A model generated the notes under the pieces. It saw nothing but the letters and a program-made list of their open reading frames with translations. It was not told where the DNA came from and searched no databases. From contig CALHCI010000006.1 in the NCBI GenBank assembly GCA_937931165.1, forward strand, positions 1 to 48,950: DNA of 48,950 nt. Reading direction: 5' to 3'. This document shows, in pieces, positions 1-48,950 of this stretch. The position numbers and the translations under genes are program-made. Source of the stretch: an uncultured Granulosicoccaceae bacterium (GTDB lineage: Bacteria; Pseudomonadota; Gammaproteobacteria; Granulosicoccales; Granulosicoccaceae). Position 1 is the stretch's first letter. The number at the start of each line of letters is the position of its first letter.

Positions 1-396
1 TTCATGAGGATTCGCCAGTCAGGGGCAATAGTGCTAAACAGGTCGGTAAATCGGGCGAGAAACGTGGCCCGCCACGTGCCGAGCCGGATTTGCCGAGATG
101 TGACGCAATATTGTTCCTGATGGTGAATAGACACACTGCTAGTTACCAGGCATACCAAATTTAAGTATTTGATGCTGTATTTATAGCGGTTTCTCTTATT
201 CAGGCTGTCGCCTCATGAAATATCCAGGCTAGACTACACAATAAAGTGCAGGCCTGGTCCTGCACTTGGCCCGTCAGATCTACCGGGCAGACCTTTTCAT
301 CTGCTGCTGCAGCTGACTTGCGACAAGCTAAATCCCGCTGATTCTTAACGGCAACTTTGCTATCGTAAACGGCAGAACAAAGTTGACGGAGTTCAG
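1..396. other. Left edge, no confident gene
   Basis: No gene can be supported here. A minus-strand reading frame is open from a possible GTG at 134 down to the left edge. Its residues look protein-like (for example FLARFTDLFSTIAPDW), so it may be the start of a gene continuing outside the window, but no ribosome binding site or family supports it. The rest holds a hairpin at 244-267 and the leader of the acyl-CoA ligase gene, with a GGAG ribosome binding site about 7 bases before the ATG at 397. Confidence 0.35.
244..267. terminator. Perfect 9-bp hairpin, possible terminator or operator
   Basis: The arms AAGTGCAGG and CCTGCACTT pair perfectly around a 6-base loop. No U-run follows on the plus strand. 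On the minus strand the hairpin is followed by TATTGTG, a weak tail. It could end a minus-strand transcript or be a binding site in the leader of the downstream ligase gene. Confidence 0.35.
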
Positions 397-2028
397 ATGA
401 TCCACGGTCTCATGCAACAGCAACCTCTGATGATTTCCAGCATCATAGAGTTTGCTGAAAGGTGGTTTCCAAAAGTTGAAGTGGTATCGCGATCGGTCGA
501 AGGGCCTATACACCGCTATACCTATAAAGACATGGGACGCCGTGCCAGACAGGTGGCCAATGTCATGCAGACGCTTGGTATCAATGCCGGTGATCGTGTA
601 GCGACACTGGCGTGGAACGGCTACCGCCATTTGGAACTCTACTACGGTGTGTCAGGCAGCGGTGCGGTACTGCACACCGTCAACCCGCGCCTTTTCAAAG
701 AACAACTTGCCTATGTGATTAATCACGCCGGTGACCGGGTTGTTTTTCTGGATCTGACTTTCGTGCCGCTGCTGGAATCGGTTGCCGACGAATTACCGAA
801 TGTAGAAAAGTACGTGATCCTGACCGACCGGGAGCACATGCCGGAGACCAGTCTTGCTAATGTACATTGCTACGAAGAACTACTCGAAGCCGCAGATAGT
901 CATTATCAGTGGCCGACTTTCGACGAAAACGCTGCATCCAGTATTTGCTATACGTCGGGCACTACCGGCAACCCGAAAGGTGTCGTTTATTCGCACCGCT
1001 CTACCCTCATTCATGCGCTTGGCAGCTCGATCCCGAACGGTTTAAGCCTGTCAGGCAACGACTCTATTCTGTTAGTGGTACCGCAATTTCATGTGAACTC
1101 ATGGGGTGTCAGTTACGCAGCCCCGATGAACGGCTGCAAACTTGTACTTCCCGGTCCTGCGATGGATGGTGCTTCATTACACGAACTAATGGATAGCGAA
1201 CGCTGCACGCTATCACTTGCAGTACCGACAGTGTGGATGATGCTCACCGGATTTTTGCGTGAGAGCGGGGAAACACTGCCGCACATGAAGCGCGTGGTGA
1301 TCGGCGGTTCTGCCGTACCGGAGGCCATGATCCGATCCTTCGAAACAGACTATGATGTCGAAGTCATTCACGCCTGGGGAATGACCGAAACCAGCCCACT
1401 GGGTACGTTGAACTTCCTGATGCCGCATCTGCGTGATCTTGACTACGAAGAGCAAATGCCAATCAAGCTCAAGCAGGGTAAGTCTGTGTTCGGTATCGAT
1501 ATCAGAATAGTCGACGACGAAAACAATGTTCTGCCGCATGACGGTGTTGCATTTGGCCGACTCCAGGCCCGTGGGCACTGGGTAACGTCCGGCTACTACG
1601 GCGATGAGAACAACGATGTTGTAGACAGTGACGGATGGTTCGAAACCGGTGATGTTGCCACCATCGATGAAGACGGCTACATGATGATCACTGACAGAAC
1701 CAAAGATGTAATCAAATCCGGTGGAGAATGGATCAGCTCCATAGCGCTTGAAAACATTGCTGTCGGCCACCCGGACATTACAGAAGCGGCAGTCATCGCA
1801 ATGCCTCACCCTAAATGGGATGAACGTCCGTTGGTAGTCGCAGTTAAAAACCACAACTCAAACATCGACAGAGAGTCCCTGCTTAGCTATATCGGGGAAA
1901 GTGTTGCCAAGTGGCAGGTGCCTAATGACGTTGTTTTTGTCGATGAACTGCCGCACGGTGCGACAGGCAAACTCAATAAGCTGAAACTGCGTGAAGATTT
2001 CAATGATTATTGTTTTCCCGATACATGA
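397..2028 (+). CDS. Acyl-CoA ligase, DmdB/AlkK-like
   Basis: This is an AMP-forming acyl-CoA synthetase of 543 residues. It should activate a carboxylic acid with ATP and CoA in the cytoplasm. The P-loop [11 protein letters not shown] begins at Y185, the [10 protein letters not shown] adenine-binding motif is at about W327, and the C-terminal catalytic lysine lies in ATGKLNK near K525. The N-terminus (GLMQ...[21 protein letters not shown]) resembles the medium-chain AlkK and 3-methylmercaptopropionate-CoA ligase DmdB group. Substrate cannot be told from sequence: no dmdA, dmdC or beta-oxidation gene is nearby. The ATG at 397 is preceded by GGAG at good spacing. The gene stands alone; only a decayed M50 protease follows. 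The family is certain; the DMSP-related role is only a possibility. Confidence 0.9.
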
Positions 2029-2115
2029 TAAGCGTGATAAACGCAGACAAGCACCACAAACAACAGCTAAACGACGGCTAATTCGCCGCCTGAAAACCAA
2101 CAACGTGTCTGCCGG

Positions 2116-2762
2116 ATGATCGCTCTACGATTAAATCAGCAATACGCGTTATTTGCGCTAATCATTATTTCGCTGATTATCTCACTGAAATTTTCACGAA
2201 TTCGGTCACGCTGCCTCAGCAAAATATTTTGGAGACGATACGGCACAACGGCTGGGTCGACTGAATATAAACCCGTTGGCGCATATCGATCCTATGGGTT
2301 TGCTGATGGTAGTGCTGGTAGGCTTCGGTTATGCCAAGCCGGTTCCTACCAACCCAAGGAACTTTAATTCGAGCTGAGCAATGCCACTGATTGCAGCAGC
2401 CGGTCCGGCAATGAATATGTTTTAGCCTTTATTACGATCAATATCTATGTCTACGGCGTTGTTTCAGGCAAAGCTGGTTTTCAACTCCGGGGCCGCCGTA
2501 TTTCTTTCAGTACCTGACACTGATCAATCTGCTGTTAATGCTGTTTAACCTGATACCACTCGGTCCGCTGGACGGTCATTACATACTTGCCCACTTTCTA
2601 CCGCGCGAACTGGCAATTAAGTATCTCGAATACAATAGAAGGTTCGGGCACTTTGTTTTTCTGGGGTTGATACTGCTAAGCGTTGCGGGTCTGCCAATAT
2701 TTAGCTGGCTGATGGGAATTGCCGGTGAACTCATTCAATACCTGATAATCATCAAACAATAA
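2116..2762 (+). pseudogene. Decayed site-2 protease (M50) pseudogene
   Basis: Remains of a short intramembrane metalloprotease of the M50/S2P family are spread over all three plus frames. Frame 1 gives the first membrane segment (LFALIIISLIISLKF from ATG 2116). The zinc motif HEFGH is read in another frame from 2195, one base out of step at a run of four T. That frame continues as GRLNINPLAHIDPMG and YAKPVPTNPRNF, meets an in-frame TGA at 2375-2377, resumes with MPLIAAAGPAMNM, then stops again. The end is readable from 2538 as NLIPLGPLDG (the second zinc site, with Asp) and a last membrane helix, ending at 2762. At least one nonsense codon and two or three frameshifts are needed to explain this. 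Neighbouring long genes are intact, so local sequencing error is an unlikely sole cause. Confidence 0.85.
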
Positions 2763-2803
2763 CGACTTGCAGCCCGCCTTACGCACAGGGTTGATGTGGA
2801 CGG

Positions 2804-3436
2804 CTAATAGGGTCGTTGTTGATTGAAGTTACCCGGCGGATCGTAATTGCAAACCCATATCTGATCTTTATTCGGGCAACTGGCAGCGCCACAGCCTACC
2901 ACTGCGGAATCTGCCCATACCACCTGCGTGTAATTTTCACACACCGCATTTAACGCACAGGTGTTGGTCACATAGTCGAAGTTTGCTGCTTCACGAGCCC
3001 AGCCCACTACAACGGTTCTTTCATCAATCTCATCAATACGCCGGCCTCCGTCACTGGTGACCAACGCCTCGTGACGATAAAGATTTTCACCTAAACCGTT
3101 CTTGTGCAGTGGCAGCCCGATTGTTCCCCGGTAACGAAGATCACAACCTGCTTCGTTGGACAAAAACAACGCCCACTCTGCTGAATAAGCAGCCATCTGT
3201 TGAGACCAGCGCAGTGGTGAAATACCCAGCTGGTTTCTAATTGCGTTGTGCGCCTCAAGAACGCTTTCAGGATCGACGGTTATGTCTGTCGCAGGAATTT
3301 CAGTCTTACGTTCGGGTGGTGGTCTTAAATCAGGAATAGGCGCTGCACAGGATACCAGCAAGGCGGCAAATGATGCCGCCATCAACCCGGGTCTTTTACA
3401 GTTTTTTCTCAACGTAGCAGACTCACGCCTTTCCAA
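2804..3436 (-). CDS. CAP-domain (SCP/PR-1-like) lipoprotein
   Basis: This 210-residue protein has an N-terminal lipobox (ALLVSC), so it is probably a lipid-anchored envelope protein. The rest is a CAP domain: AHNAIRNQLGISPLRWS near residue 62, the central GENLYRH motif, and the C-terminal motifs NYTQVVWADSAVVGCG and WVCNYDPPGNF. These match the usual CAP signature blocks, and paired cysteines suggest disulphides. Function is unknown in bacteria. The longest frame opens with TTG at 3436, but a TTG at 3412 (MRKNCKRPGL...) would give a more normal lipoprotein signal, so the start is uncertain. It begins 8 bases after the stop of the DUF1508 gene and probably shares its transcript. Confidence 0.8.
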   Translation of the reverse strand: MERRESATLRKNCKRPGLMAASFAALLVSCAAPIPDLRPPPERKTEIPATDITVDPESVLEAHNAIRNQLGISPLRWSQQMAAYSAEWALFLSNEAGCDLRYRGTIGLPLHKNGLGENLYRHEALVTSDGGRRIDEIDERTVVVGWAREAANFDYVTNTCALNAVCENYTQVVWADSAVVGCGAASCPNKDQIWVCNYDPPGNFNQQRPY

Positions 3437-3444
3437 AACATACT

Positions 3445-3777
3445 TTAACCAAGTTGCTCTTCAACTTCGCAGGCCGGAGCATTCGATTTCACGTGATTGA
3501 TTGCGTTGGTCCTGTCTTGCTCAGACGGAAACATTGCACTGGTTGCAACAACCTGTCCGTTAGCAGACTTAACATTAAAAAAGTACATACCGTTGGTAGA
3601 CTCTTTTAATACGTATCGTTTGTCTTCGGTGCAGTTTTTCTTTACCGAATTAATACCTTTAGAAGCGCTGTCTTTGGCTTTGTAGTTTTCGCTTCGCAAC
3701 ACCATCTTTCCCGTGTCGTCGACAAAAGAAAAACTAAAAGGTTCGGCAGCAGCACTCTTCTTTAATATCGCTTTCAT
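3445..3777 (-). CDS. YegP-like DUF1508 protein
   Basis: The protein has 110 residues and contains two copies of the short DUF1508/YegP fold: FSFSFVDDTGKMVLRSENY...KGINSVKKN and YFFNVKSANGQVVATSAMF...NAINHVKSN. It has no signal peptide and should be cytosolic. Biological role is unknown in the family. The ATG is preceded by AGGAGAG at ideal spacing. The CAP lipoprotein gene follows 8 bases downstream on the same strand. The pairing of a cytosolic DUF1508 protein with an exported CAP protein has no obvious functional reading. Confidence 0.85.
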   Translation of the reverse strand: MKAILKKSAAAEPFSFSFVDDTGKMVLRSENYKAKDSASKGINSVKKNCTEDKRYVLKESTNGMYFFNVKSANGQVVATSAMFPSEQDRTNAINHVKSNAPACEVEEQLG

Positions 3778-3996
3778 TATCTCTCCTGGTATTCGATGTA
3801 ATTCACTTTAAGAAAATAGCCATCCCTAACACCGGGACTAAGCTGTTTACTAAAAATAGCAGAGCTTAGTGTACCACCCATCATGGATTTTTATGCTGGG
3901 CTGTAACGTTGTTTTATATATCACTAATTGTGCACGTCTGCTACCGCTTTAGGACGGACATGGTTCCGGCAGACTGACACAGTAAGATACAAATAT

Positions 3997-4797
3997 TTAC
4001 GAAGCGATGCGCAATAAATCCGGCTGTGGAGCAGCTTCTCTGTGTATTGCACGGTCGATAAGCTCCTGTCCGTTGGTTGTTTGCAGACCACAATGGCTCT
4101 TGCCAAATTTTACATTTACAAAGACAGATTGCTCTTTTTCGGAACCGTTAATGATCTCCATACCATCTATAGCGCTGTGTAACCGTGTAATCAGACCATC
4201 GACACTTCCTTCTGGTGTATCTGGTAAAACGAGTACGAATCTACCACCGCCAAGTGTTGCCACAATATCAGTTTCACGAAGCAACGCGTTGAGCTTTAGC
4301 GCCACCTTTTTGACTGCAATGCCACCAGCCTGATGTCCGTACTCTTCCTGTAAGTCCGGAAAGCTATCAACTGACATCGATACTACCGATAATGGCGATC
4401 CGTACCGATGTGATCTTGCAATTTCATTATTCAGTCTTTGTTCGAGATAGATCTGATTGTAAGCACCGGTAAGCGGATCGACGATCTTAATTCCATTAAC
4501 ACTGTTTATACTACTGAAATAACGGATTGTACCGGTCATCAGGATAGCGTATGAAAATATCGCACTGCTTGCCAGAACCGGGTATACCTCACGCAACACT
4601 GCCATTGCGCTTTGCCCCAAAAACACACAGACAACCAGACCGATCATCGTGAGTGCAACCATTGCAACAGATATGGCGATCCACGAATTCCTCAGTCGCC
4701 TATCTGCAATAGAGCGACGTGCTGCTCTGATGATTAGAATGGATGCGGCGATCATCAATGCAGCTGAGACCACACAGGTCAGCAGCATGTTATCCAT
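3997..4797 (-). CDS. Membrane GGDEF protein, degenerate active site
   Basis: This 266-residue inner-membrane protein has about three membrane helices (roughly residues 5-24, 38-60 and 74-92) followed by a GGDEF-type domain. The domain opens with DPLTGAYN at 107-114. The signature loop reads GGGRF at 183-187 where active diguanylate cyclases have GG(D/E)EF, so the metal- and catalysis-related acidic residues are gone. The product-binding I-site motif RxxD is intact as RETD at 174-177, at the canonical five-residue spacing. The likely role is therefore c-di-GMP binding rather than synthesis; that is inference. An ATG three codons inside (M4), with GGA upstream, is an alternative start. It lies 30 bases downstream of the HtrA-like gene on the same strand, suggesting co-transcription. 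Confidence 0.85.
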   Translation of the reverse strand: MDNMLLTCVVSAALMIAASILIIRAARRSIADRRLRNSWIAISVAMVALTMIGLVVCVFLGQSAMAVLREVYPVLASSAIFSYAILMTGTIRYFSSINSVNGIKIVDPLTGAYNQIYLEQRLNNEIARSHRYGSPLSVVSMSVDSFPDLQEEYGHQAGGIAVKKVALKLNALLRETDIVATLGGGRFVLVLPDTPEGSVDGLITRLHSAIDGMEIINGSEKEQSVFVNVKFGKSHCGLQTTNGQELIDRAIHREAAPQPDLLRIAS

Positions 4798-4827
4798 CTC
4801 TATGGCTACATATCCTTAAACTGCTGA

Positions 4828-5937
4828 TCACTCGCTAAGTTCCGACAGTTGTGTTGTTTGAGAAGGCTTAAGTAACCAGTCGTAGTAATCTATCGTGGCT
4901 ATAGTGATTGACTTATATTCATCTCCGCGTAGCACGAGTAATTCCAGATTTTCACCAGGGGTGGTTGCCTTCCAGACTTTTTCATAGAAGTCGATCTGAC
5001 CGTCGATTTTTTTCTGTGATACTGCAACGATGATATCTCCGTTGCGCAACCCGGCTTGCTTTGCAGGGGCATCACCTTCAAGCGAAGATACGGCAATACC
5101 GCGTTTTGTCTTTTTAGTGTCGAGCCCTATCCACGGTCGCCTGGAAGCTATTGAACGGCCATCAACCAAAAGTTGACCAATAACAGACATCAGTGAATTC
5201 ACCGGAACAAATATATTGCCGGGCACACGGACTTTTGGATCAATATCAATGTCAATGGTGACCAGTCCGCCGATGCCGAGTAATTCAGCCGAATCAGAAA
5301 CCAGTGCGGCGCCGGTAAAGTGCGTACTTGGCGGATACGTGTGTAACGCGTTATCGACAATGTACTCCCAGCCACCTGAGTATTTTTTGATCTTACCGAT
5401 CTTAACTGCCTTTGCATCAGGTTCACCGGTAGCAGGTATGATCATCGCCAGATCACCGGTCGATACTTTGTCGGAGTCACCGATGGTCATTGGAACGGTG
5501 CGCACGTCCCCGATCGCTCTAATCAGCCCGAGCCCGGTCACGCTGTCATACGCGACCACCTCGGCCTGATGTCTGGAACCGTCATGTAATGTCAGTGTTA
5601 CTGAGTCCGCTTCAGCCACCAGATAACCGGCAGTCACTACCAGTCCATTGGCGTCGAGTACCACACCTGAGCCACTTCTCGACACGCCGAAATTTTTCGA
5701 TGTACGTGCAGCAGTGCTGGTAATGGCCTCGACAGTCACCAGTGACTGCATCATGGCCTGCATTGGGGAACTTGCAGCCTCTTGCGTTACAGGCTCCTGA
5801 TTGTATTTAAACGGCTCTCCCAATGGATCTGCAACAACAGGTCGATCAATGTGAACCAGTGCACATAAAAACAGAACAGATACAGCTAACCCGCGATGTC
5901 GCCTGCTAAAAGCGCTCGAACCCCGATCACGAATCAT
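4828..5937 (-). CDS. HtrA/DegP-like PDZ pseudoprotease
   Basis: The protein has 369 residues with an N-terminal signal sequence or anchor (hydrophobic residues 17-30), a trypsin-like HtrA fold, and a C-terminal PDZ domain (about 268-352, with PAKQAGLRNGDIIVAV). All three catalytic positions are substituted. The His loop reads VVTAGYLV (Tyr105), the Asp loop reads YDSVTGLGLI (Gly135), and the Ser loop normally written GNSGGPLV reads HFTGAALV (Thr208). The frame is otherwise clean and full length, so the gene looks selected for a non-proteolytic job such as binding periplasmic proteins by its PDZ domain. It is the first gene of an apparent pair with the degenerate GGDEF protein, 30 bases away. 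ATG at 5937 has AGAG about 8 bases upstream. Confidence 0.85.
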   Translation of the reverse strand: MIRDRGSSAFSRRHRGLAVSVLFLCALVHIDRPVVADPLGEPFKYNQEPVTQEAASSPMQAMMQSLVTVEAITSTAARTSKNFGVSRSGSGVVLDANGLVVTAGYLVAEADSVTLTLHDGSRHQAEVVAYDSVTGLGLIRAIGDVRTVPMTIGDSDKVSTGDLAMIIPATGEPDAKAVKIGKIKKYSGGWEYIVDNALHTYPPSTHFTGAALVSDSAELLGIGGLVTIDIDIDPKVRVPGNIFVPVNSLMSVIGQLLVDGRSIASRRPWIGLDTKKTKRGIAVSSLEGDAPAKQAGLRNGDIIVAVSQKKIDGQIDFYEKVWKATTPGENLELLVLRGDEYKSITIATIDYYDWLLKPSQTTQLSELSE

Positions 5938-6040
5938 ATTGATACTCTGCTTATTGTGGTGAACCAGCCACCGTTACAAGCATGAATAGCAGTCCGCGTG
6001 CCATCGCAATTTGTTACAGTCTTATGGGGTGTCAAAACAA

Positions 6041-6068
6041 AAAAAGGGCCACCGAAGTGACCCTTTTT
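6041..6068 (-). terminator. Rho-independent terminator
   Basis: Read on the minus strand, a 12-bp stem (AAAAAGGGTCAC with GTGGCCCTTTTT, one G-U pair) closes a UUCG tetraloop and runs into a U-tract. It lies about 37 bases after the stop of the repeat/PG-binding gene and ends that transcript. Confidence 0.92.
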
Positions 6069-6104
6069 CCTGACTGGTGTTAGCCGGATATTTCCGGCAT
6101 ATCG

Positions 6105-7505
6105 CTAGCGCGCGACATCAACACCAAGCTTGTCCAGCGTGTCATAAGTCAGACCACCAGTAGCAAGGCCACGAGCATTCTGAAAACGCTCAACTGCAGT
6201 CATAGTCTGATATCCAAGTACACCGTCGATTGGACCAGGCGCATAGCCGGCAGATTTCAGTGCGCGTTGCACGCCCTGAATCATTTCGCCAGTCATGTTG
6301 GTTTCACACAGGATTGGACGCCATTCCATACGCGGATCAGAGATCTTCACGCGCTTGGTGACTGTGTTGGTCTGTGCTGCGATTGGCGTGCGAATTTCAC
6401 GTGCATCACTGACCAGGCGCTTAACACGCTTAGTGTCGTACTTGGCAGGAATTTCAACACGCTTAACACCAGGAGGTGTTTTTACAACGCTTTTGGTTAC
6501 AGAAGCCATTTTAGCCGGAGTTGCCTGCAAGCAGATTTTGTTTCCGGTGTGCTTACCAAATGACATACCGCTGCCAGAAGACTCATGCCACATGTGGCTG
6601 GCTTCAGAAGCCATTACACGCTTGGTCACGTCCTTATACTTTGCAGGGATAGCTACACGGGTTTCAGCTGAATCGTTAACCAGCTTGCGTACGCGAATAG
6701 TCTCGTAACGTGCCGGCTCTTCAACTACTTTCGTTGCAGCTGCAGCTTTCAGTACACGCTTGTTCAGTGTTTTGTAGACAGCAGGTACTTCTACGAGACA
6801 CATGATTTCACCACTGGCGTGATCAATCTTTTCGATTCCACCACGACCTTTCTTCCACATAGTCTTGGCATCTTCAACTTTAACGCGCTCGGAAACCGTT
6901 TCAAAAACTGCAGGGACTTCAACCAGCTTACGCGAAGCAGGAGCAACCATCACACGCTGTTCTACCCACTCATACTTTGCAGGAACCAGCTTGATTTCTT
7001 CAGAAGCCTCAGACACCAGCACCTTCTCGGTGATTGTGCGATAAGTCGCCGCCTTGTAGTGCTCGTCAAAGCACTGACCTGGACGCGCGCTATCGATATC
7101 AGCACCAGACGCTTTGGCCATTGCCAGCATGCCCGGGTTAGCAACAACGCTGCTGTTAACCGAACCCATTACCCACTGCGAAGAGGCAGGAGACACTTCA
7201 TAGGTTTCAGTCACAGTGCCATAAGTGGCAGGGACCACACGCAGTTCACTGCCAGCTTCGCTGACCATGATGCGCTCTTCCGCCCACTCGTACTTCGCCG
7301 GGACGATTTTTACTGATTCGCTGGCTTCTTTTACCACGACTGTAGATGTTTCAGTGCGGTACTTCGCTGGTATCACTACTTTTGCGTAGCATTCCCCAGG
7401 CTGTGCATTCGGCAGTACCGAAGTCATATCCTGCATCGCGTAACCAACGCTTGCTGTCGCGGCAAGCGCACTCAGCACAGCCAGTTTAAGAAGATCTTTT
7501 TTCAT
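6105..7505 (-). CDS. Periplasmic repeat protein with PG-binding domain
   Basis: This 466-residue exported protein has a Sec signal peptide (cleavage near VGYA, residue 23). Four long repeats follow at residues 39-111, 145-217, 236-306 and 325-395, of 73, 73, 71 and 71 residues. Each starts with a single cysteine, ends with a tryptophan, and contains three sub-repeats of about 24 residues with the core PAKYxTVTERVxVSEAS. The last 71 residues hold a peptidoglycan-binding_1 domain (IQGVQRALKSAGYAPGPIDG, AVERFQNARGL). The cysteines (one per repeat plus one before the PG domain) could form disulphides or bind a ligand; that is unknown. The protein probably sits on peptidoglycan as a structural or scaffolding element. 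It is a single-gene unit with its own strong terminator. Confidence 0.88.
   Translation of the reverse strand: MKKDLLKLAVLSALAATASVGYAMQDMTSVLPNAQPGECYAKVVIPAKYRTETSTVVVKEASESVKIVPAKYEWAEERIMVSEAGSELRVVPATYGTVTETYEVSPASSQWVMGSVNSSVVANPGMLAMAKASGADIDSARPGQCFDEHYKAATYRTITEKVLVSEASEEIKLVPAKYEWVEQRVMVAPASRKLVEVPAVFETVSERVKVEDAKTMWKKGRGGIEKIDHASGEIMCLVEVPAVYKTLNKRVLKAAAATKVVEEPARYETIRVRKLVNDSAETRVAIPAKYKDVTKRVMASEASHMWHESSGSGMSFGKHTGNKICLQATPAKMASVTKSVVKTPPGVKRVEIPAKYDTKRVKRLVSDAREIRTPIAAQTNTVTKRVKISDPRMEWRPILCETNMTGEMIQGVQRALKSAGYAPGPIDGVLGYQTMTAVERFQNARGLATGGLTYDTLDKLGVDVAR
6321..7391 (-). repeat. Four coding repeats, each of three sub-repeats
   Basis: Codons for the four Cys...Trp units of the PG-binding protein span this interval. 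Sub-repeats have the pattern (V/I)PAxY followed by about 20 charged, beta-prone residues. DNA copies are diverged, so this is an old protein-level duplication and not a recent slippage array. Confidence 0.85.
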
Positions 7506-7880
7506 GTTTATTCCTGTCCACTATTGATAAAGTAAAATCATTGTCGGCCAGCCAGTGCCTGACTCACCGCGTTGCCTGAACTAATACTTCGCTTACAAAC
7601 ACGTCGCTCATGCTTCGCGTGGTGCCCGAAGTGTCGAGAATCCCCACGCACTAGGTATTCCAATTTTTCGATGCACCACCCTTTAACTGCAAATATCGGG
7701 GTAAACTGAAGTTAAACATCGTTTCTTACTGAGTTACTTTTCAACTATTCCTGGCAAACACTGTTCAATTTGCACAAACTCGCCGGGAAACCGGCAAGAA
7801 ATACAACGTGATTAAGTCTATTGTTACGATCGAACAGCCACTGGTAATAGCAGCATTTTCAGACTTCACGCGTCACTGCT
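7506..7880. other. Divergent intergenic region
   Basis: About 375 bases separate the PG-binding protein gene (minus) from the DUF4403-like gene (plus). It must hold promoters for both. A short GCCGG-GAAA-CCGGC hairpin with a GNRA loop lies at 7782-7795. I see no small gene or clear -35/-10 pair that I would defend. Confidence 0.5.
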
Positions 7881-9434
7881 ATGCCTGAAACAAAGCGATA
7901 CTCCGTGGAAATACGGTCGTCAAAAATCAACCGTCGCGGTAGACAAAGAGATCCAAGATTGCCCCGTAAATACCTGACCATTGCATTCCTGCTAACAACT
8001 ATTGCGTGCATTGCTGTGCTTGCCTATTTGTTTGTCGACGTGAAAAACAATTTTGTACAACTTTCCGAGCAGCCCGAGCGAAAGTACTCTCCGGTTCAAT
8101 TGCAGCCAGTACCGAGCACACTGGGTCTGAACTTACACATTCCTTACTCAACACTTGGCGAAGCACTTGATCAGTCTACGGCCAATCCTCAAACCGGCAG
8201 TGGTGAGCAGCAAACCTGTAAGAAAATACTCGGTGCAAAAGCCTGCGCAACTTTGCACTGGCAATACCGGATCGAGCGAGAAAACAGTACCCGGGTAGTA
8301 CAACAAGACGGCTACGTTCGCCTAAGCGTTCCGCTGAAACTCAATGCCACTGTTGGCGTCAATGGTAAAAGCGCAAAACTGCTGGGCTTCAGAAAAAAAC
8401 AACTCTCCGCCAGGGCAATAATGTCAGCGGATCTCAGACTCTCGATGCAAAACAACTGGTGCCCTGAAATCCACAATGAACTGTCGTATCAATGGGTGGA
8501 AGCACCAAAACTGAAAATATTCGGTAACGTGAAGCTCAATCTGAAAAAATCTGTCGATAAAGCCTTGAAGAAAAAACTCGGCCGCTTTGAAGAACAACTT
8601 AAAACCGTTATCGACTGCGAAAAACTCCAACATAAAATTAAACAGCAATGGCGTGTCCACAATATTCCGCTTAGCCTGCCCGACAACTCACCGGCCTATC
8701 TTTCCATTACCCCGCATTCAGCACACATCAGCGACAGCCGTGCCCTGACCGATGCGTTAAACGTTTCCCTGGAGCTCAATGCGACTACCGAGGTTCAGCC
8801 TGTCGTGGGCACCGAAGTGCCGCTACAGCTGCCTCCAGTCTCTGAGCAGTCTATGCCAGCTGGTGCCGTTGAGTTCAGCATTTTGCTAAAGATTCCGTAT
8901 GAACAGCTCAACCAGTTGCTGGTAAAGCAGCTCATCAATAAGAAAGCAGACACAGACCAGAACTTTACCCCGACCTCGGTGGAAGTATACCCACACGGTG
9001 AACGCCTTATTTTCTCGATCGGATTCAACGCCACCGGCCTGGCAGGATTTTTCGAATCACAAGGCAGGCTGTTTGTCAGCGCACAGCCTGCGGCCGATCC
9101 TGTGACTAACGTATTGAGATTTGACGACATCAAACTGACTCGTGTCATTGACAACAAAGCGTTCAATGTACTGTCGGCTGTTCTGCATGAACGAATTCTC
9201 GATCAAATTAAAAACGCATCAACGATCGACTTGTCCCGGCAAATCGGAAAGCTCGAACAATCGGTAATCGATGCTTTGTCAGATCCTGAAAAAACAGGGG
9301 GTATTCGCATACAGTCCAGCGAGCCTGAAATTGGCCTGGTGACCATTAACCCGGAAGAACAATCACTGGCTTTGATCGTTCACCTATCCACCCGGCTGAC
9401 CGGCACAATACCGGCCTCGGCAATCATCAAATGA
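7881..9434 (+). CDS. DUF4403-like membrane-anchored protein
   Basis: The protein has 517 residues. A basic N-terminus is followed by one membrane helix (about 30-52), and the rest should be periplasmic. Two similar halves each contain an LHIPYSTLGEAL / LKIPYEQLNQLL-type strand-helix element, a long beta-rich stretch and a putative second hydrophobic-ligand element. This layout is like the DUF4403 family, whose members may be tubular lipid-binding-type folds; the assignment is from overall pattern and is not certain. Two cysteine pairs (CKK...ACATLHW, NNWCPE...VIDCEKL) may form disulphides. It precedes uvrD by 48 bases on the same strand, but no functional link is evident. Confidence 0.6.
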   Translation: MPETKRYSVEIRSSKINRRGRQRDPRLPRKYLTIAFLLTTIACIAVLAYLFVDVKNNFVQLSEQPERKYSPVQLQPVPSTLGLNLHIPYSTLGEALDQSTANPQTGSGEQQTCKKILGAKACATLHWQYRIERENSTRVVQQDGYVRLSVPLKLNATVGVNGKSAKLLGFRKKQLSARAIMSADLRLSMQNNWCPEIHNELSYQWVEAPKLKIFGNVKLNLKKSVDKALKKKLGRFEEQLKTVIDCEKLQHKIKQQWRVHNIPLSLPDNSPAYLSITPHSAHISDSRALTDALNVSLELNATTEVQPVVGTEVPLQLPPVSEQSMPAGAVEFSILLKIPYEQLNQLLVKQLINKKADTDQNFTPTSVEVYPHGERLIFSIGFNATGLAGFFESQGRLFVSAQPAADPVTNVLRFDDIKLTRVIDNKAFNVLSAVLHERILDQIKNASTIDLSRQIGKLEQSVIDALSDPEKTGGIRIQSSEPEIGLVTINPEEQSLALIVHLSTRLTGTIPASAIIK

Positions 9435-9482
9435 TCGCTGCAAAGCATCTCAACCGGTGACAGTGTCTGGTAGAATCCGGTC

Positions 9483-11657
9483 ATGGATGTCTCCCACATA
9501 CTCGACTCATTAAACGCCCGTCAACGCGAGGCCGTCAGCGCTGAAAACGCTCCACTTTTGATACAGGCGGGTGCCGGCAGCGGCAAGACGCGTGTACTGA
9601 CCCACAGAATAGCGTGGCTGAATCAGGTGGTCGGTCTTTCACCGTTCGGCATTCTTGCTGTCACCTTCACCAACAAGGCTGCTGGTGAAATGCGTGCGCG
9701 CGTAGAAGAGTTGCTCGGCATGTCAGTGGCATCAATGTGGGTGGGGACGTTTCACGGACTGTCACACCGTTTTCTGCGCATGCACTGGAAAGAAGCCGGT
9801 CTGCCACAAGGGTTTCAAATACTCGACTCAGAAGATCAAAAACGCATGGTGCAGCGGTCAATCCGCGGGCTGGGACTGGATGAATCACACTGGCCGCCAC
9901 GCACCGCCATGTGGTACATCAATGCCAAAAAAGACGACGGATTGCGCGCCGATCACATCCGCGACGAAGGTGATCCGACCGAACAACAAATGATCGAGAT
10001 ATACAAGGCCTATGAAACCGCCTGCAATCTTGCCGGGGCAGTCGATTTTGCCGAGTTGTTACTTAGAACACTGGAAACACTGCGCAACAACGAAGCACTC
10101 CTGCAACACTATCGACAAAGATTTCAGCATATTCTGGTCGATGAATTTCAGGACACCAATGCTATTCAGTACGCCTGGCTGCGACTACTGGCAGGCGACT
10201 CGGGCTATGTGTTCGCGGTCGGTGATGATGATCAATCCATCTACGGCTGGCGCGGTGCGCGTGTCGAAAACATTCTGAATTTCAGCGATCACTTCCCTGA
10301 CACCAAAACCATCAGACTCGAACAAAACTACCGGTCTACCTCCACCATTTTGAATGCCGCCAATGCACTCATTGAAAACAACAGCAACCGGCTCGGTAAA
10401 AATCTCTGGACTGATATTGGTGAAGGCGAGCTGATTACTTTTTACAGTGCCTATAACGAGGGTGATGAAGCAAAGTTTGTTGTAGAACGTGTGATGGAAC
10501 ATGTGGCGGGCGGCGGGCAGCGCGCAGAGTGCGCCATCTTGTATCGTTCTAACGCGCAATCACGGGTACTGGAAGAAGAGCTGTTTCGACATGCGGTTCC
10601 CTATCGGGTTTACGGTGGTATGCGTTTTTTCGAGCGCATGGAAATTAAAGACGCACTGGCTTATATGCGATTGCTGAGTCTGCCTGAAGATGACATTTCA
10701 TTTGAGCGAGTAGTGAATCAGCCACCACGTGGCATCGGTGACAAAACTATCTCACAGATTCGCAATGTTGCACGCGAAGCAGGTGTTTCACTTTGGCACG
10801 CCTGCGCCGAAATTTTAAGCGCCAATGCATTAAAAGGCCGCGCAGCAACCGCCGTTGGAAACTTCATGAAGCTTATTATCAAGCTTCGCGCCGACACCAA
10901 AGACCTGGCACTTGATAAGTTGGTTGAACAAACGATTAAAGACACCGGGCTACTCGAGCACTACCAGAAAGACCGCAGCGAAAAAGGCGAGGCTCGCGTT
11001 GAGAATCTGCAGGAATTAATTGGTGCCGCCGGTATGCCAGTTGAAACGCCGCAGGATACACCGGATATATCTGAACTCGATGCTTTTCTGGCAAACGCTG
11101 CACTGGAAGCCGGTGAACAACAAGGCAACGAATTCGACGATTGTGTGCAACTCATGACCATGCACTCTGCCAAGGGTCTGGAATTTCCACTGGTGTTTAT
11201 TACCGGTATGGAACAAGGGCTCTTTCCCAGCCAGCGCTCTATAGAAGAAAGCGGCATCGAGGAAGAACGCAGACTGTGCTACGTTGGAATCACCAGAGCA
11301 CAGCAGAAGCTCACCTTAAGTATGGCTGAGCACAGGCGTTTGTATGGCCGTGATCATTTCAACACCACATCAAAATTCATCAGTGAAATTCCGGCAGAGC
11401 TGATGATGGAAATTCGACCACGCTTAAACGTTAGCCGTCCTATGCCATCCCCCGTCAGACGACAGTCCATTCGCGAAGATAACACTACTGGTCTCAGTGT
11501 CGGGCAACGTGTTATGCACGCAAAATTCGGTGAAGGCACAGTGACGGATTACGAAGGTCAGGGTGCACATGCACGTGTGTATGTGAATTTTGAAGAAGCC
11601 GGACCAAAGTGGCTGGTCATGGCCTACGCAAAACTCGAAATCATGAATGTCGCGTGA
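9483..11657 (+). CDS. uvrD: DNA helicase II (UvrD)
   Basis: This is a superfamily 1 3'-5' helicase of 724 residues, the normal UvrD length. It unwinds DNA in nucleotide excision repair and mismatch repair. Visible motifs are Walker A AGAGSGKT (29-36), FTNKAAGEMRAR (Ia), DEFQDTN (II), GDDDQSIYGWRGA (III), LEQNYRS (IV), LMTMHSAKGLEFPLVF (V) and LCYVGITRAQ (VI). The C-terminal VGQRVMHAKFGEGTVTDYEG is the Tudor-like RNA-polymerase-binding tail found in UvrD/PcrA. The ATG at 9483 gives the expected N-terminus, although the ribosome binding site is weak. It is a housekeeping gene. Confidence 0.97.
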   Translation: MDVSHILDSLNARQREAVSAENAPLLIQAGAGSGKTRVLTHRIAWLNQVVGLSPFGILAVTFTNKAAGEMRARVEELLGMSVASMWVGTFHGLSHRFLRMHWKEAGLPQGFQILDSEDQKRMVQRSIRGLGLDESHWPPRTAMWYINAKKDDGLRADHIRDEGDPTEQQMIEIYKAYETACNLAGAVDFAELLLRTLETLRNNEALLQHYRQRFQHILVDEFQDTNAIQYAWLRLLAGDSGYVFAVGDDDQSIYGWRGARVENILNFSDHFPDTKTIRLEQNYRSTSTILNAANALIENNSNRLGKNLWTDIGEGELITFYSAYNEGDEAKFVVERVMEHVAGGGQRAECAILYRSNAQSRVLEEELFRHAVPYRVYGGMRFFERMEIKDALAYMRLLSLPEDDISFERVVNQPPRGIGDKTISQIRNVAREAGVSLWHACAEILSANALKGRAATAVGNFMKLIIKLRADTKDLALDKLVEQTIKDTGLLEHYQKDRSEKGEARVENLQELIGAAGMPVETPQDTPDISELDAFLANAALEAGEQQGNEFDDCVQLMTMHSAKGLEFPLVFITGMEQGLFPSQRSIEESGIEEERRLCYVGITRAQQKLTLSMAEHRRLYGRDHFNTTSKFISEIPAELMMEIRPRLNVSRPMPSPVRRQSIREDNTTGLSVGQRVMHAKFGEGTVTDYEGQGAHARVYVNFEEAGPKWLVMAYAKLEIMNVA

Positions 11658-11720
11658 TCAGGGCAGTAGCAGCCGGAGTTAATAAAAATACTGCGCAAAA
11701 GGTCAGCCGAACTCTTAAGG

Positions 11721-13037
11721 TTATAACCGATCGCGCAGCGAGTAATACAACATACCAAGTTTCATTAACGGAGAGCGCAATGCCACACCTCCGGGAAATT
11801 TCCGATGTCTGATACCGGCCATGGTGGTGAAACGTTTGTTGTCCCCATCAATTGCATCTGCAATCAGATGACCGCATAGCGTTGCCATGCCGACTCCATG
11901 ACCGGAATAACCAGACGCCGAGTATACGTTTGTCGACAGCATGCAAACATGCGGCATGCGGTTCATAGTGATCGCCAGTGTTCCACCCCAGCCATACTCA
12001 ATATCTACCGTATCGAGTTGTGGATAGACTTTAACCATTGCCTTGCGGACAAAGCCTTTTATGTCTTCAGGAAATCGATAACCGTAGCTCTCTCTACCAC
12101 CAAACAATAGCCGCTTGTCAGCAGACTTGCGAAAGTAGTTGACAACAAATCGAGAGTCGGCAACTGCCATGTTATTAGGCAGAATTGAATTGTACTGAGC
12201 GTCACTGAGCGGTGCCGTTGCAATAATATAGTTATTAATGGGCATTACCGCAGACGCAACTTCAGACTGAAGGTTACCCAGATATCCATTACATGCAAAC
12301 ACAAGACGCCCGGCTTTCACACTGCCGGACACCGTACGAATTTCGATTTGATTTTTCGATGTCACTGATTCCACAACACTGGATTCATAGATCACCCCGC
12401 CATAAGCCTCGAACGCCCGCGCCAGTCCAAGTACAAACTTTAGTGGATGCAAGTGGCCGGCACCTCGGTCGATAGCCGCCGAAACATAACAATCAGTGCC
12501 CAGCAGATCCGACAGTTCCTTGCCTTCAAGATAATCAATATCTTTATATCCGTAGACCTTTTGAAGTTTTTCAACATAAGCACGCGTCGACTGACTAAAG
12601 CGAGCCTTGTGATCGGTATCTATGATACCGGGACAGAAATCGCAATCGATTTGATACGTTTTGATCAATTGCCGTACAAGAGTTTTAGAGTCCTCTGATA
12701 GCTGCCAGAGTCGTGCTGCGTTTTCATCACCGTAAGATGTTTCGAGTTGATCCTGATCAACACGCTGACCGGAACCAAGTTGCCCGCCGTTGCGTCCAGA
12801 TGCACCCCACCCCACTCTGTGCGCGTCAATAACAATGACTTTATAGCCCGATGCGATGAGTTTCAGTGCTGCAGAGAGCCCGGTGAATCCGGCACCAATG
12901 ACAACAACATCACAGTGCTGCTCACCGTTGAGTTGAGGTCGCATGGGTTGCACAGGCGCCGTTGCCGCATACCACGAAGCCGGGTAAGTACCGGGGTCGT
13001 CATTACTGAATAACAGGTTATTTCGGGAATCGACCAA
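11721..13037 (-). CDS. FAD-dependent oxidoreductase, PuuB/OrdL-like
   Basis: The protein has 438 residues and belongs to the DAO (glycine oxidase/sarcosine oxidase) flavoprotein family, closest in pattern to gamma-glutamylputrescine oxidase. The Rossmann motif VVVIGAGFTGLSAAL is followed by GWGASGRNGGQLGSGQR, a hallmark of this subgroup, and a C-terminal SGYSGHGVGMATLCG loop. It should oxidise an amine or amino-acid C-N bond and produce hydrogen peroxide. The start is TTG at 13037 with AGGTG about 5 bases before. There is no puu cluster beside it. A succinate-semialdehyde dehydrogenase gene lies 12 kb away and could serve the same route; the substrate is inferred, not shown. Confidence 0.85.
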   Translation of the reverse strand: MVDSRNNLLFSNDDPGTYPASWYAATAPVQPMRPQLNGEQHCDVVVIGAGFTGLSAALKLIASGYKVIVIDAHRVGWGASGRNGGQLGSGQRVDQDQLETSYGDENAARLWQLSEDSKTLVRQLIKTYQIDCDFCPGIIDTDHKARFSQSTRAYVEKLQKVYGYKDIDYLEGKELSDLLGTDCYVSAAIDRGAGHLHPLKFVLGLARAFEAYGGVIYESSVVESVTSKNQIEIRTVSGSVKAGRLVFACNGYLGNLQSEVASAVMPINNYIIATAPLSDAQYNSILPNNMAVADSRFVVNYFRKSADKRLLFGGRESYGYRFPEDIKGFVRKAMVKVYPQLDTVDIEYGWGGTLAITMNRMPHVCMLSTNVYSASGYSGHGVGMATLCGHLIADAIDGDNKRFTTMAGIRHRKFPGGVALRSPLMKLGMLYYSLRDRL

Positions 13038-13154
13038 TGTGCACCTGGCAGTGACGAAGGAGATGCGAGACAGTATATCGTTGTTGTCGCTACGCTATTG
13101 TGCTTGTTACGTAGTTACCTGTCAGGCGCTGCGACGGTATTAGCAACCTTGGAA

Positions 13155-13601
13155 TTAATAGTCGAGCAACAACTCGAATTTGACAATGTCGGATGCAGCT
13201 TTAGTGACTATGTCGAATTCCAGTACCCATTTACCCAGCATATTGAATCTAAGACCTTCGATCTTATAGTGCCCGTCTCCAAGATATTCGGTGACCTGTG
13301 GCTGGCTGGGCAGGCCATGTCCGTGCATCGGCATACCACCACCCACGGTTACTCTGGCGGGAGTCACAACCTCGCCGGTACTGGTGTCTGTCACGGTCAG
13401 CTGCCACACTCGAAATTCATTGAGCGCAAACTCGGGTTCCGTTGACTGCAACGTGACCGTGAAGGTGCCGTCTTTAGATTCTACGGTGCTGGAAAACCAC
13501 GGCTCAGAAGCGTCTTGTGCGAAGGCCGTGGCAGAAAACAAAAACAAAGCCAGACACAACCTGTGAAATACGCTGAATGCCGTATCAGGGAGGGTAATCA
13601 T
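13155..13601 (-). CDS. YtkA/FixH-like periplasmic protein
   Basis: From the ATG at 13601 the product has 148 residues; GAGAG precedes this ATG at good spacing, which favours it over the longer frame reaching 13700. A Sec signal (hydrophobic LCLALFLFSATAFAQ) is followed by an immunoglobulin-like YtkA/FixH domain: NEFRVWQLTVTDTSTGE, GGGMPMHGHGLPSQPQVTEY, DGHYKIEGLRFNMLGKW. The MPMHGHG stretch is Met/His-rich and resembles sites that bind copper in related exported proteins, but metal binding is not proven. It is probably a monocistronic envelope protein of unknown physiological role. Confidence 0.75.
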   Translation of the reverse strand: MITLPDTAFSVFHRLCLALFLFSATAFAQDASEPWFSSTVESKDGTFTVTLQSTEPEFALNEFRVWQLTVTDTSTGEVVTPARVTVGGGMPMHGHGLPSQPQVTEYLGDGHYKIEGLRFNMLGKWVLEFDIVTKAASDIVKFELLLDY

Positions 13602-13700
13602 GGTTATCTCTCGACAGATCCTACTGGTATGACTTACTTCAGTTGAGAGTATAGTTGGATTCTGCCGCGAGGGCCGGAAAACGCCGGCTGCCTCGGGCAC

Positions 13701-13724
13701 GTCTGCTCACCAGTGCAAGCAGAC
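13701..13724 (-). terminator. Weak hairpin after the cold-shock gene
   Basis: Arms GTCTGCT and AGCAGAC pair around a 10-base loop, 23 bases after the cold-shock stop. No U-tract follows on the minus strand, so terminator activity is doubtful. Confidence 0.3.
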
Positions 13725-13746
13725 TCAATTACTGCGGGACTTGTAA

Positions 13747-14001
13747 TTATGCCAGTTCAGGCAATTCGTCCATTTCATCCATTTCGGTCATTTCATTCAG
13801 TCTCTCGACTTCGGCAGCCTGCCAGCCTTTCTCACTGCGAGTCTGTATAAATTCGACTTCTTCGCCTTCATTCAAAGACTTATAGCCTTCGCCCATGATA
13901 GCCCGGTAATGTACAAATACGTCTTCTTCGCTTTCGTTCAGAATAAAGCCGTACCCTTTAGCATTATCAAACCACTTAACTTTACCTACAGATTTAGCCA
14001 C
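13747..14001 (-). CDS. Cold-shock protein with acidic C-terminal tail
   Basis: The 84-residue protein starts at GTG 14001, with AAAGGT about 7 bases upstream. The cold-shock domain fills residues 4-68, with RNP1-like KGYGFI and RNP2-like VFVHY, both needed for single-stranded nucleic-acid binding. Typical CspA proteins end near residue 70. Here a further 15 residues, [15 protein letters not shown], form a strongly acidic tail. Such tails can mimic nucleic acid and modulate binding; that is inference here. It is probably an RNA chaperone. The upstream region to the SEL1 gene (14002-14270) is long enough for a structured leader, but I cannot assign a thermosensor. Confidence 0.93.
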
Positions 14002-14270
14002 TTTAATACCTTTATATCGTTTGGAGATGTTGTTTCACGCAACGTTACTACCCGCAAATTGAGACTTTGCCGGTTACGCTTCCTTGCGCCACGAAATTTA
14101 ACATTCTGCCTGCAATAGCGCAATTGGGTGGGCGCGAAAGAAGGCCCCAAAGGACGATATGTTTACGTTTTTTGTGACGTGATAATGGCCGATGGACCAG
14201 CTACAGCCACCCGCTCAGCGCAGCAGGCAGGATATTTAAGTAGATGATAATTTGCAGTGTAAACAAATAG

Positions 14271-15635
14271 TCAGGCGGTTTGCGGTTGCCGGGATCTGAG
14301 CGTCCGCAGCGCTTTTGCAGCCTGCTTGTATCCTTGTCTGGCAGCCGCTTCAAACAGTTTGTCGGCCTCGCCCGGATTGGTGCTTGCGTCCCAGTCACCC
14401 AAACCGTTCTGACGCATCACACCAAGATTGTATTGCGCACGCGGGTAACCCTGATCGGCAGCTCGTTGCATCCACTTTGCAGCACGCCTAAGGTGTTTCG
14501 GCACCCCTTTACCGTGTGCATAACGCAAACCGAGGTTGGTTTGCGCACGACTGTTACCGCGCTCGGCTGCCTGACGATACCAACGAATCGCTTCTTCTTC
14601 GTCAGCATCGATACCCTGACCATGCTCGTACATTCTGCCAAGGTTGTACTGTGCGGCAGCGTTATCCTGATCTGCCGCCATGCGCAACCAGTAAACGGCC
14701 TGATATAAATCTTTGGGAACACCCAGCCCGACGGCACTGCCAATACCCAGATTCAGCTGCGCCGAAGCATGCCCCTGCTCAGCGGCTTTTCTGAACCAGC
14801 GCATCGCAACCGCGTGATCAGTTTTCTCTGCAACGCCGTTAATAAAGCACATACCAAGATCATATTGCGACATCGCATGGCCATTGGTTGCGGCACGCTC
14901 AAACCACTGCAATGCCTTTTCTTCATCAGCCTCTACCATGTTGCCGGTAATATACAACTTCGCCAGCATCGCCTGTGCATGCACATCACCACGATCAGCA
15001 GCCATACGAAACCACCTAAGCGCTTCCTTTTTATCTTTAGGTACGCCACGCCCTTGCGAGTAACAGACACCCAAATCAAACTGAGCTACCACATGCCCCT
15101 TTTCGGATGCTGCACGATAGTAGTTAACCGCTGTTTGACGGTTTTTTAACACCCCCTGACCTGAAGAATACATATAACCGAGAAAACCCTGTGCACAGGA
15201 ATTACCCTGATCCGCAGCAATTTGAAAATACTGCGCCGCCTTTTCGTAATTTTGTTTGGCATAGGAGCCATCAAAGTACATCACACCCTGAAAAAGTGCT
15301 GCCCATTGATCTTTGTTGGATGACTGCTGTTTTATCCAGCCCCTGGCTCTTTCGAAGTAACTTTGCCTGTCTTCCTCTGCAACGCTTGATTCACACAACA
15401 ATGCCAGTGCGGCGCAGGAAGGTCGATGGCCCTGCCCGGCAGCAAGCAACAGCAACTCAACGGCTGCGTTTTCGTCCATTTTAGTGTCTTCGGCGCCACG
15501 CCGTAATTCCATGGCACGAAGAAAGTGATCTTCTGAATCAGGTGCACGCACCAGCGTTAACTCACCACCACCGGGTAATGACTTACTGCGCTTTCTGGAT
15601 TGACTGACGTGACTCGTATCTTGTGGTGTTTTCAT
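14271..15635 (-). CDS. SEL1-like repeat protein
   Basis: The protein has 454 residues from the ATG at 15635 (a TTG two codons earlier is also possible). After a charged N-terminus lacking a signal peptide come about nine SEL1/TPR-like repeats of 36 residues with the pattern AxxWFRxAADxGxxxAQxNLGxxYxxGxGVPKD. Such solenoids bind proteins and often serve in signalling or envelope assembly; without a signal peptide this one is probably cytosolic. No partner gene is evident. It is followed by the cold-shock gene on the same strand after 269 bases, so the two are probably independent. Confidence 0.9.
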   Translation of the reverse strand: MKTPQDTSHVSQSRKRSKSLPGGGELTLVRAPDSEDHFLRAMELRRGAEDTKMDENAAVELLLLAAGQGHRPSCAALALLCESSVAEEDRQSYFERARGWIKQQSSNKDQWAALFQGVMYFDGSYAKQNYEKAAQYFQIAADQGNSCAQGFLGYMYSSGQGVLKNRQTAVNYYRAASEKGHVVAQFDLGVCYSQGRGVPKDKKEALRWFRMAADRGDVHAQAMLAKLYITGNMVEADEEKALQWFERAATNGHAMSQYDLGMCFINGVAEKTDHAVAMRWFRKAAEQGHASAQLNLGIGSAVGLGVPKDLYQAVYWLRMAADQDNAAAQYNLGRMYEHGQGIDADEEEAIRWYRQAAERGNSRAQTNLGLRYAHGKGVPKHLRRAAKWMQRAADQGYPRAQYNLGVMRQNGLGDWDASTNPGEADKLFEAAARQGYKQAAKALRTLRSRQPQTA

Positions 15636-15787
15636 AAGCAATTATTATCGGAGGCTGACTCACCCACCTGCCAATATAACTATACTCCAAAGCGAAATGT
15701 CTTAAATCTCCAGGCTGTAAGTCCTGTTGATAAGGCTCGAAATTATCATTCGATGCAGCTGCGCTTCATGCGATGCAAATTCCCAAA

Positions 15788-16267
15788 TCAATTCCTGACA
15801 TCCGTAGATATTGCTGTCGACTCCTTGATGATTTCCATCACTATATAGGATCTGGTGTCTCTGACACCGGGCAGGTCCCGCAAAATCTCACCAAGTAGCT
15901 GTCGATATTCGGCCATATCAGCGACTCGCACTTTCATCAAATAGTCAAAGTCACCGGACAACAAATGGCATTCCAGTAAATAAGGAATGCGCAGCGCAGC
16001 CTGTTTGAATTGCTCGAAGATGGTTTTGCTGTCGTACTCGAGCTTTATTTCAACGTAAACCATCAAGCCTGCCTGAAGCAGCACGGGATTCAGAATGGCC
16101 GAATACCGACTGATATAGCCGTCCGACTCCAGTCGCTTCACCCTTTCCAGGCAGGGTGAAGTACTGAGACCGACCCGCTCGCCCAGCTCAACATATGAAA
16201 TGCGGGCGTTTTTTTGCAACTCGTCGAGAATACGGCGATCTATGCGATCCAGAGGTTTCGGGCTCAA
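15788..16267 (-). CDS. Lrp/AsnC-family regulator
   Basis: The 159-residue protein has an N-terminal winged helix-turn-helix (DRIDRRILDELQKNARISYVE... SPCLERVKRLESDG) and a C-terminal RAM ligand-binding domain (GDFDYLMKVRVADMAEYR). It is an amino-acid-responsive transcription factor. It is transcribed divergently from alanine dehydrogenase with 176 bases between starts, the usual arrangement for a local regulator of ald, so alanine or another amino acid is a likely effector. The start is TTG at 16267 with AGGAG about 11 bases upstream. Confidence 0.93.
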   Translation of the reverse strand: MSPKPLDRIDRRILDELQKNARISYVELGERVGLSTSPCLERVKRLESDGYISRYSAILNPVLLQAGLMVYVEIKLEYDSKTIFEQFKQAALRIPYLLECHLLSGDFDYLMKVRVADMAEYRQLLGEILRDLPGVRDTRSYIVMEIIKESTAISTDVRN

Positions 16268-16294
16268 ATCGGGCTTATCTCCTGACTTTTTCTA

Positions 16295-16306
16295 ATTACC
16301 GGTAAT
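16295..16306. promoter_or_regulatory. 12-bp palindrome in lrp-ald promoter region
   Basis: ATTACCGGTAAT is a perfect palindrome lying 28 bases upstream of the regulator start and about 137 bases before ald. A pair of related direct elements, TTCGGCATTATA and TCCGGCATTTTA, follows nearby. These are candidate binding sites for the divergently encoded Lrp-type regulator or another dimeric factor. Confidence 0.45.
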
Positions 16307-16443
16307 ATCTTCGGCATTATACGATTATTCAGGTTAATAATCCGGCATTTTACACCTACACTCGCAAATGATTTTGCCAGCAGTGCATGAGGCAATACCA
16401 GGCCGCAATAAACGGCCAAAACTAACTAACGCAGGAGATCATT

Positions 16444-17559
16444 ATGCTGATTGGTGTACCCACCGAGGTTAAGAATCACGAGTACAGAGTTGGACTGACA
16501 CCGGTCAGTGTTCGCGAGCTGGTCAGCAACGGTCACTCCGTCCTGATGCAATCGGGTGCAGGACTCGGTATTGGTGAAAATGACCAGTCCTACATTGACG
16601 CGGGCGCTTCCATCGCCAACAACGCCGAAGACGTATTTGCCGACGCCGAGATGATTGTTAAGGTCAAAGAACCACAGCCCAACGAATGCAAAATGCTGCG
16701 TCCGGGCCAGATACTTTTTACCTATCTGCATCTCGCACCGGATCCCACACAAACTGAATTGCTGATGGCATCCAAATCAATTGCCATTGCCTATGAAACT
16801 GTCACCGATGATGACGGCGGACTGCCACTGCTGGCGCCAATGTCCGAGGTTGCCGGCCGTATGGCAATTCATGCCGGAGCCAACTGCCTTGAAAAGTCCC
16901 AGGGTGGCGCAGGCAAATTGCTCGGTGGTGTACCCGGTGTTGCCCCGGCCAATGTCGTGGTCATTGGCGGCGGGGTTGTTGGCACCAATGCCATGCAGAT
17001 GGCGGTCGGCATGAATGCCAATGTCACCGTACTGGACCGGTCAATCAACCGCCTGCGTGAACTGGACGCTCAGTTTGGCGGACGTGTATCTACCGTTTAT
17101 TCAACACGCTCTGCACTGGAGCAGCACGTTGCCAACGCTGACCTGGTTATTGGTGCAGTACTAATAGCCGGTGCCGCTGCACCTAAACTCGTCAGCCGTG
17201 AAATGCTGTCAACCATGCGGCCGGGATCTGTGCTGGTCGATGTGGCGATTGACCAGGGTGGCTGCTTTGAAACTTCCAGGGCAACAACTCATCAGGACCC
17301 AACCTATATTGTTGATGACGTCGTGCACTACTGTGTAGCCAATATGCCAGGGGCCGTGGCTACCACTTCTGCGCATGCACTAAACCATGCAACACTGCCT
17401 TTTACACTGGCACTGGCAAACAAAGGATATCAGGCTGCACTCAAGGCGGATCATCATCTTTGTCAGGGGCTCAATGTTCATCAGGGCACACTGACCAACG
17501 GACCCGTGGGTGAAGCGCTGAATATAGATTTTGTCGCGCCAGAATCTGTACTGAGCTAA
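16444..17559 (+). CDS. ald: Alanine dehydrogenase
   Basis: This 371-residue enzyme catalyses NAD-dependent interconversion of L-alanine and pyruvate plus ammonium. The start [20 protein letters not shown], the substrate-binding KVKEPQPNE region, the nucleotide-binding [17 protein letters not shown] motif and VADVA-like [16 protein letters not shown] block are typical of Ald. AGGAG precedes the ATG at ideal distance. The divergent Lrp-family gene is the likely regulator. The enzyme can assimilate ammonium or feed alanine carbon into central metabolism, and fits with the other amino-acid catabolic genes in this window. Confidence 0.97.
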
Positions 17560-17573
17560 ACAAAAAGGTAACT

Positions 17574-17603
17574 ACTACAGATGCTGGTAACAGCATCTGT
17601 AGT
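17574..17603. terminator. Strong 13-bp hairpin between convergent genes
   Basis: Perfect arms ACTACAGATGCTG and CAGCATCTGTAGT enclose a GTAA loop. It sits between the ends of ald (plus) and the YcaQ-like gene (minus). On the minus strand a U-rich CCTTTTTG follows after about 5 bases; on the plus strand there is no immediate U-tract. It is probably a terminator or a 3' end stabiliser used by both transcripts. Confidence 0.6.
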
Positions 17604-17637
17604 TCACCGGCTCGCTCTTTTGGTCTGTCTTTTTATC

Positions 17638-18840
17638 TCAAACATGTTTTGACAGTAGCCTGCTGTTTTTGCTTTTACAGTCCAGCGCCAGTTCTGTAGC
17701 GTTATTAAATTTTAAAAACCTTTCCAGTGCGGTCGCCAGGTGTTTATAAAAAGCGTCATCGACTGTCATTTCGACATGCAGTGATTTCAGATGCAACATA
17801 TCTGTTTTACGGTCGGCCTTGCAATCAATCCTGCCCACCAGCTGATCTTTATATAACAGCGGCAAACAAAAGTAGCCGAATTTGCGTTTTGGCGCTGGTA
17901 AATAGCACTCTATCTGGTAGTCGTAGTCGAATGTTTTATGACAACGCTCGCGCTGTATAACGCAGTTGTCAAAAGGGGACAGTACGACCACTCGTGACTG
18001 TGGCCGTTTCTTGGTAATTAGTTGCGGATCACAGTAGACAGGTGTACCGCAGGGAAGCTCTGCCATCACCAACTGGTTTTGTTGCAGCATCGCCTGTAAT
18101 TGTTCCTTAACTGCTTCCCGAATCGCATTGCCTTTACGCAAATAGGTAAATGACTTAAGCGTTGCAAACCCGTAAGACCTGATCGTGGTTTCAATATAAT
18201 AACGAGCCTGCTCTGCGATATCCGGAACCGCAAGGCTAATTTCCGCCGGCAGAGCACGCTCGGTGAGGTCGTAGACTTTCTGAAACCCGCGACGCTCAAC
18301 AACCATCAGGTCGCCTTCCATAAACAATTGCTCTAGCGCCTGTTTAGCCGGCTTCCACTCCCACCAGCCGTTCTGGCTGTTGTTGTTGTCTGCAAAGTCC
18401 CTGGCCATCAACGGACCTTCCTGATTAATTCTCTGCAGAATTTTTTTCATCAGCTTCCGGTCAGTGTTAGCAAACCAGTGTTTTTCTCCGCTTTTAATGG
18501 CATGCATACGTGGCAGCACATAACGGAACTGTGACATTGGCAGATAGGCCGCTGCATGAAACCAGTATTCAAACACCTGCTTGTCACGCACCAGATCATC
18601 AAGCATGTGTGTCTGGTAGTTCGGTACGCGCGACCAGATCACGTGATGATGCGCCCGCTCAACAACCGATATTGTATCTATTTGCACATAACCCAGTTGC
18701 TCGATGCACTTGAGCACGGCATTTTTCCCGCGGCCAAAGCTCTCATCACGCAGCAAGCCCTGACACAGCAGTGCTTTTTTTCGAAACTGGGCAGCGGTGT
18801 AGGAATTGGCCATATCAGGGAATTGGGTTATTGTCTGCAT
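17638..18840 (-). CDS. YcaQ/AlkZ-family winged-helix DNA glycosylase
   Basis: The protein has 400 residues and matches the HTH_42 (formerly DUF1006) family, which includes the interstrand-crosslink glycosylases AlkZ and YcaQ. The N-terminal motif GYVQIDTISVVERAHHHVIWSR carries the Q-hydrophobic-D signature of the YcaQ branch together with the conserved Arg/His-His segment. Three winged-helix-type regions follow, and the C-terminal VVLSPFDNCVIQRER and YEIECYLPAPKRKFGYF-like block is typical. It should excise alkylated or crosslinked bases. Two starts are plausible: ATG 18840 or ATG 18813; neither has a strong ribosome binding site. It is divergent from the ribokinase gene. Confidence 0.88.
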   Translation of the reverse strand: MQTITQFPDMANSYTAAQFRKKALLCQGLLRDESFGRGKNAVLKCIEQLGYVQIDTISVVERAHHHVIWSRVPNYQTHMLDDLVRDKQVFEYWFHAAAYLPMSQFRYVLPRMHAIKSGEKHWFANTDRKLMKKILQRINQEGPLMARDFADNNNSQNGWWEWKPAKQALEQLFMEGDLMVVERRGFQKVYDLTERALPAEISLAVPDIAEQARYYIETTIRSYGFATLKSFTYLRKGNAIREAVKEQLQAMLQQNQLVMAELPCGTPVYCDPQLITKKRPQSRVVVLSPFDNCVIQRERCHKTFDYDYQIECYLPAPKRKFGYFCLPLLYKDQLVGRIDCKADRKTDMLHLKSLHVEMTVDDAFYKHLATALERFLKFNNATELALDCKSKNSRLLSKHV

Positions 18841-18942
18841 TCAGGGATTCGTGCACTGCTGGACAGCCGGGTACAGATCCCGGGCAGTCAGTTTACATTG
18901 CCTTTTTGAACTTTAGATACCCGCGAGGATCCCACCGGCTCT

Positions 18943-19839
18943 ATGATACACGTGCTCGGTTCCATCAATATCGACTACTCCTGCAGTGTTGATCTGCTGC
19001 CACGCCCCGGTGAAACTATCGTCGGTAAGTCCCTGTTTACCACACCGGGAGGCAAGGGCGCGAACCAGGCCATTGCCGCCAGACGTGCCGGCAGTCCGGT
19101 CTGTATGATCGGCGCTATCGGCAGTGACGAAGTCGCCGAACAGGCTTTGCAGTGTCTAACCACAGACGGTGTGGATATCAGACAAATCAAAAAACTGCCC
19201 GGGCCAACCGGATGCGCGTTCGTGTTTGTGGACGCCGCCAGTGAAAACCAGATTGTAATTGTACCGGGTGCTAACGCCGGCGTGAGCGAAGACCAGGCCC
19301 GGCAGCTCAACATCGGGCAAAGTGATGTGTTGTTACTACAGCTCGAAGTGCCGGTGACCACCGTGGTTGCAGCAGCAGAGTATGCACATAAACACAGTGC
19401 TACCGTTATTGCGAATCTGGCGCCCTACCAGACTTTACCAGCGTCTTTTTTCGATACCATAGACATCCTGCTGGTCAATGAAACCGAAGCCGAATTACTT
19501 GCCGCAGACCTCCAACTAGACACCAGCCCGGACACTATTGCAGACACACTTGCAACACATCTAAAGACAACAGTAGTGCTAACACTGGGCGCACGAGGTG
19601 CGATAGCGGCAGACAACGGCCAATCATATTCAATATCCGGCGTGCAGGTAGAGTCCATAGACACGGTGGGCGCAGGTGACACCTTTGCCGGCTATCTCGG
19701 TGCTATGCTCGAACGCAACGAGCCGCTCAAGCGCGCCTGCGAAATTGCCAACAGTGCGGCAGCACTTGCGTGCACCAGATCCGGTGCGCAAACTGCAATG
19801 CCAGTGATCAGTGACCTGAAAATCAGCGGGTTGGAATAA
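18943..19839 (+). CDS. rbsK: Ribokinase
   Basis: This 298-residue PfkB-family sugar kinase phosphorylates ribose (or a related furanose) with ATP. The N-terminal GSINIDYSCSVDLLPRPGETI, the GGKGANQAIAARRAG substrate loop and the C-terminal DTVGAGDTFAGYLGAML anion-hole/catalytic motif with the catalytic Asp are those of RbsK. No ribose transporter or deoxyribose genes accompany it. Its stop codon overlaps the ATG of the next gene by one base (TAATG), so the two are translationally coupled. Confidence 0.9.
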   Translation: MIHVLGSINIDYSCSVDLLPRPGETIVGKSLFTTPGGKGANQAIAARRAGSPVCMIGAIGSDEVAEQALQCLTTDGVDIRQIKKLPGPTGCAFVFVDAASENQIVIVPGANAGVSEDQARQLNIGQSDVLLLQLEVPVTTVVAAAEYAHKHSATVIANLAPYQTLPASFFDTIDILLVNETEAELLAADLQLDTSPDTIADTLATHLKTTVVLTLGARGAIAADNGQSYSISGVQVESIDTVGAGDTFAGYLGAMLERNEPLKRACEIANSAAALACTRSGAQTAMPVISDLKISGLE

Positions 19840-20186
19840 TGGATACAATTACCACACAAAACAACTATATCGTTGTGCCGCCAGCCACACCCAACGATAA
19901 ATCAACCACAAGAAAAATCTCGAAAATTCTTGCAGACATTGAAGAAATAAAAGAGGCACACCTGCCGTCCATCATCGAGTTCGGTGAAAACACGCACGCC
20001 AAACCCGCGCTTTTTTTGCTGGTCTCAGAAGACTGCGACAGACCCGGTCTGCAAAAGCTGATTGATCAAAAACTAAACGGCGGGTTTTTCAGACGTAAAA
20101 GCATAACCGTCAGAGTGATTACAGAAGACAATCTGCTGCTGCAGTCTATCCGTGATGCAAAATGCCTGATTGGATGGAGAGACTAG
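19839..20186 (+). CDS. Unknown 115-residue protein coupled to ribokinase
   Basis: I do not recognise this family. The protein is small, charged and without signal peptide or membrane helix. It looks alpha/beta: a helical N-terminal part (KISKILADIEEIKEAHLPSI), a strand-turn element (ALFLLVSEDCDRPGLQKLID) and a strand near the end (SITVRVITEDNLLLQ), closing with KCLIGWRD. The start codon shares its first base with the stop of rbsK, so expression depends on ribokinase translation. A regulatory or accessory role beside the kinase is possible but unsupported. Confidence 0.75.
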   Translation: MDTITTQNNYIVVPPATPNDKSTTRKISKILADIEEIKEAHLPSIIEFGENTHAKPALFLLVSEDCDRPGLQKLIDQKLNGGFFRRKSITVRVITEDNLLLQSIRDAKCLIGWRD

Positions 20187-20218
20187 ACTGCCGTTACCGC
20201 TATAGTTACCGGCAGTCT
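20185..20218 (+). terminator. Hairpin after the ribokinase pair
   Basis: Arms AGACTGCCG and CGGCAGTCT form a 9-bp stem around a 16-base loop. The stem begins at the stop codon of the preceding gene and is followed by GATTTTACT, a short U-run. It probably terminates the rbsK transcript and lies between convergent genes. Confidence 0.6.
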
Positions 20219-20233
20219 GATTTTACTCTGTGC

Positions 20234-21673
20234 TCAGTCATGTTTAGCAGCTGAGCCGTATTTAGAACGGTGCAGTGTTTTAGCCTGTTGTACCCATTTG
20301 TCGCGCTGTATGCGTCCCGAGAACTGCGGCAGTTGCTCATCAAGCTCTGCGACGCCTTTCTTGTCAAGTAGCGCTACCTGCCTGAAGTAATACACACCGG
20401 TTTTATGCAACAGCTTTTCAAGCACCGGACCCACACCTTTAATCTCTTGCAGATCGTCACGCTCTGATTTTTTTGGCGTAATCTCAGGCACCGACCAGGC
20501 AGTCGGCGTATAACCGTTTGCTGTCGCTTTCTTATCTTTGGATTTACTGACGGAAGTGCTGCCGGATGTCTTAGGCGCAGATGATTCAGTCTGTTTAGCT
20601 TCCGGCTGTTGTGTTTCACGCTGTGGTGTATCTGGAGCCTGCATCGCCTGCATCGCCTGCATCGCCTGATTAGCACTTTCCGCAGTCACTGCTGTCTGCT
20701 GGCTTTCCTGTATCTCTTCCGGGACTTCCTGCGGCGTTAAGACAGGTGCAGTTTGCAGGTTTGAACTGGTTTCGGCATCAGCGTCCGCCGCACGATTCAG
20801 TGCCGGAGACGTTGCAGAACGATGTGCAGGTGCAGAACTTGTCACCGTATCGGCAGCCGAATTACCCCTGGTTTCTGACCCGGTGTTTGCTGCTGAATCG
20901 CTACCTTGCCCTGCAGCACGGCGGGTGGGTGTGTAGCTCGACAGATGATGCACAGTACCACCCTGTGGTGTAGCGGTATCATTGGCCATTGTCTGCTGTG
21001 AATTTTCGATCCCGCCTTTTTCCTGCTTCAGCTGTTGAAGCTCGGCTTCCCTTTCCAGCAGTTGGCGATTGAGATCATCATTTTCCTGCCGCTGCTGATC
21101 AATTGTCTTTTCAAATTGTTCTTTCTGTTCAGACAATTGCTGTTGCGAGCTGTCGTAACGGCTTTGCAATCCGGCTGCATCACGCACTTTGGACGCGTTT
21201 TCATCATCCATCGACTCCTCAAGCTGATGACTGAGATTCTTGTGGCGATTATTCAGATCCATAAACGCCTGCTCAAGTTCAGACTTCGCGGCCTGTTCCT
21301 TTTTTAACGCCTGAGTGAGTTCGTCAATCTCTACCTGTTGCTCGACACTGCTATCTGTTGGTGACAACGTGGCAGACTGATCAAGCCTCTGAAGATCGGT
21401 ATCTTCAACAGTTATATCCGCTTTTTCTTCAATCTCTGCCGTTAACTGCTGTAGTTGCTGCTCGGCAAGTTCGGCACGCTGCAATGCCGCATCCCGCTCT
21501 TCTATCAATACCGTGGCTGACCCCTGAACAGGTGCCTGCGCAGGCTGCTCCACAACCTGGACTGGTGAAACTGATTTATGTCGGCGCCATCGCCACAATA
21601 ACCAACCGGTCGCAAGACCAACCAAAAACGTTGTTAGTAGTGGAACAACAATATCCCAAAGTACCCAAGGCAT
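20234..21673 (-). CDS. Membrane-anchored coiled-coil protein with HhH-type end
   Basis: This 479-residue protein begins with MPWVLWDIVVP and one membrane helix with a WRWRR-K stop-transfer (about residues 7-32). A long Gln/Glu-rich coiled coil (about 55-220) follows, then a low-complexity Ser/Thr/Ala/Pro linker with an MQA triplet array. The C-terminal domain (about 405-475) reads DLQEIKGVGPVLEKLL...YYFRQVALL..GRIQRDKWVQQA, the helix-hairpin-helix-like domain seen in ribosomal-L21-fused and NADH-dehydrogenase-E-fused proteins. It begins 17 bases after the OmpA/BON gene stop, with AAGGGA upstream, so it is the second gene of that operon. The gene at 38770-39405 is a shorter paralog with the same N-terminus but no such C-terminal domain. 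Confidence 0.82.
   Translation of the reverse strand: MPWVLWDIVVPLLTTFLVGLATGWLLWRWRRHKSVSPVQVVEQPAQAPVQGSATVLIEERDAALQRAELAEQQLQQLTAEIEEKADITVEDTDLQRLDQSATLSPTDSSVEQQVEIDELTQALKKEQAAKSELEQAFMDLNNRHKNLSHQLEESMDDENASKVRDAAGLQSRYDSSQQQLSEQKEQFEKTIDQQRQENDDLNRQLLEREAELQQLKQEKGGIENSQQTMANDTATPQGGTVHHLSSYTPTRRAAGQGSDSAANTGSETRGNSAADTVTSSAPAHRSATSPALNRAADADAETSSNLQTAPVLTPQEVPEEIQESQQTAVTAESANQAMQAMQAMQAPDTPQRETQQPEAKQTESSAPKTSGSTSVSKSKDKKATANGYTPTAWSVPEITPKKSERDDLQEIKGVGPVLEKLLHKTGVYYFRQVALLDKKGVAELDEQLPQFSGRIQRDKWVQQAKTLHRSKYGSAAKHD
20637..20668 (-). repeat. 9-bp tandem repeat in linker
   Basis: The unit GCATCGCCT is repeated about three times and encodes the MQA-MQA-MQA run in the linker of the coiled-coil protein. 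It lies in low-complexity linker sequence and may vary in copy number between strains. Confidence 0.7.
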
Positions 21674-21690
21674 AACAGTATCCCTTAACT

Positions 21691-23358
21691 CTATTTAGAT
21701 GGTTGCCGATCGGGCACACTAAAATGCACACGACGATTACGTTTTCGACCTTCACTGGTGTCATTTGCAACCAGTGGCAATCTCGACCCATAGCCGACAG
21801 CAATCAGCCTTGAAGCATCGATTGTCTGACTGACCAGGTATTGCCGTACTGACTCAGCACGGTCTATGCTTAATTTTTCGTTAACCAGCTCACGGCCGAC
21901 ATTATCAGTATGCCCTTCGACTTCAACTCGCATATCCGGGTAACGCTGCAACACTTCAACAATCTGATTAAGTGTCAGCTCGGCGTCACTGGTTAATCTC
22001 GCAGTGCCGCTGTTAAACAACACGTTATCCCGCACCTGCGGTGCCAGTGAATCCAGCTCACCCTGCAATGAATGTATTGCAAATTCCAGACTCTGTTGTG
22101 GAGTACTGATTGCGGCGTTGTTTTCCACAGTAATGTTTTCCGTGACAAGAATTCCGCGGCCTCGAGCAGAGGCAGCAACCTCTTGCAGTGTGGCTTTCAT
22201 TTGAACACTGGCCACTGCCGCTGCCACGGTTAATTCACTGCCCTGAAGATTAATCTGACCGCTGACACCGGGTTTAAACCTGGCAACGATATCTGCCAGT
22301 CCTTCCACTCTTGAGTCGCTACCCGGAATGCGTGACGTCTCATCGCTAACGCTGACCTGATCGACAACATGTGAGTCACCAGCTGCTTCACGCGCTGCAA
22401 AAGCCAGCCTTCTGTGCTGCTCGTCTGTCAGTACCTGGCCCTGCAGGGTTAACGACGTACCATCGCTATTTACAGTGATATCAACAACACCGGTTCGCGC
22501 GACGGTTGTCTGACCGCTGATATTAAAATCAACAATCGCCGCAGTGGCGGCATTTTCAATTTGATCGGCATTGGCTTGATCAGAGGTGTTAACCCGATAG
22601 TCGAGTCGTGATTTATCCAGCGAGGCAGAAAACACATTGACATGCTCAACACGGGCAGCGTTCAGCATATTTGCCAACACTGCCACTCTGGATGCAGATG
22701 TCTCTTCCGGAACATCAAGCACCTCGAGGTTGTCCTGAATGTGTTCAACACCGGTGGTTAGCAATGCATCAACAAGCGTGCGCCGCTGACTAACCGATTC
22801 GACAACACCATCGATAACTGCAGTCTGGTCTTGCAGGCTGACATCCACCGCCAGAGAGGTACCGACCAGAGAGGTGCCAACGATATTCGAATTGACTGCA
22901 TCTGCCACTACTGCGGTTTCTAAAGCGTTGTCTGTCGGTGCGGTTATCACCAGTGAGTTGTCACCGGTAGATGGTTTGGCGAAGACTTCGATATTTCTAA
23001 TGCCGGTGGCAAATAGTGCAGTACCTTGCTCGTCTTCATTTTGCAGAATATCAGCCAGCTGTTCTGCGGTGACACCTTGCGGCAATTCACCGTGAATGCT
23101 GACATCGCGATAAGACCAGCGTAAATTCAGTGTTGAGGCATCTAGCCCCGCTTGCTCAAGCTGCAACAGGCTGCGCTGATTGAGCCTGGACTCGATATGC
23201 GGAATTCCCCACATCAGCGTCACAAACACTGCAACAGCAAGCGCCCACAAGCTTACCGTCCACGTCAGGCGACGGGACCACGGCTGTGGTTCGTCCTGTG
23301 TGGCACGTAAGTAGGGCGTCCAACCATTATCTCTGGTTTTTTGGATCGTTTCTGACAC
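21691..23358 (-). CDS. Inner-membrane OmpA-family protein with BON-like repeats (copy 1)
   Basis: The 555-residue protein has a short cytosolic N-terminus with a GW motif, one uncleaved membrane helix (about 31-51, ending WGIPHIESRL), several BON-like alpha/beta units (about 65-410, for example LTLQGQVLTDEQHRRLAFAAREAAGDS) and a C-terminal OmpA peptidoglycan-binding domain (about 435-550: VLFNSGTARLT, VEVEGHTDNVGRE, LSIDRAESVRQYL, GRKRNRRVHF). It should link the inner membrane to the cell wall. The architecture is like ArfA/OmpATb of Mycobacterium tuberculosis. The start is GTG at 23358 with AAAGG just before. It is the first gene of the pair with the coiled-coil protein, and is paralogous to 39453-41018. 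Confidence 0.88.
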   Translation of the reverse strand: MSETIQKTRDNGWTPYLRATQDEPQPWSRRLTWTVSLWALAVAVFVTLMWGIPHIESRLNQRSLLQLEQAGLDASTLNLRWSYRDVSIHGELPQGVTAEQLADILQNEDEQGTALFATGIRNIEVFAKPSTGDNSLVITAPTDNALETAVVADAVNSNIVGTSLVGTSLAVDVSLQDQTAVIDGVVESVSQRRTLVDALLTTGVEHIQDNLEVLDVPEETSASRVAVLANMLNAARVEHVNVFSASLDKSRLDYRVNTSDQANADQIENAATAAIVDFNISGQTTVARTGVVDITVNSDGTSLTLQGQVLTDEQHRRLAFAAREAAGDSHVVDQVSVSDETSRIPGSDSRVEGLADIVARFKPGVSGQINLQGSELTVAAAVASVQMKATLQEVAASARGRGILVTENITVENNAAISTPQQSLEFAIHSLQGELDSLAPQVRDNVLFNSGTARLTSDAELTLNQIVEVLQRYPDMRVEVEGHTDNVGRELVNEKLSIDRAESVRQYLVSQTIDASRLIAVGYGSRLPLVANDTSEGRKRNRRVHFSVPDRQPSK

Positions 23359-23608
23359 AGCCTTTGCCTGTCTGTTTAATTATTGTGTAACCCGCCCGCA
23401 GGCAGGAGCTACACTCAACACTCTAAGTATAGATGCGTACACGGGTAAGTTACCTCTATGTCACGGTTGTTTATTTTCACAGTGATTTACCCGCACGGGC
23501 GCCGCACAGGGCAATAATCCTGCCGACTTCAAATCAACTCGCGTGATCACACGTTAATATCGTCTACAAGCAGTACTGCCACTAAACGCATTTACCCGGG
23601 ATATACAC

Positions 23609-24325
23609 TTGACACTATCTATAAATAGCAGCCATTCACCGAAATACCAGCTCGGACTTGGTTGCCTGCCAATTTTCGGACTGCTGATTCTCACCGTCAT
23701 CATCACGGTTGCAGGGACCGTCTGGGCGATTAATAGTCCGTGGCTCAACAGCAAATTCAAACCCGTTGAACTCTCGGAGTCCGAGCAACTCGACTTGTCA
23801 CAGAAGCTCGAGGCGATTGGAGATTTCGGTGTCACACCGGAGGAAGACAAACCGGCCAACACCGAGTTTCGTACCGATATTGGTAACACGACAGAAGCAT
23901 TGCAGCCTGAGGTCTATGCAGAAGATCAAAGCAAGCGAAGAATCGAACTGACCGAGCGTGAGCTCAACGCACTGCTTGCGGAAAATACCGACCTCGCTGA
24001 ACAGGTGGTTGTGGCACTCACCGACAACACAGCAAGCGTGAAGCTGCTGGTCGATCTGGATCCGGACTTTCCGTTCATTGGCGGTAAAACGCTGAAAGTC
24101 AGCAGCGGGACGGAATTATCTTATGCCAACAATCAGCCCTCGGTAGTGATGAGAGGTGTCAGCGTGTGGGGGGTACCTATTCCCAATGCATGGCTGGGCG
24201 GCCTAAAAAATGTTGATCTTATTGAACAATTTGGCGCATCTGACGGATTCTGGAAATCATTTGCTGATGGCATTGAAGATATACGGATCGAAAACGGTAA
24301 ACTACTGATACAGCTTGCCGAATAG
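23609..24325 (+). CDS. Hypothetical membrane-anchored protein
   Basis: The product has 238 residues from a TTG start at 23609 (weak ribosome binding site, so the start is uncertain). One membrane helix with a Gly-rich flank (GLGCLPIFGLLILTVIITVA) is near the N-terminus. The remainder is presumably periplasmic, with the motif RRIELTERELNALLAEN followed by a beta-rich stretch (ASVKLLVDLDPDFPFIGGKTLKV). That order, an ELN-type helix then an amphipathic sheet, is seen in lipid-binding-type envelope proteins such as DUF2140, but I would not assign it. It is followed 63 bases later by the Fpg/Nei-type gene. Confidence 0.7.
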   Translation: MTLSINSSHSPKYQLGLGCLPIFGLLILTVIITVAGTVWAINSPWLNSKFKPVELSESEQLDLSQKLEAIGDFGVTPEEDKPANTEFRTDIGNTTEALQPEVYAEDQSKRRIELTERELNALLAENTDLAEQVVVALTDNTASVKLLVDLDPDFPFIGGKTLKVSSGTELSYANNQPSVVMRGVSVWGVPIPNAWLGGLKNVDLIEQFGASDGFWKSFADGIEDIRIENGKLLIQLAE

Positions 24326-24388
24326 CCGCTATAAGATCGGCACAAAAACGCGGTAAGTTAGCCCTGACGCAATCACGTGCGAGCCATT

Positions 24389-25303
24389 GTGCCTGAACTG
24401 CCGGATATCACCGTATACATCGAAGCCCTCGAAGAAAGAGTCGTTGGTGCGACGATCAATAATGTTTTAATCAGCAGTCCGTTTCTGCTGCGTACCGTTG
24501 AACCGGCGGTGGCACGCCTGGTCGAACAACAGGTCACAGAAATACAACGCATTGGTAAAAGAGTTGTGTTGGGGCTGTCCAATGATCACTGGATGGTTAT
24601 TCACCTGATGATTGCCGGTCGTTTTCAGTGGTATGACAAATTACAGAACGTACCTCGCACCAAAGCGTTGGCGGATATCAGATTCAGCACAGGAACACTG
24701 CGCTTAACAGAAGCTGGTTCAAAACGCCGGGCATCTATGCATCTGTTCACGTGTGAGTCTGACATGCGCACCGTTGACCGGGGAGGTATTGAAATACTGC
24801 AAACTGATGCAGACACCTTCAAGCGGCAGCTGACACTGAGAAATCACACGTTAAAACGTGCATTGACAGACCAGTCACTTTTTAGCGGCATTGGCAATGC
24901 CTACTCAGACGAAATTCTGCATCATGCACAACTCTCACCGGTGGCATTGTCGCAAAAATTATCCGACGACGAGATCACCCGCCTCTACCAAAGCACGGTT
25001 AACGTACTCAACCAATGGACAAACACATTAAGAGATCAGCGAGCCGGTAAGTTTCCGGCAAAAGTGACCGCTTTCCGCAAGGGCATGGCTGTTCACGGGC
25101 GCTACCGCAAATCATGCCCGGTGTGCGAAACAGACATTCAGCGTATCCGATACGTCAGCAATGAAACCAACTACTGCCCACGCTGCCAGACCGGCGGCAA
25201 GCTGCTGGCAGATCGATCATTGTCGCGACTGCTAAAGAAAGACTGGCCCCGCACTATCGAGGCGCTTGAGAACGCCCCGGAGCGAGACCCGCAGAAGGAC
25301 TAA
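24389..25303 (+). CDS. Fpg/Nei-family DNA glycosylase
   Basis: The start is set by biochemistry: the family's catalytic residue is Pro2, exposed after Met removal, and a GTG at 24389 gives MPELPDITVYIEAL. An upstream GTG at 24377 would bury it. The 304-residue protein has the conserved Lys in IGKRVVLGL, the H2TH segment LKRALTDQSLFSGIGNAYSDEIL, and a C-terminal zinc finger CPVC-x16-CPRC. It should remove oxidised bases with AP lyase activity. It is longer than Fpg (about 270) and continues about 30 residues past the finger. Its internal sequence departs from canonical MutM, so 8-oxoguanine specificity is not certain. Confidence 0.9.
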   Translation: MPELPDITVYIEALEERVVGATINNVLISSPFLLRTVEPAVARLVEQQVTEIQRIGKRVVLGLSNDHWMVIHLMIAGRFQWYDKLQNVPRTKALADIRFSTGTLRLTEAGSKRRASMHLFTCESDMRTVDRGGIEILQTDADTFKRQLTLRNHTLKRALTDQSLFSGIGNAYSDEILHHAQLSPVALSQKLSDDEITRLYQSTVNVLNQWTNTLRDQRAGKFPAKVTAFRKGMAVHGRYRKSCPVCETDIQRIRYVSNETNYCPRCQTGGKLLADRSLSRLLKKDWPRTIEALENAPERDPQKD

Positions 25304-25312
25304 CGACAAAAT

Positions 25313-26770
25313 TCAGGCTATGCCGCCCATGCAAAGGTATTTCATTTCAAGATAATCATCGATACCGTAGCGCGACCCTTCACGGCCAATACCCGATTCC
25401 TTCACGCCACCAAAAGGTGCCACCTCGGTGGAAATAATCCCTTCATTGATACCGACAATACCTGTCTCAAGTGCTTCTGCAACCCGCCAGATACGATTGA
25501 TATCACGCGCATAAAAATAAGCGGCGAGCCCGAACTCGGTATCGTTAGCCATCGCTATACCTTGCTGCTCTTCTGTGAAACGGAACACCGGTGCAACCGG
25601 ACCAAAGGTTTCTTCTTTGGTAACCAGCATGTCCGTGGTGACATCTGCAATAACAGTGGGGGTATAAAAAAGCCCGCCCAGCTCGTGAGTTTTTCCACCG
25701 GTAATGACACGTGCACCCTTACTGACCGCATCTTCAACATGCTCGGTGACTTTGTCTACTGCCTGCTGATTAATCAACGGGCCCTGCTGCACATCTCCGG
25801 TCTCAAACGCACCAACTTTTAACTGTTCTGAAGCCTGCGCCAGCTTACTGCAAAATTCATCATAGACAGCATCCTGCACAATAAAGCGATTAGTACAAAC
25901 ACAGGTTTGTCCCGAGTTGCGGTATTTAGACATCATTGCCCCCTGCACCGCGGCATCGATATCGGCATCATCAAACACCAGAAAAGGAGCATTGCCGCCA
26001 AGTTCCATTGAGACTTTTTTTACCGTACCGGCGCATTGCTCCATCAGCAGTTTACCCACTGCCGTCGAACCGGTGAACGACAGCTTGCGTACTGTTGGTG
26101 AAGACGTTAGTACACCACCGACAACCGAGGCGCGATCTGTGGTAACCACACTGAAGACACCGGCAGGTACACCCGCTCTTTCAGCAAGCTCTGCCATGGC
26201 AAGTGCAGACAATGGTGTTTCAGCGGCAGGTTTGACCACCATGGTGCAGCCGGCGGCCAGTGCCGGCGCCACCTTTCTTGCAATCATTGCGGTAGGAAAA
26301 TTCCACGGCGTGATTGCAGCGGTCACCCCGATAGGTTGCTTAATGACGATAATCCTTTTGTCCTGCGCATGACCGGGAATCACGTCGCCGTAAACACGCT
26401 TTGCCTCTTCCGCAAACCATTCAATGAAGCTTGCGCCATAGGCAATTTCACCACGGCTTTCTGCCATAGGCTTACCTTGCTCCGAGCTCAGAATAGTTGC
26501 CAGATCTTCCTGATGATCAAGCATTAACTGGAACCAGCACCGCAGCACTGCTGCTCTTTCTTTGGCTGTTTTTGCGCGCCACTCCGGGAGTGCTTTATTG
26601 GCAGCATCGATCGCAGTCTGAGTTTCTGCCACCGCACAATCGGCAACTTCAATAAACACTTCACCGTTAGCAGGGTTATCTACGGGAAACGTTAATCCGT
26701 CTGCGGCGGATACCCATTGTCCATCGATATAAGCCTGCCCGCGGAGCAGTTTGTCATCTTTTAATTGCAT
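25313..26770 (-). CDS. gabD: Succinate-semialdehyde dehydrogenase
   Basis: This aldehyde dehydrogenase has 485 residues and should oxidise succinate semialdehyde to succinate with NAD(P), the last step of GABA catabolism. Visible are the cofactor block ITPWNFPTAMIARKVAPALAAG, the catalytic Glu in SMELGGNAPF, and the catalytic Cys in NSGQTCVCTNR, a sequence typical of GabD. The ATG at 26770 has GGAAA about 7 bases upstream, and MQLKDDKLLRGQAYIDGQW matches the expected start; a TTG or ATG further up would overlap the asparaginase gene. It follows asparaginase by 26 bases on the same strand, forming a likely operon. Confidence 0.92.
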   Translation of the reverse strand: MQLKDDKLLRGQAYIDGQWVSAADGLTFPVDNPANGEVFIEVADCAVAETQTAIDAANKALPEWRAKTAKERAAVLRCWFQLMLDHQEDLATILSSEQGKPMAESRGEIAYGASFIEWFAEEAKRVYGDVIPGHAQDKRIIVIKQPIGVTAAITPWNFPTAMIARKVAPALAAGCTMVVKPAAETPLSALAMAELAERAGVPAGVFSVVTTDRASVVGGVLTSSPTVRKLSFTGSTAVGKLLMEQCAGTVKKVSMELGGNAPFLVFDDADIDAAVQGAMMSKYRNSGQTCVCTNRFIVQDAVYDEFCSKLAQASEQLKVGAFETGDVQQGPLINQQAVDKVTEHVEDAVSKGARVITGGKTHELGGLFYTPTVIADVTTDMLVTKEETFGPVAPVFRFTEEQQGIAMANDTEFGLAAYFYARDINRIWRVAEALETGIVGINEGIISTEVAPFGGVKESGIGREGSRYGIDDYLEMKYLCMGGIA

Positions 26771-26796
26771 AGCGTTGTTTCCAGTGATGAGTGTAT

Positions 26797-27804
26797 TCAG
26801 ACGTCTGATTGCCATGCTGCCGAAGCAGCAAGCCTACCAACCACAACGCCCTGAGAGTTTATAATATCCGGTGAATACCACTGACGAAGCGCACGATAGT
26901 CACTATCTGTAATTATCTTAAGGTGGCGCAGCACAGCGCCCAGCGCCGCATCGGCAGCTCGCGTTGCTCCGTCGTCGATCTTAAGCGCAATGGCAATTCC
27001 GTCAGTGGGAGCAATTGCCGCAAATACGCCTTCTGCACCGGTTTTAACCACGAGGTCCGGGTGTGCCTGCATGGTTGCAGTACAACAGCGGTCGGTACCG
27101 GCAACCATCTGCGGGTATGCGTGCATAACTTCAAGTACCTTGCGCATCGCCACGGCACGGGTTCCGTCTTTGCCCTGTACCGCACAAAATCCTGCCAGCG
27201 CGCGTGCAAAATCCTGCAGTGGCAGTGACAGTGCCGGTAGACCACAGCCGTCTCTGTCCCATGGCATTGCACTGACATCGGCACCGGTTAACTCGCCAAG
27301 CAGTTGCATCCAGTGTTGTTGAGTCGGATGATGATAGTCAGCGTAATCATGCACTGAAATGTTCAGAAATTTAGCCAGCGTCAGCATACCGGCATGCTTG
27401 CCTGAACAGTTATGAAGTCGGCGTTCCGCCCCACCACCTTCACGCAATAATTGATGCGCGGTGTCCTGATGCAGCGGCAGCGACGGACCACAGGCGAGCA
27501 TGGAGTCATCAAGACCAATCTTTTGCATCCAGCCGTCGAGCACTGACTGATGCGCTTTTTCTGCATTGTGCGATGCACATGCCAGTGCAAGCTCCTCTGA
27601 AGTCAGTCCGAAATGCTGCGCCGCGCCAGTTTCAATTAACGGTACGGCCTGAATCGGTTTGATGGCAGACCTTGGAAACACCAATGCGCTGATATCCCCG
27701 AGTGCAAAGATAACTTCACCAGCGGCATTAACTGCAACCACAGAACCACGGTGAAAAGATTCTCTGGTATCGTTGCGAAACAGGTCGACAAGTATCGGGT
27801 TCAA
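26797..27804 (-). CDS. Asparaginase (asparaginase II family)
   Basis: The 335-residue protein belongs to the Asparaginase_II family, the thermolabile rhizobial type distinct from AnsA/AnsB. It hydrolyses asparagine to aspartate and ammonia. The N-terminal LVDLFRNDTRESFHRGSVVAV, the FPRSAIKPIQAVPLIETGAA segment, ACASHNAEKAH, and NCSGKHAGML are the family's signature blocks. The start is TTG at 27804 with AGGA about 9 bases upstream. No signal peptide is seen, so it is cytosolic. It heads the pair with gabD, tying amide and GABA use together. Confidence 0.9.
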   Translation of the reverse strand: MNPILVDLFRNDTRESFHRGSVVAVNAAGEVIFALGDISALVFPRSAIKPIQAVPLIETGAAQHFGLTSEELALACASHNAEKAHQSVLDGWMQKIGLDDSMLACGPSLPLHQDTAHQLLREGGGAERRLHNCSGKHAGMLTLAKFLNISVHDYADYHHPTQQHWMQLLGELTGADVSAMPWDRDGCGLPALSLPLQDFARALAGFCAVQGKDGTRAVAMRKVLEVMHAYPQMVAGTDRCCTATMQAHPDLVVKTGAEGVFAAIAPTDGIAIALKIDDGATRAADAALGAVLRHLKIITDSDYRALRQWYSPDIINSQGVVVGRLAASAAWQSDV

Positions 27805-27936
27805 ACGTGGAATTCCTTTGCTAACTGTTGTTGCAGACAGGGATTATTCAGGTCATTGTGTGGCGCGAAATTGCTATGCTGTGCAATAACCAGCCAAGCC
27901 TGACTCACCGGCTCTCGTCAATCGGAAAATTCAATC

Positions 27937-28752
27937 GTGGCAATTGCATCTCTGGGCATGTACGACCAGCCGTTCCTGCAGTCGGCTAATGATGTGTTAT
28001 GGCAGGCATTGCGCCATTCTATTACAAGTATCGATGCACAGATTGACGTGCCGGAGGATTTAAACCGTGCAATGTCGCTTGCTGACCAATGGCGCAGTCC
28101 GGATCTGTTGCTGTCGCAAACCTGCGGCTACCCTTATATCACTCGTTATCGCGATCATCTGCAGATTGTTGCCACACCGGTTTACAAGCATACCGGCTGC
28201 AGCCAGACCAGTTACTCAAGTTTTTTAATAGCCGCCAGAGGCGCTTCTGCAGTGCTTGCCGATTACCGGGGGAAGCGACTCGCCGCTAACGCGCCCGACT
28301 CACTATCAGGCTACATCAGTTTACAGATCAAGCTTCATGACGAAGGGATGCCACGGCCGTTTTTCGATCAGTGTATTTTTTGCTCTGCACATGCAAGAGC
28401 ACTCGACATGGTCGCAGGCGGGCAGGCAGACATCTGTTGTATCGATGCGGTTACCTATAGCTTATTAACCAGCGATCAGCCCGCCTTGGCCGGTTCGTTA
28501 CAAATAATTGATCACACCAGCAGCTTTCCGGCACTGCCATTGGTCACCTCAAAACACACAAGCGCATCGACAGTGCAATCGCTGCGCAAGGCGCTCGACC
28601 ATGTGGTGCACAGCTCAGACGCTGCCACAGCACTTAACAGATTAGGCATAAGTGAGTTCCGGCAAGTTCCGCATGACGAGTACCAGCAAATGCTTGATAG
28701 CTACCTGCAGAGTGGCGATGTGCCAGTTGCAGAGCACATCGTTACGCTATAA
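27937..28752 (+). CDS. PhnD-like substrate-binding-fold protein without signal peptide
   Basis: The 271-residue protein resembles periplasmic PhnD/TauA-type binding proteins: LGMYDQPFLQSANDVLW, CGYPYITRYRDHLQIVATP, DYRGKRLAANAPDSLSGYISLQ, ADICCIDAVTYSLL. It starts with GTG at 27937 directly in the domain, with no hydrophobic leader and no lipobox. No ABC permease or ATPase is adjacent. Orphan PhnD-like proteins of this length are found in proteobacteria and their ligand is unknown. It could be cytosolic, or a leader could be missed if translation started further upstream, where I see no suitable frame. Confidence 0.8.
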   Translation: MAIASLGMYDQPFLQSANDVLWQALRHSITSIDAQIDVPEDLNRAMSLADQWRSPDLLLSQTCGYPYITRYRDHLQIVATPVYKHTGCSQTSYSSFLIAARGASAVLADYRGKRLAANAPDSLSGYISLQIKLHDEGMPRPFFDQCIFCSAHARALDMVAGGQADICCIDAVTYSLLTSDQPALAGSLQIIDHTSSFPALPLVTSKHTSASTVQSLRKALDHVVHSSDAATALNRLGISEFRQVPHDEYQQMLDSYLQSGDVPVAEHIVTL

Positions 28753-28775
28753 CGCGCCCGTCCGGGAATGCGCGT
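28752..28775. terminator. Weak hairpin between convergent genes
   Basis: Arms ACGCGC and GCGCGT pair around a 12-base loop and are followed by CGTTTGTC. It lies in the 29-base gap between the PhnD-like gene and the DUF6164-like gene and could serve both. Confidence 0.35.
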
Positions 28776-28781
28776 CGTTTG

Positions 28782-29147
28782 TCACTGCAATAGCGAAAAG
28801 AAAGGCACAATCGAGAAATACGCTATAACCAGCACGGCACACAACACCACAATAATTTGCACCGGATGATTAAGCATTCTGGATAAAAACGTTTCTGCAT
28901 TACCCTCTTCCGCCTGCTGTTGCTGCTGGTGTCGAATCTGCGCGCTTCGCTCGCTCTGGTATGCATCGAGCAATGCTTTAGCGCGCGGCCAGTCGTCATC
29001 TTCAGTTAACCAGATCGCCGGAAACGAAACGCCGAAGCGCCCGGCACTGGTTTCAAACCAGGGAATATGGTGTTTATCGAGCAGCGCCCGGACATCTTCG
29101 GCCTCCTCTTCTGGCGCCATACGTAAACGGAATAAAATTTTCGACAT
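28782..29147 (-). CDS. DUF6164-like membrane protein
   Basis: The 121-residue protein has a cytosolic N-terminal domain resembling DUF2007/DUF6164 (ILFRLRMAPEEEAEDVRALLDKHHIPWFETSAGRFG ends with an alpha/beta ferredoxin-like pattern), a Gln-rich hinge, and a C-terminal membrane helix (IIVVLCAVLVIAYFSIVPFF). It is probably a tail-anchored inner-membrane protein of unknown function. ATG at 29147 has GGAA just upstream. It is convergent with the PhnD-like gene. Confidence 0.75.
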   Translation of the reverse strand: MSKILFRLRMAPEEEAEDVRALLDKHHIPWFETSAGRFGVSFPAIWLTEDDDWPRAKALLDAYQSERSAQIRHQQQQQAEEGNAETFLSRMLNHPVQIIVVLCAVLVIAYFSIVPFFSLLQ

Positions 29148-29423
29148 TACGGGTTCCGGGAATTAGCAGACGGGTATTACGGTCAAAAGACTGAAGCCAT
29201 CAACGCGGCGTCATTTTTTTAACGCGTTATACATCCAATATGCGACGGTTTAATGCCTTAAAGCGCCATAGTTACGTAAAACACTTTAAACAGCACCTGC
29301 TTTTTTGGCGTCTTCTGTGCATCATGTCTGTAGATGTGGGGATCACATTAACAAAACCATTGACGTTGATATCTGTTCCGTAAAACACGGTGGTCCCAAA
29401 CACACGACTACGTCGGACAAAAC

Positions 29424-29987
29424 GTGAAAGAACATAATACCCCTACCAATACAACAAGACGCAATCTCGTCTTCGGCGGTCTTGCAGCCGCTGCTATGCC
29501 GTGGGAAGCCGGGCTGGCTGCCCGTGGCCGCAATATTGTCTACCCGGATCGTTCACTGGCTTTGCACAACGTACACACCGGTGAGAGCAAGCGCATCGTC
29601 TACTGGTCTGAAGGAAAATACGTCGGCAGCGGACTCAACGAAATTAACTGGATTCTGCGGGACTTCCGAACCAACGAAATCAGAGCGATCGACCCGCGCC
29701 TGCTGAACATTCTGTACATCCTTTCCCGGACACTGGAAAACAAAGAACCGACGCTGGTGCTTTCCGGCTTCCGCTCGAAAAAAACCAACGACATGTTGCG
29801 CCAGACTACTGAAGGCGTTGCCAAACGCAGTTTCCATATGCTCGGACGCGCCATAGACATTCGTATGCCCAAAGTACAGACCGCGCAATTACAGCGTGCT
29901 GCACTGATGCTTAACGGTGGTGGTGTCGGGTACTACCCGCAGTCCAACTTTGTGCATCTTGACTCCGGGCCGGTACGTACCTGGTAA
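29424..29987 (+). CDS. MepK/YcbK-like murein endopeptidase (DUF882)
   Basis: This is a 187-residue peptidase M15-type protein with a twin-arginine-like signal (TRRNLVFGGLAAAAM). The domain carries zinc ligands His and Asp in RSFHMLGRAIDIR and a second His in FVHLDSG. Such enzymes (E. coli MepK) cut peptide crosslinks in peptidoglycan and are exported. The preceding region GLNEINWILRDFRTNE and SGFRSKKTN match the family. Starts at GTG 29424. It is a cell-wall remodelling gene, in line with the peptidoglycan-binding proteins nearby. Confidence 0.92.
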   Translation: MKEHNTPTNTTRRNLVFGGLAAAAMPWEAGLAARGRNIVYPDRSLALHNVHTGESKRIVYWSEGKYVGSGLNEINWILRDFRTNEIRAIDPRLLNILYILSRTLENKEPTLVLSGFRSKKTNDMLRQTTEGVAKRSFHMLGRAIDIRMPKVQTAQLQRAALMLNGGGVGYYPQSNFVHLDSGPVRTW

Positions 29988-30103
29988 CGGCGGGTTATCT
30001 GCTCTCAACAGCCTTGTGCACCCGCACCGGTAAACCTTCCCTCGACGTCACCTACCAACAGGGTGTGCTGACCTATACTTGCACGTTTTTGCGGGAGTCC
30101 GGA

Positions 30104-30784
30104 ATGTACTTGTTAAAACCTTTCGCAGGTTGTGTCATTGGCGTTACCGCGCTTGCGGCCAATGCTGTGCACGCCGACTGGTCTGGTGGAATCGAAGCCG
30201 GCACACAACTCGGCTCGGATCAAAGTCCGGCACTGCGCTTCTACGCCAGCAAACAGGATAACCCCCTGTCACACTATGTATATCTGGACTGGATACATGA
30301 GTCCGGCAGCAGTAGCTACCGGCTGGGTTACAACCCCAACTACACCATTAGCCAGTCAGTTTTCAGCTTTGGCCAGTTCAGTATCGAACAAGACGACCCG
30401 GGCGGCATTGCCAGGGAAATTAACGCCAAGGTCGGGGTTGGTAATCATCTTTTCAGAACTAAAAACAGCCGCTTTACTGTACAAACCGGTGTCGGCGGTT
30501 CGCAAATTGAACTGTCGGACAACAGTAAGGAATCTGACGGTTATTTTTTCGCAGGCGGTATTTTCACCAGCAAGCTAATTGGCTTACTTAAATTTGATGC
30601 AGTGCTTGAGTCACGAGTAGCAGACTCGCAAACCATATCAACAGGTGAGGCTGGTGTATCTTTTCGGGTAGGACCGAATACCGCGATAAAGTACGCCTAT
30701 TCGGTAAAACGCTACGACTTCGATGAGTCTAGAGAAGATATTGTTAACGAAGACTCTTTCGTTACAATGACCTATGGGTTCTAG
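30104..30784 (+). CDS. Outer-membrane beta-barrel protein
   Basis: From the ATG at 30104 (GGGAG upstream) the product has 226 residues. A Sec signal peptide (cleavage near AVHA) is followed by alternating beta-strand sequence with aromatic girdles and a terminal Phe (SFVTMTYGF), the classical outer-membrane barrel ending. Family is not identified. The barrel is small, about 10 to 12 strands. A longer frame extends to 30014 but lacks a signal peptide. A rho-independent terminator follows. Confidence 0.75.
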   Translation: MYLLKPFAGCVIGVTALAANAVHADWSGGIEAGTQLGSDQSPALRFYASKQDNPLSHYVYLDWIHESGSSSYRLGYNPNYTISQSVFSFGQFSIEQDDPGGIAREINAKVGVGNHLFRTKNSRFTVQTGVGGSQIELSDNSKESDGYFFAGGIFTSKLIGLLKFDAVLESRVADSQTISTGEAGVSFRVGPNTAIKYAYSVKRYDFDESREDIVNEDSFVTMTYGF

Positions 30785-30786
30785 CT

Positions 30787-30825
30787 GCGGAATCTGGCTG
30801 CAGAATCTGGCCGCGGAATCTGGCA
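30787..30825. repeat. Three-copy 13-bp tandem repeat
   Basis: GCGGAATCTGGCT, GCAGAATCTGGCC and GCGGAATCTGGCA lie in direct tandem just after the stop of the barrel gene. They are non-coding and precede the terminator. Confidence 0.8.
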
Positions 30826-30834
30826 TTAACAAAG

Positions 30835-30863
30835 ACGGCTTGCGATATGCACAAGCCGTTTTT
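30835..30863 (+). terminator. Rho-independent terminator
   Basis: ACGGCTTG and CAAGCCGT form an 8-bp stem with a 9-base loop, followed by a run of five T. It ends the barrel-protein transcript. Confidence 0.85.
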
Positions 30864-30872
30864 GTGGAATAA

Positions 30873-31484
30873 CTAGTTGAACATACCTTTTTCAACATTG
30901 GCATTGATTCTGACTTCAACCCGTCGGTTTCGCTGACGACCGGTTTCTGTGCTGTTGTCACTGACCGGGGCTGTTTCACCCATACCAGACGTCTGAACGT
31001 TAACACTCTTCAGTGCCCGTTGCAGATAACCCTGCACAGTCGCCGCTCGTTGCTCTGACAGGCTCTGGTTGTACGCTGTGGTACCAATGCTGTCAGCATG
31101 GCCGATCACATTGATAGTGCCGATTTTGGCATTGCCGTCGAGTTTCGAAATCAAACCATCGAGTTCGCGCTTACCCATCACTGACAGATCAGAAGAGTCA
31201 AAATCAAACAATGCGGTACCGTCGAACGACAGCGCCATCAGTTGTTTAACCGGCTCAGGCTCGGGAGCGGCAGTTTTAGCGCTTGCCTGACATTCGACTA
31301 CCATAGCGTCGCTGGACCAGCCGATAGAGCGCAGACAGTCACCTGATGACGTCATCACACGGCCTGAATTAGCATCGTTTACAAAGTCAGTGAACGATTC
31401 TTGAGATTGCGGATCATTTGACAGTATTGAGCAGCCCTGCATTATTCCGGCCGCAGCAACTACACAAAGCAAAGACTTGTGCAT
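30873..31484 (-). CDS. OmpA-family lipoprotein (Pal-like)
   Basis: This 203-residue protein has a lipoprotein signal (lipobox IMQGC) and a C-terminal OmpA domain: FDFDSSDLSVMGKRELDGL, VIGHADSIGTTAYNQSLSEQRAATVQGYL, GRQRNRRVEVRI. It should anchor the outer membrane to peptidoglycan. The N-terminal part after the lipid Cys holds two further Cys residues in a short unique region. It is not Pal itself (no tol genes are nearby). It is convergent with the barrel gene. Confidence 0.9.
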   Translation of the reverse strand: MHKSLLCVVAAAGIMQGCSILSNDPQSQESFTDFVNDANSGRVMTSSGDCLRSIGWSSDAMVVECQASAKTAAPEPEPVKQLMALSFDGTALFDFDSSDLSVMGKRELDGLISKLDGNAKIGTINVIGHADSIGTTAYNQSLSEQRAATVQGYLQRALKSVNVQTSGMGETAPVSDNSTETGRQRNRRVEVRINANVEKGMFN

Positions 31485-31830
31485 AGGATTAATTCCCCTT
31501 GCATATAAATGGTTTCACGGCCGCCGAAATCAGCAAACCTCGTGGCACAACAGACGCATGCAGTGCAAATCAACTGCCAACCCTTTACTTATTAGCAAAC
31601 AACCGTCAAAAAACAATCAAATTGCTGAGATTATTCACATTTTTTTGATTCAACAACCGACATCTATCGCTCCCACCTGCGAATCGACACAAAACAGTGA
31701 TTGCAACTGACAATGAATAAACCCTCTACACTGCAAGGCTGACAATTCGGCAGTCATTCAGCCAAATTCGATGAAAATACGTATTAACCTCAGTCTGGCC
31801 GGGCCATCCGGCAACCACGAACGGCACCGA
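31485..31830. other. Divergent intergenic region
   Basis: About 346 bases between the OmpA-family lipoprotein and the DUF6279-like lipoprotein. It is A/T-rich around 31600-31660 and should hold promoters for both. No gene, repeat or distinct operator was seen. Confidence 0.5.
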
Positions 31831-32721
31831 ATGAAATATTCTGCATTACTACTACTGATCGCTACCCTGCTCAGCGGCTGCACCAGCACTGTGGCAATTG
31901 GCACCGCATACAACTCTGCAGCCAAAACCTTCTCAAATAGACTGGCTGACTACGCCGAATTCAACAATCGGCAGCAAAGAGAGATTAAAAAGCGCGTATC
32001 AGCATTTCATCAATGGCACAGAGAACAGCATTTACCCGCTTACCAGAGACTACTGCAGCAATTGGCATTGAGCACAGACGCACCGGAATTGCTGGAAAAA
32101 CAATCGGTAGATCAGTGGGTATCTTCATTTAGAGCATTGCTGTTGCAAACCGGACAATGCAATCCACTGAACAACAGTAATAAACTGCTAAGCAGCCTTT
32201 CGGATCGCCAGGTGCAACAAATCTCGGTAACACTCCGCGACAAACAGATCCAGAGGGCGCTGGAATATCAATCCGAAACAAGCGCGGAACGATTAGATCG
32301 TCGGCAAACCGCAATCACAAAATGGGCAAAGCGGGCCGGTATTAAATTTACTGATGAACAGTCCATGCTGCTGAATTCCACACTATCGAAACAAATCAGC
32401 CTATCGCCACAGAGACACCAGTTATGGCAAAACTGGTCTGATCGTTTTGTCCAATTGATGCGCAAACGAGATCAAACATCATTTGCCGTTGAGGTTGACC
32501 AGCATATTGCATCGTTGTGGAACCTTAGCGAACAGACTTATCCTGAGCAATGGCAAACCAACGTTACGCTGTGGGCTGATTTTTTATATCAGTTTCTAAA
32601 AACCCAAACACCTGAACAATCTCGCAAGCTTAAAAAGAAGCTTAACGCAGTGGCGAACAGTCTTGAAAAACTCAGTCTAAAAAAATCCAGCCAACAGCCA
32701 CAGTGTTTTGGTGCAAACTGA
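31831..32721 (+). CDS. DUF6279-like lipoprotein
   Basis: The ATG at 31831 gives a typical lipoprotein leader ending in LLSGC; a longer frame to 31771 lacks one. The mature 280-residue part is helical, with the family's early WHREQHLPAYQRLLQQL and a YNSAAKTFSNRLADYAEFNNRQQ element as in DUF6279. It is an envelope lipoprotein of unknown function. Its end is 4 bases from the end of the convergent S41 peptidase gene. Confidence 0.8.
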   Translation: MKYSALLLLIATLLSGCTSTVAIGTAYNSAAKTFSNRLADYAEFNNRQQREIKKRVSAFHQWHREQHLPAYQRLLQQLALSTDAPELLEKQSVDQWVSSFRALLLQTGQCNPLNNSNKLLSSLSDRQVQQISVTLRDKQIQRALEYQSETSAERLDRRQTAITKWAKRAGIKFTDEQSMLLNSTLSKQISLSPQRHQLWQNWSDRFVQLMRKRDQTSFAVEVDQHIASLWNLSEQTYPEQWQTNVTLWADFLYQFLKTQTPEQSRKLKKKLNAVANSLEKLSLKKSSQQPQCFGAN

Positions 32722-32725
32722 TTAG

Positions 32726-34114
32726 TCAGTCTGCGTAGTAGATAGCACCCGCTGAAGGCAGTGGCGGCAGGGTCTGCTGTACCGCACTGATACGCCGCAC
32801 ACGATCTGACGCCAGCACATTCAGCGCCGGGCATTCTCCATTGTCGGCATAGTACAGCGCAACGCTGATTAGTGACTCTCGCGGATCAGTAAAGGGCAAT
32901 ACCGGATCATCCATGGCCTCACATACCGGCGTGAATCCATTAAAAAAATCTCCTTCTCCGTCTGCGTTGACGCTTCTTGATTCAAGTACGTGAACATCCA
33001 GAACTTCCGGCACCAGCTCAAAACCTCTGGACGCATAGGGCTTACCGCAACTTTCTGCGCCAATGGTGATAACTTCCATAAACGGTCGAAGCCCGTTTAT
33101 CACTTCCTCGGAGGCAGAACACGTGGCTTCGGTCATTAGTACAAAAACTCTCGGCAGCGTAGTGAATGCATTATCGAAATTGGCAAAGTAAAAAGTGAAA
33201 TCTTCAGCGCTGTATTTATCGTTGCGCTGCAGTGTGGTGTAAACAGCGTCACCTGCCACCTGTCCATATACAGTGCTTGCAAGATCACGTGACGCCGCCA
33301 CCAGGCCACCACCGTTGTAACGCATATCCAGAATTAAATCATCGAGACCGGCGTTAACGTAGTCATCGCGATATGTTTCGAGCTGTGTCGATGTAAGACG
33401 AATAAACTCTTCTATCAACACGTAGCCCACACGTCTGCCGCTATCCGGGCTGACAAAAACACTCGCTCTGCGTACCGGACTTAAGCCGTGCTCGGTGCGT
33501 TCGATGGTCACCGTTCGCTCTTGTCCATCCGGGTGTCTGACAGTCAGAGTGCGTTGCACTCCCAGGCCCGGCTCATCAAAAATTTCCCGAAAACCGTCGT
33601 AACCGAGTTCGTTAATTTCAACTCCCTGTGCGGCAATGATCCGGTCGCCGCGCTGCAAACCCGCATCTGCCACCGAACTTTCATCTTCGATACTGGCAAT
33701 ACGAATATCGAAGCCCCCGGACGAGGCTGATTCATCGCGCAGCATAAACCGCAGTCCGTAACTGCCGGAAACACCCTGCTCGATTCTTTGCTGCTGCAGG
33801 GCGGCATCAGCAAAACCACTGAATCTGTCTTCAGGGGTTTTGCGGACGTCTTCGAGCAGGTTGGAGAGGTTTTGATACCGCGAGTCAGTTAAGTCCAACG
33901 GTGGAAGATCACGGTACCAAAGATATCGATCCTGCATATGATCAAACAACTTCTGCCGCAGCGGTTCCTCTGCAGTTGTCAGAGCGGTCAGTGCATCAAC
34001 GGATTTGTAGATTTCTGATTCTCCCCCACCGCCGCAGGCCATCAGACCGCAGGCAGCGGCAAACACTGCTGCGTTTAGGTTCAATCGTCGGAGTATTGCT
34101 CGGGAGGTTGGCAT
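32726..34114 (-). CDS. S41-family peptidase lipoprotein (CTP-like)
   Basis: This 462-residue protein has a lipobox (GLMACGGGG), a PDZ domain (about 115-205; DAGLQRGDRIIAAQGVEI) and a C-terminal-processing-peptidase-type catalytic domain. The catalytic region has LILDMRYNGGGLV and TEATCSASEEVINGLRPF, with the predicted Ser in CSAS and the Lys in ESCGKPYASRG. It should cleave envelope proteins in the periplasm. It overlaps the end of the upstream methyltransferase gene by 34 bases, so the two are probably translationally coupled. Confidence 0.88.
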   Translation of the reverse strand: MPTSRAILRRLNLNAAVFAAACGLMACGGGGESEIYKSVDALTALTTAEEPLRQKLFDHMQDRYLWYRDLPPLDLTDSRYQNLSNLLEDVRKTPEDRFSGFADAALQQQRIEQGVSGSYGLRFMLRDESASSGGFDIRIASIEDESSVADAGLQRGDRIIAAQGVEINELGYDGFREIFDEPGLGVQRTLTVRHPDGQERTVTIERTEHGLSPVRRASVFVSPDSGRRVGYVLIEEFIRLTSTQLETYRDDYVNAGLDDLILDMRYNGGGLVAASRDLASTVYGQVAGDAVYTTLQRNDKYSAEDFTFYFANFDNAFTTLPRVFVLMTEATCSASEEVINGLRPFMEVITIGAESCGKPYASRGFELVPEVLDVHVLESRSVNADGEGDFFNGFTPVCEAMDDPVLPFTDPRESLISVALYYADNGECPALNVLASDRVRRISAVQQTLPPLPSAGAIYYAD

Positions 34115-34746
34115 ATCAGCTTACTTTCCAGTTCCGCGTTCCTGATAATCAGTAACTTCGCGTCTATTTGCTTATCGACCAGATACGGGATGGTTTTGAT
34201 ATATTCGACGGTATAACCCTGCTGTATTTGCGCATCTTCAAGTTGTTGAGGCCAATCCATCTCGTCCCAGGCCTTGCCGTTGATGGTAATGACCAGCGGC
34301 GCACCGCTGTCGAGCGCCCCGGTCATATGGACGATGTGATCCGCATTTACCGGCCCGAACGCACAAACACCAACACATATCCCGGCCTGATAGCGGATAT
34401 CGTCCAGCAACGGTGTGCACAAATCATGGTGACGGACTGAGCGATAGCAGTCTCGCTGCAACGCCTGCTTGATCATGCCCTCACTGATATCCACCCCGAA
34501 CACCTGCTGGTATCCGAGCGATTGCAACTGCGCCCCGACCAGGCCGGTGCCACAACCAAAATCAATCACTTTTGCGCTGGTCGGCACTATTGAGTGCAGC
34601 AATGCTGCCGCCTCCTCCGGCCCGACGAAGCGTTCTTTTTCGATATCTGATTCGTACTCATCAGCCCAGTTATCATAATGTGCCGACTTGTCGTCACTGT
34701 CGTAGGCTCGTTGCAATACACCGTCTTCGGGGAGTTCTTTTTTCAT
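34081..34746 (-). CDS. Class I SAM-dependent methyltransferase
   Basis: From the ATG at 34746 (GAGA upstream) the product has 221 residues. SAM-binding motif I VIDFGCGTGLVGAQL, acidic loop VFGVDISEGMIKQA, and later motifs are typical of the small-molecule branch, similar to WBSCR27-type enzymes (YDNWADEYESDI at the N-terminus). Substrate is unknown. A longer frame extends to 34881 but has poor start context. It is upstream of and overlaps the S41 peptidase gene. Confidence 0.85.
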   Translation of the reverse strand: MKKELPEDGVLQRAYDSDDKSAHYDNWADEYESDIEKERFVGPEEAAALLHSIVPTSAKVIDFGCGTGLVGAQLQSLGYQQVFGVDISEGMIKQALQRDCYRSVRHHDLCTPLLDDIRYQAGICVGVCAFGPVNADHIVHMTGALDSGAPLVITINGKAWDEMDWPQQLEDAQIQQGYTVEYIKTIPYLVDKQIDAKLLIIRNAELESKLICQPPEQYSDD

Positions 34747-34854
34747 CAAAGTCTCTGCTGCGAAGCGAAAAGTGAACACACTTTTAACTTCATGGAATTG
34801 AACCCGTGTTAGGGTATCATTTTCAGGTGTACAGACCTCGGTACCAATCTGACC

Positions 34855-35760
34855 ATGGCATCGTTTCCAATAAGAACTCAAAAGAAGTGCGATCGGCGCA
34901 AACCATTGTGCAGAGCATCAGTTTGCAGAAGGCTATGCATTACCAGTGCAGTTGCCCTTATTCTCGCCGGCTGTAATAGCAGCGAAGCCCCTACTGGCGA
35001 ACTCAATAGCAGCGCGCTCGATTTAGGTATTCCCGAAAAGATCAGACGGGTAAGTGCTGTCAATCTTGATGCCGTTACTGCTATCGCTAACGTCAACAAC
35101 GTCGATTATCCATTGACACGCAACGGCGACCGTTTTCAAACCACAATAACACTTGAGCCGGTTGCATCCGTCGCCGTCAACTTGCGCTTTTCAGAAACAC
35201 TTGAATCCGGCTACGTACTCAGTCTTGCAAGACATTCGCAAAGGACGCAATCGGTCGATAGCAACAACATCACCATGCAGTTTTTTGAAGCAGACTTTGA
35301 CACAAACTTCGATGATGACGGTGACAGTGTAACTAACCTTCAAGAACGCGAACTGGGCACAGACCCAACTAATTCGAATAACATAACCCGAAACCTGAGG
35401 GTAAACTTCGCGGTTCCAGACATTGTTCCGGATACTTTGGTCGTTCAGCCCAGAGTCAGTTTCAGTGATACACCGCGTGCGCCTCAACGTTTATCACCGC
35501 TGAGCAGCGAATTTACCGTCGCAGGTAGCATCGGAACACTAAACAATGTGCGTGTAGAGATATTTCTTACACAACAAATTTCTTTTACGCCGGGAAGGGT
35601 TACGCTAGGCACCTGGGAGACAAATTTGCCGGCAGGGTTTGATGACGTAACTCTGGACTTGTTAGACAGCGATTTTGATTTCAGCCGAGACGACGACGGT
35701 GATGGCGACTCCAATCTAGAAGAAGTTCGTCAAGGCACCAACCCATTCTCTGCAAATTAG
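34855..35760 (+). CDS. Lipoprotein with two TSP3-type calcium loops
   Basis: The protein has 301 residues. An extended N-terminal leader ends in a lipobox (ALILAGC). The mature part is beta-rich and carries two Asp-rich loops of the thrombospondin type 3 kind: FDDDGDSVTNLQERELGTDP and RDDDGDGDSNLEEVRQGTNP. The second ends the protein. These probably bind Ca2+. The two halves look like a duplication of one beta-domain plus loop. It may be a surface protein. ATG at 34855 lacks a strong ribosome binding site, so the start is not certain. Confidence 0.72.
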   Translation: MASFPIRTQKKCDRRKPLCRASVCRRLCITSAVALILAGCNSSEAPTGELNSSALDLGIPEKIRRVSAVNLDAVTAIANVNNVDYPLTRNGDRFQTTITLEPVASVAVNLRFSETLESGYVLSLARHSQRTQSVDSNNITMQFFEADFDTNFDDDGDSVTNLQERELGTDPTNSNNITRNLRVNFAVPDIVPDTLVVQPRVSFSDTPRAPQRLSPLSSEFTVAGSIGTLNNVRVEIFLTQQISFTPGRVTLGTWETNLPAGFDDVTLDLLDSDFDFSRDDDGDGDSNLEEVRQGTNPFSAN

Positions 35761-36079
35761 TCCAATCGTTACCAAACATTTAAGTTAGAGAAAGCAAGAC
35801 AAGCGTAGTAACCCGAAACCATTTCAATTACTGATGGTTATTCCCGTGTTAACGATATGCAATAGAAATGCGCACGTAGCTAATAGCAGTGCGGTTATCG
35901 GTTGCGTTACCATGACCTGTGTATGGCAGCGGCTCACAGCTCGTCAGCATACATTGCCAGCGTCTTAAAAAGCGCTCTGGCTTTTGCGTAATTGTCCGGA
36001 CAGTTATTTGCCGGCTCTGACGATAGCTGCCTCCAGTGGGCAACATCCTTCACTCAACCATAACCTTTAGGTAAACCCA
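35761..36079 (+). other. Intergenic region before the CHRD gene
   Basis: About 319 bases with no credible gene. An AGG element about 9 bases upstream of the ATG at 36080 is the ribosome binding site of the next gene. Nothing else stands out. Confidence 0.5.
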
Positions 36080-37318
36080 ATGAATCGATCAATTCTACTG
36101 AAACGCAAGTGGCTACCGATTGCGTTAGTACCAATGATGAGCGTTGCTGTCCTTTCCGGATGTAGCAGCGACAATGACAGCAGCGGCACGGATAACACCG
36201 ACAACGGCAGCGTGGTAGCCGGCGATGCAGACGGAAACGGCATTCCAGACGGTTTTGAAGTCGCTACTACTGGCGGCGAAGACATCAACCCGACGGATAG
36301 CATTGACGACAGATTCGCACCGACCAGTGCAGACACTGACACTAATAACAACGGCATTGATGACTCATTTGAACCGTCACTGTCTGGCGGTGAAGATGCG
36401 GACGACGATGGTATCGACGATGCTGCGCTGGCTGCATTAACCGGTACAGATGGCACCGACGGTACCGATGGCACTGACGGTACAGATGGCACTGACGGTA
36501 CGGATGGCACTGACGGTACAGATGGCACCGACGGTACGGATGGCACTGACGGTACGGATGGCACCGACGGTACTGACACCGGTGATGGAGTGGGAACCGG
36601 AGAACTGGCCGTTGTTGGTTTTGAGGGCGAAACAGATGCTAACCAGATCGGCGACGTTACACTGAGCTGGGACGGCAGCAACTTCAGCGGCAATGTCACC
36701 ACTGAAGCCGGCGTGGGCGCTACTTCCGCGGCACTGTACAGAGGCATTGCAGCATCTGCAGATGCTGGGACCAAGCTTATTGATCTGAGCGGCAGTGGTC
36801 CGAATTTTGACTATCCAATCGGTCTGTCTGCAGATCAGTCTTCACCCATTGCCGATGCCTTTGCTTCCGGCAACCTGTTTGTAAGAATAGAAACAGGGTC
36901 AGGTCCAATTGATTCATTCCAGTTGCTTCCACCGAGTAATGCTGTGGTTGCTACCTACACGGCGTTGGGATCTTCCGACACCACCGTTATTTCACGTGGT
37001 GATGCATTTATGAATCTTAATACCACTACCGGTGACTACGCGGTCTATCTCAATGTGGGTATCAGTGACCAGGACGTTGATGCTGAAGGCAACACCGTCA
37101 CTTTATCTGGCGCACACATTCACTCCACGTCAGCAGCAGGTCCGGTACTTGTACCACTGAGCGACATCGGAACAGGCAATGAATTCCGCGCCACCGGAAC
37201 GCTGGATGCCACTCAGCTACAAGTGATTACTTCTAACAATGGCTGGTATAACGTTCATCTGAATGACGGCACTACTCCGGGAGCTAGCTTCCTGACAGGT
37301 CAAATCCAGACACCGTAA
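36080..37318 (+). CDS. CHRD-domain lipoprotein with Gly-Thr-Asp repeat
   Basis: This 412-residue protein begins with a lipoprotein signal (lipobox VLSGC). Asp/Asn-rich calcium-like loops (DADGNGIPDGFE, DTNNNGIDDSFE, DADDDGIDD) follow, then 15 tandem Gly-Thr-Asp triplets at residues 122-166. The C-terminal part is a CHRD domain (GDAFMNLNTTTGDYAVYLN, LSGAHIHSTSAAGPVLVPL, GWYNVHLNDGTTPGASFLTG). The Asp-rich repeat resembles a flexible, acidic or collagen-like stalk. It is probably an exposed or periplasmic lipoprotein. A strong terminator follows. Confidence 0.85.
   Translation: MNRSILLKRKWLPIALVPMMSVAVLSGCSSDNDSSGTDNTDNGSVVAGDADGNGIPDGFEVATTGGEDINPTDSIDDRFAPTSADTDTNNNGIDDSFEPSLSGGEDADDDGIDDAALAALTGTDGTDGTDGTDGTDGTDGTDGTDGTDGTDGTDGTDGTDGTDGTDTGDGVGTGELAVVGFEGETDANQIGDVTLSWDGSNFSGNVTTEAGVGATSAALYRGIAASADAGTKLIDLSGSGPNFDYPIGLSADQSSPIADAFASGNLFVRIETGSGPIDSFQLLPPSNAVVATYTALGSSDTTVISRGDAFMNLNTTTGDYAVYLNVGISDQDVDAEGNTVTLSGAHIHSTSAAGPVLVPLSDIGTGNEFRATGTLDATQLQVITSNNGWYNVHLNDGTTPGASFLTGQIQTP
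36443..36577 (+). repeat. Coding tandem repeat, 15 Gly-Thr-Asp units
   Basis: Fifteen 9-bp units alternate between GGTAC(A/C/G/T)GA(T/C) and GGCAC(C/T)GAC, so the true unit is 18 bp (Gly-Thr-Asp twice). Copies differ only at third positions, which suggests recent expansion or homogenisation and possible length variation. Confidence 0.95.
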
Positions 37319-37340
37319 CCAAACAGAAGTACGGTAATAA

Positions 37341-37368
37341 AAAAGGCGCTAATCAGCGCCTTTTTTTT
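37341..37368. terminator. Bidirectional rho-independent terminator
   Basis: AAAAGGCGCT and AGCGCCTTTT pair around AATC, with T-runs on both strands. It ends the CHRD gene on the plus strand and can also end the minus-strand dehydrogenase transcript. Confidence 0.93.
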
Positions 37369-37416
37369 GGTTTACGTTTTCACGTAAAGTCAGTTAACCG
37401 CACGGGCGAATATTCG

Positions 37417-38724
37417 CTACACTAAAAATTCTCTGCACATTTCAGTGCGTAGTTCCAACGCGCGTGAAGCCGGTAGTGCAGACACATCATTCTGCGTCAC
37501 GACCTGGCCGCGTTTTACCGGTTTTTCAATTTTGCAAGAATGGGCCAACCCGATTGGCAATGCATTGAGTCTGATACTGGTTGCAGCAGGCAATAACTTG
37601 CCCCAAACAGTGTAACCTCCCTCACCATCAAGGTATTCGCCAGGCACTAAATCTCGTTTTGCTATGCAAACTACATCACCTCTGAATGCCTCACTACACC
37701 CGGTAGCCTCACCACGCAGCGCAGCACTCAGTACGGACACTGAAAGTTCAAGTCCAATGAGATGAAAAGGCTTGTACTGTGCAGCATAACGACCGCTGCT
37801 GTCTGTCTGTAAACCATACTGCTGAAAACAGGCGGCTGCGTACTCAGTGGGCGCTTCAAGTACTACATAAACACCCCAGCGCAAATCACGATCAATAGGT
37901 TGTCCGTTGCGTTTGATACTTGAAACCACTTCTACCGAACCCGCCTCAGCCAGCACACCACCGGCACTCTCCGGACACAGCACACCCGCCAGATCATCGA
38001 CATCACAAGGCGGGAACAACAATCCGTCCTGAGGGACATTAAGATCACAGGCATTGGCAATTGCGGCCATTTCAATTGCCGACTTGGTACCGTCGAGAAA
38101 CGAGTTAAACATCTGCGGGTTCATTCCCGCATCTTTTGCCTGCGCCTGTGACAAGCCGTAGTGCGACCAGACATCATCCGGGGTTACCTCGTGGTATTCG
38201 GGCAGATACTTGGTGCCTTTACCTGCGGCCGTCACGGTAAATCCGCACGCCCGACCCCAGTCCACCATTTCGGCAACAAGCGCCGGTTGATCACCATAAG
38301 CCATGGAATACACAACACCTGCAGAGGCTGCCCTTGCAGCAAGTGCGGGGCCTGCAAGCACATCGGCTTCCACATTAACCATGACTACGTGTTTGCCGTT
38401 GTCAAACGCGCATAACGCGTGTTCTACCCCTGCGGCAGGGTCGCCGGTGGCATCTATGACTACGTCTACCGCGTCGAGTTTACAAGCTGTATCAAACTCG
38501 CTGCCGTAATGGCAGGCGTCTATTAGTGCCTGCGACCAGCCAACATTTTTACAGGCAGCAATGGCAGATGCCGGTGACAGATCGACAATTGCCACCACAT
38601 TAAGTCCGTCAATTAACGCTGCCTGCGCGAGAAACATAGAACCGAACTTGCCGGCCCCGATCAGTGCCACGCCCACCGAATTGCCTTCGGTTACCTGTTT
38701 CTCCAACAACCGTTTGAGATTCAA
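37417..38724 (-). CDS. SAF-domain NAD(P)-dependent dehydrogenase
   Basis: This 435-residue protein combines an N-terminal Rossmann domain of the homoserine-dehydrogenase/Gfo type (VALIGAGKFGSMFLAQA, DVVIDATGDP, KHVVMVNVEADVLAGPALA) with a C-terminal SAF domain (KRDLVPGEYLDGEGGYTVWGKL...GRVVTQNDVSA-like end). It is cytosolic. The family is common in marine bacteria, but the substrate is unknown; homoserine dehydrogenase activity is not assured. The start is TTG at 38724 with AAGG about 9 bases upstream. The coiled-coil gene ends 45 bases upstream on the same strand, so co-transcription is possible. Confidence 0.85.
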   Translation of the reverse strand: MNLKRLLEKQVTEGNSVGVALIGAGKFGSMFLAQAALIDGLNVVAIVDLSPASAIAACKNVGWSQALIDACHYGSEFDTACKLDAVDVVIDATGDPAAGVEHALCAFDNGKHVVMVNVEADVLAGPALAARAASAGVVYSMAYGDQPALVAEMVDWGRACGFTVTAAGKGTKYLPEYHEVTPDDVWSHYGLSQAQAKDAGMNPQMFNSFLDGTKSAIEMAAIANACDLNVPQDGLLFPPCDVDDLAGVLCPESAGGVLAEAGSVEVVSSIKRNGQPIDRDLRWGVYVVLEAPTEYAAACFQQYGLQTDSSGRYAAQYKPFHLIGLELSVSVLSAALRGEATGCSEAFRGDVVCIAKRDLVPGEYLDGEGGYTVWGKLLPAATSIRLNALPIGLAHSCKIEKPVKRGQVVTQNDVSALPASRALELRTEMCREFLV

Positions 38725-38769
38725 TCCTGCAATCCTTTGTCAGCGGCATTTATCTTGTCTGGTGACAGA

Positions 38770-39405
38770 CTACAGACGATTGTTGGATTGATCGAGTAGT
38801 TTTTCCAGTGCATCGATTTTTCGATCACGCAACGCGACGCAGGCTTCAAGCGATGTGTTGTCCTTTGACGATCCAAACTGATCGAGAGAAGTCTTTAGCG
38901 TTGCGATCATGGCATCACGTGCTTTGATTGCTTCTTTTAATTCTGCATCGCTGTTAGCGACTGACACCGTGTTTTTATCGGCAGACTCAAGGTCTGCAAT
39001 ACGCCTTTGCGCACCGTGCAGTTTCGCTTCAAGTTCACGCACCCGATTGACACTGTCAGCCGGCGCACCGGCCTTGCGCAACTGATCAATCTGTTGTCGT
39101 GACGTTTTGAGCTCGGCAGACAGTACGTCAATACGTTTACGCGCACGTGTAAGCTCAGACTGGTCTTCACGGTTGTTTGCCTGCCGTGAACCGCTGGCCA
39201 CCTGCAAACGATCGGACAGCTCGGCGTTTCGAATTCGCAGGTTGTCTGCATCGGTTTTAAATCTTGAAGCGCTGCGTCGAAGGCTGAGCAGGGAATCGCT
39301 GTCGACTCTGCTGCGACGCCAGCGCCACAACATCCAGCCTACAAGAAGACCAACCAGAAACGCCGCAATAATCGGCAAAAAGATATCCCACAGTACCCAA
39401 AGCAT
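38770..39405 (-). CDS. Short membrane-anchored coiled-coil protein (copy 2)
   Basis: This 211-residue paralog of the protein at 20234-21673 starts MLWVLWDIFLPIIAAFLVG with a membrane helix and the same WRWRR boundary. A coiled coil of Arg/Leu/Glu heptads (about 40-205) follows. It lacks the low-complexity linker and the helix-hairpin-helix-like C-terminal domain of copy 1. It is the second gene of a pair with the OmpA/BON protein (47-base gap), as in copy 1. A role as envelope partner of the OmpA protein is inferred. Confidence 0.82.
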   Translation of the reverse strand: MLWVLWDIFLPIIAAFLVGLLVGWMLWRWRRSRVDSDSLLSLRRSASRFKTDADNLRIRNAELSDRLQVASGSRQANNREDQSELTRARKRIDVLSAELKTSRQQIDQLRKAGAPADSVNRVRELEAKLHGAQRRIADLESADKNTVSVANSDAELKEAIKARDAMIATLKTSLDQFGSSKDNTSLEACVALRDRKIDALEKLLDQSNNRL

Positions 39406-39452
39406 ATGCTTCCCCGGTGTTGTTTTCTGCTACTACTAACTATTTAACGCCA

Positions 39453-41018
39453 CTAATTATCGAAACTGCCGCGGGATGAAAATTCCACGCGACGATTTTG
39501 TTTTCTACCCACTTCCGTATCATTGCTGGCCAGTGGCGAACTCTCTCCAAAACCTACTGCACGCAGCCGTAACTGATCAATACCGCTGTCTTCGAGGTAC
39601 TGCCCAACGGATGCAGCACGTTCAAGGCTGAGGAGTTCGTTATCAATACTGGATCCATTACTGTCTGTATGACCGGCGATGATGACGACAGGTCGTTGAT
39701 ACTGATTCATTGCATCCACAACTTTGTCGAGTGTCTGTTTAGCGCTGAAATTGAGGCCGGTTTGTGATGTGTCGAAAACCACATTCTCTCGAATTTCATC
39801 TGCCAGTAAGTCTATTTCCTGTTGCAGCAGCGCTACCTCCCTGGCCAGTGAGATTCTGCGCGATTCTATGACTCCCGATACATCCAGTCCGTTGTCAGCA
39901 GCACGCTGCCGCACCGCAAACATCGGTGCCGTATCTTCTTCATATTCCACAAACGCATCGAATTCAAATACATTGCCGGTAATGTGTGCTTTGGCTTCTT
40001 CGGCGCCGGAAAAGGTGTCGAGTGCCGCCAGTACCAGTTGCATACGATCAGCGGCGTTGTCGTAATCATCGTTGGGCGCGACGGTAAGCTCATCGATTAC
40101 TGCACCGTCTCCAGCAGCCACGCTTGCCGCGTTGAGCAGTTGTTGTCTTTGTTGTTCACTGATCACCACACCTGACACAGTGATACGATCATCTGCCTTG
40201 GCCGCACGCACATCGAACACCGCACCGGGAACGCTTTTCTTGGCAACAATGTCACCGCTGATCACAAGCCCTACATCCCCTGCACTGCCACGACGCTGCA
40301 ACAGATCGACGACCTGATTCTCATCGGATACGGTGGCATTAAAGCGAAAGTCTGTGGCAGACAATGCCGCATCGGCATCGGTGGCCTGATCAAGTCCGGC
40401 AATAGAATTGGCAAAACTGTCGATACGCTTATCTGCGCCGGGTATCTCTTCCTGCAGGCCTGATACTTTTATTTCACGGACAACGTTTTCGGCACCGAGT
40501 GTTCCGGCTGCCGCCTCATAGACACGGGTACGTTGTGCGTCGGTGAGTACCGTACCGCGCAATACCATCTTGCCATCGGTCAGGGTGGCGACCAGATCTA
40601 CGGTGCCTTTGCGTTGCTCTGATTCAACGACTTTCTCTGCAGCGGTTAGTTGTAAGTCGATATCGCGAATGCCACCGCCATCGGTAGTTCTTAACACATT
40701 GACCAGTTGTTGCTCGGAAACTCCGGCGGGCAATTCACCGCTGAGCTTAAGGTTTCGATAGTCCCAGTCAAACTCAAGTTGATCGAGATTAACACCGGCA
40801 CTGGCAAGGTCAGCGCGTGTGCTTTTATCGAGCCTGGACTCAAAGTGTTTGACTCCCCAGACAGTAGTAAGAGCAGCTACAGCAGCCAGCATTAACAGCC
40901 CGAAAAATCCGGTAGTGCTTTTTTTCCACGGCCACTGCTTGCCACGACCCGGTGGTACAAACGCAGCCCACCCGGAATTTTCTGCATGGTCGTTTACTTC
41001 ATGGTGTTCGGAGGGCAT
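39453..41018 (-). CDS. Inner-membrane OmpA-family protein with BON-like repeats (copy 2)
   Basis: This 521-residue paralog of the protein at 21691-23358 has the same order: cytosolic N-terminus with a GW motif, membrane helix (about 36-55, ending WGVKHFESRL), BON-like units (GELPAGVSEQQL, MVLRGTVLTDAQRTRVYEAA, ITVSGVVISEQQRQQLLNAA) and a C-terminal OmpA domain (VVFDTSQTGLNFSAKQTL, VIIAGHTDSNGSSIDNELLS, GRKQNRRVEFSS). The shared N-terminal region through ...GELPxGV is clearly homologous between copies, while the middle is diverged. It should tether inner membrane to peptidoglycan. ATG at 41018. Confidence 0.88.
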   Translation of the reverse strand: MPSEHHEVNDHAENSGWAAFVPPGRGKQWPWKKSTTGFFGLLMLAAVAALTTVWGVKHFESRLDKSTRADLASAGVNLDQLEFDWDYRNLKLSGELPAGVSEQQLVNVLRTTDGGGIRDIDLQLTAAEKVVESEQRKGTVDLVATLTDGKMVLRGTVLTDAQRTRVYEAAAGTLGAENVVREIKVSGLQEEIPGADKRIDSFANSIAGLDQATDADAALSATDFRFNATVSDENQVVDLLQRRGSAGDVGLVISGDIVAKKSVPGAVFDVRAAKADDRITVSGVVISEQQRQQLLNAASVAAGDGAVIDELTVAPNDDYDNAADRMQLVLAALDTFSGAEEAKAHITGNVFEFDAFVEYEEDTAPMFAVRQRAADNGLDVSGVIESRRISLAREVALLQQEIDLLADEIRENVVFDTSQTGLNFSAKQTLDKVVDAMNQYQRPVVIIAGHTDSNGSSIDNELLSLERAASVGQYLEDSGIDQLRLRAVGFGESSPLASNDTEVGRKQNRRVEFSSRGSFDN

Positions 41019-41399
41019 TCGTTACTCCGCAGCGAATGACGATCAGTTTGCGTTGGCTTACTGATCAATGAGGTTGTTTGTTCTGTGTTAAATCATCGAC
41101 GGTATAACAATACCCGGGACAACCCGGTATTCCGACAGTGATGGCGAAAATCCGGAGTTGCCGAAAACACCAACGGACCATTAGTAAATAGCACTTGTGC
41201 CCCGCAGGTAAATCCCACACCTCATAAATCTCCACAAGTTTACATCTTAGTTCAAAATAATCATACAAACTGCGTATAGAGTGCATACGACAATTATTTG
41301 ACTGTCTGAATAATACTGTTCTAACGGTAGACCTTCAGTCAGTTAACGGACAGCTTTGTAAACTAGCGTTTCAAAGCACTGTATATGCCCCAAGTTACC

Positions 41400-41438
41400 T
41401 TGTCATGACACGATAATTGTATTATATTTGTCATGACA
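41400..41438. promoter_or_regulatory. Paired TGTCATGACA palindromes, candidate operator
   Basis: TTGTCATGACA occurs twice, at 41400-41410 and 41428-41438. Its last ten bases are a perfect palindrome, and the copies are 28 bases apart, between 2 and 3 helical turns. The A/T-rich spacer contains a TATTATAT stretch that could be a -10 element. This is the layout of a dimeric repressor or activator site controlling a downstream transcript. The regulator is unknown. Confidence 0.6.
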
Positions 41439-41468
41439 TAACTAAAAACAAATGTTGGAGATTCCCCT

Positions 41469-41555
41469 ATGTACGCATGTTTAATAATCGCCTTTACCTT
41501 TTATGTGCTTCGATCACCTGCACATGATAACAACCTGCAAACCCACGCTGACTAA
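41469..41555 (+). CDS. Possible 28-residue membrane microprotein
   Basis: An ATG preceded by TTGGAGA about 8 bases upstream opens a 28-codon frame starting MYACLIIAFTFYVLRSPA and ending in TAA at 41555. The first half could span a membrane. It lies 31 bases downstream of the paired palindromes and 133 bases before the next gene. It may be a small protein or leader peptide. There is no homology evidence. Confidence 0.35.
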   Translation: MYACLIIAFTFYVLRSPAHDNNLQTHAD

Positions 41556-41677
41556 TCCGGTCTAAACTCTTACAGCCTGAACACGCGGTCACTGTCCGGC
41601 AGACAATATCCTTATCCTCAGTTACTATCGCCTCTAGACGACAGGCTTGTCACGCAGCTGTCGTTACTACCGCAACC

Positions 41678-41688
41678 AGGAGGTGATT
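41678..41688 (+). promoter_or_regulatory. Start-deciding strong Shine-Dalgarno
   Basis: AGGAGGTGATT, complementary to nearly the full 16S 3' end, sits directly before the TTG at 41689 and selects that start over the upstream TTG at 41647. Confidence 0.85.
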
Positions 41689-42246
41689 TTGAACAACGCA
41701 ATTCTTCGCTACGCATCCGTCACATTACTCTGTTTCGCCACTTTAACCAGCACTACGGTTTCAGCACAGCTGTTCAAACAGGGACCAAGTGTCTTCAACT
41801 ACAATTTTCTCGAACTCAAATACCTGGATGCTGATGGTGCAGACGGGCTTGGGCTGGTTGGCTCTGGTGATATCAGACCCAACATTGCACTTCGCGTCGA
41901 CTATTCAGAAGTTGGCAGCGGAGGTGTTGACGCAGATGCTTTGAGACTCGGCGCTACCTACTACATTCAATCACAGACCTATCGTCAGCTTGACTGGAAT
42001 TTCGCGGGTGGACTTGACCGAATAGACGACGAAGGGGGTATTTTTCTGTCGGCTGGCGGTCGCTATGCACTCAACGATGTTATTGAGCTAAACGGCATTG
42101 CAGAACTTTCTACTGCTTTCGATACCGATTTGAGTATTCGTCTCGCAGGGTTTTATGAAATATCACCGGGATTTTCAGCGTTCCTGGAAACAGAGCTCAG
42201 CGACAATTCAGGGATTGGGCTGGGTGTGCGTTTTTACTGGCGCTAA
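41689..42246 (+). CDS. Small outer-membrane barrel protein (OprF/YfaZ-like pattern)
   Basis: The TTG at 41689 is chosen because AGGAGGTGATT precedes it at ideal spacing and the result is a good signal peptide (cleavage near TVSA). The 185-residue product has about eight predicted transmembrane beta strands: LELKYLDADGADGLG, IALRVDYSEVG, LRLGATYYI, GIFLSAGGRYAL, LSIRLAGFYEI, FSAFLETELS, GIGLGVRFYW. It ends in an aromatic-rich strand. It is probably an 8-stranded barrel of unknown role. The strong Shine-Dalgarno with a TTG start suggests tuned expression. Confidence 0.78.
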   Translation: MNNAILRYASVTLLCFATLTSTTVSAQLFKQGPSVFNYNFLELKYLDADGADGLGLVGSGDIRPNIALRVDYSEVGSGGVDADALRLGATYYIQSQTYRQLDWNFAGGLDRIDDEGGIFLSAGGRYALNDVIELNGIAELSTAFDTDLSIRLAGFYEISPGFSAFLETELSDNSGIGLGVRFYWR

Positions 42247-42274
42247 ATACCAGGCAAGTCGCATTTTTTGCAAA

Positions 42275-42300
42275 TCTCCGGCAGGGGCCTCTGCCGGGGA
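42275..42300 (+). terminator. Hairpin after the barrel gene
   Basis: TCTCCGGCAG and CTGCCGGGGA form a 10-bp stem (one G-U pair) around GGGCCT, 28 bases after the barrel gene stop. The following bases GAAAAGCTTTG give no clear U-tract, so terminator function is uncertain. Confidence 0.45.
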
Positions 42301-42504
42301 GAAAAGCTTTGATCCATCACACAGTCAATCGCCGTGGCCGGTTCTGATCCGCCTTAGCCCGCCATTGACTGCTGACACCCACACCCGAATAACCAACGAT
42401 TGCCCGGTAACTGTCGCCCGTTAACTGTCGATTGAGATTCGCACTCTGAGGATGCTGGGGTACACTAGCCAGACTGGTAACCGGCACCGATTACGGAGAT
42501 CGCC

Positions 42505-44223
42505 ATGCGCACCTATTGCCACATCAATCTTAACGATCAGTCTATCGACAAGCAGGAACTTCACGGCGAAGAGATCATTCGTGCCGGGCGCAACCTGATT
42601 GCCAAAACCCTGCTTGAGCAGGGTGTGGCCGATGTTGATCCGTTGTCGCCGGAAAATCCGCTGATATTTTCAGCAGGCCCTTTTGCAGGGAGTAATTTCT
42701 CCAATGCCAATCGCACCAGTGTCGGCTGTAAAAGCCCGCTGACCGGCGGCATTAAAGAGGCCAATTCCGGCGGCACGTTCGGATTTGCACTCGGGCAGCT
42801 GGAACTCGCCGGGTTTACGCTGTACAACGCTGCAAAAGAATGGACTGTCATCCACTTTAAAAAAGGCGGCGAGATTGAGTTTGCATCCGCTGCTCCCTAT
42901 ATGGGCATGGGTAACTTTGAAACCGCCGCAAAACTGCACGAAGTCTATGGCAACAAATGCAGCATCGGACTGTGCGGACCGGTTGGCGAGTACGAAGGTC
43001 TGCTGGCTGGTATCTCTTTCAGCGATATTGATCTGCGACCATCACGACTAAGTGCACGGGGTGGAGTCGGCGCAGTGATGGGCAACAAAAAAGTTAAAGC
43101 GATTGTTGTCGATCTGCACAAGATGCCAAGCTTCCACGAACGTAAAAAATTCATGGGCGCGGTACGCGAGTACAACAAGATGCTCAAAGCAGAACCCGCA
43201 ATCGATAACTTTGCAAAAACCGGCACCGCCATGATGTCTGATGTCATCAACCAGCTTGGTGGTATACCGGTCAGAAACTTCACTGACGGCAGGGCCGCAG
43301 AACCCGGTGGCGACACGTTCAAACTCAGTGGTGATTATCTGCGTGAACAAAACATAGAGCGCGGTGGTGAAACCACACATGCCTGTATGCCGGGTTGCCT
43401 GATTCAGTGCAGCAATGTGTATGCAGACGCCGATGGCAACGAGGTGGTCTCACCCATCGAATACGAAACAATTGGTCTGGTCGGCACCAACTGTGGTCTG
43501 ACTGACCCGGACGATCTGGCCAGAATTAACTGGCATGCCAATGACCTCGGTGTCGACACCATTGAACTCGGCGGTACGCTCGGCATGTTAATGGACGCTG
43601 GCCAAGCGGAATTTGGTGACGCCGATTTTATGGAACAGATGTGTGATGAAATGCGCCAGGGAACAGAGCGCGGAAAAATAATTGCTCAGGGCGCCGCGCG
43701 TGCCGGTGAACACTATGGGATTGAACGTGTTCCGGTGATTAAAAAACAAACCATCAGTGCCTACGACCCGAGAGTGATTGAAGTCACCGGCATCACCATG
43801 ATGATGACTGCTCAGGGCGCGGATCACACCGCCGGTAACCTGCCAACCTACGAATGCGAAGGTAAAGATGTACAGGAGCTGGTGCATGCCAGTCTGGAAG
43901 CACAGGTGCTTACCGCAGCAGCCGACTCGCTGGGTCTGTGTATCTTTGGCCGCTCTGTTACTAACGAACAGATCGACTTTATGGTGAATGCGCTGAACGA
44001 TGCACATGGCACCGAACTTGACCCGGGGTTTTATAAAGCCATCGGTACCGAAGCACTAAAACTCGAAAATGAATTTAACAAGCTTGCAGGTTTCAGCACA
44101 GAGGATGATGATCTGCCGGACTTTTTCTATTCTGAAGCATTGAACCCGACCGGCAAGCTCGCCAGATTTCACGGCAGTGAAGTAAAACCATCAGCCGATC
44201 AGTGGTGGCAGCAACAGAGTTAG
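42505..44223 (+). CDS. Tungsten-type aldehyde ferredoxin oxidoreductase
   Basis: This 572-residue enzyme belongs to the AOR family, which oxidises aldehydes to acids with a tungsten (or molybdenum) bis-pyranopterin and a [4Fe-4S] cluster. Cluster cysteines are C294, C298 and C302 in CMPGCLIQC, and C479 in SLGLCIFG. The spacing is C-x3-C-x3-C, unlike the C-x2-C-x3-C I know from Pyrococcus AOR. The N-terminal domain has IFSAGPFAG, SVGCKSPLTGGIKEANSGG and a KAIVVDL strand. It is cytosolic. No second subunit, ferredoxin, MoaD-like or tungstate transport gene is adjacent, so it is an orphan copy. GGAG precedes the ATG. Confidence 0.92.
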   Translation: MRTYCHINLNDQSIDKQELHGEEIIRAGRNLIAKTLLEQGVADVDPLSPENPLIFSAGPFAGSNFSNANRTSVGCKSPLTGGIKEANSGGTFGFALGQLELAGFTLYNAAKEWTVIHFKKGGEIEFASAAPYMGMGNFETAAKLHEVYGNKCSIGLCGPVGEYEGLLAGISFSDIDLRPSRLSARGGVGAVMGNKKVKAIVVDLHKMPSFHERKKFMGAVREYNKMLKAEPAIDNFAKTGTAMMSDVINQLGGIPVRNFTDGRAAEPGGDTFKLSGDYLREQNIERGGETTHACMPGCLIQCSNVYADADGNEVVSPIEYETIGLVGTNCGLTDPDDLARINWHANDLGVDTIELGGTLGMLMDAGQAEFGDADFMEQMCDEMRQGTERGKIIAQGAARAGEHYGIERVPVIKKQTISAYDPRVIEVTGITMMMTAQGADHTAGNLPTYECEGKDVQELVHASLEAQVLTAAADSLGLCIFGRSVTNEQIDFMVNALNDAHGTELDPGFYKAIGTEALKLENEFNKLAGFSTEDDDLPDFFYSEALNPTGKLARFHGSEVKPSADQWWQQQS

Positions 44224-44244
44224 TGTTAGCTGTTCCTGGTGCAC

Positions 44245-44823
44245 TCAAGTAAAGTAAGCTTCTTTAAAGTGCAGCCGGCAGGTGGATTCATAACGATCGT
44301 TGCCACCAATCTCAATCTGCGCACCTTCTGTCACTGCATTGCCATGCTCGTCACGCCGCACCACCATGGTTGCTTTGCGACCACAATGGCAAATGGCCTT
44401 TAGTTCTTTCAGGTTGTCAGCCCACGCCAGCAGATACTTGCTGCCCTCAAACGGCTCACCCTGAAAATCAGTCCGGATACCATACGCAAGTACCGGGATG
44501 TCGAGTTTGTCGCACACATCGGTTAACTGAAAAACCTGTTGTCGGTTTAAGAACTGCGCTTCATCAATCAATACGCAGCTCAGCGCTTTTACTTTGTGCT
44601 GTGCAGTGATCATTGTGTAAAGATCTTCCTGCTGGTCAAATATTGTTGCGTCGGTTTTTAAACCGATCCGTGAAGCCACCACACCCTGGCCGTAGCGATT
44701 ATCGATGGCCGGCGCCAGCACCATGGTATGCATGCCGCGTTCACGGTAGTTGTAGCTTGACTGCAATAATGAAGTCGACTTACCGGCATTCATTGACGAA
44801 TAATAGAAATACAGTTTAGCCAT
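44245..44823 (-). CDS. tdk: Thymidine kinase
   Basis: The 192-residue enzyme phosphorylates thymidine for nucleotide salvage. It has Walker [15 protein letters not shown], the Asp-Glu pair in VLIDEAQFL, the lasso region near [17 protein letters not shown], and a zinc site from [11 protein letters not shown] and a C-terminal TCRLHF. Length and order match E. coli Tdk. It is convergent with the AOR gene. Confidence 0.96.
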
Positions 44824-44938
44824 TCACTTAAATTCAGGTAGGGCGCCGGCCCAGACTACCGATGTTGCACAATGCCCGCAAGCCGCAAAACAGCGCTACA
44901 CTGCGTTTAAAACAGATTGCTACCGGCAGACAGACACG

Positions 44939-45373
44939 ATGCTAAAAGCACAGCTCAAAATCAGAATCGAGTGGAGTCACTGTGATCCTGCAAAAATCAT
45001 TTTTAATCCGCACTATTACATCTGGATGGACAACTGCAGTCACGCGCTGCTGCGGATTGCCGGGCTCGATGGCAGTGAGCATCTGAACGACCCGGATTTT
45101 AAAGCCTGCCCGCTGGTGACGAGCACAGCGCAGTTCTATCAACCCGCTATGCTGGGTGACGAACTGTTACTGACCAGCAGTGTCGCCAGATTTGGCAATA
45201 CCTCATTTGAAATCAGTCATCACTTTAGCCGCGCAAACACTCTGGTTTGCAGCGGCACCGAAGTACGCGTCTGGGGTGGGAGTGATCAGGACGGAAAGCT
45301 GATCGCCGTGCGGGTACCTGACTGGATTAGAGATAATCTCAGCGCCACCGGTACACACGATGTCTCGCCGTAA
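44939..45373 (+). CDS. Acyl-CoA thioesterase (hotdog fold, YbgC/4HBT type)
   Basis: This 144-residue hotdog protein hydrolyses acyl-CoA thioesters. The first motif IRIEWSHCDPAKIIFNPHYYIWMDNC contains the conserved Asp-Pro, typical of the 4-hydroxybenzoyl-CoA thioesterase/YbgC branch. It is cytosolic. The substrate is not evident. The gene starts with ATG at 44939 without a strong ribosome binding site and is convergent with the cupin gene. Confidence 0.87.
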   Translation: MLKAQLKIRIEWSHCDPAKIIFNPHYYIWMDNCSHALLRIAGLDGSEHLNDPDFKACPLVTSTAQFYQPAMLGDELLLTSSVARFGNTSFEISHHFSRANTLVCSGTEVRVWGGSDQDGKLIAVRVPDWIRDNLSATGTHDVSP

Positions 45374-45382
45374 CGTTTACCA

Positions 45383-45673
45383 CTACAAAATTTCGGTTTC
45401 GACAAAAACAAATTCGTAGTCATTGGCATTAACCACATTGTGCTCTACCCCTTCACCACGATAATAGGCAACGCCTGACGTCAGATCAGCCTCGATATCA
45501 CCATCAGCAGTTTCCAGCAGCAACTTACCGGTGGTTTGAGGCACAACCACGTAATCATAGCTGTGCCTGTGCCAGCCAGTCTCGGCACCTGCTGCAAAAC
45601 GCCATTCGGTGACCACCACACGATCATTCTTCACCTGTACGGTTGGAACCGCTTTAGGTCGCTCTTTAGACAT
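45383..45673 (-). CDS. Small cupin-domain protein
   Basis: The ATG at 45673 is preceded by AGGGGAA at good spacing, giving 96 residues; the longer frame to 45802 has none. A single cupin barrel carries the metal-binding motif GWHRHSYDYVVVP and a second GEGVEHNVVNAN. It is cytosolic. Function is unknown; related cupins act as small metal-dependent enzymes or sensors. It is divergent from the aminotransferase gene and may share its regulation. Confidence 0.85.
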   Translation of the reverse strand: MSKERPKAVPTVQVKNDRVVVTEWRFAAGAETGWHRHSYDYVVVPQTTGKLLLETADGDIEADLTSGVAYYRGEGVEHNVVNANDYEFVFVETEIL

Positions 45674-45751
45674 TTTAATTCCCCTTTTGTAAAGATGGTG
45701 CCACATCCCGTTTGATTCATGAAATGGCGAGCCTAGCGCGCAGAGATTTGG

Positions 45752-45764
45752 ATTCACAGTGAAT
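45752..45764. promoter_or_regulatory. Palindrome between cupin and aminotransferase genes
   Basis: ATTCACAGTGAAT is a perfect inverted repeat with a one-base centre. It lies 79 bases upstream of the cupin start and 170 bases upstream of the aminotransferase start, in the divergent promoter region. It is a candidate operator. Confidence 0.45.
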
Positions 45765-45828
45765 TTTCTTCTCGCGCCGAATAGTTTGATTGATATTTGC
45801 AAGAGAAATAATTTGCTGTGGATTCAAA

Positions 45829-45868
45829 GATCAAGCGGGACGCCGTCAATTTCATGGATCAAGCGGGA
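45829..45868. promoter_or_regulatory. Direct repeats upstream of aminotransferase
   Basis: GATCAAGCGGGA occurs at 45829-45840 and again at 45857-45868, 28 bases apart. Such spaced direct repeats are typical of activator or GntR/MocR-type sites. They are 66 bases upstream of the aminotransferase start. Confidence 0.5.
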
Positions 45869-45934
45869 TAAGTCCTTTGGCATATCCAAATACAACGCTG
45901 CATAATGCAGGCACGTTCTTTTTCCGGAAAAGTC

Positions 45935-47332
45935 ATGGAACCTCAAAGCCAGCAAAACTACGCCAAAGCACTATGGCAGAAAGATAAAGAGCACCACTTA
46001 CATCCCTGGCAGCTTTTCGACAGCTTTCAGGAAGAAGGTGCGATGATAATGGACCGCGGTGAGGGCGCCTGGCTTTTCGATATAGACGGCAACCGCTACC
46101 TCGACTCAGTTGGCGGGTTGTGGTGTACCAATATTGGCCAGGGCCGCAAGGAAATGGCAGACGCCGTCTCGGCGCAGATACAGAAGATGGCTTACGCCAG
46201 TCCGTTTGTTGACATGACCAACGCACCAGCTGCCGAACTCGCCGCAAAGCTCGCGAATCTGGCCCCCGGCAATCTTAACCATGTGATGTTCAGCTGCGGA
46301 GGAAGTACAGCCAATGATTCGGCTTTTCGATTGATTCAGTTTTACCAGAACTGCCGTGGCAAACACGATAAAAAACATATCATTGCAAGAGATGCCAGCT
46401 ATCACGGGTCTACCTATGTGTCGATGTCTATCGGTGGTAAAAAAGCCGATCACCCACCGGAATTTGACTACATCACAGATACCATCCATCACATCTCAAG
46501 TCCGAATGCCTATCGCTATGGCAACGGCAGAAGTAACGAACAGTATCTCGATTTTCTGGTCGACGAACTGGAACAGAAAATACTCGAGATAGGCGCTGAT
46601 AAAGTTGCTGCTTTTTTTGCCGAGCCCGTACTGGGTGCCGGTGGTGTCGTTGTACCGCCGCAGGGTTACCATCGCCGCACACAGGAAGTCTGTAAAAAAT
46701 ATGATGTACTGTATGTTTCAGATGAAGTGGTGACTGCGTTTGGCAGACTTGGGCACTGGTTTGCCTCTGAAGAGGTTTTTGATCTGCAACCCGACATCAT
46801 CACCTGTGCAAAGGGCATTACCTCCGGTTACCTGCCACTGGGTGCCACCATATTTTCATCAGAAATATACGATGTGATCAGTGAGCCCGGTCATGGAAGA
46901 TACTTCTCAAACGGTTATACGTACTCAGGTCACCCGGTATCCTGCGTTGCAGCATTAAAAAATATTGAAATCATGGAGCGTGAAAATATCTTCGAACACG
47001 TCAAAGATGTCGGCCAGTACTTCGAACAACAGCTGCATACCCTGAATGATCTTGAGATTGTCGGTGAAGTACGTGGTGTCAGCCTGATGCAGTGCGTGGA
47101 GTTCGTTGCCAACAAGGAGACCAGAGAGGTGTTTCCTGACGATCTTGATATCAGCAAGGTTATTTCCAACATAGCCGACAAAAAAGGCTTGCTGGTCCGA
47201 CCCATCATTAACCTTAATGTGATGTCACCGCCACTGGTTATTACCAGAGAGCAGATTGATTTTGCCGTAACTACCCTGCGTGAATCTATTGTCGAGGCAA
47301 CCGACCAGCTAAAACAAGACGGGCATTTGTAA
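45935..47332 (+). CDS. Class III aminotransferase (putrescine/taurine-pyruvate type)
   Basis: This PLP-dependent enzyme has 465 residues from the ATG at 45935 (GGAAA upstream; ATG 45905 is also possible). It should transfer the amino group of an omega-amine or amino acid to pyruvate. Visible are the aromatic HLHPWQLFDSF, the cofactor region SCGGSTANDSAFRLIQ, the DASYHGST block, the acidic VSDEVVTAFGR and the Schiff-base lysine in TCAKGITSGYLPLGA. SpuC-type putrescine aminotransferases are similar; a definite substrate cannot be chosen. It is 53 bases upstream of the TPP-dependent decarboxylase gene and probably co-transcribed with it. Confidence 0.9.
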   Translation: MEPQSQQNYAKALWQKDKEHHLHPWQLFDSFQEEGAMIMDRGEGAWLFDIDGNRYLDSVGGLWCTNIGQGRKEMADAVSAQIQKMAYASPFVDMTNAPAAELAAKLANLAPGNLNHVMFSCGGSTANDSAFRLIQFYQNCRGKHDKKHIIARDASYHGSTYVSMSIGGKKADHPPEFDYITDTIHHISSPNAYRYGNGRSNEQYLDFLVDELEQKILEIGADKVAAFFAEPVLGAGGVVVPPQGYHRRTQEVCKKYDVLYVSDEVVTAFGRLGHWFASEEVFDLQPDIITCAKGITSGYLPLGATIFSSEIYDVISEPGHGRYFSNGYTYSGHPVSCVAALKNIEIMERENIFEHVKDVGQYFEQQLHTLNDLEIVGEVRGVSLMQCVEFVANKETREVFPDDLDISKVISNIADKKGLLVRPIINLNVMSPPLVITREQIDFAVTTLRESIVEATDQLKQDGHL

Positions 47333-47385
47333 CTCACCAGTTATCTGCCTACTAAAGACAAACCTTACATCAGGCGCCAAAACCA

Positions 47386-48950
47386 ATGACCACTCCGCAT
47401 CATACTGTGGGTGTAACCCTGATCCATCTGCTGGAGCATTATGGTGTCGAACATGTGTTCGGCATTCCGGGTGTGCATACCATAGAACTGTATCGCGGGC
47501 TTGCAGAAAGTTCCATACAACACCATACGCCGCGCCATGAACAGGGTGCTGGTTTTATGGCTGATGGCTACGCACGTGTGGCCGGAAAACCCGGCGTATG
47601 CTTTGTTATCACCGGCCCGGGGCTAACTAACATCGCAACACCAATGGGACAGGCATTGGCAGATTCAATTCCCATGCTGGTCATCTCCAGCGTCAATGAC
47701 ACGCTTCAAACTCCACATGCACAAGGCATGTTGCATGAAATGCCAGACCAGCTGGCGCTGAGTAAACAGTTAACGCGTTTCAGCGCCAACGTACAGACAG
47801 CCGAACAACTTCCCTCTTTACTGGCTCGTGCGTTTAGTTGCTTTTTAAGTAGTCGTCCGGGACCAGTACATCTGCAGGTACCAATAGCACTGCTCGGTAC
47901 TGTTGCAGACGGCAACTTTAGTGGCGCTTACTTCCCTACGGCTAAATACACGACAGCCGATAACGACACAGTTGTTGCCGCCTGCAAGGCCATTAGTCAC
48001 AGCAGTTCACCAGTCATACTTGCCGGTGGTGGTTGCCGCCATGCATCGGCCGGGGTCACGCGCCTTGCCCAAACCATAGACGCACCGGTGTTAATGACTA
48101 TCAATGCACGCGGCACCCTGGCACACGATCACCCACTTGCCGTGTCTGCCAGTTGTACACTTGATTCTGCAAGACAAGCAGTCAATGATTCAGACCTGGT
48201 GATTGCACTCGGCACCGAACTCGCCGCCACCGACTACGACCAGTATAAGAATGATAACTTTCGCATAGATGCAGATCTGATTCGCTGTGATATCGATCCA
48301 ATGCAGTTACACAACAATTTTCAGCCACAACTATCCGTGCATGCAGATGCCGGCTGTTTTACACAACAACTCCTGCAATCACTGCCTTCACAAGTTAATA
48401 ACCAGGGTGCCGAACGCACGGATAAAACAATGCGTGCAGCACACGCAGAACTCACTACGGACATGAAGCGCCACCTTACCTTGCTGGAATCTTTGCGCAA
48501 CGCATTGCCTGAAGCAATTTTTGTAGGAGACTCTACACAGCTTATATACAGCGGCAATATGATTTTTAATACCGCACAACCCAACCACTGGTTTAATTCA
48601 TCGGTGGGTTTTGGCACGCTTGGTTACGCACTGCCCGCCGCTACCGGTGCCGCGATTGCGGTAAATAAAAAAGCACCGGTGATTTGTATTATCGGTGATG
48701 GTGGTTTGCAATTTGTACTCGGCGAGCTTGGTGCTTTGATCGATACCGGTTTACCGGTGGCCATACTGGTGTGGTGTAACAACGGCTACCGTGAGATCAA
48801 AACCACCATGGAGCAGGCAGATGTGTCTACCGTCGGTGTTGAGTTTGCGGTGCCGGATTATCTGGCTGTCGCTGAAGCCTATGGTATGGGTGCAACCACC
48901 GCTGACAACGATACTGATCTATGCAAGGTGGTGTCAGATGCCTTTGAAAA
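47386..48950 (+). CDS. TPP-dependent 2-ketoarginine decarboxylase-like enzyme (partial)
   Basis: The gene runs off the right edge, leaving 521 codons. It belongs to the acetolactate-synthase-like TPP enzymes. The N-terminus (FGIPGVHTIELYRGLAESSIQH, with catalytic Glu52 in RHEQGAGFMADGYAR) is very like AruI, the 5-guanidino-2-oxopentanoate decarboxylase of the arginine transaminase pathway. The TPP site GDGGLQFVLGELGAL with the following NN motif is near residue 437. The product of a 2-keto acid would be an aldehyde. Together with the adjacent aminotransferase it suggests a transaminate-decarboxylate route. Substrate is inferred from resemblance. Confidence 0.9.
   Translation, partial: MTTPHHTVGVTLIHLLEHYGVEHVFGIPGVHTIELYRGLAESSIQHHTPRHEQGAGFMADGYARVAGKPGVCFVITGPGLTNIATPMGQALADSIPMLVISSVNDTLQTPHAQGMLHEMPDQLALSKQLTRFSANVQTAEQLPSLLARAFSCFLSSRPGPVHLQVPIALLGTVADGNFSGAYFPTAKYTTADNDTVVAACKAISHSSSPVILAGGGCRHASAGVTRLAQTIDAPVLMTINARGTLAHDHPLAVSASCTLDSARQAVNDSDLVIALGTELAATDYDQYKNDNFRIDADLIRCDIDPMQLHNNFQPQLSVHADAGCFTQQLLQSLPSQVNNQGAERTDKTMRAAHAELTTDMKRHLTLLESLRNALPEAIFVGDSTQLIYSGNMIFNTAQPNHWFNSSVGFGTLGYALPAATGAAIAVNKKAPVICIIGDGGLQFVLGELGALIDTGLPVAILVWCNNGYREIKTTMEQADVSTVGVEFAVPDYLAVAEAYGMGATTADNDTDLCKVVSDAFE

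Follow-up and report, generated by a model that had tools for sequence, protein, structure and literature searches.

Paired envelope genes in the window

Two gene pairs in a 48,950-nucleotide stretch of DNA from an uncultured Granulosicoccaceae bacterium (contig CALHCI010000006.1; the window) each encode a membrane protein with BON-like repeats and an OmpA domain (OA), followed by a membrane protein with a predicted coiled coil (CC). We put the chances at about even that each pair forms a non-motor, wall-anchored trans-membrane scaffold that presents a cytoplasmic coiled-coil rod. At the level of sequence, domain content, the topology signal of the partner, coil periodicity, gene linkage and paired evolution are established. 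The earlier note suspected an undescribed system, and no description of the OA–CC module was found in the open-access literature searched (open-licence PMC papers). The features are as follows.

21691-23358, minus strand: OA1, transmembrane helix, BON-like repeats and OmpA domain (555 aa, GTG start; ORF and Pfam)
20234-21673, minus strand: CC1, predicted N-out transmembrane helix (VLWDI..GLATGWLLWRWRR), coiled coil, low-complexity linker and helix-hairpin-helix (HhH) domain (479 aa)
within 20234-21673, minus strand: CC1 coiled coil, about residues 40-235 (windowed heptad periodicity)
20237-20461, minus strand: CC1 HhH domain, the final 75 residues (profile matches)
39453-41018, minus strand: OA2, paralogue of OA1 (521 aa; ORF and Pfam)
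38770-39405, minus strand: CC2, transmembrane helix (VLWDI..GLLVGWMLWRWRR) and coiled coil, HhH domain not found (211 aa)

The ORF coordinates place 17 nt between OA1 and CC1, the spacing given in the earlier note, and 47 nt between OA2 and CC2. Pfam identifies OmpA (1.7e-22 in OA1, 4.6e-20 in OA2) and BON (3.7e-07 and 1.1e-08) in both OA proteins, which align over 545 columns with 29% identity (E 6e-56). The CC proteins share the N-terminal transmembrane segment (21/33 identical, E 9e-17), and their alignment has no significant similarity past it. These matches and the OA tree show that the two pairs are homologous, contrary to the lack of homology set beforehand as telling against the module, and both signatures put forward for them, WGxxHxESRL and VLWDI..WRWRR, occur in both copies. 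The module is not the product of a single duplication, as the genome carries at least six paralogous pairs. A scan of copy 1 returned 2 promoter-like sites (3.0 expected) and 9 terminator-like sites (3.4 expected).

The coiled-coil partner

The hallmark of CC is a GxxxGW transmembrane helix. Among 65 partner N-termini that we selected from the pairs, 57 carry GxxxG (11 in shuffles) and 58 carry small-xxx-small-W (6.8 in shuffles). A single hydrophobic stretch, with no second one past residue 50, is present in 63 of the 65. Lysine and arginine are commoner after the helix than before it in 56/56 paired partners, a signal for an N-out/C-in orientation. Windowed coil periodicity was equalled in 0/400 shuffles for CC2, in 4/400 for residues 40-235 of CC1 and in 0/400 for each of four CC paralogues of the same genome; the whole-length test was not significant (304/2000 and 374/2000).

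Beyond the helix the partners diverge. Their tails lack HhH, carry HhH or carry DUF4332, and lengths reach 1,146 aa. The Bradyrhizobium/Afipia-type OAs adjoin a protein of about 100 aa without a rod, which counts against the scaffold reading. NCBIfam and profile searches returned no HhH domain in CC2, so the HhH-like end that the earlier note ascribed to the partner stands for CC1 and not for CC2. No HhH domain turned up in the Granulosicoccus-type partners, in CC2 or in three further paired partners from the same genome (394, 638 and 1146 aa), and we therefore ruled out HhH as a module-defining part. What stays the same across the pairs is a BON-type membrane protein with a GxxxGW transmembrane-helix partner, and the HhH end is optional.

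The HhH end domain and possible ligands

By profile, the end of CC1 is an HhH domain of COG3743/DUF4332 type, COG3743 being the label for such ends. The evidence comprises NCBIfam matches below the family cut-offs, a profile match, and similarity to PDB chains 8yy9_O (2.7e-22) and 9wqv_a (5.7e-24). HhH-type fold matches of the model are weak and not significant, none falling below E 0.75; mitoribosome chains rank first among the fold neighbours, which also include DNA polymerase iota, Hel308, Rad51, NusA and alpha-CTD. The domain is common to the fused ends of L21, NuoE, S2 and PhaH and to protein-O of D. shibae. Among 20 regions of the HhH set outside the class, 8 have an adjacent OmpA gene, and the three checked of the remaining 12 are NuoE-like, S2 and L21 fusions. 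Its occurrence elsewhere on cytoplasmic proteins is in keeping with a cytoplasmic rod end.

Protein-O, a component of the D. shibae RC-LH1 complex, resembles CC1 as a membrane protein with the same end domain after a flexible loop, but it has a two-helix transmembrane domain and its gene lies between nuoE and nuoF, with no OmpA neighbour reported (PMC12079452).

The rods could tether the wall to the nucleoid, with HhH or basic ends binding DNA and fixing chromosome regions to the wall. This is unlikely, although several features point that way: DUF4332/HHH_5 matches among the partners, the HhH regions of DNA polymerase iota, Hel308 and Rad51 among the weak fold neighbours (E of at least 0.75), and the basic ends of two HhH-less rods, L320 and L322 (+6 and +5 over 30 residues). 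CC2 and the three other HhH-less paired partners of the genome argue against it, and tails are about neutral in CC2-type partners and acidic (-3 to -4) in Granulosicoccus-type ones. An end domain similar to that of CC1 on the phasin PhaH fits DNA binding, as phasins that bind DNA are known, but some HhH domains, such as that of NusA, bind proteins. The presence of the domain on NuoE-like proteins, L21, S2 and protein-O points to a ligand broader than DNA.

HhH might instead be a protein or RNA docking tag, by which the rods would collect tagged machines at the envelope, namely ribosomes via L21, complex I and granules. We regard this as quite unlikely. In the same genome CC1 shares the domain with two copies of L21 (contig C18, Pfam L21 7e-39), and outside the class it is found on L21, S2 and NuoE-like proteins as well as on a transmembrane protein adjoining nuoF-like genes, a distribution that suits a tag; against this, the function of the domain is termed obscure in PMC12079452.

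The OmpA-domain protein

The AlphaFold model of OA1 (7 sequences, mean pLDDT 71.8, pTM 0.32) comprises a helix at 29-69, five BON-like beta-beta-alpha-beta repeats (about 77-129, 170-213, 240-286, 293-337 and 366-411) and an OmpA domain at about 446-547. OmpA domains were matched in the fold search with target TM-scores of up to 0.90. The peptidoglycan-binding signature TDxxG-N-LSxxR is present in 49 of 55 OAs, including OA1 and OA2 (one 5'-cut row was dropped from this set, which also served for the transmembrane counts). Motif and fold together identify OA as a predicted OmpA-family peptidoglycan binder. The flanks of its transmembrane helix do not follow the positive-inside rule in the 27 OAs compared (more lysine and arginine after the helix in 16, more before in 2, equal in 9), which counts against the scaffold reading.

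Gene linkage and paired evolution

The genome encodes six OA–CC pairs and one partner-like gene without an OmpA neighbour. All of its module-profile OmpA genes (6/6) adjoin an N-out/C-in transmembrane partner, whereas the same rule passes 1 of its 22 other OmpA-domain genes; 11 of these 22 lack any same-strand neighbour within 300 nt. At 54 OA loci of relatives, the partner was found by a blind rule in 45 and by eye in 4 that the rule missed, and 5 lie at contig ends; it is present at 49/49 loci with remaining downstream DNA. Other families of the class have related pairs too, as do members of the same phylum outside the class.

Starting from the partner, 42 of 58 places matching its transmembrane profile were examined. 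Counting against the scaffold reading, an OA-like gene is missing upstream at 5 of the 42, and at 3 the OA-profile match lacks a detectable OmpA domain. The six partners of this genome went into building the profile (A10), as did rows from genomes that it found again, so those matches arise by construction. In a less circular set of 20 regions, an OmpA gene lies immediately upstream in 14, and 3 have an OA-profile match in which OmpA could not be detected; the remaining 3 have neither. Among the three OmpA-less matches, L381 has a Pfam BON domain, L379 a BON match just below the cut-off and L383 no BON. The CC gene is normally linked to OA, contrary to the unlinked pattern set beforehand as telling against the module.

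A scan of named genomes with a broad OA alignment yielded mostly OmpA-domain bystanders among its best 80 matches. Among the matches listed, 39 named loci match the OA profile, and at 29 of them, a point against the scaffold reading, the partner is missing; these 29 mostly encode secreted-looking rather than membrane-anchored proteins. Such proteins, mostly from Betaproteobacteria, share BON-like and OmpA domains with OA but differ, among the matches listed, by an AxA site past the hydrophobic stretch (22/30, a crude mark) and the lack of a partner gene (29/30). A plasmid search with the Hyphomicrobium partner gave 6 records, which never covered more than 39% of it.

Partial mirror correlations over 12 species are 0.51 for OA1–CC1 and 0.76 for OA2–CC2, against -0.12 and 0.31 for the crossed pairs, with the caveat that linked genes may have rates in common without binding. 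In line with the co-evolving partner suggested in the earlier note, OA–CC covariation exceeds what the distances of the other pair explain. In the OA tree, the single-partner-type sets (c1, c2, c3, c4, c5 and g4) form one clade each, the DUF4332 set is weakly a clade (73/96) and the mixed HhH set is not one (4 changes).

Comparison with known systems

The ArfA/OmpATb-like architecture proposed for OA is supported by the best PDB match over BON and OmpA, Rv0899 (2l26; phmmer 1.9e-17). Foldseek also ranks it first by E-value (6.4e-13), with a TM-score of 0.18/0.37 that is low because domain placement differs. On sequence and model, OA combines a membrane anchor, BON and OmpA. The ArfA operon includes the small membrane proteins ArfB and ArfC. 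OA1 differs in having about five BON-like repeats (model), a GxxxGW coiled-coil neighbour and a non-mycobacterial host, and the module goes beyond ArfA. Rv0899 itself has an N-terminal membrane anchor, a BON-fold centre and a C-terminal OmpA domain (PMC6151718).

This likeness raises the alternative that OA and CC are independent envelope proteins held together by co-regulation, for instance in an ArfA-like acid or stress operon; the ompATb operon is tied to acid adaptation in the title of a work cited in PMC6151718. We consider it improbable, given the paired covariation and the adjacency repeated in six own-genome paralogues and in distant families.

That the pair is a stator or Zorya-like ion-driven signalling unit, with OA as MotB/ZorB and CC as a ZorA-like tail, is highly improbable and was rejected: PADLOC matched the OmpA domain to ZorB at 1.2e-12 (four module proteins run), but the transmembrane aspartate is missing, with no D/E in the window of 53/55 OAs (in the other two, both doubtful, one window is misplaced and one residue sits at the helix end), the single helix of CC is unlike a multi-helix MotA-type bundle, and zorA-zorB gene order differs from OA–CC. 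Pfam found no Zorya effector-like gene among nine neighbours. ZorAB and MotAB do likewise pair a one-helix OmpA-domain protein with an adjacent membrane protein that extends a rod into the cytoplasm; in ZorA the rod is needed for function (PMC11890865).

A proposed wall-anchored scaffold

For the non-motor scaffold, we infer complex formation, transmembrane packing, cargo and purpose as follows. OA would place one helix in the inner membrane, its BON stack across the periplasm and its OmpA domain on peptidoglycan. The single GxxxGW helix of CC, N-terminus outside, would pack against that of OA, and its coiled coil would project into the cytoplasm. At 0.1485 nm per residue, the predicted rods measure about 25-30 nm in the window copies and reach roughly 160 nm in one paralogue. 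The rod end may dock a cytoplasmic cargo at a set position relative to the wall, with the HhH end as the likely docking piece in copy 1.

More doubtfully, the pairs could represent a hitherto unrecognised class of wall-anchored tethers that is widespread in Proteobacteria, with rods of 25-160 nm that position the nucleoid or HhH-tagged machines, six acting in parallel in one genome with varying rod lengths and ends. In logic, the proposed tether may be likened to the golgins and LINC complexes of eukaryotes. The OA–CC module would allow wall-relative positioning of cytoplasmic structures to be tested by deletion and localisation. If the scaffold reading is true, the orphan HhH domain on L21, NuoE-like proteins, S2, a phasin and a photosynthetic complex subunit would gain a context as well.

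Two copies of an OmpA-coiled-coil gene pair

The window, an entire contig of the 4.86 Mb assembly, encodes two pairs of a coiled-coil partner (CC) and an OmpA-domain membrane protein with BON repeats (OA), about 15 kb apart.

20234-21673, same strand as OA1 and 17 nt from it: CC1, ending in a helix-hairpin-helix (HhH) domain
21691-23358, same strand as CC1: OA1, OmpA and BON domains
38770-39405, same strand as OA2 and 47 nt from it: CC2
39453-41018, same strand as CC2: OA2, OmpA and BON domains
19839-20186 and 23609-24325: two ORFs flanking copy 1, neither of them with a trusted Pfam domain
36080-37318: lipoprotein-like ORF that contains a long GTD repeat and has a weak Collagen match (7.4e-06)

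An earlier note had described both pairs, in the same order and with a 17-nt gap in copy 1, and they are present as described, on one strand. Their proposed homology also holds: OA1 and OA2 are homologous along their whole length (29%, E = 6e-56), and CC1 and CC2 over their 33 N-terminal residues (64%, E = 9e-17), beyond which the two partners have no significant similarity. The suggested HhH-like end is found in CC1 and not in CC2. It matches the C-terminal ends of the NCBIfam models for NuoE, L21, S2 and phasin PhaH, below model cut-offs. Counterparts of the ORFs flanking copy 1 are similarly placed at copy 1 in genome G009 and in another genus (regions L054/L055, L064).

OA1 matches at E <= 1e-30 occur in 15 of 57 genomes searched, own genome included: all 13 other searched genomes of the genus and one from another genus of the family. 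The two copies are each found across the genus (alignments A2-A4) and in genus g5. A tree built from 56 OAs recovers copy 1 (100/98) and copy 2 (100/100) as clades and as sister groups (96/89), with the copy 4 set next (100/100). Sets c3, c5 and g4 are also clades, the DUF4332 set is set apart by a weak branch only (73/96), and the mixed HhH group forms no clade (4 changes). Because both copies occur in both genera and given this clade structure, the duplication would most simply be older than the split between the two genera. At L045:191-1178 the copy 2 partner is present as a tandem duplicate, with a remnant of 73 aa beside a gene of 235 aa.

Predicted protein anatomy

In the OA1 model (from 7 sequences; mean pLDDT 71.8, pTM 0.32), a TM helix (29-69) is followed by five beta-beta-alpha-beta repeats, a second helix (420-445) and an OmpA domain (~446-547). 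OA shares the architecture of ArfA, a likeness already noticed, and the top solved-structure match by E-value is indeed Rv0899 (6.4e-13, TM-score 0.18/0.37). The peptidoglycan motif is intact in 49/55 OAs and deviant in five copy-4 proteins and one of copy 1. The OA TM flanks carry no K/R topology signal like that of CC; the periplasmic side of OA is placed by the OmpA domain.

K/R content is higher after the TM than before it in 56/56 CCs (mean 3.68 vs 0.04), and a second hydrophobic stretch is absent from 63/65 partners. The partner TM aligns near gap-free across the family with G19 and G23 nearly invariant; GxxxG occurs in 57/65 partners vs 11 in shuffles. CC2, CC1 40-235 and four paralogues show significant coil periodicity; the CC1 linker does not, and a first, cruder test gave no significance. 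A grip on the wall, anchoring in the membrane and a rod in the cytoplasm are predicted from sequence with fair strength.

Linkage of the two genes

In the own genome we inspected 28 OmpA-domain ORFs, each with its following gene, using a partner rule defined by topology only (an N-terminal TM with K/R behind it but none in front). The module N-terminal profile matched six ORFs, and a rule-passing partner lies beside all six (479, 211, 1031, 394, 638 and 1146 residues). One of the remaining 22, which serve as a control, passes the rule, ahead of an EamA transporter; 11 of the 22 lack a same-strand neighbour within 300 nt. The TM-only partner profile A10, whose rows include these six partners and which thus recovers them by construction, found one more on contig C147 (E 7.9e-9) and two weak matches (E 0.18 and 0.32). 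A 5'-cut 637-residue ORF with HhH domains on contig C237 may be a further partner.

Across genomes, 54 OA-profile-positive loci were picked by OA or OmpA match, two of which seem to represent a single split gene (G009). The rule, applied blind, was passed at 45, five stop at a contig edge, and the last four (L045, L060, L114, L123) have a partner-kind TM gene adjacent or ~310 nt off, outside the rule by distance, position or charge limits. Searching partner-first, A10 matched 58 places in 31/340 gammaproteobacterial genomes. Of the 42 inspected, among the 48 strongest, 34 have OmpA immediately upstream, three have an OA-profile match in which no OmpA is detectable, and five have neither (L300, L301, L365, L380, L382). 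Because A10 shares rows with genomes searched, a 20-region subset is the fairer sample (14, three and three, respectively). Co-occurrence, which the earlier note proposed to test, holds at most of these loci; it fails at orphan partners and at partnerless BON-OmpA loci. Departures include:

L365:2-3901 (C147): GxxxGW TM gene of at least 1300 residues, cut by the contig end, no OmpA gene within 6 kb upstream
L380:4320-5121: orphan GxxxGW TM gene, short and immediately followed by a bactofilin gene (PF04519, 8.7e-24); the region lacks OmpA
L381:627-1355 and L379:4332-5954: BON-type proteins in which no OmpA domain is detectable, each encoded immediately upstream of a TM-HhH partner; perhaps a version of the pair that lacks the wall grip

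Related pairs occur in 11/17 DUF4332-selected regions of the class, and not in L296, L300, L301, L302, L304 and L306; in L302 the OmpA gene lies downstream instead. In genus g4 the pair occurs in three regions, with a partner of 258-270 aa that has an acidic tail. Outside the class, 8/20 HhH-selected regions have a related pair. Pairs are also present in named MAGs of Arenicella, Hyphomicrobium and Tepidamorphaceae, and in two labelled Acidimicrobiia/Acidimicrobiaceae. At four Bradyrhizobium/Afipia/Hyphomicrobiales OA loci the next gene encodes a hydrophobic 96-102 aa protein without a rod.

Among the best 80 loci listed from a named-genome scan, 39 match the OA profile: five have a TM/HhH partner next, four a short hydrophobic neighbour, one a TM-HhH gene upstream and 29 no partner. 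BON plus OmpA is insufficient to predict a partner gene. An AxA site behind the hydrophobic stretch, a crude secretion mark, is found at 22/30 loci without a downstream partner among these 39, and the partner seems to accompany the membrane-anchored OA form. The sole Granulosicoccus MAG among named matches listed has an OmpA fragment only, with no partner behind it.

Possible function of the pair

The layout is similar to that of ZorAB, which needs both its rod and its peptidoglycan-binding domain for defence (PMC11890865). Stators are defined by a TM aspartate and a multi-TM partner; the pair lacks both, and despite the likenesses we therefore assign it to neither ArfA nor ZorAB. No description of the pair was found in open-licence PMC papers, in line with its suspected novelty, and an account elsewhere is possible.

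The 29 partnerless loci among the best 80 would suit two envelope proteins acting independently and kept together by co-regulation, an explanation we consider improbable. Computed beyond the other pair's distances in 12 species, OA-CC partial correlations are 0.51 and 0.76 for native pairs vs -0.12 and 0.31 crossed. We favour a putative physical OA-CC complex, to which this covariation and the packing motif point.

The fold matches of the HhH model (94 residues, pLDDT 69.7) are all weak: mitoribosome chains rank first (E 0.75), and most of those below are HhH-bearing proteins, both DNA-binding and protein-binding. Only two searched genomes of the class besides the own genome match the HhH profile. 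On own-genome contig C18, a ribosomal protein L21 (L068:6298-7236; PF00829, 7e-39) has two HhH domains at its C-terminus. The same domain occurs in protein-O of D. shibae, its physiological role being called obscure by the authors, who also report a nuoE/nuoF neighbourhood there (PMC12079452). Outside the class, at L128, L138 and L144, TM-HhH genes adjoin what by eye appear to be nuoE and nuoF.

The HhH end is a candidate cargo-docking piece in copy 1, with DNA, RNA or HhH-tagged proteins as possible ligands. We give an even chance to the pair being a non-motor, wall-anchored scaffold that would present a cytoplasmic coiled-coil rod.
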